NCBI GenBank assembly: GCA_037043015.1
Contig: CM073323.1
Span: 23,278,758 to 23,342,757, forward strand
Length of the DNA stretch: 64,000 nucleotides
Source of the DNA: Bryum argenteum
Taxonomy: Eukaryota; Streptophyta; Bryopsida; Bryales; Bryaceae
Direction: 5' to 3'
Both the position numbers and the translations under genes were made by a program. Numbering within the stretch: position 1 is the first letter of the stretch; every line of letters starts with the position of its first letter. This document shows, one piece after another, positions 1-64,000 of this stretch. Under the pieces are notes generated by a model. The model searched no databases. It saw nothing but the letters and a program-made list of their open reading frames with translations, and was not told the origin of the DNA.

Positions 1-559
1 TGTCATTTTGACATGTTTTTGCACTAAGTAATGTGAACCTATCAAAATCTAGTGTGGAAACTACCTTGTTTAAAAATATCTGTGAGCAAGTATCACAAAT
101 TAGTTAATTAATAGGAGTTGACCAAATTTGAAAAATAATGAGGTATGGATTTTTCAAATTTTATATTGTATTCTAAAAATCATGGAAAGAAAATGGTGGA
201 AATGGTTGTAGAAACCAAAAATTCAAATACATGAACAAGTAAATTGAACTCAAGATCTTGAAATTGATGGTTTGAATCCTTCCCATTTTCCCCTAGTTTC
301 ACGTATTTTGTACACCAAGGTTCTTAAAGAGCATAAAGTAACTTGAAATGACATAGACGTTTAAAAAATAAGTTACTTTTATACATGATTTCTAGAATTT
401 TAATTTACCATCACTTGATCAAGACAAATTGACTTTTTTGAAAACATTTGTACAAGCACCATAAATGTCCCCGCCCAATAATTCCCTAGAAAGAAGGGTC
501 AGACAGGCCACCCCCTTCCAAAGCCCCGATTGGCCCCCCAACCCCAATTTCAAAATTTC
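1..559. other. AT-rich intergenic DNA, nothing recognised
   Basis: No reading frame with recognisable coding character and no terminal repeats are visible. The style, with runs of A/T and short diffuse repeats, resembles the intergenic DNA elsewhere in the window. It may be old TE sequence, but no boundary can be set. Confidence 0.5.
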
Positions 560-2849
560 ATCGCGAGGGGGATGATACCCACCCCGACCACCGGTAGTTC
601 CGAAAGCCTCGGTCGCCCTTCTCCGACCCACACCGACCGGCTTCGCTTCGCAAATTTCTCATCGTCGACCTCCGGGCGTCCGGCACCTGGGGTTACCAGT
701 GCTAGGTCTTTTGAAAAATTGGCAGGGGAAGGGAGGCACGAAGCTGTGACGACGAGCGCGAGAGCTCAGCGATGCGTTGCGGGACGCGTTTCTTCGTCGC
801 GATGCGATGCTTTTAATACAACAGTGTGACTTAGATCTCCAGTTTTGGCCCCCGAGCTTTTTTCCGGCTTCATTTGAGCTTGATTTTGGCCATTTTGGTT
901 CCGTATCCGGCCATGAGACGAAATCTGGTAAGGTTCTGTTGTTGGAGTAGAGCGCGAATTTATGGTGATGATTCCATTGCCGTTTGGCAGCTGCGGGAAG
1001 TGAGCTATATATCGGTCTGATTTGAGCTTGATTTCGGCTATTTTGGCGTTGTGGTCGGTTCCGGAGGCAAATTTTTGGAAGTTCTGTTGTAGGACAATTT
1101 GCAGATTCGTGGCGGTAACCTCACTGCTGTTGGCTGGGAGTGCATAGAAACTCTTCGGAGAGAGGGAGTTAGTCTCGAGGCTTTGAGATTGAGATTGAAC
1201 ACGATGCAGCGTTGGTCGTTCTTGTGGACGGGGTTAGTTGGAATGTTTGAAAAGGAGAGAGAGAGCAAAGGACGGAAGAAGTTAGAATTCAATAGAGAAG
1301 AATTCTGCTTCACTTCCTTGTAGTCTCTGTGATCGTGTGTTGGTAGTTGAGGTGCTGATTTAGTTGTGGTGAAAGTAAGCGCAATTTGGCGATGATAGGA
1401 TTTGGCTGGCGCCCGCTGTGGCGGACATGGATGTCTGGCGCTGGGGTGATGCGGGATGAGCCTCGGTAGTGTCGATTTTGAGTTGACAGCGGCTTCAGTC
1501 GAGGGCATTAGAATAGGCGGGATTCTATCTGTTTATCCTGCTCGGTTTTCTGGTTTGAAGCCTGGGCGCGCCAATTTTCGGCTTGGCTTTAGGTTGTTCG
1601 ATCTTATAAACGTAGCAGGAGGTGCATCATTTCTTGTATCAGGTCTATGCCGTTCCCACTCGCCCCTCAGCTTCTACTGTTGAGCTTGGTTTGTAGAATT
1701 TGCAATGTGAGGGAATCTTGTTTGTAGAATTCCGCAGTCTTTGTTACATCTTGTCTCCACTTGCTAGGACAACGAAAGCTATATCTTCGTTTTAGTGATT
1801 TGAGGTTTATTTTAAACGGGTCATTGGTGCAACATACATTGAACCGCTTCTTGCCAAAGTTTTTGGAAGCAATTCAGTCGGTGGTGCTCACTCTTAGCCA
1901 TGATTCGTCTCCCGAGGATGCTCTAGTTTCGTCTTGTAGAAGCTTTGAATCGCGTCTCGCACTCTCCAGTAAGTCTTTATCGCGAGGGCCGTTGTCAACA
2001 TCTGCTTCTAGCTGTTGTATGGAAGTTGTGGGATAATGTTCCTTGTCCTCAGGCGCGATTCTCACTTAGAAGTCATCGGTACAACCGCCTTTTTTTCTTC
2101 GGTGCAGTATTGATTGCTACGCTTTGAGAGTGCCCAGTGTCAAAAGTACCTCAAGAAGGTCATATATAGAATCGGTTTTTGTACATGCTTGTCATCCAGC
2201 ATCTTTGGTTCAAAAGCAAAACAGTTCTGTATTATACTCTTCGGCTACGGCAATTGATTTCCTGATGGCTTGTGCTGGGATGCTGCAGACAAGGTGCCGT
2301 GAGTAACAACGTTATGTGTGGGCTGAATATGCTTCCTCAAGTACTTGCATCAGAGAAGCTCCTTGACTATCCTTAAGGTCTCTTTAGCCTCCAGTGGGGA
2401 CCGGGCTCTGTCTCCCCAAAGAGTCGCATCAATGCTGCCACTCAATATCTCGGTGGAAATAGGTGCATCTAGTGTATGCGACTTGAAGGGTTGAGGAAGT
2501 GAAATTGCCTCCAATATGGCGTCGGCTAGGCGACCAAGGACATCCTCCAAACCTGCCGCGAAGGTTGCAGGCAGTGTAGATAGAGACGAAGATGGAGTGG
2601 AAAGAACCAAACAAAGGGTAAGGGAGCGCATTTTTCAGCATCATGAGATTGCTCTTCGTGAGCCACGGTCTACATCCAACGACCATGTGTCGTGACCTTC
2701 TTGAATCTGTAAAGCTTAGTTGCAGCTTCGTAGTTTGTATCTCCGATGCTTTCTTAGATCGGAGATCTTATCGATAAATAGTGTATTTTTGTATACGCGC
2801 ATAAGAACTATGGGTTTAACAGTGGATAGTGTATTGGCTGGTGATGTAG
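560..2849 (+). other. Probable promoter and 5' leader of the ALY/LIN-9 gene
   Basis: The stretch at 560-830 is clearly richer in C, G and CpG than the DNA before it, as is usual around a plant transcription start. No start codon could be joined in frame to the first recognised coding exon at 2850. In flowering-plant ALY proteins a short basic N-terminal exon precedes the SANT exon, so the missing start should lie in this stretch, probably behind one or more leader introns. Short open frames on both strands here (1038-1508 and 2350-2631 on minus, 1099-1323 on plus) have no recognisable domain and are not called. Confidence 0.4.
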
Positions 2850-5800
2850 AAACGAAAGCTGACAGATATGTTGGGGCCGCCTTGGAGTGAAGATGATCTT
2901 GAGATGTTTTATCAAGCCTTTCGCAAACATGGCAAGGATTGGAAGAAGGTACTGATCACATTTTCATCTCGTATCATGCTGAGGACGCATTGAATTGAAG
3001 TTCGCTCATGTCATGCTTTCCTATCAATGACAGCATCCAGTTCAGTAGAACAACTCGGGAATAAAAGAACCTCTTTTGTCAACTTATTCTGCTTTCTTAT
3101 GTCGCTTGCTTTTTCTTCTTCGCCAAACAATAATAGTTGCATAAATTAGTACCTCAGTGGATCTTAAAAGAATTTACTACATTGCGCCAGTGGTTATTGA
3201 GATAGTGCTTACGGTTTAGAAATTTAAATTTCATTTTGCGTGCATGAAGGGTTGAGTGGTTATTGAGATAGTGCTCACGGTATAGAAATTAAAATTTCAT
3301 TTTGCGTGCATGAAGGGTTGCTGTGGGACTCATGAGGTTGTGGACAGAAGGCTTGTAGTATCCTGCATTGATCACCGCTTCTGATTACCCGGGTTCATGT
3401 ACTGAATGTCATGTATGTACATAAAAGTGTTCTAAAATACTATCGTTTCAGGTGTCCGGGAGCTTGAACAAGAGGACGGCCGAGATGGTGGAGGCATTAT
3501 ACACCACAAACAAGGTATAAATATCAAGCATGCTGACACATAAGCAGCTGTAATGTCGTTGTCTCCTTGTCTATCGTGTACTTATAGATATCACTGGGCA
3601 CGGGGCTTAATTTCTCGTAATGTTCTTTTGCATCGTAGGCGTATCTATCTCTTCCTGAAGGAGCCGCATCTTCGGCTGGACTCAAAGCTATGATGACAGA
3701 CCATTATAACTTGCTGGTATGTCAATTATCTATCATATTCTCGATGTTAATTTGTATTTTGAATTCCATTTGTTGTTCGCTTCATGAAGTGAATCGAAGA
3801 CTATGTAACTTTCGCATCTCTACATACATTTTGCCTTCGATTCAATGGAGACGAGGTTCCCTCTGTAGGGATAGCCGAATTCCAGCTGTTCTGTAGGAGT
3901 TCCTTCTTTACGGTGCACGCGAATTGGAATCGTAAACAGGCATCAGTATGCAACACTGATACATGATTTTACAGGATGAAAGCCAAAGTCCAGGCGCAGA
4001 TAGTACGGATGATGGTGAAGGCTCAGAAGAGCGGACACACCATATCCAGCCTTTAAAGTTGAAGAAGTCAGGTTCCAGTGTGGGTGTGGAAAGCAGCAGT
4101 GTTCGTTCAGATGGTATCGTGGGAGCCAATGGTTATGGAGGACCTTCTCCCGCCAAAAGACCAAGAAGTAAGATCTTTAGAGATTCACAGTTTCATGCTC
4201 TGAAGAGTTGGGAATACGTATCGAATTCGTCTCGCTGTGCTGTAAAATTTTAAACTCAGAAGCACCCCTTTGTAACCGTATTGTAGCTCACGGTTTCAGT
4301 TGGGACGAGATTATGCAACGCGTTGCGTCATTTTTGGGCGCGTTTCTGTAATTTTGTTGCAGTGAGAAAATTCTTTCAAGAGTTTGGTTGATTGACCAAC
4401 AATTTTATTCCTACAGCAAATCGTCTTCGACCAGTAGGAAAACGTACTCCGCGATTTCAGACTGGTAATGCATTGGAGAAGAGAGTAAGGATCATCAAAG
4501 TTCCAACAGTCTCCAAGCTCCCTAATAGGGTTGAAGAAGATTCCGACTCTGATGTCGCAGCTGCTCGTACCTTAGTGTCGAAGCAGACAGCTTCGCCGTC
4601 GGCATCAAATACTCCTTCACGAAGAAGTCTGCGACAAACCTCCTTTCACCAGAACGGAGACAAGGTACTTCTGATTTCTTACCCTTCAATGTTGAACTTA
4701 GAGAGGTTCATACTTGAATCATCTCTTGAATGTCATCTGAAATGTTCTTTGGCGTTTACTAGTCAGTGTTCCAATTGCTGGATGCATGCTCAACTCCTCT
4801 TTGGCAGGAATCATTGTGGAGAACAGAGTCGGATGCTTCTGTGAAGCCTACCGCTTCAACAAGTCAAGCAGATACGCACCTGGAAGGAAGTCCTGAAAGC
4901 AAAGACATCCAGAACGAGGGTGCTACCAAAGCAAGCAGTAGCACTCTGAAGTCAGACGGAGATAGGACAACTCCTACTGCTGGAGATGTAAAGAGTAAGC
5001 TCAAAAAGCCGTTGTCGAAGAATTCGAAGCTACGTAATCCGGACAATAAGCATGACGCTTCTATTACTCGAGAGAAGTGGAAAGAGGATGCTAAAGAGTT
5101 GCCGGAAGCAGCAGAGAGGCAAGGTAGTGGCGCTGATGAGCCAGCAGAGGATTCCAGTCAACCACCTTCTGCTCAGAGGAGGCGGCGTCCTGGTTCACCT
5201 GCACCAAGGCCGAAGAAAAGAAGCCGACAACTCTTCTCTGGAGGTACACACTCTTGTTTTGACGCTGATGTTATAATGGTTTTAGCACGTCGAAAACAGG
5301 TTCCAACTGAGGTTATCCATCAGTTTCTGTACAACTACACAATCAGACAGTTCCTACATATATGTGCCGTTTATAGCATGCAAATATGACAATCCGACAC
5401 ATGCATTGCAGATAGCAACAGTGGACTGGATGCTTTAGCGACTCTAGCGGCCTCGTCATTGGAGCTGGAAGTTTTGGAACTCGGTGCGAAACCCAATGGT
5501 GTCGCCAGTAAGTAAACCTTCTCTCTTCCATATTCTAGCATAGCTTTGGAATTTGACATAAATAGAACTTGAGACACGAAGTATGCATACGTCGAGAGTG
5601 GGCTGTGATGATTATGTGTTGCTACTTATCGGAGCAATTCTGGTCCTTGCTTAATATCGTAGCATCATTTTCCTCTTTCTGTTCGTGTGAATGTGTATGT
5701 AATCGTTAGTATATATGACTAAACACTCTTTAGATGCTGCAGCTACTTTTGACGTGAAGGCCGAGGGTTCTGATTTCAAGGCCGGGAAGCAGTCTAGCCC

Positions 5801-8800
5801 TGAGGTTACTGATTCGAAACATGATCTAGAATCTCCGCGAGCTGATCATTTACGGGATGCAGACAATGATAATCTTGGCAAAGAAGGAGATCAGAAGACT
5901 GAAGACGAGGAAGCAGCTTCTGAAGATAGGCAATTGTCCAATTCTCCAGCAAGTTCTAGAAAAAGAAGAAGGAAGATTTCTGGTGAAAAGGTGCTTAAGG
6001 TAGTACTTCAGCCAAGTATCTTGTTGATGAAACAACCTGTTCCTCATTTTACTGGATTTTGATCCAATCAAATTATTCACCAATTTCACTATCACTATAT
6101 CTTACTTTGTATTCATTGGCTTACAGGTTGTGGCTCCTGAAGGGGACGCTTTCGCATCGCTAAAGCCACGAACCAAAATGAAGAGACCGGCTGAGCAGAG
6201 ATCGTTGTCATCAAAACAGGGTCTCAAGCTTCTGAAGCTGCACTCAGAATCAGGTGTAGATTCTCCTATCCATGGGAAGCAGGCCCTAGTAGAAGGAGGA
6301 GAAGATCATTCCATGGACATCGATGAGAGTTCTCTTCCTTTGAAGCTGCGGAGCAAAAAGAAAGCGCAACCAGAGAAAGTAGTCGCTCAAAAGATTGGTA
6401 CTCCCACCAAATCAGTGAGTGGGGTTAACTCCCCACATATGAGAAGGGAACCAGCCTTCTGTCCGCATACAACCCCCGAGCTTGGAGCCTCAAGTGCAAA
6501 GGTGAAGGATACTTGTTGGCTGAGGCTTGTGTTGAATCTTCGGTCAGAATGCGTTCACTTCCGTTGTGTATAACATTGTTGTAAGTAATGTTCACATCTT
6601 CCAAATGCTTTCGCTGTTGAATTGTGCAGGCAAAGATCATTCACTGCCTTAGTCCCAAGGTTCGGCGATGGTGCATGTGTGAATGGTTCTATAGTGCAAT
6701 TGACCTACCGTGGTTTGCTCGCAATGAATTTGTGGAGTATCTGAACCATGCAGGCCTTGGACATGTTCCGAGGCTTACACGCGTTGAATGGGGAGTTATT
6801 CGAGGGTAAGTGTACCAGTAGGTGTGTTGAATACTGCGGAATGACTCAAGGCAATGATTCCAACCAACGCTTGCTGCCTCAAGAAAATTACTTTCTTTGA
6901 TTATTGAAACTTCCGACATTTGCTTGCAGTTCTCTAGGGAAACCTCGAAGACTATCCAAGCGGTTTTTGCAAGAGGAGAGGGAAAAGTTGGAAACTTATC
7001 GTGAGTCGGTACGTACGCACTACCATGAGCTTCGAACTGGCCAAAGAGAAGGGCTTCCAGCAGATTTAGCTCGCCCCTTGACGGTGGGACAAAAAGTAAT
7101 TGCGCGACACCCGAAGACCCGCGAGATACATGATGGGAGTATTCTTACTGTCGATCGTTCGCGTTGCCGCGTTCAGTTTGATCGACCAGAATTAGGGGTG
7201 GAGCTGGTCATGGTATGTATCCTCCAACTCTTTGAAATTGCAGGAACCTATGAGCTATCCTGGTGCTCCAGTATAAGAACCTGAAGTGTTGAGCCACGAA
7301 TTGTCACCGAGCTGACATTTCAATTTTATCTCCAGGATATTGATGCGATGCCAGCGCATTCTTATGAGAATATGCCTGAAGTGATGCGACGGCGTTTCAC
7401 ACCAGTGGACGGGATTGACCGCACACCTAGTGAGGATTCCAAGCTGAGGACTTGGAATGCTTCACCTGGAGTTGGAGGTGCTGCTCGTGCAGCTTTTAAT
7501 GAGCGTCTGGACCGTCAGACAATGTTACCTAATCGTTTCCTCAGCGACTTGTCGAAACGTGCACAGGTTTGCTTGAGAAACACCGCTATATAATGTCTAC
7601 AGTAATCCATTATTTTGCTCTATGAAAACATCATCTCATGAAAATGATATGTGGCGGAAGATCTGAGTCCTTCAGTTTTATATCATGTGTATTTTATCAT
7701 GTTGGTCATGAACTATGTTAGCTTTTTGATTGAACGTCTATCATAAAATTATAAGTAGTCCTTTTGTGGCGTTAATTTTATTACTGTAGAAGATGTTGAT
7801 TTTCTCGATTCTAAATGCGGTTTCAGTGTTAAGCCCTTTTTATGTGCTTCACCTAAGGTTTCCATGTTTAATGCTTTCGTGACTCCTGACAGGCTGATGA
7901 CCTGGGTGCCGTTCGAGAAGCAAAAGAGGTTACCAACCGGGCAGTGCGTGAAGCTAAAGAAGTAAACTTAAAAGCTGCAGTAACCTCTCAGAGAGTTAGT
8001 CCTCACCAACCCGCAGGTGGTTTGCAAGCACATGCACGGGAAGCAGATGTTCTAGCATTGGCTGAACTCTCCCGGGCACTTGACAAGAAGGTAAGAGTGA
8101 AGTTACTCTTGCTGAACCTGAGCAGTGCTGTCGAGCTAAGAACCATCGAGCGACACCACAGTTGCCTCTTTATAGAACAGATGTGTACCGCGTTGCAGTT
8201 GATAGTACGCCTGTTCCGAGTTGTAGTTTAATCAACTACTGTTTTACGTTCGTGAGCAGGAAGCATTAGTTCTGGAGCTTCGACAGATGAATGAGGAAGC
8301 AAGCAGCAACCGGGATGGAATAAGGGCCAGTGAGACCTTTCAACACCAGTATGCCACCGTTGTTCTGCAGCTGAAGGAAGTCAACAAGCAGGTTTGCTAA
8401 GAACTGCCTTCCATCCATTTACAAATTCTATATCTGGTGCAATTGATCGAACATGATGTCGCAAAATGAAAACTTGACATTCTCTCAGCTCAAGACGCTT
8501 TGTTTGTTGATGTGAAGTTGAAGACTTTGTTATGTCAAAAACGTAGTATGTTGGTAACTTAATTTTGTCATCTTTGAGATTTGTATGTTTCCGACCAGAG
8601 ATCCACACGATTGTTTTAGTTCGAGACCCTTCCACTGCAGCTCACCCCTGCTCTGTTATCAGTAGCTTGTTTTGAAGACATTTTTCTTGTTGGTATTGTT
8701 TAGCAGGTCACATCCGCCCTGCTCCAATTGCGGCAGAGAAATAAGTATCAAGATAATGCGATGCCTCCTTGGTATAGGCCTCAGGGTAATGCAGAAGGGG

Positions 8801-9809
8801 CAGAGCCCAGTGAACCATGGGCCTTAGACCACGCTAACCCTGCTCTTGCAGAAGTGACCATTTCGGCCAGAAAGCAGGCCAGTCTTATGGTGTCGACTGC
8901 GGTCAAGGTGCGTTTCTCATGGCCTCTTTGGCTGCGAATGTTATTCATTGAACTTAATTGAAAGATTCTCTCTCCAAGGATTTAACTAACTTATTTTGTG
9001 AACAACAGGTAATGGGTGGCTTGAAAGCAGGGGATGATCCGCTTCAGAAGTTGGGACAGGCACTGGAGGCACTTCCTATGGCAGGATCTGTACCAGCTCC
9101 GCAACATTCATCCCCTTTCTCCGCACCGACCAACTGCGAAGGTGGTGTACTCCAAGGTGCTTCAACACCAGGTGCTCAGCCAGGTTCGCGGGTTCAGTCT
9201 TCCTCGTCCTCGATTACAGAGGACAACAGTGAGCTTGTCGATACGGGAACTGTGGCCAGCTCCAGTCGGTTGTCACAAGCTGAAGAAAATGGACCTGGAA
9301 CTACGGATTCAACGGCACGGCCCCACGACATAGCGGCGAAGGATCTCAATGGCCACACAACGAGTACTCAACCAAGTGCAAGCAAAGATTGCACGTTTCC
9401 TGTGGAACTCATGACGTCATGTGTTGCGACCTTATTCATGTTGCAGGTAACATTCTTCTCTTCTCAAGTTATCGTATCTTGCTCATATGGATTTGCGTGC
9501 GGAGAAACGTGATCAAACGTTTACCTTGTGCTGACTGCAATTTTCTATGTGGTTAACCAGACGCTGTCTGAGAGGACGTTCTCGGCAGTCGAAGTCCAGC
9601 AGACCTTGGATTCGGCGTTGATGACGTTGAGGCCGAAGTCGGCCAAGAACCACACGATTTACAAAGAGATAGAGCAGCATTTTGCGACTGTAAAAGCTCA
9701 GATCATGGCACAGATACCTCTACCATCGTCTGGTTCTTCTTTGTCACCCTTTGTAGATACCTTGCCTTCTTCGTTGGCGCACCAGCCTACACCTCCGAAA
9801 ACTTTGTAG
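2850..9809 (+). CDS. ALY: ALWAYS EARLY / LIN-9 homologue (DREAM/MuvB-type complex subunit), 5' incomplete
   Basis: Coding exons: 2850-2948, 3452-3514, 3639-3716, 3975-4167, 4417-4664, 4808-5243, 5412-5507, 5734-5999, 6127-6501, 6630-6805, 6930-7212, 7336-7566, 7893-8090, 8260-8391, 8707-8907, 9009-9446, 9561-9809. All junctions are GT-AG and keep frame, giving at least 1253 residues, longer than the roughly 1000 residues of Arabidopsis ALYs. Residues 1-60 form the plant SANT domain ([19 protein letters not shown], then [10 protein letters not shown] and MMTDHYNLL). A basic/acidic disordered region follows. The DIRP domain begins near residue 627 ([52 protein letters not shown]). The C-terminal part carries the ALDKK-type helical segment of plant ALYs. 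LIN-9 proteins are nuclear and bridge MYB and E2F/RB factors in cell-cycle and differentiation control; the role here is inferred from family. The N-terminal start exon was not found. Confidence 0.93.
3190..3320 (+). repeat. 66-bp tandem duplication in an ALY intron
   Basis: Two adjacent units (3190-3255 and 3256-3320) begin GTGGTTATTGAGATAGTGCT and end at the same GCATGAAGGGTTG. They differ at a few positions only, so the duplication is fairly recent. It lies wholly within the intron between the first two recognised coding exons and does not touch splice sites. Confidence 0.85.
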
Positions 9810-12800
9810 TTCACTCTTACACCACCCTCGTACAGTATTCTGATTGAATTAGATAATGTTGATTGGTATCAGCACGAAGAGTAGAGAAGATCCTACCTAT
9901 CCCGATTCATCATCTTGTTATGCATTATCAATAACAAGTGCGAACATCGACTGGTTTGTGATCCAGACATGCCCTGTGTCCATTTTAATTTTCTGGATGT
10001 CGCGAAGTTGCGACTCCCACCAGTATTTCTGCTTGTTCGTGCCCTCTAACGTACCTTCTGATGGAGCCTCCAGCAAGTGGGCCTGAGCATGTTATCCTGT
10101 CAGACGTCTGTCATGACTGCAGAGGTTGACGACCTTTCTGATTCAACTGAATGTTCAATCTGAGCTTCTGGTCATGCCTGTGCTGTGGAGATGGATATTC
10201 AAGTACGAGGAGGAGTCGATGCGAACCAGGGTCAGCCAGGTTCTAGTCCACAGCTAGCTCGGTCATGTGTGTGTCTAACAAAGTTCGAACGAAGTGCAAT
10301 TGCAGGCAAGCATCTTGGCGAAATGGGGCGTTGATAATGCTGGAGTGCTGATGCTGCTTCCTTTGATTTGCGTGTCCGTTTCTATCTAATGCAGCCTCTT
10401 ATCGGGTCAGAACATCTTGATGGAGACTGAAGGCTTTCCCATTATCTTGGGTGGAGATGGACGGTATTTTCTTTCTCGACATGAAAATTGAGTGCAATAT
10501 TTTCCCTGAGAACTTGAAGAATGGACGAGGTCGTTGCACCTAGATTTTGTGTCGGTGGCCTACTGCAATGGTCATGCTAGTGTCGGGATGTTTCAACCGA
10601 GCATTGCGAAAAATTGCTGCCTGAAGTCACATGGGATGGACCGAGCTTCTCTAGCAAGCTTCCCAACTGCCTTTCGTCAGGGTGAAGTTCTTCGTTGTAC
10701 CATTGCCCCGCAGGTTGCCACTCTTAAACGCGTTGCCTTCTCCTGTCAAATAATCTGATAGTTGACTGATCATTTCCATGGTCTTCGAAGTTCGTAGTAT
10801 CAATTGACAGAAGGAGAAACATATCAATTCATACTCGTCTTCAAATGGTCATTTCAAAGCTTTCATTGACTCCCTTACTACGTACATTTACCACTCGAGT
10901 GGTAGTTTAATCTTTAGTGTTGGTCTTAAGAACTTGTGGTCAGGTTGAGTTTTAGAACCATCTCACGCAAGAATATCAAGTGAAATAGATGACTTGGAGG
11001 ATACCAAGTCATAAATAATTTGATTGTGAACACATGTTCTTTTATTCAGGATTCTGTGATCTTGAATATCTTGGTCAACATATGGATAATAGTAAAGAAA
11101 TTTTTTAACCACGTGTTGGTGTTGGTGAACCCTGGAATTTCATGTCAATCTAACGGTAGGTGAACCTTGGAATCTCATGTTAAAATAGCAGTTTGTTACA
11201 TATTTTTTCTCATTGCATGTTCTCTCTAGATCCAAATGAATGTCTCTTGTAGTGATTTGTTTTATATTTTTTCTGATCACATGTTTTCTCGTTATCCAAA
11301 TGAGTGTCATTTGTAACGTCAAAAGTGAAGCTGTAGAGTGTGTTGTGAAAGTTGTACGGCATAATTTGTTTTTAATACTCACCTAAAGTGAGTCAAACAC
11401 TCTTTTAAGGGATCTTAAATTGGACAATTGAGTGAAGTTAGATATATTGAGTGAGATCACATGTTTAGTAAGTACAAGGGTAAACGACCTATTTTGGGTT
11501 TCACTTTCCTCCAACTGGAGAGGTTAATTGCTTGATTTACACAAGATATCTTTGGAATATCTTTGAAATATCACTATTATTTAAATGTCGAAACATGACA
11601 TAAAACAACCACGTACAACAACTTGGCTCTTGTACGTAAAATATTGATGCGTGATGGCACCAGTCATTGTAAAACTTTCGGTGCTAATATGCGTACATTC
11701 TTTGGGCCCATGCTATACGGTAGGTTCTCATCGTTGGAGTGATGTGCATCTGATAGAAGCGAGGCCATATTGAGATGTGATTGGTGATTGTTCCTTCACC
11801 AGCAAATTACCCATTGCATGTAAAGTGTTAACCTTACCAATAAAAGTGAAAAAGAACGCAAGTTTTCACATGCTCATGAATCAGAAGACCTGCCCTTCAT
11901 ATTATCATCTAATTGAGTAAATTGTGGTGTCAAAAGGGAAGCTTCTAAAAGAGTGTATTGTGAAAGTTGTATGGCCTAATTTGTTTTCACTACTCACCTA
12001 AAGTAAGTCAAACACTATTTTAAGGAATCCATTGAACAATTGAGTGAATCAACATGCAAATCTTCTAGCCTCACGTTGTATAGCTTCTTTTTCTGAATGC
12101 CTCTTATCTGAGAATGCTATTTTTTGAAAGGCCATTTTGTAGACCCTTGCATCAAGGCAACCTACTCAATAATTGCTCGAGTTTGAGCATGGCAACTCTG
12201 TAGTGATGTTAGCCACGCAATGGGCCAAGTAGGTAGGAAATTGTACGTACTCGAATTTTAAGAACATTGTAGGATTAGTTACAAATCTTTATTGTTGAAC
12301 TTCTAGGGTCATGGTGAGTCGGGATCAAAGTTCAAGAATCATGCTTTGTAACTGGAGACTCATGCGAATCAAAGTACCAATCACCACCAACAAGCTGCAA
12401 TCCATGGCCACAGGCAGCCATTTTGCGAAATATCCTCGCAATCAGCGCCATAGACTTTGCATCGTCACACCACTCAAGGCCCACAAAACTTCGAGCTTGT
12501 CCACCGACTCACCTTCAAAGTCTAAAGAGAACAATCAATGCTGAGCTGAAATCAGAATATTACAAATGTCAACCCTTGCAAATTCTCTTTGGGTGTAATC
12601 TCGCCTACAAAGCAAAAAACAGAATAAAGCTGAAAGAGAAACAAAGCGAAGGCATTCAAGCAGTCAAAGGCATTATAATGTAGTCTCACCGTCTCCCAAA
12701 AGGAATTCTACCCTTGCACTGATAGCCCAACCAGACGAACACCGTTCAGACTGTAACATCGAAGCTCATTTCGAACAATACACATACATACGATTGTGTG

Positions 12801-13700
12801 TAGATATACAAGCTCTCAACTAGAAAGAACTACAGAATCAAGCTCAAGGAGAATAGGGTTCTGTAAAAATCTGTGATGTAAAGTGTGTAGTCTCACCGTC
12901 TCCCAGCACTCTAGCTTTGAGTTACTACCAGAGAAATACAGAAACATGTACGAATGTAAGTATAAGAGTGTAGAGCTCAGAAAGGGTTGGAAGTGGTGGT
13001 CTCCTCCCGGGCCTGCAACCTAGACTCACGTGCCAACACGCGACGATCCTCAGGCGCGAGATTTAATGCTTTGGAACAATCAATCAAGAGTCAAACGCAA
13101 ACAAGATTGTTCGATCGCAGCTATTCCAAAAGAATCAAAGGCGCCCACAAAGGCCAAAGATCCAAGTAGGCGCCTGGCTCGATCGAGAGCTGGAACCCCA
13201 CCAGCTAGCTCGCGCCTGAGCTCGAGAAACCCCACCTCGAAGACTGAGCAGGACAGCAGGGGACCCGCAAAGATCTCAACCGAACCGGTGCACCGAACCC
13301 TAAGGTTAAATATCGGAGCCCCAACCTCCACCGGCAAATACAGTGTCACCGACGACGATGACGATGAGATTCCAGAAAGATTGGTAATACCATCAGGTGG
13401 TGGCATAATGGCGAGGGCGCGATGCAAGATCTCCGGGAAAAACCCACGTGTAAAACGTTGTAAATTGACAACAGTAGTGCAAAAAGTATGCTTGGTCTCG
13501 AAAAAGTGACTTCTTGTTGTGTGTTCTTGCCCCTCCACTGCCTCCACCTCAGCGTTTCTAGCAACGCAAAACGCGTAACCGGTCCTTCCAGGTGGCACGC
13601 GGCACTGTAGCGTCAACTTAATGAAGCTCACCTCGATGGGTCGAGGACACACCCTGTTCATGAGATTCTGAAGCCCTTAAATCTCAATTCGCACATGTGT
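9810..13700. other. ALY 3' UTR followed by intergenic DNA
   Basis: The first several hundred bases probably hold the ALY 3' UTR. Beyond that no gene is recognised. A segment at about 11320-11440 is repeated in direct orientation at about 11937-12050 (shared ACTCACCTAAAGT and AGTCAAACACT blocks, roughly 85 percent alike), pointing to an old duplication or TE remnants. The 20-mer TGTAGTCTCACCGTCTCCCA occurs at about 12680 and again at about 12886. No TIR, LTR or tRNA structure was found. Confidence 0.5.
13030..13661. other. Ambiguous open region, overlapping frames on both strands
   Basis: The plus strand is open for 159 codons (13030-13509). It begins at GTG, is basic, and has an acidic TDDDDDEIPERL stretch and a cysteine/lysine-rich end. 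The minus strand is open for 193 codons from an ATG (13661 down to 13080). Neither frame matches a family I recognise, and each is the shadow of the other. The region is GC-richer than its surroundings, which lengthens chance open frames. If one is real I would favour the plus frame for its amino-acid make-up, but it lacks an ATG at its 5' end and could only be one exon of a larger gene. Confidence 0.2.
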
Positions 13701-14001
13701 TTTTGTCAATTCCTCAAAAGCGCACTTCCTCAAAAGTGCACCAGTCTTACAACAAAATGAAGCCTCCCGCGCTCTTCGTGAAAGTCGCAGGGTTTTAGCT
13801 AGCTTGCCACAGACTCTTCTGATCAAAGCTTATCGCTCCTCTGAGTCAAGCTTTATCACTCTTCCTGATCAATTGCAAGTATACTGGTTTCTGGAAATAT
13901 AGCTGAAGCGGAAGCTTCAACACTTAACCATCAGGAGGTGATCGCAGACAAGAAGTCTTTAAGAGAGAGCGGTGGGTGGTGGGATTGGTTGAGTGGCGAT
14001 T
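13701..14001 (+). promoter_or_regulatory. Leader region of the ERF gene with a 16-bp tandem duplication
   Basis: This is the segment directly upstream of the ERF start codon. It contains TTCCTCAAAAGCGCAC (13710-13725) followed at once by TTCCTCAAAAGTGCAC (13726-13741), and a looser pair of AAGCTTATC-type words near 13827 and 13850. No clear TATA box was identified. Assignment as promoter/5' UTR rests on position only. Confidence 0.35.
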
Positions 14002-15403
14002 ATGATGCTGTGCATGCCACCAATGTCAGACCTACCCTCGGAATTCATCAACACAGGGCCTGGTGGAGGCGGAAGTGCCGATCACTCACGCCGGCTTCTC
14101 CCGAATCCAGTTTCCGAAGTGTCAATGATCGTGCACGCACTAGCAGCAGCAGGGCAAACTCAGAGCGAGAGTAGTTACGCAACCATGGATAGAATGATGT
14201 CGAGCTCACAAGCTCCATACTCAGAGTACGTAGACATCAGCGTCGCGTCCGCCACGCCATGGCGCCCAATTCAAGGATGGAGTACCGAGGCCGCGCACAC
14301 CAGCAGCAGCCCAAGCTACTACGACAATCCACACTCCAACTCGCCCGATCATGCAGGTACCCCTCAACAAAGACTCTCCCGTCCTTCCCAGCTAGCTAGA
14401 CTTCGAGTGTCGCTCAAGCTACATGACTCATTACTTTATTGTTTTTGTTCTGTGGGACCCGGATTTGAAAAATCTTGCGTGTCGATTGTTTTTACTGTGA
14501 TTGAACGCAACACCCACCTATGAGAGGAAAGCGCACAAACTCCACTTTGTTCTTGTCTACGTGCTACTGTTGTGTGATCGATCGCATCGCTCTCGCAACT
14601 TTTGGTATTGAGAATTCCGGTTTGGTATTTTGATAGGGATGCAAAGGAGCGGGTATTACGAGCAGGTGGATGGGTTCGAGCAGGGGAATACTCATCAGAG
14701 CCATAGCCAGCAGGCAGAGCCAAGCTCCTCATCAGGTGGCAAGAAGCGGAAGTATCGCGGCGTGCGGCAGCGACCATGGGGGAAATGGGCAGCAGAGATT
14801 CGCGACCCGAAGAAGGCAGCGCGAGTGTGGCTAGGGACTTACGATACAGCGGAGGAAGCTGCGCAGGCTTACGACAACGCGGCGAAAGAGTTTCGTGGAT
14901 TGCGTGCGAAGCTGAATTTCCCGGACGGGATTCACCAGGGCGTAGGCACTTCGTCACGGTCACGCCCAGCAGCACGCAGCGCTCAACCACCAGCTCCATC
15001 GCTCCCACCCCCGCCACCACCGATCATTGAGTCTCGGCACCACCACCACCATTACCCGAATTCCCCGTCGCGCGCAAGCTCGAGCGCGGACTCGTACTCG
15101 GAATCCGCCGCGCCCGCGCAATACTCATCATACATGCAACCGGATCCTTACAACATATACAACCATCCATATCCGGAGTATTCCTTCAACACGGTTGATA
15201 CATTCTCGTCCTCGTATCGAACTTACGGCACTGAAGCTCCAACTAGTTTTGGATCCCATTACTCGAATTACACGGACTTGCAATCCACGAGCGCCCCGGA
15301 GCTTTCTTATGATCAAATCTTTGAGCAACAGACTCATGACGAATCATCCGCTCCCGGTAGCCTCTCGCCAGGTTATGATTTCCCATTCTATCGTCGACAT
15401 TAG
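14002..15403 (+). CDS. AP2/ERF-domain transcription factor (ERF subfamily)
   Basis: Two exons, 14002-14356 and 14637-15403, joined in phase 1, give 373 residues. The first ATG of the open frame (14002) was chosen; ATGs at 14005, 14014 and 14023 follow closely. One AP2 domain lies at about residues 157-214 ([20 protein letters not shown], then [20 protein letters not shown]). The Ala and Asp in AAEIRD are the residues that mark the ERF rather than DREB subfamily, which bind GCC-box DNA in the nucleus. The N-terminal segment [13 protein letters not shown] resembles the conserved N-terminal motif of the ABR1-like ERF group, and the intron upstream of the AP2 domain fits that group. The C-terminal half is low-complexity, rich in Pro, His, Ser and Tyr, as in activation regions. 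Target genes cannot be read from the sequence. Confidence 0.9.
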
Positions 15404-17386
15404 CTAGATTCTTAAACACACTTTCTTAAACCCCATTCATAGAACTTAGTTCATTCATGGTAGGTATCCAGGTACACACAAATCGATTCTTTTATCATGT
15501 AGGGTTTTTCTTCTGGTAATTGGGACCCAGGTAGACAGACAGACTAGTATCAATGTTACGAGCTCCAATTGCTCACTCACTTTGTAAATTAACATTTTTT
15601 CGACGGCATTATAGCAGCCGTTCGGCGTTTCTTCACTTGTGCTATTTGAGACACTATGGCTTTTAGCAAGCCAGAATGTTATGATCTTGACACGAAGAGG
15701 AATTCTGAGCTTGACTGGGTCGTTTGTGGATGGCCCCTTGAATATTGAGCACATGTGTTGTGCAACTGTTTTTTAACTGTCTTCAACTGTCTCCGCCAGC
15801 CACCGCGTGTGTGATCAATTCCTAAATTTCATGCTACTTGCCGCAGACATAAAAAGAAACAAATATAAACCATTGTTACAGTAAACTGACTTCGCCTCTT
15901 GAAGTCTCCGAAGCGCCTGCCTCTCCGAATTTCGGGAGCTACCAGTGTCTGCAACCTTCCAACGTTGGTTCTCGGAAGTCCCCTGATCGAAGACCCCCTA
16001 AAATCCGGACTTGAACATCAATGTTGCTACCAAACCGTCAAACCCTTCTTATTCAGAGATGAGTCATGATCGGGTGCTAAAGATCAATGTCCCAATTTCA
16101 GGTTGAATTCAAAACCGGTATCACCGGATTCCTGTAGTTTTGGATATGAAGTTCGTTAGGATATAGCTCTCGCAACAGTTGCACACAATCTTCACTATTT
16201 TTGGATCAGGACTCCACTCCTGATTTTTTGTAATTCAACGGGAAAATGAAAAATCTTCAAATCCCAATCATCATTTTCACAGACGTCGACATTTCTAGGC
16301 AACTCCCACTCATGATGAGGTGTACACAAAATTCTTCTAGGTATTGACTTTCGCTGTTCTGTTTGGTACATTCAAAAGGTTCTGAGTACAATCAGAGGAC
16401 TTTGAGGTCCGCGCTCTGGCAAACAAGCATATGGAGTTCTGTGTCAATCAAATTTGCGGCTGCTCGTCAGAGCATTACCTACACCGGCAGCCGTAAAGTC
16501 CGGAGCATTCACATGAGACCACCGACTCGATCGATTCCGATCAATTCAAAGTCAAGGGACAGCCCTGTCATGGACTGGCTACACCTTGTTCAAATTTATT
16601 GAATGCGAGCCCACTTGCTTGAGTCAACATGCATGGTGGCCGGTAACATGCGCCGTAACATAAAATCCATGGTTGTACAGAACCTCGCTACTTGCAGCTC
16701 CAAGGAATCATCCAGAAGGTGCGCCTCCCAGTTGCCCATCCTCTCAAGCCATGGTGACGTCGTGCTTGCCGCACAGTCTTGAATCCCAAGCAAATTTTTA
16801 CCATAAGATAATCTGAGTAAGGTAAACTGTGCCCTAAAAGTCACAATGTTGGCTTTTCTAAAAGGCTCATTCCTTGCTCAAAAGAGACCCCTAGATCGAG
16901 GGAAAAGTAGCCTTGCCACTTTCCATTATTCCATAACTTTTCATATCTGAAACCCAAACTTCGTGGCCATGCACTGATCCATGACCTAAAACCGTTGTTT
17001 TTCTGGAGTAAAAGTTGTTTCCGGGTGATTTTTAGTGATCCTTTTTGGGGTGCAATGAAGTTGGTGCTTAGCTTCAAATTCGGTGGTGGTCTAATAATAG
17101 TTAACTTGGGGTGAAGAGGTGCGGGATTGGGAAGGGGCAGAAAGTGGCGAGGACGGACACATGGAAGGGACGGGTAGGTTGGGGGCGGTCAAAGAGTGTT
17201 GATGTGTTTGCCATGCTCATGTTTAGCTTGCACCAGCAATACAGTTTACTTGCCGTGGCGTGCCTGCAAGCATTGTTTTCTGTTTTTTTCTCCCCCCCTG
17301 CCCTTGCTTTGATATACTACCGACCACTGTTCCTTGTGATTATCATGGATCCTTTTACAAATTACCCTCGCTTTGTAACGTGCTTA
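15404..17386. other. ERF 3' UTR and intergenic DNA
   Basis: The first 300-400 bases likely belong to the ERF 3' UTR. Two adjoining open frames on the minus strand (17077-16841 and 16844-16596) have no recognisable domain and no neighbouring exons. They could be a decayed fragment, but nothing supports a gene. Confidence 0.45.
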
Positions 17387-17764
17387 GAGCAAGGCCAATG
17401 GCCACTGTTAAAGGTCCCTGCAACGGTAGTTAGCGGTCCCGCAGTTCATGGCGCGCCCCAACAGTAAGCTTATCTCTCACTCCATCCTTCCGGGTCACGT
17501 CAACTACCTCCCGCTCTCTCCAAATTTTCTCTCTTTGCAGGGATATCAATACCTCACTGTACACCTACTTTATCTCCACGATGGCAGGAGTTGAGGCCGG
17601 GAAAGGAAAGAAAGTGTCAAGCAGTGACTGCCATGCAAGCAGCTTTGGAGGATAACGGGCACCACTGTTGGGGCAATTACACGGTAACTGGGCCCTTGAC
17701 CCATGCGGGACCCTGCATAGGTTCAGTGCCGGGGGTTGATACAGGCAAGCCACTGGCCTTGCTC
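17387..17764. mobile_element. Tourist-like (PIF/Harbinger-type) MITE
   Basis: A 378-bp element has inverted ends GAGCAAGGCCAATGGC on the left and the complement of GAGCAAGGCCAGTGGC on the right. It is flanked on both sides by TTA (17384-17386 and 17765-17767). A 3-bp TTA duplication with ends starting GAGC is the hallmark of PIF/Harbinger MITEs in plants. There is no coding capacity. Confidence 0.8.
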
Positions 17765-17790
17765 TTAGAGTTTGTTCCCACTTGGTCCTA

Positions 17791-17855
17791 GAAGGTGGTC
17801 TTAGAAGGTGGTCTTAGAAGGTGGTCTTAGAAGGTGGTCTTAGAAGGTGGTCTTA
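17791..17855 (+). repeat. 13-bp tandem repeat, five perfect units
   Basis: The unit GAAGGTGGTCTTA is repeated five times without change, 26 bp after the Tourist-like MITE. Perfect identity implies recent slippage. Confidence 0.95.
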
Positions 17856-18544
17856 GAGCATGCTGAGCCCTTCTCCAAGGCCGTAGGTTGGAGTCGCTTT
17901 TGCTGTAGGGAGAACCCTAGCCCACGTAACAAACCTGTAACCCGGCCAAGAAGGTCGACGTTCCTTGTATTATAGCTCATTATAATCCCAAATTTTATAA
18001 TCACTTCTCTCACATCTGACGTTTCGATTAACCAATACAAGAGTGTCTCGTGGGGGCCCGTAGCTCGCGGCGACCCTTTGAAGGCTTTAGCGGCCCTGCT
18101 CGTCGGTCCCTAGCTGGCTAGGTTGGCTTGCTCGCCAAGCCCCATAGTCCCCTTCAGCATCCCATACATGCTTTCTTGAGCCGGGCCTAGCGAGTCGAGC
18201 TCGACATGGTCTTATCTCTTTAAAAGAGTGTGTGTCCCCACCTATATTCTTTGGTATATTTTACCAATCCTATAACGATATCGACATGGAAATCTTCAAA
18301 GAATGGAGGACAAAAAAGATTAGCTAATATTGGGAACACACAAAATAATTAAGCACAAGTAGGCAGTTGTTAAGAAAGCACCATAATAAGAAAGTTTATC
18401 TAGTCTTGAACACTTATTAGTTAGTGAGGCCTTTGAGGAGCCATTATGTATTTGAGACTACTATTCATGCCACATTTCTAAGCCACGCTTATGACACCTT
18501 TCCTAAAAAGAAGGGATTTTCCCCATTTTGTGAACGTGTGTTAA

Positions 18545-19516
18545 CCCCTAAACGCCCAAGCATATTTTTAGCAAAAAAGCACATTTCCATGGAAATTGTC
18601 ATAATTGAAAATCAAGAGAAGCTATTAAGATCTCAACCGTACAAACTTGTAATAGACTTATCGAAGATCATGTGGACCAAAATTTGAGTCATGAGGCCTT
18701 ATAGATCGGGAGATCATAACATATTAATATCAAAAACAAACTGCAAAATTTCATCATTTTCACTTTGAGGTGGAAATGCTACCAATATACCTATTGCAAT
18801 GAAAAAATCACCAACTAGAAAGATGTTCACCTTCATCCTAATAAGTCCTTTACCCAACAAAAATTCATCAAAAAAATTTCTTGGCTCAAATAAAAGTCAT
18901 GCAATGGTAAAAACAACTGAACATTTTACAAAGGAAAAATAGTCCAAAATTAGACCCTTTGCATGCAATTTCATGCCTTATCTTCAAAACATCTTCGATC
19001 TTGTTAAGGTTTCTACCACTTAGAATAGACTCTAATTGGAGGCCATCCCAGAAAATTAAGTTGAAATCCAATGGTGGATGAGGGAGATATAGCTCCTCAA
19101 ATATCATCCATTTTCTCACTTTTTCAGTTGACAAAACATCATTGCAAATCCAATAGCAAAATCATTTGGATCAAAAAACTTCTCACTACAAAGTTGTTAA
19201 GAATCACCTTAAGATCATGATCATGAAAAAAAAATCATGAAAAACTATTTTTAATTTCACATAATTGGCTTGCAATGGTAATACATGCCCCATGCTTGGA
19301 AACCGAAAAACAAGAGTTGTCTTCACTAAAGAGCATTCCATTAATTCATACTTTATTGTATGGGCTTGAAAATTTTACAACACAAACTAGACTTGATTTG
19401 GAACCTAATCCAAGTGATTTCATCCAAAACGGACCTCGGATGAAGAAGATATGGCTCTTCAAAGTTTCTGATGTACATCCAAAATGTCGTTTTTCGACAT
19501 CGTGGGCGTTTAAGGG
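18545..19516. mobile_element. TTAA-flanked non-autonomous DNA transposon (piggyBac- or Sola3-like)
   Basis: A 972-bp element is bounded by TTAA at 18541-18544 and 19517-19520. The left end is CCCCTAAACGCCCA; the right end, complemented, is CCCTTAAACGCCCA. The same end sequence and TTAA target occur at 53034-53956 and 63894, so this is a family. No transposase frame is visible. TTAA duplications are known for piggyBac and for Sola3 transposons; the ends alone do not decide between them. Confidence 0.75.
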
Positions 19517-20412
19517 TTAAGGAGAGGGTTGGTCAGAATCTCATAAGGATCTCCCTAATTTTGTGGACGTTTCAACAAAGGCAAGGTGAGAAGGGGCCTT
19601 CAACTTGATTTTGAGAATCTTCTTCTACTTTCAAATTCTCACTTACTGTATGCTTCATATTACAGTAGAGTGGTCTACAACAGAGCGGGTCCAATCCTGG
19701 AGCTCTAGTAATAGGAGGTACATAACAGCTTCCCCATGTAATATTACCATGTACTCATTGCGATCATTTTAGGGTGTCACGTACAAAAATTGCTTGTACT
19801 TGTCTCATCCTAGTAGATTACCCCCACTCAAAATTGAACACCAACACTTGAAAGTTGTTTTTTGTACTTACAATCACCCCCACAAAAATAAAATATTTCT
19901 AAAACCTCAAAAGTACATTCAAAGAATAACATCTAGTGGATTCTTGAAACAAATTTAGAAAATTCCTTGTTCTTTGGCAAAGTACCATGCTTTCTAAAGT
20001 GATAAGCTTCTTCTTCACTACATGCTATAATAATATGATGATATGTATGTTATTTTTGACTCTTGTGCAGTATTGAATACGGTTTTTCTTTATGAGATTC
20101 TAGTTGGATAAGTTTGTTGCATGCATGATCTAGATGGTTGCTCTTGTGGCAAGGCATTATACGTGGTTCTGAAAAGCAACCGAATGTAATCCCAAAGTAA
20201 CTTTACTGTTGTAGAGGTGCCATGTCATTCAAGTTGAGCCTTTTATGTCTGTGTCTGCTTACTTGCAATTTCCACGAAGGAACTGTAATTCGTAGAAAAA
20301 TCAGGTTCCGGTGATGCGTGAGATCATTTTAGAGCGTCGGCAACGTGCCTCCGGATCAAAGTAAAGAAATAGTGTAGAACGAATTTGTTATGATATACTG
20401 TATAAAAGAGTT

Positions 20413-20523
20413 AATTCCTATTCATTCGTCAGACACAATTTAGATGATATGTACATCTGAGACGTCATCAATGTATCAAATGGACATCTCATCTAAATTG
20501 TATCTGACAAGTAAATAGGAATT
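20413..20523. repeat. Foldback with 44-bp arms
   Basis: Left arm 20413-20456 and right arm 20480-20523 are inverted copies that agree at 38 of 44 positions, with a 23-bp loop. A TATAAAAG word sits at 20401-20408, just before the left arm. It could be a small foldback MITE or the stem of a transcribed hairpin; several mismatches would be G:U pairs in RNA. Confidence 0.75.
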
Positions 20524-20539
20524 TTGTCTTATAAGACAA
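20524..20539. repeat. Perfect 16-bp palindrome
   Basis: TTGTCTTATAAGACAA reads the same on both strands and abuts the end of the 44-bp foldback. Confidence 0.85.
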
Positions 20540-21741
20540 CATTGAGTATAAGTGGAGGCACACTAGAATTGTTTACAATGTTGGCTATGATTACATGAAG
20601 GTCATCCAACGAATATACACACTAGATCTTGAAACATACATACAGAAGGTGCTCAATTTTCAGCAAAGATGAACCTATTTGGATGTATTCAATGGAAGGA
20701 GTATTTGCGCATGGGAGAAAGTAGTAGTGAGATAGAGCAAATGGAATCATCATTTTTGAACTATTATACGATGAGTTATGACTTTTTGAAATTGAAGATA
20801 TAGGTGTTTGATTCTTAATTGGTGCTCTAAAGTGCCACCCTATAATGTCAGCATTGAGTACATCCTACTGCTGTATGGCAAAGCTATTATGATTATTATA
20901 ATCATAATGAAGATTATTACAGCCACCATTTTAGACCACTCTACTTTGCTATGGTTACATGAAAATCTCAAGGTCACCCAAAGAATATACACAGTAGATC
21001 TGAAAACATAGGGCACAGTAAGTGGAGTAGGACTCACCACTGTATCAAACGAGGGGATAGGAATCATCACTGTAACAAGTCATGGACATGTACGTACTTC
21101 AGTAAGGCATTCGAGTTTATCTAGAGTTTTAGATTCAGATTTTCTTGCTGAATAGGATGTTCAATTAAAGACTCCACAGCGTCCATGAAAGACTTGGTTG
21201 TATTTGACGACTATTCATACTCAAGTAGGGAAAAATATTTGATGACTTGGAATATTTCGTAGAGGAACAATGCTGAAAATTGGAGTAAAGGGAGTGTTCT
21301 CAACGTACGAATTTGCATTCAATATAACAACCATTGCCAGGATCTTCGATGAGGATAATTTGATAGACGTCCTACCAGCTCATTGAAGGTTAGACAACAA
21401 TTAAAGTAACATTCTAAATTTTAGAAAAGCCAATAGAACAACATGCAATAACTATGATCAGAACATACACTGTTCTAACTTCGGTAGCATGTCACCTCAC
21501 TGAACACAGTCATAATAAGAGAAATGCTAACAAGTGCAGGATCTCAACGCTTTAGCATGTGCAAAAACTCATATAATGAAGTTGGTCCAACCGAGGAGTT
21601 GTCATACGAGAATACACTGAATTTTTACATGCTCCTTGAAGGAAGCTCTACAACAGAGATTTGGATCCGCTAAGTAACAGTCAAGTGCAAAAATACAATC
21701 TAAAGAAGAGGATTATTTACATATGCAAAAGGGTGGTGGGG

Positions 21742-23136
21742 TTAAGCAGCATCGACGACCAGCCTTTTCTTGGGAGGATCAGGCGTTGACAGAGGCATTA
21801 GGAATCTGCACATCCTCAAAAGAGGATTCCACGAGGGAGCACCGAAAGACGATGACTGCACTGGTTTGTGCAATCTTCGAGCTCGAGCTTCAGCTTCCCT
21901 CTCTGCCTTCTCTCGAATCCGATTACGAGGCCGTCTGGAAGATCTAGGCCCTCTCGAACTCAATCTAACATGCTTGCTCGGACCCTTACTCGAATCTGCA
22001 TCGTTGGAGCCTCTCAGATCAACACTAGAATCTGCATCTTTCGGTGTATTAAATGCTGCTGGGATGCTGCTGAAAGAATCGCTTGTTCTGGCGTAAAATT
22101 TGTGTCTGTATCTCCATCCTGCTTGGTCTAGACCAACTAAACCCAGTGGCGAGATCTCATCTATGGATTCTCTGAGCTCCGTTGAGTGATCCACGGCCTC
22201 CTCGATGAGTGATGCTTCCCTCCGAGCCTCTTGCAGCCAGATGGGGTTTGATACAGAGCCTGGTGGAACGTTAAAGTGTCGACGAGTAGAAAGTTTGCAT
22301 GAGCTGTGAACTTGTTGTGTGTTCTCTGGTACTGTTGGACGGTTTTTGATCGCCTCCTTCGTGTTTAGCATGGCATCTGTTCGTCCGATCACGTATCCTC
22401 TCAGCCCTATAGTTGACATCACTCCCAATCTGCCACACGAAAAGCCTCAAAAGTCAGCAACAACATCTCGCACCTCATAGACCAGGTCCAAACTCTAAAC
22501 CCTAATCGTACCACAAATGCAAGAGACTTTTTCCTTTCGTTTAACTGAACAGTTGCATATTTTTCTTGTTGATTGCAAGGTTTTAGTCGCATAATCTAGT
22601 TTCAATGTTCTCTAATGTACCTAGTTTACTTTCACATTAATCGGGTGTAGTCTTACAAGCAACAGTGTTGATCCTCGAAGAAGAAAACTGAGTGAAGAGC
22701 TCACAAGTGAAAACCCTCAAAATTGACTGGATTAGGGTTTTGCGAAACAGTCGGTAGTAGGGTGTATATTCTTCCTTGGAGGAAACGAATGAGCAATTAG
22801 AGAGAGGTTTATTGCTTGGAGGAGGATTACGGGACTTACCCTTCACAGAACAAGCAGGGCGCATTGGAAGGAGGAGAAGAACGCGGCCAAGGTGACTGGA
22901 GATAGAGAAGGCCAGATCCGCGACATTGAGGACACTTGGCTCGCTCGTCGTTTTTCTTTCGAAGGATTTCTCTCACATCTTGTAGAAACGCACCAGTTTT
23001 TCTAACCTGCAAACAGGTCATAAACTAATCCTCAAAAACGAACAAAAATTGGAATGCACACACGATTCTTGAGAAGGGCAAGAACACACGAGAGCGCCCA
23101 AAATAGAAAATCAGGAAGGCTCACCACATCTGCCAT
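21742..23136 (-). CDS. DnaJ-type zinc-finger-like protein (half finger), function unknown
   Basis: Three exons on the minus strand, 23136-23125, 23006-22840 and 22429-21742, join in frame to 288 residues. The first exon is only four codons (MADV). Near residues 34-65 two Cys pairs occur as CPQCRGSG and CLFCEG, followed by LG after splicing. This is the CxxCxGxG pattern of DnaJ cysteine-rich domains, but with two motifs instead of four, as in several small plant chaperone-like or plastid proteins. The middle has an Asp/Ser-rich stretch, and a basic segment (RPRNRIREKAEREAEARARR) precedes the C-terminus. I do not recognise a specific orthologue. The gene is head-to-head with the macro-domain gene across 633 bp. 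A nuclear or plastid location cannot be decided. Confidence 0.75.
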
Positions 23137-23769
23137 AGTAGTACAGTACCGCCAGATCTGACATAAGCTAGTGGGGCACAAGCTCCAATAGATCAAATAC
23201 TAATTCCCGTCGCCTCATGGCCGCGCTTCCAAATCCGCACCCTCAAAACAAATGGCTCGTGCAAGAATGCTACAATACTAAAATGCTCGTGACCTAAAGA
23301 AGTGACATGTGGATGCCACGTTGAACGATTCTCGACACGCGATGCTTTAATGCTCATTCTCTGGGAAATGATTGATTGCCCGAACTCCCAAAGCTGCAGT
23401 TCCCGAGACTACAGTGTTATTGAGGCTATGGTGGACCTGTACATGAGCAAGTACGGCCACGGCCATGGCCTTCATTCATCCGCTTGCTTATTATCATCCC
23501 TCCTTTCACCATCAGTCTCGCTCTCATGCTGTCTGCCTCCGGCTATGGTGGCCTCCGTCGTGGGGGTGGGCACCATCTTTCGCCCTCCTGCAAGCTTTGG
23601 CTCACCTTCCCTGATTGATGGATTATTTTCCCCCAGCAGCGCAATCGCAGGCGGAGGTTCCAATATAAGGTAGCATCGGAATTGTCTTTCTTCATTGTGA
23701 GGAGCAGCACGATTCTGCGAACGACCCGATCGAGCTCTTTGGAATTTGGTGTTCCCTACGTTGCCGGCC
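23137..23769. promoter_or_regulatory. Shared region between divergent genes
   Basis: This interval separates the start codons of the minus-strand zinc-finger gene (23136) and the plus-strand macro-domain gene (23770). Both 5' UTRs and both promoters must lie here or overlap. The part from 23460 to 23700 is pyrimidine-rich and GC-richer on the plus strand, as in a plant 5' leader. Confidence 0.55.
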
Positions 23770-25150
23770 ATGGCACATCCTGTGGAGGTTGGAAATGGGA
23801 GTGCAGCTCGAGACGAAGGTTTCAAGCTCATTCTTGTGGATCTTCAACAGGTATCATCGCGATCACTGCTTTCCTGCTCGGAGTCATAGAACTGAGCTCT
23901 ACTTACTGGGTTTGAGATGTATGCAAGCTAGAATGGCCATGATGATGAATCCTGTTTTTGCACTAAATTGAGCATTTCGTGCTCATTACATAGCCAAAAA
24001 TGATGAGTGATGTCTTGTTGGAAAGTTACACGCTCCTGTTGCATAGTCTAGAGTTCATAATTAGCAATTGGAAGCGAGCATTCTGTTCATGTGCTTTTCG
24101 CAATAGTTAAGGGTTTCAAGTGGTTCTTATGCTCGGCGTGGGTTATGCAGAAATTGGTGTCAGCATGGCAAGAGGAGATGGCGAAAGAGCTGCAATCGAG
24201 TGGAACGATCTCAGTGACGACATATCAGGGTTACTTCCAAAATTACCTGCAAGCCAACGATGTCGACTGCATGGTGTCGCCCGCCAACAGCTTCGGGTTG
24301 ATGGATGGGGGTCTTGATCTGGCGATTTCCAACTTTTATGGGGGTGTTGCGAAGCTGGTTCCTGTTGTGAGGAATGCTTTGATCGATGAGTGTTGCGGGC
24401 AGCAGAATGTTGGTACTTGTTTGCTTGTGGATGTGAAAGAACTCGCTCAATCGGCTCAACAGGCGAGGAAAGTGCCCAGGTATGGTCTATAGCTCTCATA
24501 TTAAACTAGAAACCATCTCGTGCTCATAACTCAATCAAGCGTTATGTCCTTCTGTGTGCTAAATCAATATAGATTTTTTCTTTGAAGCACGAGGGTTTCA
24601 TACCCAGATTTTTGGATGCCCACAAACGATCAGGCAGAATGATTGCTGGTTGAATGTTCCGCTTCTAACAATAGAACCACCTTAGACCTCATTCTCAATT
24701 GTGACGTAGTGTAAGTGCTCTAATCAGTACATGAATCATATCGGGGTGTTTGGCAGGTACATTGCACATGTGCCAACAATGCGAGTTCCAAAGCTGCTAA
24801 ACCCAGAGGACGACATAGTGTACCGGTGCACATGGGCATTGCTAACAACAGTGCGGAAGCACAACATGCAAGTAGCTCGGAACGGTCACCGAGGCGGCCA
24901 CGAGAGGATCAACTCCGTGCTGTGCTCCGGATTCGGGACTGGGGCAGGCCATTTCCCGGCGCAGGAGTGTGCTCGACAGATGGTGTTGGCCGTCAAGCAC
25001 TTCGCCGAGAGGTCGTGGGAACAGGACGATCTGCAGCGAAGCTCCAACTCCGGGTTGCTTACTTTGTGGGAGAAGGCCGAGAAGATCGAAGATGCTGTCT
25101 GTAGTTTTGTCAAAGCTGCGGACACTCCCTTATCTCCGAACATGATATAG
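23770..25150 (+). CDS. Macro-domain (ADP-ribose-binding) protein
   Basis: Exons 23770-23850, 24151-24479 and 24757-25150 join in frame to 267 residues. Macro-domain hallmarks include VDCMVSPANSFGLMDGGLDL (about residues 62-81), where the Asn and the GG after Asp line the ADP-ribose pocket, and a C-terminal CSGFGTGAGHFPAQECARQM, which matches the glycine-rich phosphate loop. The YRCTWALLTTVRKHN segment between them fits the usual beta-alpha core. Macro domains bind ADP-ribose or its derivatives, and some remove ADP-ribose or process Appr-1''-P; the activity here is inferred. No signal or transit peptide is evident. The first exon encodes a short extension ending LILVDLQQ. The gene shares its promoter region with the zinc-finger gene on the other strand. 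Confidence 0.88.
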
Positions 25151-26474
25151 ATAGCATCATCTTGAAGTGCACTTCGAGCCAAACGATCGGGCCAGACCCT
25201 TTCATTGTGAGCATCGTAATCTTCTTATTTATTGATGGAGATTCATTACACACCCCTCTTTGTTTGATCAGTTCCGCATCCAAAGTACACTTATGAGCCT
25301 TAAACCCTAAACAGCTCTTTGTTATGTGTGCCAGTCACTTGCAGGCTCTAAGGTTTCATGATACCAATGCTGATTCTGACAATCTTCGAGTTTACGAACC
25401 AACTCAAATCGAATGTGTCGTTTGCGACCAGAATCCTTGTGCACTGGTTGTTATGTCCCCATCTTTCACAAGTATTTGAGTCGATTCGGAAGTGATTCTT
25501 TTTCAAAATAATTTTGTCTTTCAACTTCTTTAATGTTTGTCTTGATGGATTCAGTTGAGATTGATGGTTGAATTAGACCATTTCTTTCTGCTTTGAGCAA
25601 CTAAGAACCTTCATTGCTAAAGAACGAGAAGACGAAAATGCAAGACAGTGGATGCAAGTGACTCTGGACAAAAACTATGGCCACTCAGAAAGGACACTTG
25701 CATCAGTTGCTAATTTGAGTTGCCATTAAATCATGTTACTACTTTCGATCTGCATAAACTCACACCTCCATAATTTTTCAATTCCAGGTGATGTAAAGAC
25801 TCACAAGACCTGCAACCACAAAATACCAGCATCGTATGAACCCGTGCAAGTAATGTGTCATCGTTCCTCCTGCACAGGTGGTGGGAGGTTCATGACCCTC
25901 AATTTCCTATTCGAATGAAATCTTACCTTTTGAAGTTTTATTCGATTGAGGTCTTACCGTTTTGAGATTTTATAGAAATTAGAATTCAAATCATTGTGAA
26001 TTTTCTCCGTCATATGAGAAGAGACTCGTCCTTGCATCTATCGTAGGGATTTTTAATTTGAAGATGGTAACAACTGCTTTTCTTGAGGAGAAACTAATGT
26101 ATTGTCAATAGTCCGTACTTTCTTATATTACAGGGGTGTTTGTCTACAATCATGTCACATGCCTAGCGAGATGTTCAATCTGAAAATAAAAACAAATGAC
26201 TTGATTCTTATTGCCTCTAAATTTGATTTAGAGTCTCAAGGCCTTAAAGTGAATGAAATAGTTAAGGAAAGTAAACCCTTCATCAATTCACAAGTTTGAG
26301 GCTGAACATTTATAGATATCACATTTAAAAGAAGCAAGGCGATGGAAAGAGCCCTTACCCACAAGCTTGAGGATAAATATGTTGCAAGGCTCCAGCTCCA
26401 AGAATTTAAAAACAAACAACAATGCATTGGGAGGTAAAATCATTATATACGAGAAGACAAAGTATTATAATATT
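25151..26474. other. Macro-gene 3' UTR and intergenic DNA
   Basis: The first bases after the stop are likely 3' UTR. The rest is AT-rich with no recognisable gene or element ends. Confidence 0.45.
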
Positions 26475-26914
26475 TTACCCCTAAATATCCTTAAAGTTTG
26501 AAATGGGTTTTTGGGATTTCAGGCAACATATTTGTCAAAATTTGAGATGTAGGAATGTGTCCAATTTTTTTTTCTCAAAATTTACAAACTCATTGTGCAA
26601 CAGTTCTAAAAATAAAATACAATAACTTGGTGCATGTTTTACTACATTGTTGTTTTAAGATCTTTTTCTAAAAAAAAATAATTGCGTGAAGGTCAAAAAA
26701 ACGGAATGAGATTTTAAAATTTTGCATGGGCATATCTAACTTGATTATCTACATGTACAAACATTTTTTTCCAACATTTTTGGGATTACAATTTTCAAAT
26801 CTCATTTTGCATTTTTGCACCATGGAGAGAATGTATCCCAAACAATGCCCAAAAAACGTTTTGCAAAATCTTTAAATATTATGATGTTGTAAATTGAAAA
26901 CACCCAACGGTCAT
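26475..26914. mobile_element. Degenerate remnant of the TTAA transposon family
   Basis: The segment starts TACCCCTAAAT, a decayed form of the TTAACCCCTAAAC end. It runs parallel to the interior of the element at 53034-53956: shared blocks include TCAAAATTTGAGAT, TTTTTTCTCAAAATT, GGTGCATGTTTTAC, AAAATTTTGCATGG and CCAACGGT. A CACTA MITE begins at 26915, inside or at the edge of the remnant. The right end was not located. Confidence 0.65.
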
Positions 26915-27245
26915 CACTAGTAAAAAATGACACTAAAGTGAGATATCTAATGTCCCTAATGACTTGTCCATAATGACACAAGAGTGCTTATTTGAGATGT
27001 GCATCTAATGACATCAAAATAAATTCTTATATTTATTATTACTTTTCTTTAAATTTTTAGTAATTTACAAGGTTATAGTATGCTTATTACAACCAAAAAC
27101 AAATTTAAGGAAAAGTGACAAATATAATTATTTATTTTGATGCCATCAATTCAAAAGTACAATTCAAATAAGCATTGTAGTGTCAATATGTACAAGTCAT
27201 TGGGGACATTAGAGTCGTCCCTTTTAGTGTTGTTTTCTACTAGGG
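26915..27245. mobile_element. CACTA-type MITE, copy 1
   Basis: A 331-bp element begins CACTAGTAAAAAATGACACT. Its right end, complemented, reads CCCTAGTAGAAAACAACACT, and the inner inverted segments TCTAATGTCCC and AATGACTTGT also pair. The CACTAGTAGAAAA end is typical of plant CACTA/En-Spm elements. The flanking triplets (CAT and AAT) differ at one base, so the 3-bp duplication is only near-perfect. There is no coding capacity. Confidence 0.75.
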
Positions 27246-27819
27246 AATAATTTAGAGAATTAATTAAAAATAATCTTAGGTACAAGATCTTAAGATTACA
27301 AAAATAATCTTAGGGAACACGTTTCCACGTGATGGAAACCACATGACAAAATGTGAACTCGTGGGATAGAAACCACATGACAAAATGCAAACTCGTGCAC
27401 TATAAGCTAAAATGATTACAAATGCACTAGTGCGTGGAAAATGCCTTGAAAAGCCCTTCTTTGCCATATGTTGTCACAACTCGCACTTCGACGTAATAGA
27501 GATTGGGGCCAGTTTAGAACATAGTTGTGTTCTTTGCCCCAAATTGTTCAGCGTGGTTGATACCTCTAGAAGGTGATGTTGGAAGCTTGATGACTTGTAT
27601 GCGTTGGAGTAATCAAGAAAATAGTCATGGAGAACATCTACATCAATCACTATTTCTCAACCCATTACTAGTAAACACATAAGGTCCACCTCTCCAAGCA
27701 AACATAAGATCCCACTTTCAAAATTGGTAATAGATACACCTTCTTGTCATTTGTAATACATGGCAGGGGGCGCCTCAATGTTTTTTGAATCTAGTGTGCT
27801 TGCACAACAATCGATGACA
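27246..27819. other. Intergenic DNA before the LINE
   Basis: A local duplication, GTGGGATAGAAACCACATGACAAAATGC-like, repeats 27330-27350 at about 27360-27390. No gene is recognised. Confidence 0.4.
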
Positions 27820-28204
27820 TTGCGCTGGTAATCTCTTGAGGCAGAAGCTCGAGGTGTGGTAGCTGCTGCGATCCGGAATTATCGGATCTGACTCCGAACC
27901 TTGCAGTTGGATTGCGTGCCGTAAACTGTGCGAGCCTCGACACTCAAGCAAAGGCCATCTCCGGACAACAGTCCAGCTCCAGCCCGTGCGATCTGCCGTA
28001 GATCACCACACTCCGGCTCTGTTTTGTCACTTCACCCCCACTGCCTACAAGAAGATCAAGAATCCGCTGCGCCAACAGGTGACGCTTCCACCACCAACGA
28101 GCCACACCACCGAACAGGTGTTGCCGCTTGAGCACCCACCCTCAACGTTCGGAGAACAGCAATCAACAAAGACACAACCCATAAAGGTACGCAAACTCCC
28201 AGGT

Positions 28205-30211
28205 ATGAATCTCCCCTCTTTCTACCTCTTTTCGATGATTCTAATTGTTTTTATCAAACACAATAAACAAAAAACATGTAATGTTCATTGTAACGCCCCA
28301 TGTAACGCTTGGAAGATCAATGTTTCCAAGAGGGGCCAAGAAAACTACTACAAAACATTTAACCAATCTAAACTCGCTCACAGCTACTTTGCTCAGTCTT
28401 TACCTATCAAGAATCAAGATGCTAGCACTATGACAAACTCTCTCTATCTCCATTCTACAAAACCGCTAACACAATACTTACGCCCCAACAGCTTCATGTC
28501 GACAGGTCTGTCTATTCCCGCTATCACCTCCCTGCAGGACATCGAAATGGAGGATGCTGTTCAAAACAACAAACGAAACACCATAGAAAAAGATCCTTCA
28601 AAGCAGAAGAAATCCAAAAGCACGTACAAGCCTATCTCCTTGTTCAGAGATCCATCGCTAGTTGAGCTATGGTATGGCTATCCCACCATGGAGCGCCTGG
28701 CGTATGATGCTGGTATGCCGCCTCTTATCAACACCAAGTCCATAGAAGAACTGACAAGCCTGGGGTACAAAACAAACGAAGCAAACGAGCTCAACACAGC
28801 AAGGATGTCATTCCCGCGTATTGCACAAAAACTCTGGCCAACCACTCGACCTGACTCTGTAGCAGGACAACATGTCAATGTCACGCAATTGCCGTTCGAC
28901 ATTGAGGTACATTCAGAAACTCATCTTTCATTGGACTACCACATTTTGCTTCACTTCGAAAAACCAAAGACACCATTCAGCCAAGACACTATTATGCAGA
29001 AAATAGTAGCTCGATTACACACCATGGAGATAGAAACAGGAGATCAGATTGGGGAGCCAATCGCCATACTTTGCCATGGTCCAAAAACGAACAGAGTATG
29101 GTCTGGCATGGTCAAACTGCACCTAAAAACTCCAGCACTTGATGGCTTGGCGCTGCTACGCGGGTCTCGAATCTTCGCCATTCCACTGGACGATGAGGTA
29201 CCAACCATCGCCAAAATCGCCAAAGCATACGATGCACTCGCCCCCAGCAACCTGCTTTCCGTGAAGATTGCCAGCGACTCCATACGCGACCTCGAGGCAC
29301 ACCAACTCATCAAAGAAGTCATGGAAGATAGCTTCCGGCGCAACCTCGAATACGAAATATCACAAGTACAGAAGAGAGCAGGAGAATCCTTCGGATGGCT
29401 CGTCACCACATCGCCAGATCAGCTAATCAAGCTCAACACAGGCCGCATAGGAATCGCCGGGGAGCTCCTACGACCTGCAGCAGCCAACAAAGATCATTTG
29501 TCTCATGATGCAGTGGTCAAACGAAACTGCTTGGTTCTCATAATCAAGGGCCTCAATCTCAACAAATCCGTGGACGAAACAACTGAAGGGCTGAAGCGTC
29601 ACCTGGGGGAGAACAATGTGGCATCAGTTTTCTACCCACGCTCCAAACCGCCTCTCCACAGCGGCATAGTCAACCTGGAATGCTTGAACGCTACAGTATA
29701 CAAGCAAGAAGTCCGCAAATCCGCAAGAATTTGTGGAAAATGGGTGGAATTCCAACCCCACCCTAATAGTTTGGATGGTAGCGCAAAACCGGACGAAACT
29801 ACACTCAAAAAGTTTGGTTTCATGGATGTGAACAATGCCTTGGCTAACACTGTAGCTGCTATTCAGAATGCACCAGGACCCAACAAAGCGGCACTGACCA
29901 AGGACGACATTACAACGCTCGTGGAAGACGTCATTTCAAAAGAGAACAACAAACTCAGAAAGGAGTTTAAAGCGGACCTCACCAACGTAAAGAACGACAT
30001 TTGTGCTGAAGCTCAAATCTACGCCGATAAAATCGATTCAGAACTGAGAGGTGCCCTCGCAAACCTGGAAAGCGTAATGATGCAGTCGATACAAGTGGTG
30101 CGCACCTTATCGCGTCCTAGCAGCTCCAATGCCACAGCTACCTCAGGTACAACACCTTTGCTCATTGCTCCACCAATTACAAATAGTGGACAGACAAACC
30201 GGATGCGTTAG
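28205..30211 (+). CDS. Putative LINE ORF1 protein
   Basis: An uninterrupted frame of 668 codons starts from the first in-frame ATG (28205); the open frame itself reaches back to 27986, and a later ATG at 28547 (MEDAVQ) is an alternative. I recognise no catalytic domain. The middle alternates beta-like and helical segments, and the last 120 residues look coiled-coil and hydrophilic (SKENNKLRKEFKADLTNVKN), as in chaperone-like ORF1 proteins. Base composition is balanced, unlike the G-poor DNA from 30.7 kb on. After the TAG stop the same frame stays open for another 63 codons with coding-like content (LSDAQVHMCTEALRRLRSVQ), so the stop may be a mutation. Assignment as ORF1 rests on position and strand. 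Confidence 0.6.
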   Translation: MNLPSFYLFSMILIVFIKHNKQKTCNVHCNAPCNAWKINVSKRGQENYYKTFNQSKLAHSYFAQSLPIKNQDASTMTNSLYLHSTKPLTQYLRPNSFMSTGLSIPAITSLQDIEMEDAVQNNKRNTIEKDPSKQKKSKSTYKPISLFRDPSLVELWYGYPTMERLAYDAGMPPLINTKSIEELTSLGYKTNEANELNTARMSFPRIAQKLWPTTRPDSVAGQHVNVTQLPFDIEVHSETHLSLDYHILLHFEKPKTPFSQDTIMQKIVARLHTMEIETGDQIGEPIAILCHGPKTNRVWSGMVKLHLKTPALDGLALLRGSRIFAIPLDDEVPTIAKIAKAYDALAPSNLLSVKIASDSIRDLEAHQLIKEVMEDSFRRNLEYEISQVQKRAGESFGWLVTTSPDQLIKLNTGRIGIAGELLRPAAANKDHLSHDAVVKRNCLVLIIKGLNLNKSVDETTEGLKRHLGENNVASVFYPRSKPPLHSGIVNLECLNATVYKQEVRKSARICGKWVEFQPHPNSLDGSAKPDETTLKKFGFMDVNNALANTVAAIQNAPGPNKAALTKDDITTLVEDVISKENNKLRKEFKADLTNVKNDICAEAQIYADKIDSELRGALANLESVMMQSIQVVRTLSRPSSSNATATSGTTPLLIAPPITNSGQTNRMR

Positions 30212-30708
30212 AAAACGCCTGCGGGAAGGAGCGACAAGTCGATTATCGATGGCTTGACACCCATCGCTCGACTCTCCGACGCACAAGTGCACATGTGCAC
30301 AGAAGCTCTTCGGCGCTTGAGAAGCGTCCAACTCTACCAACTCTACCGTTTCACCACTGGACCCGCATGGAGGAACGTAGTAACTCTCCGTCATCTCCAA
30401 TAACAATCACACCGCCCTCACCAAACTGAGAGGCAGCGCTCTCGCGTCTAATAGCACCAACGCCTTTCTCATTAGAGTCGACAACACCATCAAAAGCAAG
30501 ACCGGAAGATGCGCACAGACAAGAGCAGCTGCCAATTGCAAGCTGCATTCCGATAGCAGCGACAATAACAGGGAGAGGAAGAAGACAAAACTCCCAAGGC
30601 CAAACCCTCACCGTATGTCCGCATCAGGCTCCTGTAACCGCCCTTGATAGTGACGTCCAAAAGCAGAAAAAAAATCTCATTGTAATTAGTACTAGGATTT
30701 CGCAATCA
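30212..30708 (+). other. Spacer between ORF1 and the repeat/2A frame
   Basis: It begins with the 63-codon continuation of the ORF1 frame (to about 30403) and then has no recognised coding. A sharp change to A/C-rich, G-poor DNA occurs at about 30.7 kb. Confidence 0.5.
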
Positions 30709-31798
30709 TTGCAAGATATTTTTTATTATTATGTGTATTCCTTTTTCATACAAAATCAAAAATCGCATTACTATACCATACCCAGTGCACACAAAACTAC
30801 CCTTTCAAACACACACTCTAAACTACATTCTAAAACTCGATATACCATTTCTCTAAAGAAAAGAAGAAACAAAAAATCGCACTACAAATACAAAATCACC
30901 ATCCAAAAATCAAAATATAAACGCTGTTCCAAACTTAGGACATACCCAGAATACATATCCCATTCCACACACAACAATACTAACTTCCGCCCTAAAAAAC
31001 ATACAAAAGACACATATGCCCTCAACTGCCACTCATCACATAAAGCCAAACAATCTTGGCCTACTGACCTTACTATAGATACAACAACAATAAACCCCGC
31101 ACTTACAAAACAGATTAAATCACTACACACCTTTACCGCACCAAGAATAAACAAAACCATCTTTCAAAAATTGTACAAAAACACACATACACAATTATAT
31201 CTCATCCAAGCCCAAATAAAATTCTACACAAAAGGCAACAACAAGATACTCCACCCAACTAACACCTACGCCTCACAACAAAAAAAACATACTGGGAATA
31301 TTTGTCACAACAAAGCTCGTACAAAGGCAACAATAAAGCCTCATACTCGATTACAAAATACAAAAACACATGTCTCTTCACACCAAAAACCAATATATTT
31401 ACCATGTAAACCAAATAGAGCTTGGCCTCCCGGCCTTGCCTATAAAAAGATACATCAAAGAAGAAACAACAAACCAATAGTCCCAAAAACCTACAAAACG
31501 TATATTTCACAAACAATCAACAAAATACTAGAAAACACAACTCTCTATAAACAATTACTTATCAACACTCTTAAACCTATAAAAGATAGATTGACGTACA
31601 CACACTTAGGTATTGTTTGCTCTAAAACATTACAAAAAACCAAGGCAATATGTAAACAATTTTGCGCTCAAACAAATACTCACCTAAAACAAAGCCAAAT
31701 CCCTACAAAACAAACAAACATCTTATCACACCAAAAACAAATACATAAAAACACACACAAATTACAAATGTTTACTCAAAAAGATAACAAAACACACT

Positions 31799-32280
31799 AA
31801 GTGCGGCCTCTCGGCCTCGCCCAAAGAAAGACTCATATACAACAAAGCCAAAACCTTTCAAAACAAACACACACTTTATCACACCAAAAACAAATACATA
31901 AAAACACACACAAATTACAAATGTTTACGCATATAGACAACAAAACACACCAAGCTGAGCCTCTCGGCTTCGTCGAACTAAAGACTTATCTACAACAAAG
32001 CCAAAACCCTTCAAAACAAACAAACACCTTATCTCAACAAAAACAAATACATATAAACACATACCAATTACAAATGATTACTCAAAAAGATAACAAAACA
32101 CACCAAGCTCGGCCTTCCGGCCTCGCCCAAATAAAGAATCATCCACAACAAAGCCAAAACTCTTCAAAACAAACAGACACCTTACCACACCAAAAACAAA
32201 TGCATACATACACATACAAATTACAAAAGTTTACTCAAAAAGATAACAAAACACACCAAGCTCGGCCTCCTGGCCTCACC
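31799..32280 (+). repeat. 153-bp in-frame tandem repeats with GC-rich hairpin cores
   Basis: Units start at 31799, 31952, 32105 and 32258, exactly 153 bp (51 codons) apart. Each begins with a variant of AGCTCGGCCTCCCGGCCT, in which GGCC-TCCC-GGCC can fold back. Isolated further copies of this core occur at 31418, 32336 and 33890. The cores stand out as the only GC-rich words in a G-poor region. Confidence 0.9.
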
Positions 32281-32541
32281 CAAATAAAGACTCATCTACA
32301 AGACTCAAAAAAAAATTTTACTCACACAATTAACCGAGCTAGGCCTCCCGGCCTCGCCTATAGAACAATAATCCAAAATACATATAAAAACCAAAATAAT
32401 ATAAAAGACATACTTACAAGTTTACAAATACACGCACACATCCTCAAATCCACATTAGCACACAAAACACAACAAAATACTCACAATGCTAAAACATACC
32501 ATTACGTGTACAACGGGAAATACCACCTAACCAAATGCGAT

Positions 32542-32565
32542 GACATTGAAACCAACCTAGGGCCC
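32542..32565 (+). other. 2A-like motif 1 (degenerate)
   Basis: Encodes DIETNLGP followed by MPNIL. The first Pro of NPGP is Leu (CTA), which is expected to abolish 2A activity. It lies in the same frame as motif 2, 126 bp upstream of it. Confidence 0.75.
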
Positions 32566-32667
32566 ATGCCAAATATACTCAAAATACAACAATTTCTCCC
32601 ATCAGACCCGAAAACCCCTATGACAACCAACGCTCACCACATAATAGCACTACTTCTTCTATGTGGT

Positions 32668-32691
32668 GATATCGAAACAAATCCGGGCCCT
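32668..32691 (+). other. 2A-like ribosome-skipping motif 2 (intact)
   Basis: Encodes LLLLCGDIETNPGP followed by Met. This matches the D-(V/I)-E-x-N-P-G-P consensus with the usual hydrophobic LL and Gly-Asp lead-in. In 2A peptides the ribosome fails to form the Gly-Pro bond, and the downstream product starts at Pro. The frame continues open both upstream and downstream. Confidence 0.88.
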
Positions 32692-33180
32692 ATGCTTGAT
32701 ATTCTAAAAACGCACCCGAACACACATAAAAGAAGAAGCAAACTTTACTTCCTCCCATGCACAATCAAACTACACCCGGAATGCCAACACCTAGCCACTT
32801 TGTTTTCCCCATGTTTAAATCCCACACACCCAAAACACCAAGAAACAAATACAACCTACCCACACCTCTCCCAATACACTTACGAAAACCGCCACCACCC
32901 TCCCCCACGTATACTCTTTGCACTCATCATCACAATAAGCCCGTCACTTAAGACCTGCAACCACATACTAATGCAATTACCCAACCCAAACTGGACGACT
33001 ATTTTATTGAATAAAATGATGCACCTACAAAACCCACCCAAATGACACATTGCTACTCCACACCCATACATCCATTCTAAAGACACAAACCCGAACTTAT
33101 TTAAACCCCCTAACACTATCCACAACCAACTCTACGAATACATTCGACAAAATAATACACCCCCGAATTTACAAACCATT

Positions 33181-33580
33181 TTGGAAGAATTCCCATTTCT
33201 ACCTAAAATTCTTCTCACAGAATCTCTAAAACTCAAAGACCCATTATTAGAATACTCCTACCCCCCTCTTGCCCCTCTCCTGCCACCCCCGCAACTCCTA
33301 CGAATACCAACATCTAACCATAGCACACACTTCATCACATGGAATGCCTCATCGCTAAACACAACCCTACCAAACATCCAAGATCTAATTTCAGACACAC
33401 CAACAAATCCTGCAATCATCACAATACAAGAAACCAAACTAACTGCCACAAAATCCACTAAATATTTACAAAACTTATTTCCAAACTACAAACTAATCCT
33501 CAATAACACCCACGCCTTGACCAGATGTATGCAACAAAGAAAGCCATACACACCGGCGAGAGGTGGTCTCCTCACACTTA
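33181..33580 (+). pseudogene. LINE endonuclease, first copy, N-terminal half only
   Basis: The segment is homologous to 34710-35100. Shared landmarks in order are EFPFLPK (EFPYIPK in copy 2), ITWNASSLNTTLPNI, IITIQETKLTA (metal-binding Glu of the APE fold), NNTHALTRC and RGGLLTLIH. Directly after LTLIH the sequence becomes a CATACA microsatellite, and the catalytic C-terminal half (GDFN, SDH) is missing. This copy cannot be active. Confidence 0.8.
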
Positions 33581-33583
33581 TAC

Positions 33584-33632
<49 letters not shown>

Positions 33633-33652
33633 TGCACATCCACATCCACATC

Positions 33653-33686
<34 letters not shown>

Positions 33687-33695
33687 TACACATAA
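33580..33695 (+). repeat. (CATACA)n microsatellite at a duplication breakpoint
   Basis: About 116 bp of CATACA/ACACAT units with some CATGCA and CATCCA variants. It starts exactly where the first endonuclease copy stops resembling the second. Long Thr-His or Cys-Val open frames through it are repeat artefacts. Confidence 0.95.
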
Positions 33696-34398
33696 AAATA
33701 CATACACAATCATAAATACAAATATTTTCGCACTTGAACCTCTTGGGAACCCCAAGCTCATACTATGGCTACTAAGGAATCTCAAGTTTATACTTGGGCT
33801 ACTTGGGGATAACACATTAAACAAAACAACAAGAACACAAATCTACACATTACACCAAAAACAAACCTATCTCCCCCACAAACCAAACGGAGCTCGGCCT
33901 CCCGGCCTCGCCAAAAAATTAATACACCAAAACACACCCCATCTCATAAATAATACAACAAAAACCAACCCAACAAAACAAGATAAATACTCCAAACAAA
34001 TGAAAAATCCCAAGATACACAAAACAAATTGGTCCCCCTCTCAAACACATACAACCTATACCCAAACACAATCAAAACCTGAAAATCCTAAAATGCCCAA
34101 TCCTAAAACAAACACCATATCACATCTTGCCAAACCAAAATCCAAAACTCCCAAAGGCAAATTCATCCCAAATTATTTATTCCTCCTACTCTGCGGTGAC
34201 GTCGAACCAAACCCAGGCCCCATGCCAAATATCCTACACACCCACCCTGCCAAACATAGACGACACAACAACACATACTTCATTCCGAGCACAATTATAT
34301 TATATCCAGAATACAAACCCCTCGCAAAAATATTCTCCTCCACAATCCAAACCACACACCCTGACCACCCAACAAGTATAAACAATACCCATGTCTAA
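33696..34398 (+). pseudogene. Second upstream segment of the duplicated LINE module, with 2A motif 3
   Basis: The frame continues from the microsatellite. The stretch QTYLPHKPNGARPPGLAKK at about 33870-33912 parallels 31390-31450 of the first copy (PIYLPCKPNRAWPPGLAYKK). 2A motif 3 follows at 34198-34221, then MPNIL and a segment parallel to the post-2A part of copy 1 (RHNNTYFIPSTI against RRSKLYFLPCTI). The frame stops at 34398, but the alignment to copy 1 continues in another frame, so a frameshift lies near 34385. Confidence 0.65.
34198..34221 (+). other. 2A-like ribosome-skipping motif 3 (intact)
   Basis: Encodes FLLLCGDVEPNPGP followed by MPNIL. It is a perfect match to D-(V/I)-E-x-N-P-G-P. 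It lies just upstream of the complete endonuclease copy, in the position expected for releasing the pol enzyme. Confidence 0.88.
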
Positions 34399-34481
34399 CA
34401 CGTTACATACATAACCACCCCCAATACCCACCGCCAAATTTTCTATACGCACTAATTACCACCATTGGTCCTCTACTAACA

Positions 34482-35945
34482 ATGTGTGAACAACATATAT
34501 TATCAAACCCAACTCCTGAATGGACTACATCATTACTTAACAAACTTTCCCGTTTACCAAACATCCCCTCCCGTCACTTAAATAATCCTCACCCCTACAC
34601 TAACTTTTTAGAAACACACCAACACAATATTACACCCTCTCGCACGATACACAATGAATTATATAATTATATCACAAACATAAACAACAATGCAAACCTA
34701 CAAACATTAATGGTTGAATTCCCATACATACCAAAAGAACTACTAATCGAAGCCTTAAAATGTAAAACACACATTCCCGAGTACTCACACCCACTACGAC
34801 TTCCGCCCACTCCCCCTCTTCAACCTCAACCCCAAATTACTACATACCAAAGCACACTTATGACTACCTGGAATGCAGCTTCACTCAATACTGCACTTCC
34901 CAACATCCACCAGCTCGCGGATAACCTTCCCGCCATCATTACCATACAAGAAACAAAACTCACTGCAAATAAATCTACAAAACACATACAACGTATGCTT
35001 CCACAATATAAACTCATCTTCAACAACACACATGCCCTCACTAGATGTATACAACAAAGATTAAGATACACACCCACTAGAGGCGGCCTTCTCACCCTAA
35101 TCCACTACAAATATGCTTCCCCAGGCAATGTCACCAAAATCCCAAATTCCCAACACCAGCAAACATCTCACCATATTTACAAATCATACATATTGCGAAC
35201 AAACCACTCATACCATGGATTCTTATCCATCTCTACATGCCGTCCCATCCCGAAGATATAGGACTAATCCCCTCCATTCAGCAAACAATTACCACCCAAA
35301 TACAAACACATCCAAATCACACCCATATTCTTTGTGGTGATTTTAACAGAGACATCGCACTCATAGGGAGACAAAACGAACATACCACAACACCACCACA
35401 AGACGAAGACATTCAATGGCGCACCTTCACCGATAGTCTCAATCTAAAGTACATTCCTACAAACAGCCCATTCTCCAGACAAGGCGGATTCAACTATACA
35501 GAATCGAGCCTTATTGACGGTTACTACATAAATTCCACCAATCACCATCTTTTCACCTCGACTACCAACCACACACAAAACCTTAACTCAGACCACTCGC
35601 CAGTAAATCTTCACATACCTCAACAAACACTAATAGCCCGCCCTCCACCAATATCAATTAAAACAACTCCTCGTATTCTAAACCCCATCCCCCAAGCCAA
35701 CTTAGACTCATTTAATACTGCATTCTCTGAACAAAACGCATTGTCTATTAACAACCTTACGACTATTTTAAAACAAGAACAACTCACTAGCACTGAATGG
35801 ACCACTGCATGTACTCAATTAGACCTCCTCATAAACTGCACCACAGAAACATTGCTAAAAACTTGTACCGCCCCCCCTATCCCCACTCTCACACCACAAA
35901 CTAACCATCAGGGTGGATTTCTACCAAGAAAATCACAAAAAGACT
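34482..35945 (+). pseudogene. LINE AP-endonuclease domain, full-length copy, frameshifted
   Basis: The APE motifs are present in order: TTWNAASLNTALPNI, IITIQETKL, YMPSHPED, HILCGDFNRDI and LNSDHSPVNL. These contain the catalytic Glu, the GDFN Asp/Asn and the SDH His. The first part (to about 35235) and the second part (from 35237) are in different frames, so one frameshift breaks the domain. In an active element it would nick target DNA for target-primed reverse transcription. Confidence 0.82.
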
Positions 35946-38074
35946 AGAAGAGACACCTCTTTACATACTACTTAATTCGCAAAACAATCTACATAGCCAA
36001 CAACAACGACACTTGGAGAACACACCCAATAATACAAGAAACACAACAACACACACATGCAAGCATACCACCCCCCCCCACAGATGACACTAAAAAAGAT
36101 TGGCTAAACACACTAGCAGATTTAGCCAAAACCGCAAACAAAAAAGCAAGGGCCATAACCACAAAATACACCCGCCAATCCATCAAGAAGGCCATAACAA
36201 AATATAGACAACTTTATAACACTAGCCCCAAGAAAATAAACAACCGTGTCTTCAAAAACCTAGAAACCCCACCACTAGACTGCATCACCACTCGCAACAA
36301 TGAAATCCTGACTAGCCCAGACGACATAGCCCAAGAAATCTTCTTGCAGCAGTCCATCACCAACCGCCCAACCATCCCAACATGTTATTATCAACCAGAA
36401 CATCCCCAAAACTGCACATGTGCAGTCCGCCAATACCCGTGGCATGATTTAGATGGATTTATTCTTGAAAAGAGAGGTACCCTAGAAACTCCGCTACACA
36501 CATACTACAATCGGGAAACTTTTGACATTTGCTTAAAAAATCTCTCACAAAACAAAGCTCCTGGCCTAGATAAAATCCCTAACTCCATTCTCAAAAATAT
36601 GCCTGACTCATTCCACACCCTTCTACACCTCTTCTTCTCCCACTGCTATAAACAGAAACAAATACCTGCATCTTGGAAAACCAGCCTTACTATACTTCTC
36701 TACAAGAAAGGTGACCCCTCACTTCTCCCCAACCATAGACCCATTGCCCTCGCAAATACAATATACAAACTCTTTACTAGTACCCTTACATTTATTCTAT
36801 CAGCATACGGCGAACGCCACCAAATCCTTCATGACAGCCAAGAAGGCTTTCGAGCTGAAAGAAGTACCTCTAGGCAAATCCAACTTCTTACGGCCACACT
36901 TGAAGATGCCAGAATCACAAACCAAGACATTTATGTAATGTACATCGACTTCAAAAATGCATTTGGATCCTTAGACCATGCTAGACTACTGGCAATAATG
37001 GCTGACCTAGGCTACCCAATAGATGCTGTTGCACTAATTGGAAACATCTACTCACATTCCACCACCATATACACTGGAGAACACTTTGGAAAAACAAAAC
37101 CAATACCAATCCAACGGGGCACCATCCAAGGCGACACACTAAGCCCATATCTGTTTATCATATTCCTAGAACCCCTTCTGAGATGGCTACAACTAGGAAA
37201 CCATGGTTACAAATTTGGTACATCAAACAATAATTAACTCTGCTGCATATGCTGATGACCTAGTTGCTCTCACTGCTACCCTTCAAGCGCTACAAACACA
37301 AATGAATAAAATTGAAAAATTCAGTGACTGGACTGGACTCGAAGTAGGTACACCAAAATGCACAGTTACCGGCTGCCCAAACAAATCCAAACTCACACCC
37401 ACCGCCTTCAAAACCCTTCTACAAACACAAAACATCAATTACAAAAATGAACCATTACCAACACTACACCAAAATGAACCTACCCCTACCTCGGTATTCA
37501 AATGGTACCAACTCTCAAGTGGAAACTCCAAACACACATAACCACCAAAAAACTTACTGAACAATGTGAAAAACTCTCTAACTGCCCTGCCACAATGAAA
37601 CAAAAAATCAATATGGTGGATACAGTCATACGCGCAGGCGTTGCATATAGCTTCTATGCAGTACCCTACTCACTACCAATGATCAAAAAACTAGACAAGA
37701 AAATCACCAGCATCCAAAAAACAATATGTGGGCTACCTAAATGTACGGCAAATGTCATTGCACAATTACCACATGAAGACTTTGGCCTTGAAGCTTTCTC
37801 CCTTAAAAATGCTTACCTCAAATGCATTGGAGACCAACTTACAAATGCACTAAATAACAAAGGTAAACTTGGCCCAATCTACCAAGGTCTCATTCAACAC
37901 ATTCTAGCAAAATATGGTGGATCCCAAGAAATCCCCCGAATAAAATACAACGATTGCATACATTCCCCAATCACAAGAACAATCTTCCTACTTAAAGAAG
38001 CTGGTGGACTACACCTCAAATGCACACTTGACAACTTTCAACTCCAAGCCACCGAATTAGAAACGCGATGGTGA
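35946..38074 (+). pseudogene. LINE reverse transcriptase, frameshifted
   Basis: RT landmarks are KAPGLDKIPNSIL, LLYKKGDPSLLPNHRPIAL, EGFRAERST, YIDFKNAFGSLDH, QRGTIQGDTLSPYLF and SAAYADDLVAL. All catalytic Asp residues are present. The frame changes near 37225, just before AYADD, and again near 37515, and the thumb region (37502-38074) ends in a stop. The open frame extends upstream of 36344 to about 35960 through a Lys-rich linker. The element would need another copy's enzyme. Confidence 0.88.
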
Positions 38075-38194
38075 CCTGCATCAATTCTCCTACCCCACCT
38101 AAATCCCAAAGTCTCCCTCAAATTATTACATAAACTACTACTTCTCAAAATAACCAAAATAAGCCACCTCACACTCCCAAATGGAACCACCCTC

Positions 38195-41100
38195 ATGTCA
38201 CCTATAGATTTCAAAATATACTATAAAAATCCCAGTAAATTAGAACGCAGCGCTCTCAATCTTGCTCAACAATTATTTTGCCAAAAAATATGCACCCCCG
38301 AATGTTCACAACCGTGCAACTCACACTCACCATCCCATCTTCTATACAACGAATACATAACACATGACCACGAAATATCCCCACCTACTCCTCCACCTCC
38401 AACACATTTAACCTTCCCACCACCTACACCAACAATACCCCCGCCCAAACAAATCATCAATAACCCGATTGACTTCCCCATACACCACATATCCGCACAC
38501 AAAATAGACACCAAAAAAGACAAATACAAAATCATCCACTCCACAAACAAATACATGTGCCACTGGGAAATAAACAATCAACTCACATACCACACTTGGT
38601 TATCACCTAAAGAACTATTCCCACTCAACTATCCAACTGTCATACAAAACAACCTTAACCTTCTAACCGAATACTACACACAACAAAAACACACATTATA
38701 TAAACACATCATCAATACTAACTTCACAACACCACAATCAACAGACACCCGATTCATCCCACCTCCAACAAATATACCCCTTACGCAAATCTATTTACAA
38801 GACTGCAACCCTGACAAAGACATTCTCACAAACTCCCCTACAATACAAATCCTAAACGAAACAACACATTTATTCGATAAAAATGGCCACTTTCTCCTTA
38901 CCATCCCTACATCAAGACTCAAATGGCTATGGAAACAATACCACACATACCTTAACACTAACCACGGTCTAACCCCCCAAACCCAACCCTTTGAAACAGA
39001 AATCATCCTACTATATAAACGATACCACCACACTCTCTCAAAACGCAATCCCAAAACAACAGACCACCACACGCTCCCCACAACCATTATAGACACTCTC
39101 ATTACATCATTCTGCATAACACACACGTATTTCTCCTCCCCAGTAACATGCCCTTTACAAATCACCAAATTCTACTCCACATTCCCACGTGACAAGATAT
39201 TTGGCTCCAATGGCCCTGCCTTTCATTATAAATGGGAAGGAATTGGTTATGCCCATCCACACAACGACGAAATCACAAACAAAGTATTCACTGGGCTAGG
39301 TTAGCCGCACAACATAACCCCAATGCTATAACCATTGTGGTCATGCCAGACAAGCAATGGTTCCACAATCCAACCCCATACTCAACTGAGTTTCCAGATA
39401 CACACGTTTTAGCACACTTTGCCGCTGACACATTAACATACGAACAACCCACCGTCCCCACTGACCACAAAAAACCCCGCACCGAACCAAACACGATCCA
39501 AATCCTTTGCATCCACCACAAGCAACACCATCTCACCACCACGGCAGACACACATAATCTTACAACCACTCTTAGAAATCTATCTATCACCCAGTTCCAC
39601 CTTCAAGAAATTCCCCCCACACCTGAAAACACCAAAGTCAACAAAAACAAAAAATGGACCAAACTCCTATATCCCCCAACACATACACCCAACCTCTCAA
39701 GCACACCCCCACTCCCACAATACACCACACATCTTCCTATCAAATTCCCTCCAGAATACAGCTATTATACAGACGGATCCTTCATACCACCACAAGAAAC
39801 AGCAGCGGGCTATATGCTCCCAGAAACCGCCGGTTATGGCATTTATAACCCAACAAAACCAGAAATACAAATATCAAAAAGACTACCGGGCTTACAAACC
39901 ATCTTTAGGGCAGAACTTATGGCCATATACAAAACACTCAAAATCCTCACAACTAGGTACATAGACGAACCCGCATACATATTTACAGATTGCATAAACT
40001 GCTTGTACGTTTTACAAACACACCTAACACATCCTACTCTACAAAACAACCACCCCGATTTAAATACTCTCATCGCCATTACAAATATGTTAAAAATACG
40101 TACACAACCCACCATGTTCCACAAAGTAAGAGCTCATGTTAACATATCCGGAAATGAAAAAGCAGATAAGCTAGCAAAAGCAGGAAACGAAAAAAACTAT
40201 AAATTTGCCCGAAAAAACCACGAATTTGCACACATCACCCCTTTCTACTACCAAAAAGATATATGGCCTGGACCGCACCACAGACCAGATAAGGGACCAG
40301 TTAGAAACCTAGCTACATACCTTACCAAATACGACCGTGAAAACAACCTCACAATTCTAGCACAAAACTTTCCTAACATAAACAAATGGACCTCCAATCT
40401 CGATATACATGCAAAATCTTCAAATGCCTTCTGGAAAAACCCAAAAATTACAGACTCCCAAATAACTAGCATACTAAAATTCCGCACAGGACAATACATG
40501 GGTAACGCGCGAAAACAACTATTCTTTGGACATATACGATCCCCGAAAAAAACATATCCTATCTGCAACTCCACAGACGTAGACACATGGCTACACGTCT
40601 TACTTAAATGCCGACACCCAAACATCCACGCACTTAGAGTTACCAGGCACAATCAGGCAGTTAAAACCATTAAACAACTCATCATGTCCAACACCAAGTC
40701 TAGATGTTACACACTTATAAACGCCGGAAGGCACCTCAGCGCACCCCCAGACAACACGGTACCCAGTTGGCTCCTCCCTTGCACTTGCGACCCACGTAGA
40801 TGCCACTGCAATGCAAGATTTCGACCTGACTTACTTTGTGTAATCGACCTCCCACACCAAGGCACACCTCCACAACACCCCAACAACAACATTGCCATTC
40901 AATATATTGAATTCACATACTGTAACGACAGATTTCCATACGAAACCATCACAAATAAAACCAATAAATACCAACCATTACTCGACTCAATAGCTGCCCG
41001 TGGTTGGAAAGTCAACCCCCTCATAGTCATTACTTCAGGAGCTAGAGGCACTACTCACACACCATCAATGACCTCACTGGAAACTTCATTCAAACTAACC

Positions 41101-41229
41101 GTAAAACAAATCAAAAACGCATTCAAAACAATTAACATGATAGCCATACAACACGCAACATTAATCCTCCTATATAAACGCAAACTAGAAAACCACCAAA
41201 CCCTCCCCACCAATCTCGAACCACCATGA
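38195..41229 (+). pseudogene. LINE connection region, RNase H and C-terminal Cys/His segment
   Basis: Two overlapping frames (38195-39304 and 39232-41229) abut at a frameshift near 39290. The second holds RNase H at about 39760-40180, with YYTDGS, FRAELMAIY, FTDCINC and ISGNEKADKLAK giving the D-E-D-D set. A C-terminal motif resembling the LINE Cys/His knuckle follows (ICNSTDVDTWLHVLLKC, then HALRVTRHNQ). The RNase H would remove RNA from the hybrid. The first frame is Pro/Thr/His-rich linker without a known domain. Confidence 0.82.
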
Positions 41230-41239
41230 CAAACAAAAA

Positions 41240-41460
41240 AGGGGGCGTAGTGGTACAAACCACTGTTGTTACCAGCGCATTGTTTCAGTCTCAACTTCTC
41301 GGGTAGGGGCCGGGTGGTTGATTTATTTTTCCTGCCATATACTCTCAGACAGCCCCAAGCCATGCGAAGTGCTCAAACGAGCCCGACAAGGTTCGAACTC
41401 GGACCAGCACGATTACAAACGTCCTACACCTCAACCACCCTAGGACAGCACGGCTTGGTG
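41240..41460 (-). mobile_element. tRNA-derived SINE-like sequence in the LINE 3' region
   Basis: On the minus strand, an A-box-like TGGTTGAGGTG (about 41427-41437) is followed about 38 bp later by a good B box, AGTTCGAACCT (41389-41399). That is the spacing of an internal pol III promoter. The downstream body ends at a T-run (CCCCCTTTTTTG on minus), as in Au-type plant SINEs. No target duplication was found, so it could instead be part of the LINE 3' UTR that resembles a SINE. Confidence 0.45.
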
Positions 41461-41732
41461 ACCTTGAACCCATCCAAATTCCAATTAAAACATCCATTTG
41501 CCAGACACTCGCACCCTAAATAGTTCTATCTTGGTTACTTTATTTTAGTCTGGTCTCGGTTACTTTAGTCTGGTCTCTTTGTGTAGTCAGTTTCGTATGT
41601 GTAGTTTAGTGTCTATTCCCGTAAGGGGTGAGTAGTTTTGTTCTTTTACCACTTTGTCCTGTGGCCATTGAGGTAAAGACATTACGAACAGACGTTGTAT
41701 TCACGCCAATCTCTTATTGGAGATTGGAGTTC

Positions 41733-41750
41733 TTATATATATATATATAT
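41733..41750 (+). repeat. (AT)n run at the presumed LINE 3' end
   Basis: An alternating TA/AT stretch follows the 3' UTR-like sequence. Simple-repeat tails of this kind end several LINE clades. The mariner element starts 56 bp later. Confidence 0.6.
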
Positions 41751-41805
41751 AAAATACATGGCAAGATGACAACCCCTAATTTGTCAGAGATGAGGTCATA
41801 TACTA

Positions 41806-43003
41806 CACCCTCCGTCCCAAAGGTATTGTCCAATTCATGATTTTTTTGCGTCCCATTTATATTGTCTAGTTTCTATTAGGCAATGTTCAAACGCTCACAA
41901 TCCCTCACATGTGATGTTGTAGAGCGCCAATGGACAAGCAATGGTGTCTAGAAGAAGGTCTTGTCGAGCCAACTTGTACTTGCCTATGTATGGAAGTTTG
42001 TAATCGTTACAGTCGCCGCATTTCATGACTTAGATAAGGCAGTGTTGTAACGAAAGAAACACATTCTTCAGCTTGTGGTGGGCCATTGTATTGAAGAAAT
42101 CCACGACGGCTACTATAAGCTCATTGATATTGTTTTGCTTATGTTTATCAATCACCTTGAACTTCTCCATGTCGACGACGACCTTTTTGCGCCCTATCTT
42201 GTCTGCCATTCGCGATAATACGTCGGCGTACCCACTACCACTGGCTAGCGACTCCCTACCGCGAGTACATACACGATTGATCCACAAAGCTCTAAGTTGC
42301 TCAAGCCCACACTTTCAACAAATAATCATTAACCTAAATCGTACACCAAACATACTCCTCTCAAATATGCAATCAATCAACTCTCAAATCAACCACCATA
42401 AGAACAATACATAAAACTTATTGCAAAGCTCCCACTTAATCAAACTTACAAAATCAATCACAAGTAAACCTTACATGATCAATATAGAGCTCAAAGTTCC
42501 TCTTGAAAGCATTCTATTGACTACCGTTACGCATGAGTTGCCATCAATGAAATTGGTGTTTCAAACGAGGGAATAGACATTCTTAAAGCCTTGAGCTTCA
42601 CTTCTTGTGGCCCTTGAAATTGATGATGACAATGAGTTGGTGACGCTTGTTGGCAGTTGTTCCGCACCAATGTTGATGACGGTGAGATTACAAGTTGATT
42701 CACCGCGTCATCAAAGTCATTCTAGCCTTCATAGATGTGCGACAGTGAGTTGCTTCATCGCTTCACCAAAGTTAATCATCGGGAGGAAGCTTCACCGATG
42801 CTTTCTCTAAAATCGACAAATAATGGTAATGGTTTGGCACCAAAAGTCAAACTTGCAGAACGGTGACAGAGTTCAAAATTACAGGAAGGGAAGGACGCTT
42901 CAAGGATTTGCATATTTACACCACAAAATAATGAAAACAATTTATTTGAGCTTAATATTGCTGATTAAACAAAAGTTGGACAATATCTTTGGGACAAAGG
43001 GAG
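41806..43003 (-). mobile_element. Mariner/Stowaway-type element, internally deleted
   Basis: A 1198-bp element is flanked by TA on both sides. The left end is CACCCTCCGTCCCAAAGG; the right end, complemented, is CTCCCTTTGTCCCAAAGA. ...CCCTCCGTCCCAAA is the classic plant Tc1/mariner (Stowaway/MLE) end. A transposase fragment lies inside on the minus strand. Confidence 0.82.
42030..42287 (-). pseudogene. Mariner-like transposase fragment (N- and C-terminal parts fused)
   Basis: The 85-codon frame joins an N-terminal helix-turn-helix-linker part (INRVCTRGRESLASG, then KIGRKKVVVDMEKF) directly to a C-terminal part (FNTMAHHKLKNVFLSLQHCL). In plant mariner transposases these lie some 250 residues apart, with the catalytic DD39D triad between. 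The triad is absent, so the product cannot be a transposase. Confidence 0.72.
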
Positions 43004-43126
43004 TATTAAAGTAAATGTCACCGTATATTTGAATTAAGTAGTGAAGTTCAACATGCAATTAATATGGTCTTTGATCCCACACTACCCATACCATTTGACG
43101 CACAATCTTTGGTTACTAGAGAGATA

Positions 43127-44029
43127 TGTAGTCGGTTTTATATTCTACTACAAAGAATAACCTATGGGTAGGGTTTGAACACTAGGAGGTAAATTACTCT
43201 CAATCGGAATTTTCTACTCAACCCAAGGAAACCCAATTGCAAGGTTTTGAATATAAATCATTCTTAAACTCATACCAATAGATAAAGGTGATAGGACCAC
43301 TTATCACAATGGAGTCGATTGTAAGTCTTTAAGTTCTTTCTCCAGGAGGATTTGCTTTATTTTCCAATTTTCTTTTCTCCAATTGTCATGCTTCCAATGA
43401 CTTCCCCAATCAGTAATGGCTGCAAGCCAAATAGCCCAGATTGGTCTGGTTATAATGATGTCAGGCTCTCTCAATTGAATCTCGTTCCTCTGATCCCTAG
43501 CGCTGTCTTATCAGCTTTCTCCTTTCTCAATCAGCATACTTCTTTCTTAATTGCCATCACTTTCAGAATACTCCTTACCTCTCAATTTTCTCACTATCTG
43601 GATTTCCAATTACCATTCCTCACATGCGCTTTATTCTCACAGATTTTCAATGAATCACTCATGCACACATACACCATCAAATCTCATACCGATTGTAACA
43701 TAAAACTCCACACACACACAGATTGCAAAACAAATTTAATTATTTTTATCTATTAATCACAAGAAAAGCATACAATTGTTTTACTTCCGGCGATTGGAAG
43801 GAGTTCCTCTCTCTCAGGCTAACTAATCATCAGCATCGGTTTCCTGCCTTATATCTTTACTCCTATTGACAGTTACAAATTGTATTCTCCATCGGTTTAT
43901 ATCCCGAATAGCTATCAATCGGTAATTTAGAGTCACTATCAGTTCATTTAGTAACCCAATTGGCTAACTACTGAAATTTACAGAAACAAACACCAATCGG
44001 TCAGAACTAAGCAAAATACATGGACTACA
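43127..44029 (-). repeat. 3' LTR (left), 903 bp
   Basis: It starts and ends with TGTAGTC/GACTACA. It lacks about 198 bp present in the other LTR near 54216-54415, where TTTCTC occurs at both deletion edges. It keeps the single, uninterrupted TTAA that the nested transposon used in the other LTR. Confidence 0.95.
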
Positions 44030-44031
44030 TA

Positions 44032-44041
44032 GCCCCCTTCT
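44032..44041 (-). promoter_or_regulatory. Polypurine tract of the Gypsy element
   Basis: On the minus strand AGAAGGGGGC lies two bases before the 3' LTR, the standard place for plus-strand DNA priming. Confidence 0.8.
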
Positions 44042-44065
44042 CAATTGTTTGCGTCCCCGCAAACA

Positions 44066-44482
44066 TCAATTCATGGTCTTGCTTGCAATCGATGTCGTAT
44101 CCTTGATCGTTGCTGTCCTGGCACTCTTTGATGATACTCCATATGGAATCGGAAAGTAATTGCAACCCAGCTGCCACTGCAACGGCATTTGGTACACCAA
44201 TCGAGTCGCTCCTTTCTTCATGGCCTCCTTATTGGCTTCGTCACATTCATTTGATAGAATTCTCCAATGCACTCGCTCTTTCTTCAAACTGCCGTCCCTG
44301 TCTTGATTAAGAAATGACTCCATTACTGGTCGCTGATTGGCTCCTTTGTCACCAATCAGGTTGTAGTGTGCACCTTGCAGAAAGTGCATCATAAACATTA
44401 ACTCCAATAAGCGCATCTTCTTGCAACAATTGTAGTTCAATCGAGCATACAGCTCGCCATCCTGCAGCATCCTGCCTCCCAA
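44066..44482 (-). pseudogene. Frameshifted continuation of the extra Gypsy ORF
   Basis: This open frame overlaps the end of the 444-codon ORF (44437-45771) and carries on for 138 codons with similar charged, Met/Gln-rich composition. The most economical reading is one longer protein split by a frameshift near 44450. No domain is recognised. Confidence 0.45.
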
Positions 44483-45771
44483 TCGGTAATCTCTGCCTTC
44501 AATCGTTGGTTCTCCTGCTCTAAGGCTTGTATCCGATCGGTGAAATTTGCCAAATGCAGATCCTGGTTATGCTTCTCAATACACAATTGGACATGGCTTG
44601 CGTGTAGCTTGGCGTGAACCTCCTTTTGCACCAGCAACTCCGCCTTCGAGGTTTCCAACTGGACAGTCAGCTCCACTAATTGGTTATTGAATGCTTCGGC
44701 CTGTATATCCTCACCGATCGGGCTTGGTTCTGCTCCTCCCAATTGGGCTGCCTTGATTTCCAACAATTGGTATCGATCTTGAAGTTCTTTGTACTGGACT
44801 CCCATTTGCTGATAGTCTTTGAAAATGGTTGGATGACCAGCTAGCATCTCCAATTGTTTCGCCTCATTCGCCACCTTCCGATAGTAATCAGGTCCCTGTA
44901 ATTGTGTTGGTGCAGGTGCCGATTGGGTCGCTTCTTCGATTGGCTCCGGCTTTACTGCTACTAAAATCGGGTCAGCTGCAACGAGAATTTTTGTGATGTA
45001 AAACCCACCGTTAAAGGTTCTGTCTGAATCAATTGGGTTGATCTTGACTTCGACCATTGATTGGTGCAAATTCCGCGCCATCAACTTCGCCCAATTAATC
45101 ACAACTCCGTACTTGAATGCTGCTACTGTTGCCACAATCGCCTCCCTTCTCACGAATGCTAAATTTGTATCCAAAAACAACCATCTCTGCACAAATTCTA
45201 CACTCTCCCACCAATTGGTCTTCAGCTGCAATTTCGGAACCCTAATTGGCAATTCGTCCTGCGATGCCCTCCCTAATACTCCGATTGTTGGCAAGAAGCA
45301 GTCGCCAATTGGGTACTCCTCTTCCCTCAAGCTTGCGCACGAACTCCCCGAATTGGGTAGCTTCAAAGCCTTGCTCACCACCTCTGCCATCAGTTCCAAT
45401 TGTTTACCGCGCACTGTCGTCATTCGCACCGCTGATTGGTAGTTGTCCACGAACTCTGCTATCTCCTCCTTACGAATTGTAACAGCAACCATGCAATTCT
45501 TAAGAAATCCCAACAACTTGCTCGAATGCAAGCTCTTGAGTACCTCTGCATCGTTCAAAAATGTCGATTGTTCACTCACTGCTGGCCATGGCGCTGTTTT
45601 GATGAGAGCTCGCCCCACTCCTATCGCTTCCGGTTCCTCTGCTGCATGTGCGACACCCTCGAGCTTTGGTTTCTTCATCAATCGGAGGAACTCCGCAAGA
45701 TCATCTTCCTTCGCTGGTATCTCCTTCACAAACATGATTTCATCATCTGATTCGTCCTCCAATTGTGCCAT
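44437..45771 (-). CDS. Extra sense ORF between integrase and 3' LTR, coiled-coil, function unknown
   Basis: A 444-residue frame starts from ATG at 45771. The N-terminus is acidic (MAQLEDESDDEIMFVKE). The middle has a folded-looking part (NWWESVEFVQRWLFL, VINWAKLMARNL, GGFYITKIL). The last 130 residues are strongly heptad-like (LVELTVQLETSKAELLVQKE, then IQALEQENQRLKAEI), a clear coiled coil. No transmembrane segment or signal peptide stands out, so it is not a typical env-like glycoprotein. Some plant Athila/Tat elements carry additional ORFs here. The middle part loosely recalls the putative plant transposon domain, but this is inference. This frame stayed open while gag and pol decayed. Confidence 0.65.
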   Translation of the reverse strand: MAQLEDESDDEIMFVKEIPAKEDDLAEFLRLMKKPKLEGVAHAAEEPEAIGVGRALIKTAPWPAVSEQSTFLNDAEVLKSLHSSKLLGFLKNCMVAVTIRKEEIAEFVDNYQSAVRMTTVRGKQLELMAEVVSKALKLPNSGSSCASLREEEYPIGDCFLPTIGVLGRASQDELPIRVPKLQLKTNWWESVEFVQRWLFLDTNLAFVRREAIVATVAAFKYGVVINWAKLMARNLHQSMVEVKINPIDSDRTFNGGFYITKILVAADPILVAVKPEPIEEATQSAPAPTQLQGPDYYRKVANEAKQLEMLAGHPTIFKDYQQMGVQYKELQDRYQLLEIKAAQLGGAEPSPIGEDIQAEAFNNQLVELTVQLETSKAELLVQKEVHAKLHASHVQLCIEKHNQDLHLANFTDRIQALEQENQRLKAEITDWEAGCCRMASCMLD

Positions 45772-46139
45772 TGTCGCTGCTACGCTTCACTCCCTGATTT
45801 CCTCCTTACTCCAATCGGTTCTTCCACATACACTGCTCGAACCCTGCATTGTCTCTCCAATTGCTCGCTATCAATCAATACCTGCAAAAATCTCCAATTG
45901 GGCTGCCTTGCACTTGCCTTCTCTCCGATCAGTGAAATGAGCATCCAATTGCGTCGTCTTCCATTGTCCCGCCATGATTTGCATTTTCAAAAGAAAGAAT
46001 CGTCTTTTCCAATCAGTCACTTCATTTGATTTTCTTGATTGCCTTTCCTTCTCATGATTACTTCCGCCAGTATCTAATCGGTCACTCTCATTATTTTTAT
46101 CTTTATTTTCTTTTTACTGTTTCAAACGCTCATTATTTT

Positions 46140-46500
46140 ATATTTATTATCATGTTGTATTTATTATGCCTTATACGAATTACTATTATCATCATGTTTC
46201 ATATTTTATATGTTTTATTTTTATTTTTCTTCATCCCCACCTATCTCCCTCTTTGCCAATAATTCATTTTTTCCAATATCACTCCACTCATTTTCTCTCA
46301 CTCTCTTGACTGGGAATAAGAATTAATTAAAATAATTAATGTATTGTTTATCATGTTTTTCTTATTTATCATGTTTCTTTTTTTTTAATTTTAATTTTTA
46401 TCATGTTTTTCTTTCTTTCTTTTTTTTTATTTTTTATCATGTTTTTAAATTTATTATTATTATTATTATGTGTTTTTTTTTTTAAATTTGCAAAACAACT
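46140..46500 (-). repeat. T-rich low-complexity spacer with repeated ATCATGTTT words
   Basis: The word (T)ATCATGTTT(T) recurs about six times in runs of T/A between integrase and the extra ORF. On the sense (minus) strand this is A-rich with repeated AAACATGAT. It sits where a promoter or splice acceptor for the downstream ORF would be. Confidence 0.7.
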
Positions 46501-46715
46501 TCTTTCAATTGGCAATTATTTTAGACTTCCTCCTCTCCATCCTTAAAGCCGACCTCGGCTGCATTATGATACAGTCTTAACCGATAGCCATTAATACGAG
46601 TAGGAATAAGTTTACCTTCAAAATCTTGCAATTGGGCTGAACCATTAGGATTCATATTTTTAATAATATAGGGACCTAGCCAATGGATTCTAAGTTTCCC
46701 AGGGAATTTCAGAAA

Positions 46716-47898
46716 TCAACTATCATAGAGTAAAACTAGATCACCCTCTTTAAATTCTTTCTTTTGCAATTTACTATCATAAAAAGATTTTCGTCGTTGT
46801 TGAGCTACATAGGTATTATATAAAGCTTCTCTCCTATGTTCATCTAATTTCTCCAATTGACAGAGTCTAGTTTCCAAACTCTCAACATCACCCAATCTAT
46901 CTGTAATTGCTATCCTTAGGGAAGGTAATTCAAATTCTATTGGAAGAATAGCTTCCTGTCCATAAACCAATTGGAATGGTGTAAATTTGGTAGTTACCTT
47001 ATATGTTGTTCTGTAAGCCCAAAGAGCTGCCCATAATTTCTCATCCCAATCGGTACCAGCTCCTGCAATGGTTTTAGTTAAAATATTACATAACAAGCCA
47101 TTGGTTTTCTCTGTTTGCCCATTGGCTCTAGGGTGGTAAGGGCTAGTTTTTCGATGCTTAATAAGAAACTTAGTTGTTAATAATTCAATAGTTTCATTCA
47201 AAAAATGAGTGCCCCTGTCGCTTATTAATTCGATTGGACAGCCAAATCTAGAAATTATGTTTTCGTATAAGAATTTAGCTACGGTTTGAGCGTCGTCATT
47301 TCTAGTGGCCATGGCTTCCGCCCATTTAGTAGCATAATCTGTTGCAACTAAGATATACCGCTTTCTACCATATCTAGTTGGAGGTGCTATTGGACCAACA
47401 AAGTCGATCCCCCACTTTTCAAAGGGTGCTAATGCCAATAGGGGTTGTAAAGGCATAGCTGTTGTAGGGGTAGGACGTCCTACCCTCTGACAAGGATCAC
47501 AATGTTTAGCATAATGATGGGCGTCTTTAAAAAGGCAAGGCCACCAATAGGCAAAATTTAAAACTTTTCGAGCTGTAGTGTCTCCCGCAAAATGACCCCC
47601 GCATCCATCGGTATGACACCCCTCTAAAATTAAGGGAATTTCATTTGTAAAGATGCAACGTCGTAATAATCCGTCCTTACCTTTTTTTATATAAAATATC
47701 ATTTATTAAAGAATAAGGAGCACATTTATGCATAAAATGTTTGATTTGTTTTTCATTCAATTGGTTTGGTAAAGTATTAGTCCTCAAATATTCTAAAGTA
47801 TCTTTATGCTCCGATTGTATTGCTTCTACTACAAACAATTGCCCATCTAGTAGCTCATCATCGATTGGAACAATATTAGATTCCTCTGTAGGTTCCAA
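46716..47898 (-). pseudogene. Gypsy integrase, one frameshift
   Basis: The 5' linker frame (47898-47677) and the main frame (47702-46716) overlap at a frameshift. The HHCC zinc-binding part is present (CHTDGCGGHFAG, then HCDPCQRVG). The DDE core is complete: WGIDFVGPI, ISDRGTHFLNE and HPRANGQTEKTN. The C-terminal part ends FYDSKLQKKEFKEGDLVLLY, a GPY/F-like region. It would join element DNA to the genome. Confidence 0.88.
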
Positions 47899-48038
47899 TC
47901 GGGATAAATGGTCAGCATTGGCAATTTGGCATGGGTCTGACCAGGCCTAACTATAATTGAAAAATCGAATTCCTGTAGGAGTATTAAAACCGACCACTCA
48001 AATCGGGTTTATCAATTAAATATTTTAACGCATCGGGA

Positions 48039-49481
48039 TCAACGTAAAAAAGTAAATGGATATCCCAATAGATAATGCCTAAATTTTTGTACCGCAAAGA
48101 TCATACCTAAAGCCTCACGTTCGGTAGTGGTATAATTTTTCTCTGCAGCTATCAATTGGCGAGTGGCGAAATAGATAGGGTGATCCATTTTCTTTTCATC
48201 TTTTTGACTCAAAGCACAACCCAATGCAATATTAGAAGCATCCACATATACATGGAATGGTTTTTCCCAATCGGGAGGTATTAACACAGGTGCACTACTC
48301 AAGCGTTCTTTTAAGGTAATAAAGGCTTTAGTACATTCCGAAGTCCAAATAGGATTTACTCCCTTTTCCAATTTTTTTAATAAATTGGTTAATGGGGCGG
48401 CATGTGTAGCGTAATCCTTGACCGCTCTTCTATAATAACTTCCTAAACTTACAAAACTTCTCACTTCAGTTATTGTCTTAGGTTGGGGAGTATTAACAAT
48501 TAAGGCAATTTTATCTGGATCGGTACTAATACCTCCCTTACTAACAATGTGTCCTAGCAATTTATCATAAGGTACAACAAATTGACATTTAGCTGCATTG
48601 AGGGAAATTCCAAACTGGTTACATTGAGCAAAACAATGTGCCAAATGGGTGGGATGGTCTTTCTTATCACCAAACACACAAAAATCATCTAAAAATATCT
48701 CCATAAATTTACGTAGATATTTATGAAATGCTACAGTAACAATTCTCTGAAAGGTCGCAAGCCCATTACAAACTCCAAATGACATCCTATTATAGGCATA
48801 GGTCCCCCAATCGGTAGTAAAAGTAGTCAATAATTGATCTTTTAACGCTATGGTAATCTGGTTATAACCAAAGAAACCGTCTAAGAACGAGTACATCTCA
48901 TGGCCGGCTATGGAGTCTAAGACACTATCTGTAAAAGGCAAAGGGAAGTAATCTTTTTTTGTAGCTGCATTTAACCGCCTATAGTCTTGACAAATACGGA
49001 AATTACCATTTTTCTTAGGTACTATTACAATTGGACTAACCCATTCGCTAAAGGGTATTGGATAGATAAATCCTATTTTTAGGAGTTTGTCTATTTCCTC
49101 TTTCACTAATAGGGAGTATTTTGGGTTAAGTCGGTGTTGCCTTTGGCGCACCGGTTTAGCATCTTCTTCTAAGTTGATATGGTGTTGACACAACTCAGGT
49201 GGTACACCTTTCAAATCTTTATAAGAAAATGCAAAAGTGTCCAAATGCGATTTAAAAAAACTTAGCCAATTATTAACTTCTTCCGATTTTAATTGTTTAC
49301 CTAACTGAATTATATTTGGGTTCTCTTCACTACCAATATTCAAATCTCGACACAAATCTTTGTAAACATGTTTTATTATTGGGGTTGAATCAAAAGAATA
49401 ATCCCATAAATTCTTAGATTCACCCATCGGTTCTATTTCTGATTGGATTGAAATGACTCCATATACTGGTTTGTCTGTCAT
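48039..49481 (-). pseudogene. Gypsy reverse transcriptase and RNase H
   Basis: A 480-codon open frame. RT: CQDYRRLNAATKKDYFPLPF, FLDGFFGYNQITIAL, FGVCNGLATFQ and IFLDDFCVFG (the YxDD box is FLDD). RNase H starts at HVYVDASNIALGCALSQ, with the second acid at TEREALGMIF. The frame stops at LLGYPFTFLR, and the rest of RNase H (YVDPDALKYLIDK) continues in another frame, so it is truncated by a frameshift near 48040. It is otherwise intact. Confidence 0.88.
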
Positions 49482-50236
49482 CTACGATTCAAGAACCCTA
49501 TCGGAGTTTTCATTCTCTGAACATGAGAATTTATATTCTCCCGGACCTATTTCCTTAAAAACTCTCGCTGTTGGTACTATACTTTGTTTTGGTAGTTTAC
49601 ATAGTTTGACTTTATTAGCATTCTTATCATATTTATCATCAGTGTCATAGTCAAAATCACTTGAAGCTTCAGGTGATTCCCATTGTGTTTCTCCACGATA
49701 TTTCTTTGAATACATTTGTAATTAACTTTAGATGTTCCTGACCCAATCGTTATCAAGCCCTTACCCCAATCGTCTTTAGCTTTTGCTTGATAAAGCCAAG
49801 GTCGGCCCAATAAAATAGGGTAGGATGAAAAAGAATTAGTTTGTTGGAATACAATATAGTCTCTAAAGAAAACAAGTCCAGATATTATAGTTTTTACTTT
49901 ATATAGAATACCCTTTGGTATTACCCGGCTTTGATCAGCCATGAGTAAAACTAATTTGGTATCTTGTAAACCCGGTAATTGTAAGCTAATCATGGTTTCC
50001 CAATTCATTAAGTTTACACTCGAACCTCCATCTACCTGCACTCTTGTAATTACTATCCCATCAATCATGACATCAATCGTTGGACTACCGGGATCTGGAC
50101 TAATTGAGATTTCATGTACTACGTGTTTTCTTCTTTTTCTAATTAAATTTGATTGTAAAGTACTCCGACAAAGTGGAGCTACCCCTAACAATTGTTTAAT
50201 TGTGATGTCAGCTTTTAAATGACCCAAGTCTTCCAA
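49482..50236 (-). pseudogene. Gypsy aspartic protease region, frameshifted
   Basis: The frame at 50236-49577 carries VQVDGGSSVNLMN, matching the retropepsin D-(S/T/G)-G-(S/A) active-site box (here DGG), and YPILLGRPWLYQAKA, the ILGRPWL flap-side motif of plant Gypsy proteases. The linker to RT continues in a second frame (49715-49482). Protease would process the Gag-Pol polyprotein. Confidence 0.78.
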
Positions 50237-51996
50237 AATATCATAAGGAGTACACCTTGCATAATTCCAATTGGTTTAGATTTTTTTATTTTTCCAAACC
50301 GATTGGATTTAACATGGACTGGTTGATCTACAATTGGCACTGTATGTTTTCTCCAATTGGGGTGCTCTGGTAATATCTCCAGATCTTCACCAATTGGTAT
50401 TGCTCTATTCGATTGTTTTTCATTAATTTGGCTAAATTTCATTAAAGGATGATTATGAATATTTGGGGCTGGTTGATAATCATCAAACTCTCCATCAACT
50501 ATTGGGTTAAAATATTTCCGGTTTGGTTCAATTGGAACTACTGTCGGTAACTCCAATTGAGATTTCTGTAAAGGAGCCGTACCTATTGGTACACCCTCAC
50601 TACCCATCCTCTCATTATTACCATTTGGTATAACAATGGATCCCAATTGGATTAACGGATCAGCACTTGATTGTGCATGTCCTCCAATTGGTTTTTTATC
50701 ACCAGTTGTTGATGATGAGGTCTTGTCTTCACTAACAATGGGTTGGTCGCCTATTGCAATTTGTTTTGCTGCTCTGGCCTTGGTTGTTACCAATTGAGCA
50801 TTTTGAATTTGCTCTTTAAGATCAACTCCTATATGGGTAACAGGTTGGGCATAATTCATTTTCCCTTTCTCTTTATTTATATATATATGGTGAACTGCTC
50901 TTTCATTATCATTGAGGTTGTAACCATCAGGCAAAAGTACTAATTTTGCACTTGTGTCTGAGTTCTGAACTAACCCATCATTATTTCTAGGATTTTCTTT
51001 CTTTGGCCCATTGCATTGTTCAGAAGTGTGGCCAATCTGACCACAATTTCCACACAATGGAACATAAGGTACACTTGCCCTGGCGTTAGGACAATTCCGA
51101 GCGTAATGCCCCATAATGCCCCATCTGGTGGCAATTGAAACACATACTATTGGATTTGTCTTGTTGGTTTGAATTATTACATCCATACATAGGTTCACCT
51201 TGGTTAGGACTCCTATTTGACATTGAATTCCATCCTCTATTTTGAGAATTGGGATTTTGTGGGATATACTGATTGGGATTGCCATTGTATCCACTATTGT
51301 TGAAATTCATTCTATTTTAAAATTGGGATTAAAATTTTGGTTATTTGGCACATAATTGGGATTAAAATTATTTCCCTTATAATTAAATTGTCGTACAAAT
51401 CCGTGGGGATTATAATTATTACCGGAATAATAATTATAATTATTTTTAGTGTTTTCCATGTAGTTAACTTGTCCAATTCTATTTCTTTGATTAGTATCCA
51501 CCACTAAGCTTTTTTGTAATTTCCTACATGATTCTATATCATGTTTTCCACCACAAAATTTACACTTTGGAGGTAAATTAGGTGGTGATGGGCAATCTAA
51601 TAACATATGACGTTGGCCTTTGCAATTGGTGCACCATATGTTAGCTCTATCATTAGGAGGTTGGTCTTTCTTTCCTGTAGCATTAAAATGAACCGCTAAC
51701 TCATTAATTTTATTGGTCAATTCCATCAACTGAGATTCAATCCTAGCTTGCTCTGCCCGTCTTGGATTAATTGGTGGCGGACTTATAGGTACAGTTTGTA
51801 CAAGTCCTACATTTATTGGTATATTTGCCGGTAATGTTACATTAGGTGAACCATCGGGGGTAGGTGTTGCATACATCTGGGGTGGATATGGATTCTGATT
51901 AAGTGCCATCGGTGCTAACCTATCGCTCTGAGTCGGTCTTGGCAATGATTGGATTGCCATTCCATAGTTGTCCTCAAAATTCACCTCTTCCCACAA
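50215..51996 (-). pseudogene. Gypsy Gag C-terminal part with zinc knuckles, frameshifted
   Basis: Three overlapping frames (51996-51307, 51310-51086, 51294-50215) cover one protein broken twice. Knuckle-like motifs are CTNCKGQRHMLLDC, CKFCGGKHDIESC, CFNCHQMGHY (broken) and CGNCGQIGHTSEQC. The third is interrupted by a perfect 10-bp tandem duplication TAATGCCCCA at 51104-51123. Zinc knuckles bind genomic RNA in the particle. The rest is Asn/Gln-rich linker leading to protease. Confidence 0.75.
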
Positions 51997-52042
51997 TTTG
52001 GCCCTCCTATAAGCATCATTTAAATTATTGGGTACAATTTCT

Positions 52043-52780
52043 TTAACATGTTTTCAATTGGTGTGGTACTAGACCTCTGATAAAAAACCTCATCTGCATT
52101 TGATCGTTATACCCATGGTCAGCTGGAAGTCTTAAGACTAAATCTTCCAATCGGCCATAGTAAGAATCAACGGACTCTCCTAAATTCATTGTAATATCCT
52201 GCAGTTGTTCACTTAATTGCTCCTCATAAGCTATTGGACAAAAATGTGCTAAAAACTCAGTTCTTAACATATTCCAATTAACAAAATGACCAGGTTGTTG
52301 CCGTTGAAACCATTGTTTCGCATGGCCTTGCAATGTAATCGGGAATATACTCAGCCAATGGGCCTCTGTTCTAGCGTTGTTAGCATTGCACACGGTTAAA
52401 AACTCGTGTATGTGCCTATCGGGGTCACTTCCCATATTCCCATAAAAATGTGGAAATTGGATTAAGGAATATGGTTGATCGTTAATATCTCCGTCCCTCA
52501 TAGCCACCGGTAATACCGGGTTTGCTAACGCCATTGGTTCTCTTTCAAAACCAAAACAATCACTCACAAACCACTCAATTGGACGTTTTCTCACATGAGA
52601 TACCTGATCAGATTGTCCTATGCCATTTAAGTCATAGATTTCTTTCTTAGGACTATTGGGTAACGAACTCGACCGATTGCTCTCAAATTGGTCCAAACAT
52701 TGTCGAAATTTAGATCTTCTCCTAGCTCTCTCTTCCCTCTTGCTTATTTTAGGCTCAATTATATCATCGCTACTCATCAA
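52043..52780 (-). pseudogene. Gypsy Gag (capsid-type retrotransposon gag domain)
   Basis: A 245-codon frame starts from ATG at 52780. Retrotrans_gag landmarks are FPHFYGNMGSDPDRHIHEF, LSIFPITLQGHAKQWFQRQQ, WNMLRTEFLAHFCPIAYEEQ and GESVDSYYGRLEDLVLRLP. The frame breaks near 52045, and the protein continues in another frame (AYRRAKLWEEVNFED). It would assemble the virus-like particle. Confidence 0.85.
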
Positions 52781-52871
52781 TATATCTAATAATCAAGTTT
52801 ATAACCATTCCAATTGGTTTAAGTAATCATGAAAATTTGTATTCTTCTCCAATTGAAAATAAAAATTACCT

Positions 52872-52888
52872 CCCTAGCATGGTCGCCA
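52872..52888 (-). promoter_or_regulatory. Primer-binding site of the Gypsy element
   Basis: On the minus strand, three bases after the 5' LTR, the sequence reads TGGCGACCATGCTAGGG. The TGG start (complement of tRNA CCA) and position are right; the priming tRNA was not identified. Confidence 0.7.
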
Positions 52889-52891
52889 AAA

Positions 52892-54920
52892 TGTAGTCGG
52901 TTTTTATATTCTACTGCAAAGAATAACCTATGGGTAGGGTTTGAACACTAGGAGGTAAATTACTCTCAATCGGAATTTTCTACTCAACCCAAGGAAACCC
53001 AATTGCAAGGTTTTGAATATAAATCATTCTTAACCCCTAAACGACCAAGGCCTCCGATTTGGCTGTTTTGCTATTTCGGGCAGCCTAGATGAAGGGGTTA
53101 GAATCAATATTTTTGCCTAAGATTTTTATTGGATGTTCCCTATACTACAAGGTGTATGTGGGAACAATTGCAAAGTCAAACTCCACTTTTGGAGTCTTAA
53201 AACGCAAATTTTCGTTTCCAGCTTTGGGGCGGGCAGAAAAAAACTTTTTATTTTTAACTTTTTTTTGAGATTTTTTTAAAATTTTCTTTTCTTGACTGAT
53301 TTCCTACTTAGGTTTCCAAGTGACCCAAGTCAAAACTTTTACTAATTCTACAAGGGCACCCTTCAAAAAATTACAAGAACTAGATCCAAAGTTTCAGAAT
53401 ATTACAATTTTTCTTTCAAATTTGCTAAAATTTGAGATTTAGTAATTTTTTGAATTTCTTTTTCTCAAAATTCACAAACTCATGAAGGCACCTACTCACC
53501 ATTCATTTTCCCCTAAACCAAATACGACAAATGTGGTGCATGTTTTACCGAATCCTTGATTTCTACCTTCTTCTAGTAAATAAATTGCATGAAGGTTCAA
53601 AAAACCAAATGAGTGTCTAAAATTTTGCATGGTAATGCTCAACTTAGTTACCTACATGGAAAAAAATATAAGCAAGATGTTTGAGGTATTAAGCATCACA
53701 ATATCGTTTGCACAAAGTCGACTATGTCTGCTGAAAAAAAGTTTGCATCAACTTTGAATGTTATGATCTTGGAAATGGAAAAGATCCAACGGTTGAAATT
53801 TTAAACACTATTGCTCATGATAGTTATCTTTAAGATCCTACGGTTAATAGTTTCAAAAAATTGTGAAAAAAATTCTCATACACCAAAGTTTACAAGGTGG
53901 TATGAAATCGCAGTTTTGGAGTTTGGAGCTCTCAAAACACCATGGTCGTTTAGGGGTTAAACTCATACCAATAGATAAAGGTGATAGGACCACTTATCAC
54001 AATGGAGTCGATTGTAAGTCTTTAAGTTCTTTCTCCAGGAGGATTTGCTTTATTTTCCAATTGTCTTTTCTCCAATTGTCATGCTTCCAATGACTTCCCC
54101 AATCAGTAATGGCTGCAAGCCAAATAGCCCAGATTGGTCTGGTTATAATGATGTCAGGCTCTCTCAATTGAATCTCGTTCATCTGATCCCTAGCGCTGTC
54201 TTATGAGCTTTCTCCTTTTGGTACGTTTCCCCAATTGCTCATTTCTTCTCTTTACAATTCTCAAATTCTCTCCCAATGTCTAATCAATTTGATCAATTGA
54301 TTTCACTTCCTCCATATTCCAATTCTTAACGCAATCGGTGTTTTAAACTGTTTATTTAGCTTTAGTCTTTCCGATCGTGTTTTACTTACAGTTCTCTCAA
54401 ACTCAATCGACTTTCTCTCAATCAGCATACTTCTTTCTTAATTGCCATCACTTTCAGAATACTCCTTACCTCTCAATTTTCTCACTATCTGGATTTCCAA
54501 TTACCATTCCTCACATGCGCTTTATTCTCACAGATTTTCAATGAATCACTCATGCACACATACACCATCAAATCTCATACCGATTGTAACATAAAACTCC
54601 ACACACACACAGATTGCAAAACAAATTTAATTATTTTTATCTATTAATCACAAGAAAAGCATACAATTGTTTTACTTCCGGCGATTGGAAGGAGTTCCTC
54701 TCTCTCAGGCTAACTAATCATCAGCATCGGTTTCCTGCCTTATATCTTTACTCCTATTGACAGTTACAAATTGTATTCTCCATCGGTTTATATCCCGAAT
54801 AGCTATCAATCGGTAATTTAGAGTCACTATCAGTTCATTTAGTAACCCAATTGGCTAACTACTGAAATTTACAGAAACAAACACCAATCGGTCAGAACTA
54901 AGCAAAATACATGGACTACA
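52892..54920 (-). repeat. 5' LTR (right), interrupted by a TTAA-type transposon
   Basis: It has the same ends as the left LTR. Removing the 923-bp insert with one TTAA leaves an LTR of about 1.1 kb, which contains the roughly 198 bp missing from the left copy. Confidence 0.95.
53034..53956. mobile_element. TTAA-flanked non-autonomous DNA transposon nested in the LTR
   Basis: A 923-bp insert is flanked by TTAA (53030-53033 and 53957-53960). Its ends are CCCCTAAACGACCA on the left and, complemented, CCCCTAAACGACCA on the right. The uninterrupted sister LTR reads CATTCTTAAACTCATACC at this point, with one TTAA, so the target duplication and both boundaries are exact. There is no coding frame. 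Interior homology links it to 26475-26914 and to the element at 63894. Confidence 0.95.
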
Positions 54921-55154
54921 AGATATCAAGTCTCACTTCACATTTCTATGATTTCATGCATGTGATAGATGGTACATAGCAACCTCCTCACATTTCTTGT
55001 AATAAAAGTACTAGTAGACTCCTTTCTATCTGCGTGAGATCATGTCTGCCATTTAAAGGTGCTTGCTAGTACTACATCCAATCCATCTTATAAAAAACTG
55101 CTCTTTATAGCAATCAAGGTGTATCTATTTCCTAAGGTAGTACAATGGAAGTTG

Positions 55155-55460
55155 CATTGATAGAAAATGGCATTAAGAGTGACATCCATTGTGACTTATC
55201 TTTAGTGATGCAGAGTACTTGTTTAAATTGTGCTTCCAATGACATCAAAATAAATTATAATATTTGCGACTTTTCATTTGGTTTTTTTGGCTATAGTAAA
55301 CAATACTATACCCTAGTAGATTAGTAAAAGTTTTTAAAAAATGACAAATATAATGATTTTTTTTTTTTTATATCATTCAAAGCATAATCTAAACAGGCAG
55401 TCTGTGTCACTAAGGACAAGTTATTACACATGTCACTTTTAATGCTATTTTCAACTACTG
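55155..55460. mobile_element. CACTA-type MITE, copy 2
   Basis: It is homologous to the element at 26915-27245. Common blocks are AATGACATCAAAATAAATT, GGACAAGTTATT-like and the inverted ends (CATTGATAGAAAATGGCATT left; CAGTAGTTGAAAATAGCATT right, complemented). The ends are decayed and no target duplication is visible. It lies 230 bp from the Gypsy element. Confidence 0.65.
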
Positions 55461-57847
55461 AAGATTTAACAATGGAGAGGGATTTAGGTTCCCTATGTCG
55501 TGAAGAATATGAGACTACTTGAGAAGTGCTAAGTAATCTACCTATCTAGGCAATTTGGAGATAACACTGCAAGTTCAATATGTGTTGAAGTGTATTTCAA
55601 TGAGTGTGGTCTTCTACAACGTCTGGAATACCACTACCCAAGTAGGCGTAGGCTCTTGATTGGTTGGACTTGCAAAGACACCCCAACTAGAGGCTAGCCC
55701 ACAAATACTCACGTATTCAAGACTTGCAAAGACACCCCACAAATACTTACGTATTCCACAGATCTTTGGATTAAAAGCGACTTGTTCCGCTCCTTTCTGC
55801 TCCTAAAGAGATGATACCCGGCTTGAACGCCCGCTCTACACAATAAAATCCTTACTTTAGAGTATAGCCAAATAGCCAATGTATGTTCCCACTTGCATTG
55901 ATAGGGCTACCAATTACGGTGTTGCCAGTGGCTTTCATGGCTTACCTCACTTAGACTCCTGATTGGAAGACTAAAGTGTCTCTTTACCTCAAACGTGGGT
56001 GTTGATGGAGAAATCAAATCAATTGATGTCGTTTTTCTTTACATGATTGTACTTTTGTTCTACTAGTACGAACATGTGTGAACAACAACTCAATTGATAG
56101 CCGACCCACATCTTTAACAAGGCAGCAGAAATCTTGCTTTTACAATAAGTGTACCGATAGCTAGAACTTAACTTTGCTTCAGCAACAAGTTTAACTTCCG
56201 AATTAGATCTTGTTTTGGAAATACAATTGATTGGTAATACGTAGTCTCATTAATCCTTAAGAGCCCATTCATTACATACATAATTATGTCTATAATGACA
56301 TAGGTTTGTCTCTTATTAAGCATAAATATTCTTGTGTTCTTTCAAACATCTTATTCCAAACAACATTTTCGACAATATTCCTACTAGTGTTAGATAGGCT
56401 CTTAGAAACTCATGAGTTTACTTTAGCGGATCGCTTTGTAAGATAGCTTTGAAATGAAAGTGTTACAAAAGCTCACTTTGCGGCACGTTGTCCCCCATGA
56501 GGATCTATTTTACCCATCGCCCTTGTATTTGTTGTCTTACCACCTTTCCTAAAAGGGACTTACCAGCTAGTAAGTATTCAACAAAAAAATTCAAGTCATA
56601 AAGGTTGAAAGGGTTGCCACCGTCTTTTGTCAACCCCCTTTTTATTCTTTGGTCACTTATAATTTTGTTGAGGAGTACGGTGACTCCAAATTCCATGGGA
56701 GTTACCTTCACCTTCAAAATAGAGCGACTTGGCCCAAGCATGATGAGAGGCCCTAACCCTGATATTCTTATAACGTTGTCTCTCATTTTGATTTTTGAGT
56801 AATTCCCCACAATTGAAAAGTGGAATTTCACTCCACTTGCTAGTACACGTTCTCATGGAGACATAGTGGTTGTCCTTGTGTGTGGTTGTTTTGTGAGAAT
56901 TCGACTTTACAAGTGGAGACATGTCCTCATGAAGACAAAGTGGTTGTCCTTGTGTGCGGATAATTCGACTTTACAAGTGGAGACATGTCCTCATAGAGAC
57001 ATAGTGGTTGTCCTTGTTTGTGGTTGTTTAGTGAGAATTTGACTTTACAAGTGGGGCCATAATAACTCGATCTAGCGTGTGCAACTTCTTTCGAGTCCAA
57101 CTGCATGCAATAAATGTGTCATTTATTCATACACAAAAGACGAATCCTTGCCTTTTGTGTCGGATCCTTAGATCTTGTTGACAGATGTTATGCACACGTT
57201 GCCGTTCTCCTTCTAGAAGAACTGCTAACAAGTAATGATGCAGTATTAGTAGGAACGACATTACGCAATATTATTAGATATTGTTACTCATCCAAGAAAA
57301 CTTGTTACCACCCAACTTATGACTCAATTTTATTGTACTGAGAATTTGTAATGCGAGATCGAAAAGGCCATGGACAGTACCAAAAGGAGAGGGTAACCTC
57401 AATCCCATTCACTGGCACTGTCTACGGTGGTAAAAATCAAACTGATTGAAAACATGTAAATTTCGATCACTTTTTATTACAAGCAGCGAAAGTCTCAATG
57501 TTGCACAACAATCGTCTTGAAAGGAGACTGATGCTAAACAATAATATGAGAAAGAGATCATAGAATGATAGGAAAGAAGCGATACTAAAGAAGCCGCAAT
57601 GAAAAGAATGACATGATGTTGCGTAAAAGAGTGATATTATAGTTAGCTGACATAACCAAGTGAAAGTTTTGGTATGTGCCATTTTAGCACCTGAATCGAG
57701 GTTGGGTTGAGTGTAATGTTTATGGACAGCGCCGAGAGACTTCCCATGTGTCCAGTTTCCACTTGTAAGAGGACACATAAGAAGTCTCAAGGCAGCAAAA
57801 AAACTAGCTTATTGATAGAATTTCTATATACAAATATACACGTTCTT
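55461..57847. other. Intergenic DNA with local tandem repeats
   Basis: No gene is recognised. A duplicated ACTTGCAAAGACACCCC block, each copy followed by CAAATACT-ACGTATTC, lies at about 55668-55762. The final few hundred bases before 57848 are probably the 3' UTR of the minus-strand coiled-coil gene. Confidence 0.45.
56849..57056 (+). repeat. Three imperfect tandem units of about 65-75 bp
   Basis: Units start at about 56849, 56923 and 56987. Each runs from (G)TCCTCATGAAGACA- through GTGGTTGTCCTTGT- to TTCGACTTTACAAGTGGAG. The middle unit is about 10 bp shorter. Confidence 0.8.
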
Positions 57848-58998
57848 CTAGATTCTCAGCAGATTGTTGTCCAGTATTTCGGCAGGCTGCTGCCAGACAT
57901 GATCACATTTCAAGCCGCTCAATCCAAGCAAGCTGATGAGGTCGTCTCTCTCCGCCAAAGCTTGCGTCAAGTCCGTCACCTGCACACAACAAAATGATCA
58001 CTCGTTAGTCTCAAAAGAAGCTCCACAACGCTGACATGCTTGAGAAGAGAGTATGGGACTTGGTGTGTAACATGTGAAAGAGTTACCTGCTGTTGCAGCC
58101 TTGATAAACGATCAGCACGTTTTCGTTTGTTCTCTTGCAAGGCGCGTTTCATCCATGCATTCTCCCGCTGCTCGTTTCGGAGCGAAAGCTCCAGTTGCTG
58201 ATAAGCTTCCCCAGTCTTCTCCTTCACTGTCATGGTGAGCAGGTGCTCTCTGGCGTCGATGTAGCCGTGAAGCTTCGGAATGAGGCCCTCGAACTCGCTC
58301 GCCAATGATGCCAACATGTCTTCCTTCTCCATGAGCGCCAGCTTCAACTCTGCTGCATCTTGCTCCAGACTCTGCACTCCCAGCATCGAACCAGCTTGAG
58401 CATAAACTTTCAGTTAAACATGGAAAGCAAGAAGACTCTGGAGATGTTCAGTTAGATGAAAGAAAAAGGTCTTTCGCAATTGGACCTGTTCTTTGAGGTG
58501 CGAGAGGAAGTGCGAGGCCTGCAGTTGCTGTATTTGTTGTTGCTGAGAATCAATGACATGGCGAAGCTGCAGGTTGGTGCGCGTTTGAATGGAGTTCACA
58601 AGCTCTTCGGTGAGAGGTTGCTGCTGCTGCATTTGCATGAAAAGATCATAAAGCTCCTGCACTTTGGTAGCATGCAAGTTGGTGACGCATTCCAGTTGCT
58701 GTTCCGCTTGTTGCCTTACCAATCGCACTTGTTCCGCCGTTTCCTCCCTCAGTTTCTCGAACTCCTCGCTCTTCCTTCTTTCGTAGCTCTCCAATAGCTC
58801 GCCGACGTTTGCCCTCCACACCCGCACTTCATCTTGCACCTCCTTCACCTGCTTCTCCAAAGCTATGAATCCCGGTTCTTCCCGAACCCCTACAGCAATC
58901 CTCGAGTGCAAAGCCTCGAAGGCAATCGCCAAGGAAAACCCCGGTGTCATCGTCGTTGTTGGCGTTCCCACACCTATGCCACTACTCGTGAAGCTCAT
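57848..58998 (-). CDS. Coiled-coil protein of unknown function
   Basis: Exons on the minus strand are 58998-58486, 58371-58087 and 57979-57848, joined in phase 0 to 309 residues. ATG at 58998 was chosen. Residues 50-170 are Glu/Gln-rich with heptads (EKQVKEVQDEVRVW, EKLREETAEQVRLVRQQAEQ), a clear coiled coil that includes a poly-Gln stretch (MQMQQQQPL). Exon 2 continues as helix (AAELKLALMEKEDMLASLAS) and ends in a basic patch (ALQENKRKRADRLSRLQQQ) that could bind nucleic acid or serve in nuclear import. The last exon ends DNNLLRI. I do not recognise the family. The second acceptor was chosen because nearer AG sites break the frame. Confidence 0.7.
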
Positions 58999-60412
58999 TG
59001 CGAACAATGAGTTTCAATGCTGTCGAGTGGGGACTTGAATCTCATGGTCAACGGATTTATAGGGAGCAAGAGATGCAGGTTCGAAGGAAACTACTGGGAT
59101 GGAGTTCATGTTGTTGCGGTCACGGCAACCCACCCACGTCGCACTGTCGCAGGTACACAAAAGGGAATGATCCGGTATGGCGGAGTAGGAGGAAGTAAGG
59201 AAAGGTTCTCGTTCTCTGACAGGAACCCCAAAGATACGGAGTGACGGTTTTCCCGATATGGAATTTCGAAAAAGTGCGCACCCAAATTCGATTCTAATTT
59301 CGAATGTTGGGCCGCATTCGGCCAATCGAGGCGCTCATTACGAACGAACGTGCTCATGCTCTGGGGGGCACCATAGACCATACTGCCTCACGACTATTTT
59401 CGGCTTTGAAATTGCATAAATCGAACAGTCTTTTGTACGCTAGATTTCAGCAGATTGGAAACCGCAAGAAGCCAGGTAGTGTACTTGGCCGGTGACCGAT
59501 GTTTTTAGAAAGTGCCGGTGCTCACGTCCTACATCGATTTCTTAACACCTGCTGACGCAATCGTGCTGACCCAGGATTCAGGAATTCGTACGATCCTTGC
59601 CTTTAGGGCTGACATGATTGCAGCAATTGGTACGAACATTGGATTTAGGGCTGACATGATTGCAGCATTTGGTACGAACATTGGCCTTAGGGCTGACATG
59701 ATTGCAGCATTCGTACGAACTTTGCCCTTAGGGCTGAAACTATTGCAGCAATTCGTACGAACATCGGCTTTAGGAATGACTTGATTGTACGTAGAATCTA
59801 CGATCAGTATCTATGACGATTTCGATGCGAAGCTAATCGAGCCTGCTCTGTGAACATGTTGATGAGCCAAAAAGTGTTACTGTACTCGCCGGGAAAAAAT
59901 CTCCCCTGGTTCTTGCTGTATGATACATCGTGTTCGGCAAAAAACAAAACAGAAAACCTGTGAATGAGCCACGACTTGTACACTTGAGTCCACCGCTACG
60001 CTACTGGGCCCGTGGACTCTGACATTAAGTCAGGGAGTACGCTGCCTTCACCTACCCGGAAGCTCCGGACTGTACAAACGCTATCTAATCATCAATCAGA
60101 TGCCTGCAATAAATCGACGATCTACTGCAAACGGTTGCCTTGCATCTGCAGGATGGACCGATGGAAAATGATCTCCGATCATGTGTACCCAGTTTCTTGT
60201 AATTTAACAAGAAAAGGCTGTCGAGGAGTGAAGTTCTTGTCACCTTCTGCGATATTGACTTTGACGACGACTAAAGGTTGTGTCAGGAATATTCCCAGGA
60301 GATCGCTGTTGAACTCTCAAGCCACACATTCCTTTAGTACAACGTACCAAAAGCAGAATCGATTGGAGTAAGGTGGAGCTAAAATCCCCCTCAAGCTTGC
60401 GAGGGCTCGAGA
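58999..60412. other. Intergenic DNA between divergent genes
   Basis: It holds the promoters of the minus-strand coiled-coil gene and the plus-strand acyltransferase gene, and a 42-bp minisatellite. No further gene is recognised. Confidence 0.5.
59600..59785 (+). repeat. 42-bp minisatellite, about 4.5 units
   Basis: The unit start TTAGGGCTGACATGATTGCA falls at 59603, 59645 and 59687, with weaker units at 59728 and 59770. The period is 42 bp (once 41), so three units translate into a repeated 14-residue pattern around RADMIAA. The later units are diverged. The TTTAGGG words look telomere-like, but the period is not 7 bp. Confidence 0.9.
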
Positions 60413-63400
60413 ATGATGATTCGATTGCCCACTCCGCACGCAATCAGCTTGAATCTCAGTAGGGGAAACGAAGGACGAGCTGGAGGTGGCTATGGCGTTT
60501 GGCGCACCACTACTCGCTGTTGTAACGCTAGTCCTGTGAAGCAACAAGCGCAGCAAACTCGGAAAGGCAACAATGGCTCGGTGGCAGCGGCAACAGATCA
60601 GCTGGTACATTCCTGGAACTTCGATCTCTTGCATCCCTGATCCAATTCTCACATTAGGGTTTACTTTCAGGAGAGGCCAGCGATTGAACAGCGGCGATGG
60701 TTCTCGCCTCAAGTCACAACATCACCGAACGATGTCCCCTTCATGTTCTACCTTCCAGGGCTGGACAGTTCGGGCTCGGGACTGCACCGACAGAACGAAT
60801 CACTTGCAAGGTATAAGTACGTTGATGGCGAGAAGCGTGTTTCCTGGGGTCCACTTGCATGATTATGTGCTTGAAAGTGTGATACTGACAATGATGGTGT
60901 GAGGACTGCAGGTTGTTTGAGGTGAGCTGCTTTCAGATGCCGTCTACTGATCGGACGCCGTTCCCGAAATTGTTAGAGATCGTGGAGAGTGCGGTGGTCG
61001 AAGAAGCGCAACGTCGACCATCGAGTCCGATTTATATCGTCGGTGAAGGACTCGGAGGTGCTCTTGCACTTGGAATCGCAGCACGGAATCCCACGTTAGA
61101 CTTGCTTCTGATTCTCGTCAATCCTGCGACGTCATTTGCTGAATCGCAGCTGCAGAACATTCTTCCGTTGTTGAGCAATTTGCCCTTCGAGCTTCCGTTC
61201 AATGTCCCTACTTCATTCCTCAACTTCGCTTTCGGTACTTTCATCTTACCCAAAAAGTTCGATCATACTGTGAAAAAGTGCATGCGAAGACAGCAATCTG
61301 ATCATACAGATCGGTACCTTTGCTAATGTCACTCAATTCTCGATTGCAGGAGGCTCGTTTGAGGCGCCGCAAGCAACATTGGTACTCTCTTTTAATTGTC
61401 TCTTTCCATCATGTAAGCTCTTTTGATCAGATGGAATTTAGAGGTGCTGCGACTGATTTCACATGTTGGTGTTGTTGCAGCCATTGCCTGGAGATGGAGT
61501 CGAACTATCCAAGGATATGTTGCTCTACAAACTGAGAATGATGCAACAAGCAGCAGCTTACGCAAATTCTCGACTCCACACAGTGCGAGCCGAAGTACTC
61601 GTTTTAGCAAGGTAGTCTGAACAACCCTCGTAGACACACTTCTAGTACTAGCTATGACATACCCTCATTAATTTAATGAAATACAGTGACAAGGACCAGG
61701 TGCTGCCAAGTTCAAAAGAGGCAGACAAGCTGAAGAAACTCATCAAAGGATGTCGCACTCGCAAGTTCCCGCAGGGTGGTCACAACCTCTTGCAGGTACC
61801 GTAACTGCTTAAATCGGGCTGCTCATTACGCGCAATAGGCTTCAATCTACATACATAAACTCTATCAATCTCCCCTGGTGACCATGGCAGGAAGCAGACT
61901 TCGATCTCGCAACGGTGATCAAAGCAGCCGGGTGTTACCGACATGCACAAAAGTGGGATCCGGTGACGGATTACGTGAAGCTCACAGACCAAGAAGTTGC
62001 AAAGTACTACGACTCAAATGTTCGGTACGTGATTCTCCCGTCAGTTACTTTAAGACTTTTTCGATTCTTTATCGATCTTTGACTGGTGTTTGAGTTGCAG
62101 ACTGATTCATCAGTTGACAAGTCCGGTGTTCTTCTCGACCTCGCTGGAAGGAGAGATCAGTCAAGGGCTGGCGAACATTCCGACCGACAGGCCGATAATG
62201 CTCGTGGGCTACCACATGTTTCTGGGTATCGAGATTGGGGTGGTGGTGTCTGAAATTCTCAAAGAGAAGAACATTCTCCTTCGCGGTCTTGCGCACCCGG
62301 GCGTTGTGGGACGGGAATACGAGGGCGAGAAGCAGCCTGACCCTGCGAATGGCGATTTGCTCCGCCTCTTTGGCGCCGTGCCTTCGTATGGCAGAACCAT
62401 GTATAAGTTGCTGCAGCAGGGAAACTCGGTTCTTCTTTACCCCGGTGGCACCCGGGAGGCTCTGCACCGCAAGGTACCTACTGTCCCGATCTTTCAATGA
62501 CTGTGAATTGTTGTGGTGGGGTGATTGTTGATCGAGGAATGTGTTCTGTACCAGGGCGAGGCGTACAAGTTGTTCTGGCCGGAGAGGTCTGAGTTTGTGC
62601 AAATGGCGGTGCGACATGGAGTTACCATCATACCTTTCGGTGGAGTCGGCGAGGACGACTTCGTAAATGTAAGCTTCCTTGACTACCATCATCACCAATC
62701 TTGCAAGAATTCATCACCATTACGTGAGAACAACGATAATGTGAGGACCAGGAAGTCATCACCATTCTTTTGAGTTGACATGCATGAATTGATCAGAACA
62801 AGAGTATTGCTTTGCGATGATTGACCGTAAGTGGCGGACTGTGACAAAGATCGTGCTGGATCTTCACGACTTGAGGAGGTTTCCGGCTTTGCTGGATATG
62901 GTCACGCCGAAGAACATGCCCATGCTGAGGTACTTCACCCGTCTCAAATCTTTTACATGAAGGGCAACTCCATTAAAATGGTGACATCAGCCACTTCCAA
63001 CCCAAAATGTCCCAAATTCACATGTTTCCAATCACTTTATATGAATATTCGAACCGTCCTAAACTCGCCGGAATAGTCTCGAAACAGTGCTGTAGCCTCG
63101 CCGACTGAACTCAGTTGCTGCTAGTCAACAAATTGGCGCTTGATTAACAGACCTTGCATCAACTCCCGGACTTTTGATACCTATCCTTCTGTCTATACTA
63201 GATTCGCTTGGAGCTTCGAGGTTAGGTCACCGAAATCTAATCTACTAGGTGCACCCTTTTGCTACATGACTGATTTGATGAGATCGATCACTGTAATATA
63301 TGCATAACTTGCAGGTAAGGCACTCCCCTTATTGTTGGATTCTCGACTCCTAATAGTTTCGATGGTGCGTGCAGGCAAGAATTGGGTGGGGAGCTAGCAG

Positions 63401-63881
63401 ACCAAGCCATGCACTTGCCGATCGCGATTCCCAAAGGCATAGGAAGGTTATACTTCAAAATGCAGAAGCCCATCGTAACAGCAGGGCGTGAGGAGGAGTT
63501 TCGGGATCGAGCCAAAGTCCAGGAGCTTTACATGCACGTCAAATCCGAAGTGGAGTCCGCCATGGAGTACCTCCAGGTTTGCACTCAAGCTCCAACTTAG
63601 CAAGGAAAAAACTTCTTTGCAAGAGAATTGTGTTCTTCCATCTTCACTTCCTACAATCAACGTAAATTGATTCTAGTATGATTTATAGAGTAATTTCATA
63701 GTCTTAGTCTCTCGAGTTTGAAGCTAAATCAGGTTTGGAGTTGTATTCTGAGTTATGGCTTCTTCTTTTTTTATGTGAGCAGAAGAAGAGGGAAGAGGAT
63801 CCCTACCGCTATTTCCTGCAACGAGCTTTGTACGAGTCACCATTAGGGCACAACAAGCAAGCACCTACTTTCAAACCTTGA
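60413..63881 (+). CDS. PES: Phytyl ester synthase-like esterase/acyltransferase, plastid
   Basis: Exons: 60413-60604, 60671-60810, 60912-61234, 61350-61381, 61481-61611, 61687-61795, 61891-62024, 62101-62473, 62555-62668, 62850-62929, 63375-63576, 63783-63881. All keep frame and give 642 residues; Arabidopsis PES1/2 have about 700. Residues 1-64 are Ser/Thr/Arg-rich and fit a plastid transit peptide. An alpha/beta-hydrolase part follows (FMFYLPGLDSSGSGL; IYIVGEGLGGALALGIAARN; acid and His regions VLVLASDKDQVLPS and GGHNLLQ). Then comes a DGAT-like acyltransferase part (VGYHMFLGIE, RGLAHPGVVGRE, VLLYPGGTREALHRK, FGGVGEDD). Family members make phytyl fatty esters and triacylglycerol in plastoglobules during stress and senescence. 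The expected GxSxG nucleophile is GEGLG here, without Ser. The start codon (60413) has a second ATG directly after it. Confidence 0.9.
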
Positions 63882-63893
63882 CAAAGATTTTAA

Positions 63894-64000
63894 CCCCTAA
63901 AGTCGAGAAGAGCCTAGACCGGGTTGTTTTGCCTTTGGTCAGCCTTTGATTTAATATATTTAACCCGTATGAAGTTAAAAACTTTTGCGGGTTGTAGAGT
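63894..64000 (+). mobile_element. TTAA-type DNA transposon, left end only (window edge)
   Basis: TTAA at 63890-63893 is followed by CCCCTAAAGTCGAGAAG. The next bases match the start of the element at 53034 in spacing and words (GGTTGTTTTGCC against GGCTGTTTTGCT, then TCAGCC against GCAGCC). It begins 12 bp after the stop codon of the acyltransferase gene and runs out of the window. Confidence 0.75.

Follow-up and report, generated by a model that had tools for sequence, protein, structure and literature searches.

The window analyzed here is the whole stretch of 64,000 nucleotides, and the features found around its 2A-like motifs are listed in Table 1. A six-frame scan of the window for D?E?N?GP detected only three motifs, at 32542, 32668 and 34198, all on the plus strand and in one shared frame. 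Each is directly followed by Met, and their positions agree with those of the preliminary description. The start of pol is present twice in tandem. That is, the motif at 32668 heads copy A and the motif at 34198 heads copy B, and both copies are broken.

Table 1. Features of the element and its upstream region (positions in the window).
Feature	Positions	Strand	Basis or remark
Open frame, 782 codons, possible ORF1 (element membership uncertain)	27863..30211	+	strand skew of the same sign as in the element
Upstream frame, basic, low-complexity, shared by the three 2A motifs	30430..34197	+	internal stops 31798, 33043
Tandem repeat, 153-nt (51-codon) unit, 4.2 copies	31665..32301	+	repeat analysis
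DIETNLGP, degenerate 2A core	32542..32565	+	scan; CD in place of CG before core
LLLLCG-DIETNPGP, 2A core of copy A	32668..32691	+	scan and copy alignment
Start of pol in copy A, with the pre-endonuclease domain and the N-terminal portion of the APE endonuclease	32692..33573	+	in-frame TGA 33043-33045
(ACACAT)n microsatellite, end of copy A	33574..33702	+	repeat analysis
FLLLCG-DVEPNPGP, 2A core of copy B	34198..34221	+	scan and copy alignment
Copy B pre-endonuclease domain, internal frame change	34222..34860	+	alignment with relatives
Copy B APE-type endonuclease (Exo_endo_phos_2), frame change inside	34861..35944	+	Pfam E 1.3e-6
Reverse transcriptase (RVT_1)	35948..37237	+	E 7.3e-19; nearest relative among those listed 75 percent identical
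RT region continued after frame change	37478..38074	+	74 percent identity to P0001
PCIF1-like domain (PF12237)	38075..39304	+	E 1.8e-11; weak PDB 6irx match, E 0.0076
RNase H domain	39757..40185	+	E 1.1e-14
Zinc-knuckle-like stretch and restriction-like endonuclease pattern (RPD...IEF...K)	40564..41100	+	alignment with 14 relatives

The StopGo/2A core, (D/G/C/N)(V/I)ExNPGP, is matched by the motifs at 32668 and 34198 but not by that at 32542. The residues ahead of the three cores are HLTKCD (32542), ALLLLCG (32668) and LFLLLCG (34198). In the portion of a StopGo survey that we consulted, hexapeptides that are rich in L and end in (A/S/C)G ahead of D12 form a common class, of which one example (motif 6) was active (PMC12846837). 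LLLLCG and FLLLCG fit this class, whereas HLTKCD does not. The common lead-in that had been ascribed to all three motifs therefore holds for the L-rich, CG-ending pair at 32668 and 34198, while the motif at 32542, with HLTKCD and NLGP, is degenerate. In the latter, Leu replaces the essential Pro and Asp replaces the Gly ahead of the core, and we consider this motif a dead 2A.

Then we examined the frame upstream of pol. Over the 1323 codons of 30430-34398, the frame of the 2A motifs is interrupted at 31798 and 33043 and closed by a terminal stop, 3 stops in all. The other two frames contain 54 and 62, and a first-order Markov model gives an expectation of 59.5 (sd 7.6). From these stop counts, the upstream frame is a genuine coding ORF, open far beyond chance. 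The preliminary description had seen long open sequence on both sides of the motifs; this was borne out upstream, but downstream a stop or a frame change interrupts the sequence in the window. The spacings of the repeats (153, 126 and 1530 nt) are all multiples of three, and the base composition of the region is skewed (A 0.42, C 0.30). The upstream product is rich in basic residues (K+R 169 versus D+E 49 over the 1264 residues of 30430-34221), and Pfam recognized no domain in it at E 0.01. As for the possible ORF1 further upstream, it matched neither Pfam at E 0.01 nor, at E 1e-4, any of the 176 relatives fetched.

The same region holds seven hairpin-like motifs of the form GGCC-NNNN-GGCC, at 31424, 31805, 31958 (AGCC...GGCT), 32111, 32264, 32342 and 33896, and four of the seven sit in the tandem repeat at 153-nt steps. 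They are translated as RPxGLA-like peptides in the window and likewise in P0141 and P0152. In 14 relatives the matching motif is (S/Y)RPRH, in frame with the 2A, and in 10 it lies 89 residues ahead of the 2A. It may be the nucleotides rather than the peptide that are conserved, as far as relatives compared as proteins can tell. Folding of the seven stretches was mixed (z from -0.75 to -3.96), and the motif at 31958 folds differently. Because relatives read the motif in a different frame, we had considered the upstream region possibly non-coding; this idea was dropped, since the stop counts indicate coding. Six relatives (P0135, P0139, P0143, P0160, P0167 and P0172) share a partly hydrophobic N-terminus (residues 1-60) of the protein upstream of the 2A, and a profile of it found no match in the window.

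Copies A and B were aligned over three stretches (62, 60 and 172 codons), in which their nucleotide identity ranged from 0.54 to 0.66. The pooled NG86 values over the 294 codons were dN 0.34 and dS 2.8, the latter being saturated; no dS was obtained from the 60-codon stretch by itself. Within the 2A codons, only p13 (I/V) and p15 (T/P) differ in residue, all other differences being synonymous; these are the two positions variable in StopGo cores. As judged from these aligned codons, the copies differ mostly synonymously, and purifying selection has acted between A and B. Copy B has frame changes between the 2A and the endonuclease and further frame changes and stops later, and we regard both copies as old, decayed pseudogenes. 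Thus, where the preliminary description had written that the element "uses, or used" 2A skipping, the past tense is favored at this locus.

The domains of copy B follow in the order 2A, conserved domain, APE, RT, PCIF1-like domain, RNase H and R2-type nuclease. The APE region also gave a weak exonuclease III profile match, below the cut-off, and its relatives are 59-64 percent identical; in a PDB profile search with the relatives, exonuclease III was the sole match, over the endonuclease. The RPD...E...K pattern with the zinc knuckle is presumably an R2-type restriction-like endonuclease, and the first Cys of the knuckle is replaced by Tyr in the window copy. The PCIF1-like domain lies within the LINE polyprotein here and is found in many relatives too; PCIF1 is a cap-adjacent RNA methyltransferase.

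Elements of the plant L1 clade have APE and RT without a restriction-like endonuclease, and the presence of this pattern sets the present element apart from them. According to the parts of the published descriptions compared, the combination of APE and restriction-like endonuclease marks the Dualen/RandI group, in which RNase H has also been reported, and a 2013 review places RandI under green algae in the table consulted. The features matched here are the APE-type endonuclease before the RT, the restriction-like endonuclease after it (by alignment only) and the RNase H. Because an APE precedes the RT and a restriction-like endonuclease follows it, we classify the element, by its domain composition, as a Dualen/RandI-type non-LTR retrotransposon and not an ordinary plant L1. 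The earlier term "plant LINE" is amended accordingly, as the element is not a typical plant L1.

In order to clarify whether relatives keep the motif, we collected close relatives with residues 60-470 of P0004 as the query; this gave 59 proteins, P0004 included, a sample that leans towards the motif because the query contained it. By alignment, 36 of them span the site, 7 begin exactly at the Met after it, and 16 are too short to judge. The core is canonical in 22 of the 36 spanning proteins. In another 10, NPGP is intact and p14 is His (6) or Gln (4), and in the last 4 a single NPGP residue is altered (NPDP in two, NLGP in two). NPGP is thus kept in 32 of the 36, and at the protein level the check proposed in the preliminary description, which relatives without NPGP or with an out-of-frame NPGP would have failed, did not refute the proposal. 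G11, D12, I13, N16 and P19 were found in 36/36 rows and P17 and G18 in 34/36, p14 was E in 25, H in 7 and Q in 4, p15 was variable, and p7 and p8 were mainly Leu or Ile. The pattern used to pick the rows partly restricts p12, p13, p16 and p19. It leaves G11 free, and a pattern-free look at the junction revealed no other type. When near-duplicates were removed, the remaining 22 rows gave the same position pattern.

In relatives such as P0004, the motif is also flanked on either side by coding sequence of the same frame. There, a single open frame covers upstream sequence, GDIEPNPGP, the endonuclease and the first part of the RT, so the expected in-frame link between motif and endonuclease was found; the domains of P0004 were assigned by similarity to the window and the relatives, as no Pfam family was matched at E 0.01. 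No relatives were found in searches of viral contigs or genome contigs.

Variants of the motif were as follows. Gln at p14 occurs in P0005, P0165, P0166 and P0172, and His at p14 in P0139, P0143, P0159, P0167, P0170 and P0171. The part of the survey consulted gives an activity above 95 percent for p14 His and of 26 or 56 percent for p14 Gln (PMC12846837). Two NPGP motifs each are present in P0139, P0143 and P0170. A dead NLGP lies ahead of the intact motif by 44 residues in P0159 and by 42 in the window, and P0030 has GIEPNPGE ahead of its intact core. The layout of P0152 is like that of the window, with a decayed 2A and pol start followed by an intact 2A.

We then looked at the wider family through the RT, using the best 120 of 168 relatives. 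Named proteins among those listed include ones from Haematococcus, Pleodorina and Parachlorella, and many of the listed relatives, named or not, carry PF12237, RNase H and endonuclease domains. The endonuclease was visible in 79 of the 120. In 34 of these listed proteins it is preceded by over 250 residues; 6 of the 34 possess a canonical core and 28 do not (the Gln form P0005 being among the 28). With more than 600 residues before the endonuclease, the canonical core was present in 5 of 14 listed relatives. Among the relatives listed, the canonical cores belong to four Haematococcus lacustris proteins, P0030 and P0004. The Gln form occurs in P0005 and P0097, the latter starting one residue before the core, so that its lead-in lies outside the sequence. 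In the moss-type clade, the domain after the 2A is about 208 to 218 residues long (22 of 28 proteins being measurable).

A quick RT tree was built from 83 rows, namely the window and 82 of the 120 relatives (38 were omitted for odd match length); it includes green algal proteins and no sequence named Dualen or RandI. The 9 motif-labelled rows fell in four places and needed 7 changes, at least 5 of them by well-supported branches, and 16 of 500 shuffles needed as few changes. Gains and losses are inseparable on this tree, because the unlabelled rows include proteins ending short of the site.

We prefer the StopGo reading because the positions fixed in the relatives are those that StopGo needs. 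In working members, one long frame would encode a basic upstream protein, then the StopGo/2A peptide and then the pol polyprotein. As long as the 2A peptide occupies the exit tunnel of the ribosome, no Gly-Pro bond would form at NPG/P; the upstream protein would be released, and the ribosome would continue, making pol from the Pro onward. The upstream protein may be an ORF1p-like nucleic-acid binder. The proposal of the preliminary description, that 2A skipping releases pol from an upstream protein, is supported by the motif, its frame, the purifying selection between the copies and the conservation in relatives. That ribosomes do skip here, how efficiently they would do so and what the upstream protein is for are inferred. 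Weighing against the proposal are the broken state of both window copies, the seven predicted starts at the Met after the site, the saturated dS and, among the listed proteins of the wider family, the 28 of 34 that have no canonical core. Taken comprehensively, the locus very probably holds two decayed pol-start copies, the second with the whole pol, of a 2A-using Dualen/RandI-type element in a probable moss.

The main alternative is that translation of pol starts internally, or restarts, at the Met following NPGP, and that the 2A-like peptide is a relic or serves some other purpose. Met follows the motif in 25 of the 36 spanning proteins, as it does in all three motifs of the window, the predicted start lies exactly at that Met in 7 of the 59 proteins, and the literature, in the parts consulted, reports termination-reinitiation for some LINEs. 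However, the remaining 11 of the 36 carry Leu, Ile, Lys or Arg in its place, which weakens this explanation; in addition, the upstream frame is kept open and the fixed residues match those of StopGo. We therefore think initiation at the Met unlikely.

Another reading is that the polyprotein retains the motif for an ordinary structural role or for recognition by a protease, since conservation by itself does not reveal the mechanism. In fact, a Josephin domain was detected by Pfam after the 2A and before the APE in P0060 (E 7.8e-13) and P0071 (E 2.9e-12), with weaker matches below the cut-off in P0050 and P0030. Against this, the fixed and the free positions equal those of StopGo, the rare p14 variants included, and hhalign found no detectable similarity between the moss-type domain after the motif and the corresponding Haematococcus stretch, although with five sequences on one side this test is weak. 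It seems very unlikely that such a role accounts for the motif.

As to the host, the named relatives among those listed are mostly from green algae, and one might suppose that the element is real but sits on a contig from something other than a plant, or that it was inserted recently from a foreign source. The ERF gene of the window (14612-15403) speaks against this. It matched 7501 proteins (8000 candidates scored, the best 120 listed), and the best named full-length match among those listed was a protein of the moss Ceratodon purpureus (50 percent identity over 97 percent; others, at 49 to 63 percent, stood ahead of it). The alignment holds outside the AP2 domain as well and takes in a C-terminal stretch of 10 residues. 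Because the gene aligns end to end with the moss protein, the host is most likely a moss, and a foreign contig or insertion is highly improbable.

Around the element, neither Rfam (gathering thresholds) nor ARAGORN (bacterial mode) gave a match in the window. In the 3' flank, a stretch at 41350-41450 on the minus strand looks tRNA-like by eye, where ARAGORN in that mode reports no tRNA; it could be a SINE or a tRNA relic. Long frames at 46716-52792 on the minus strand, adjoining the LINE, resemble by eye a Ty3-type gag, RT and integrase.

Finally, the strong A and C skew noted above might let NPGP arise by accident, but D(V/I)ExNPGP is expected from residue frequencies only 4e-7 times in the 1323-codon frame and 6e-5 times across six frames, and with the motif kept in relatives and the divergence between the copies mostly synonymous, we reject a chance origin as practically negligible.

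According to reviews, 2A-like peptides occur in animal non-LTR retrotransposons, as in the sea urchin (Odon 2013), and in L1Tc of Trypanosoma cruzi (Heras 2006). The present element resembles them in having a 2A-like peptide with the usual core in frame with APE-type LINE proteins. It differs from them, as they are described there, in its host lineage, its two endonuclease domains, its RNase H and PCIF1-like domains, its long basic upstream frame and the paired motifs of several relatives. With Dualen/RandI it shares the APE and restriction-like endonuclease in one element, the RNase H and the green lineage; it differs in its probable moss host and in its 2A, which goes unmentioned in those parts of the descriptions that were compared. 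The likeness to the RNA-virus StopGo motifs 2 and 6, in the part of the survey consulted, lies in the L-rich hexapeptide ending in (A/S/C)G, the D at p12 and the tolerated His at p14 (PMC12846837), but the moss case is a retrotransposon and not a virus. The text consulted presents StopGo as widespread among RNA viruses and seldom used in cells. The 2026 survey reports that it found no evidence of natural use by plant viruses, though StopGo works in plants (PMC12846837). Among the best matches listed in a search of open-licence papers, there was no report of a natural 2A in plants or algae. Thus, 2A in LINEs is already known from animals and trypanosomes, while the moss lineage and the element group seem to be new in a comparison that lies outside the eukaryotic 2A survey of Rao et al. 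2025.

We lean slightly towards a broader view, in which StopGo would be a standing expression device of Dualen/RandI-type elements in green plants and algae. For the green lineage this would be the first natural case of ribosome skipping, tuned through the His and Gln variants at p14 and through pairs of 2A motifs in which one member may be switched off. If this is true, a mobile element of the plant lineage would depend on StopGo, which would be a natural use of it in that lineage. Such elements would also be a source of 2A sequences that may suit plant ribosomes, and the skipping would explain how proteins are separated in a two-endonuclease LINE.
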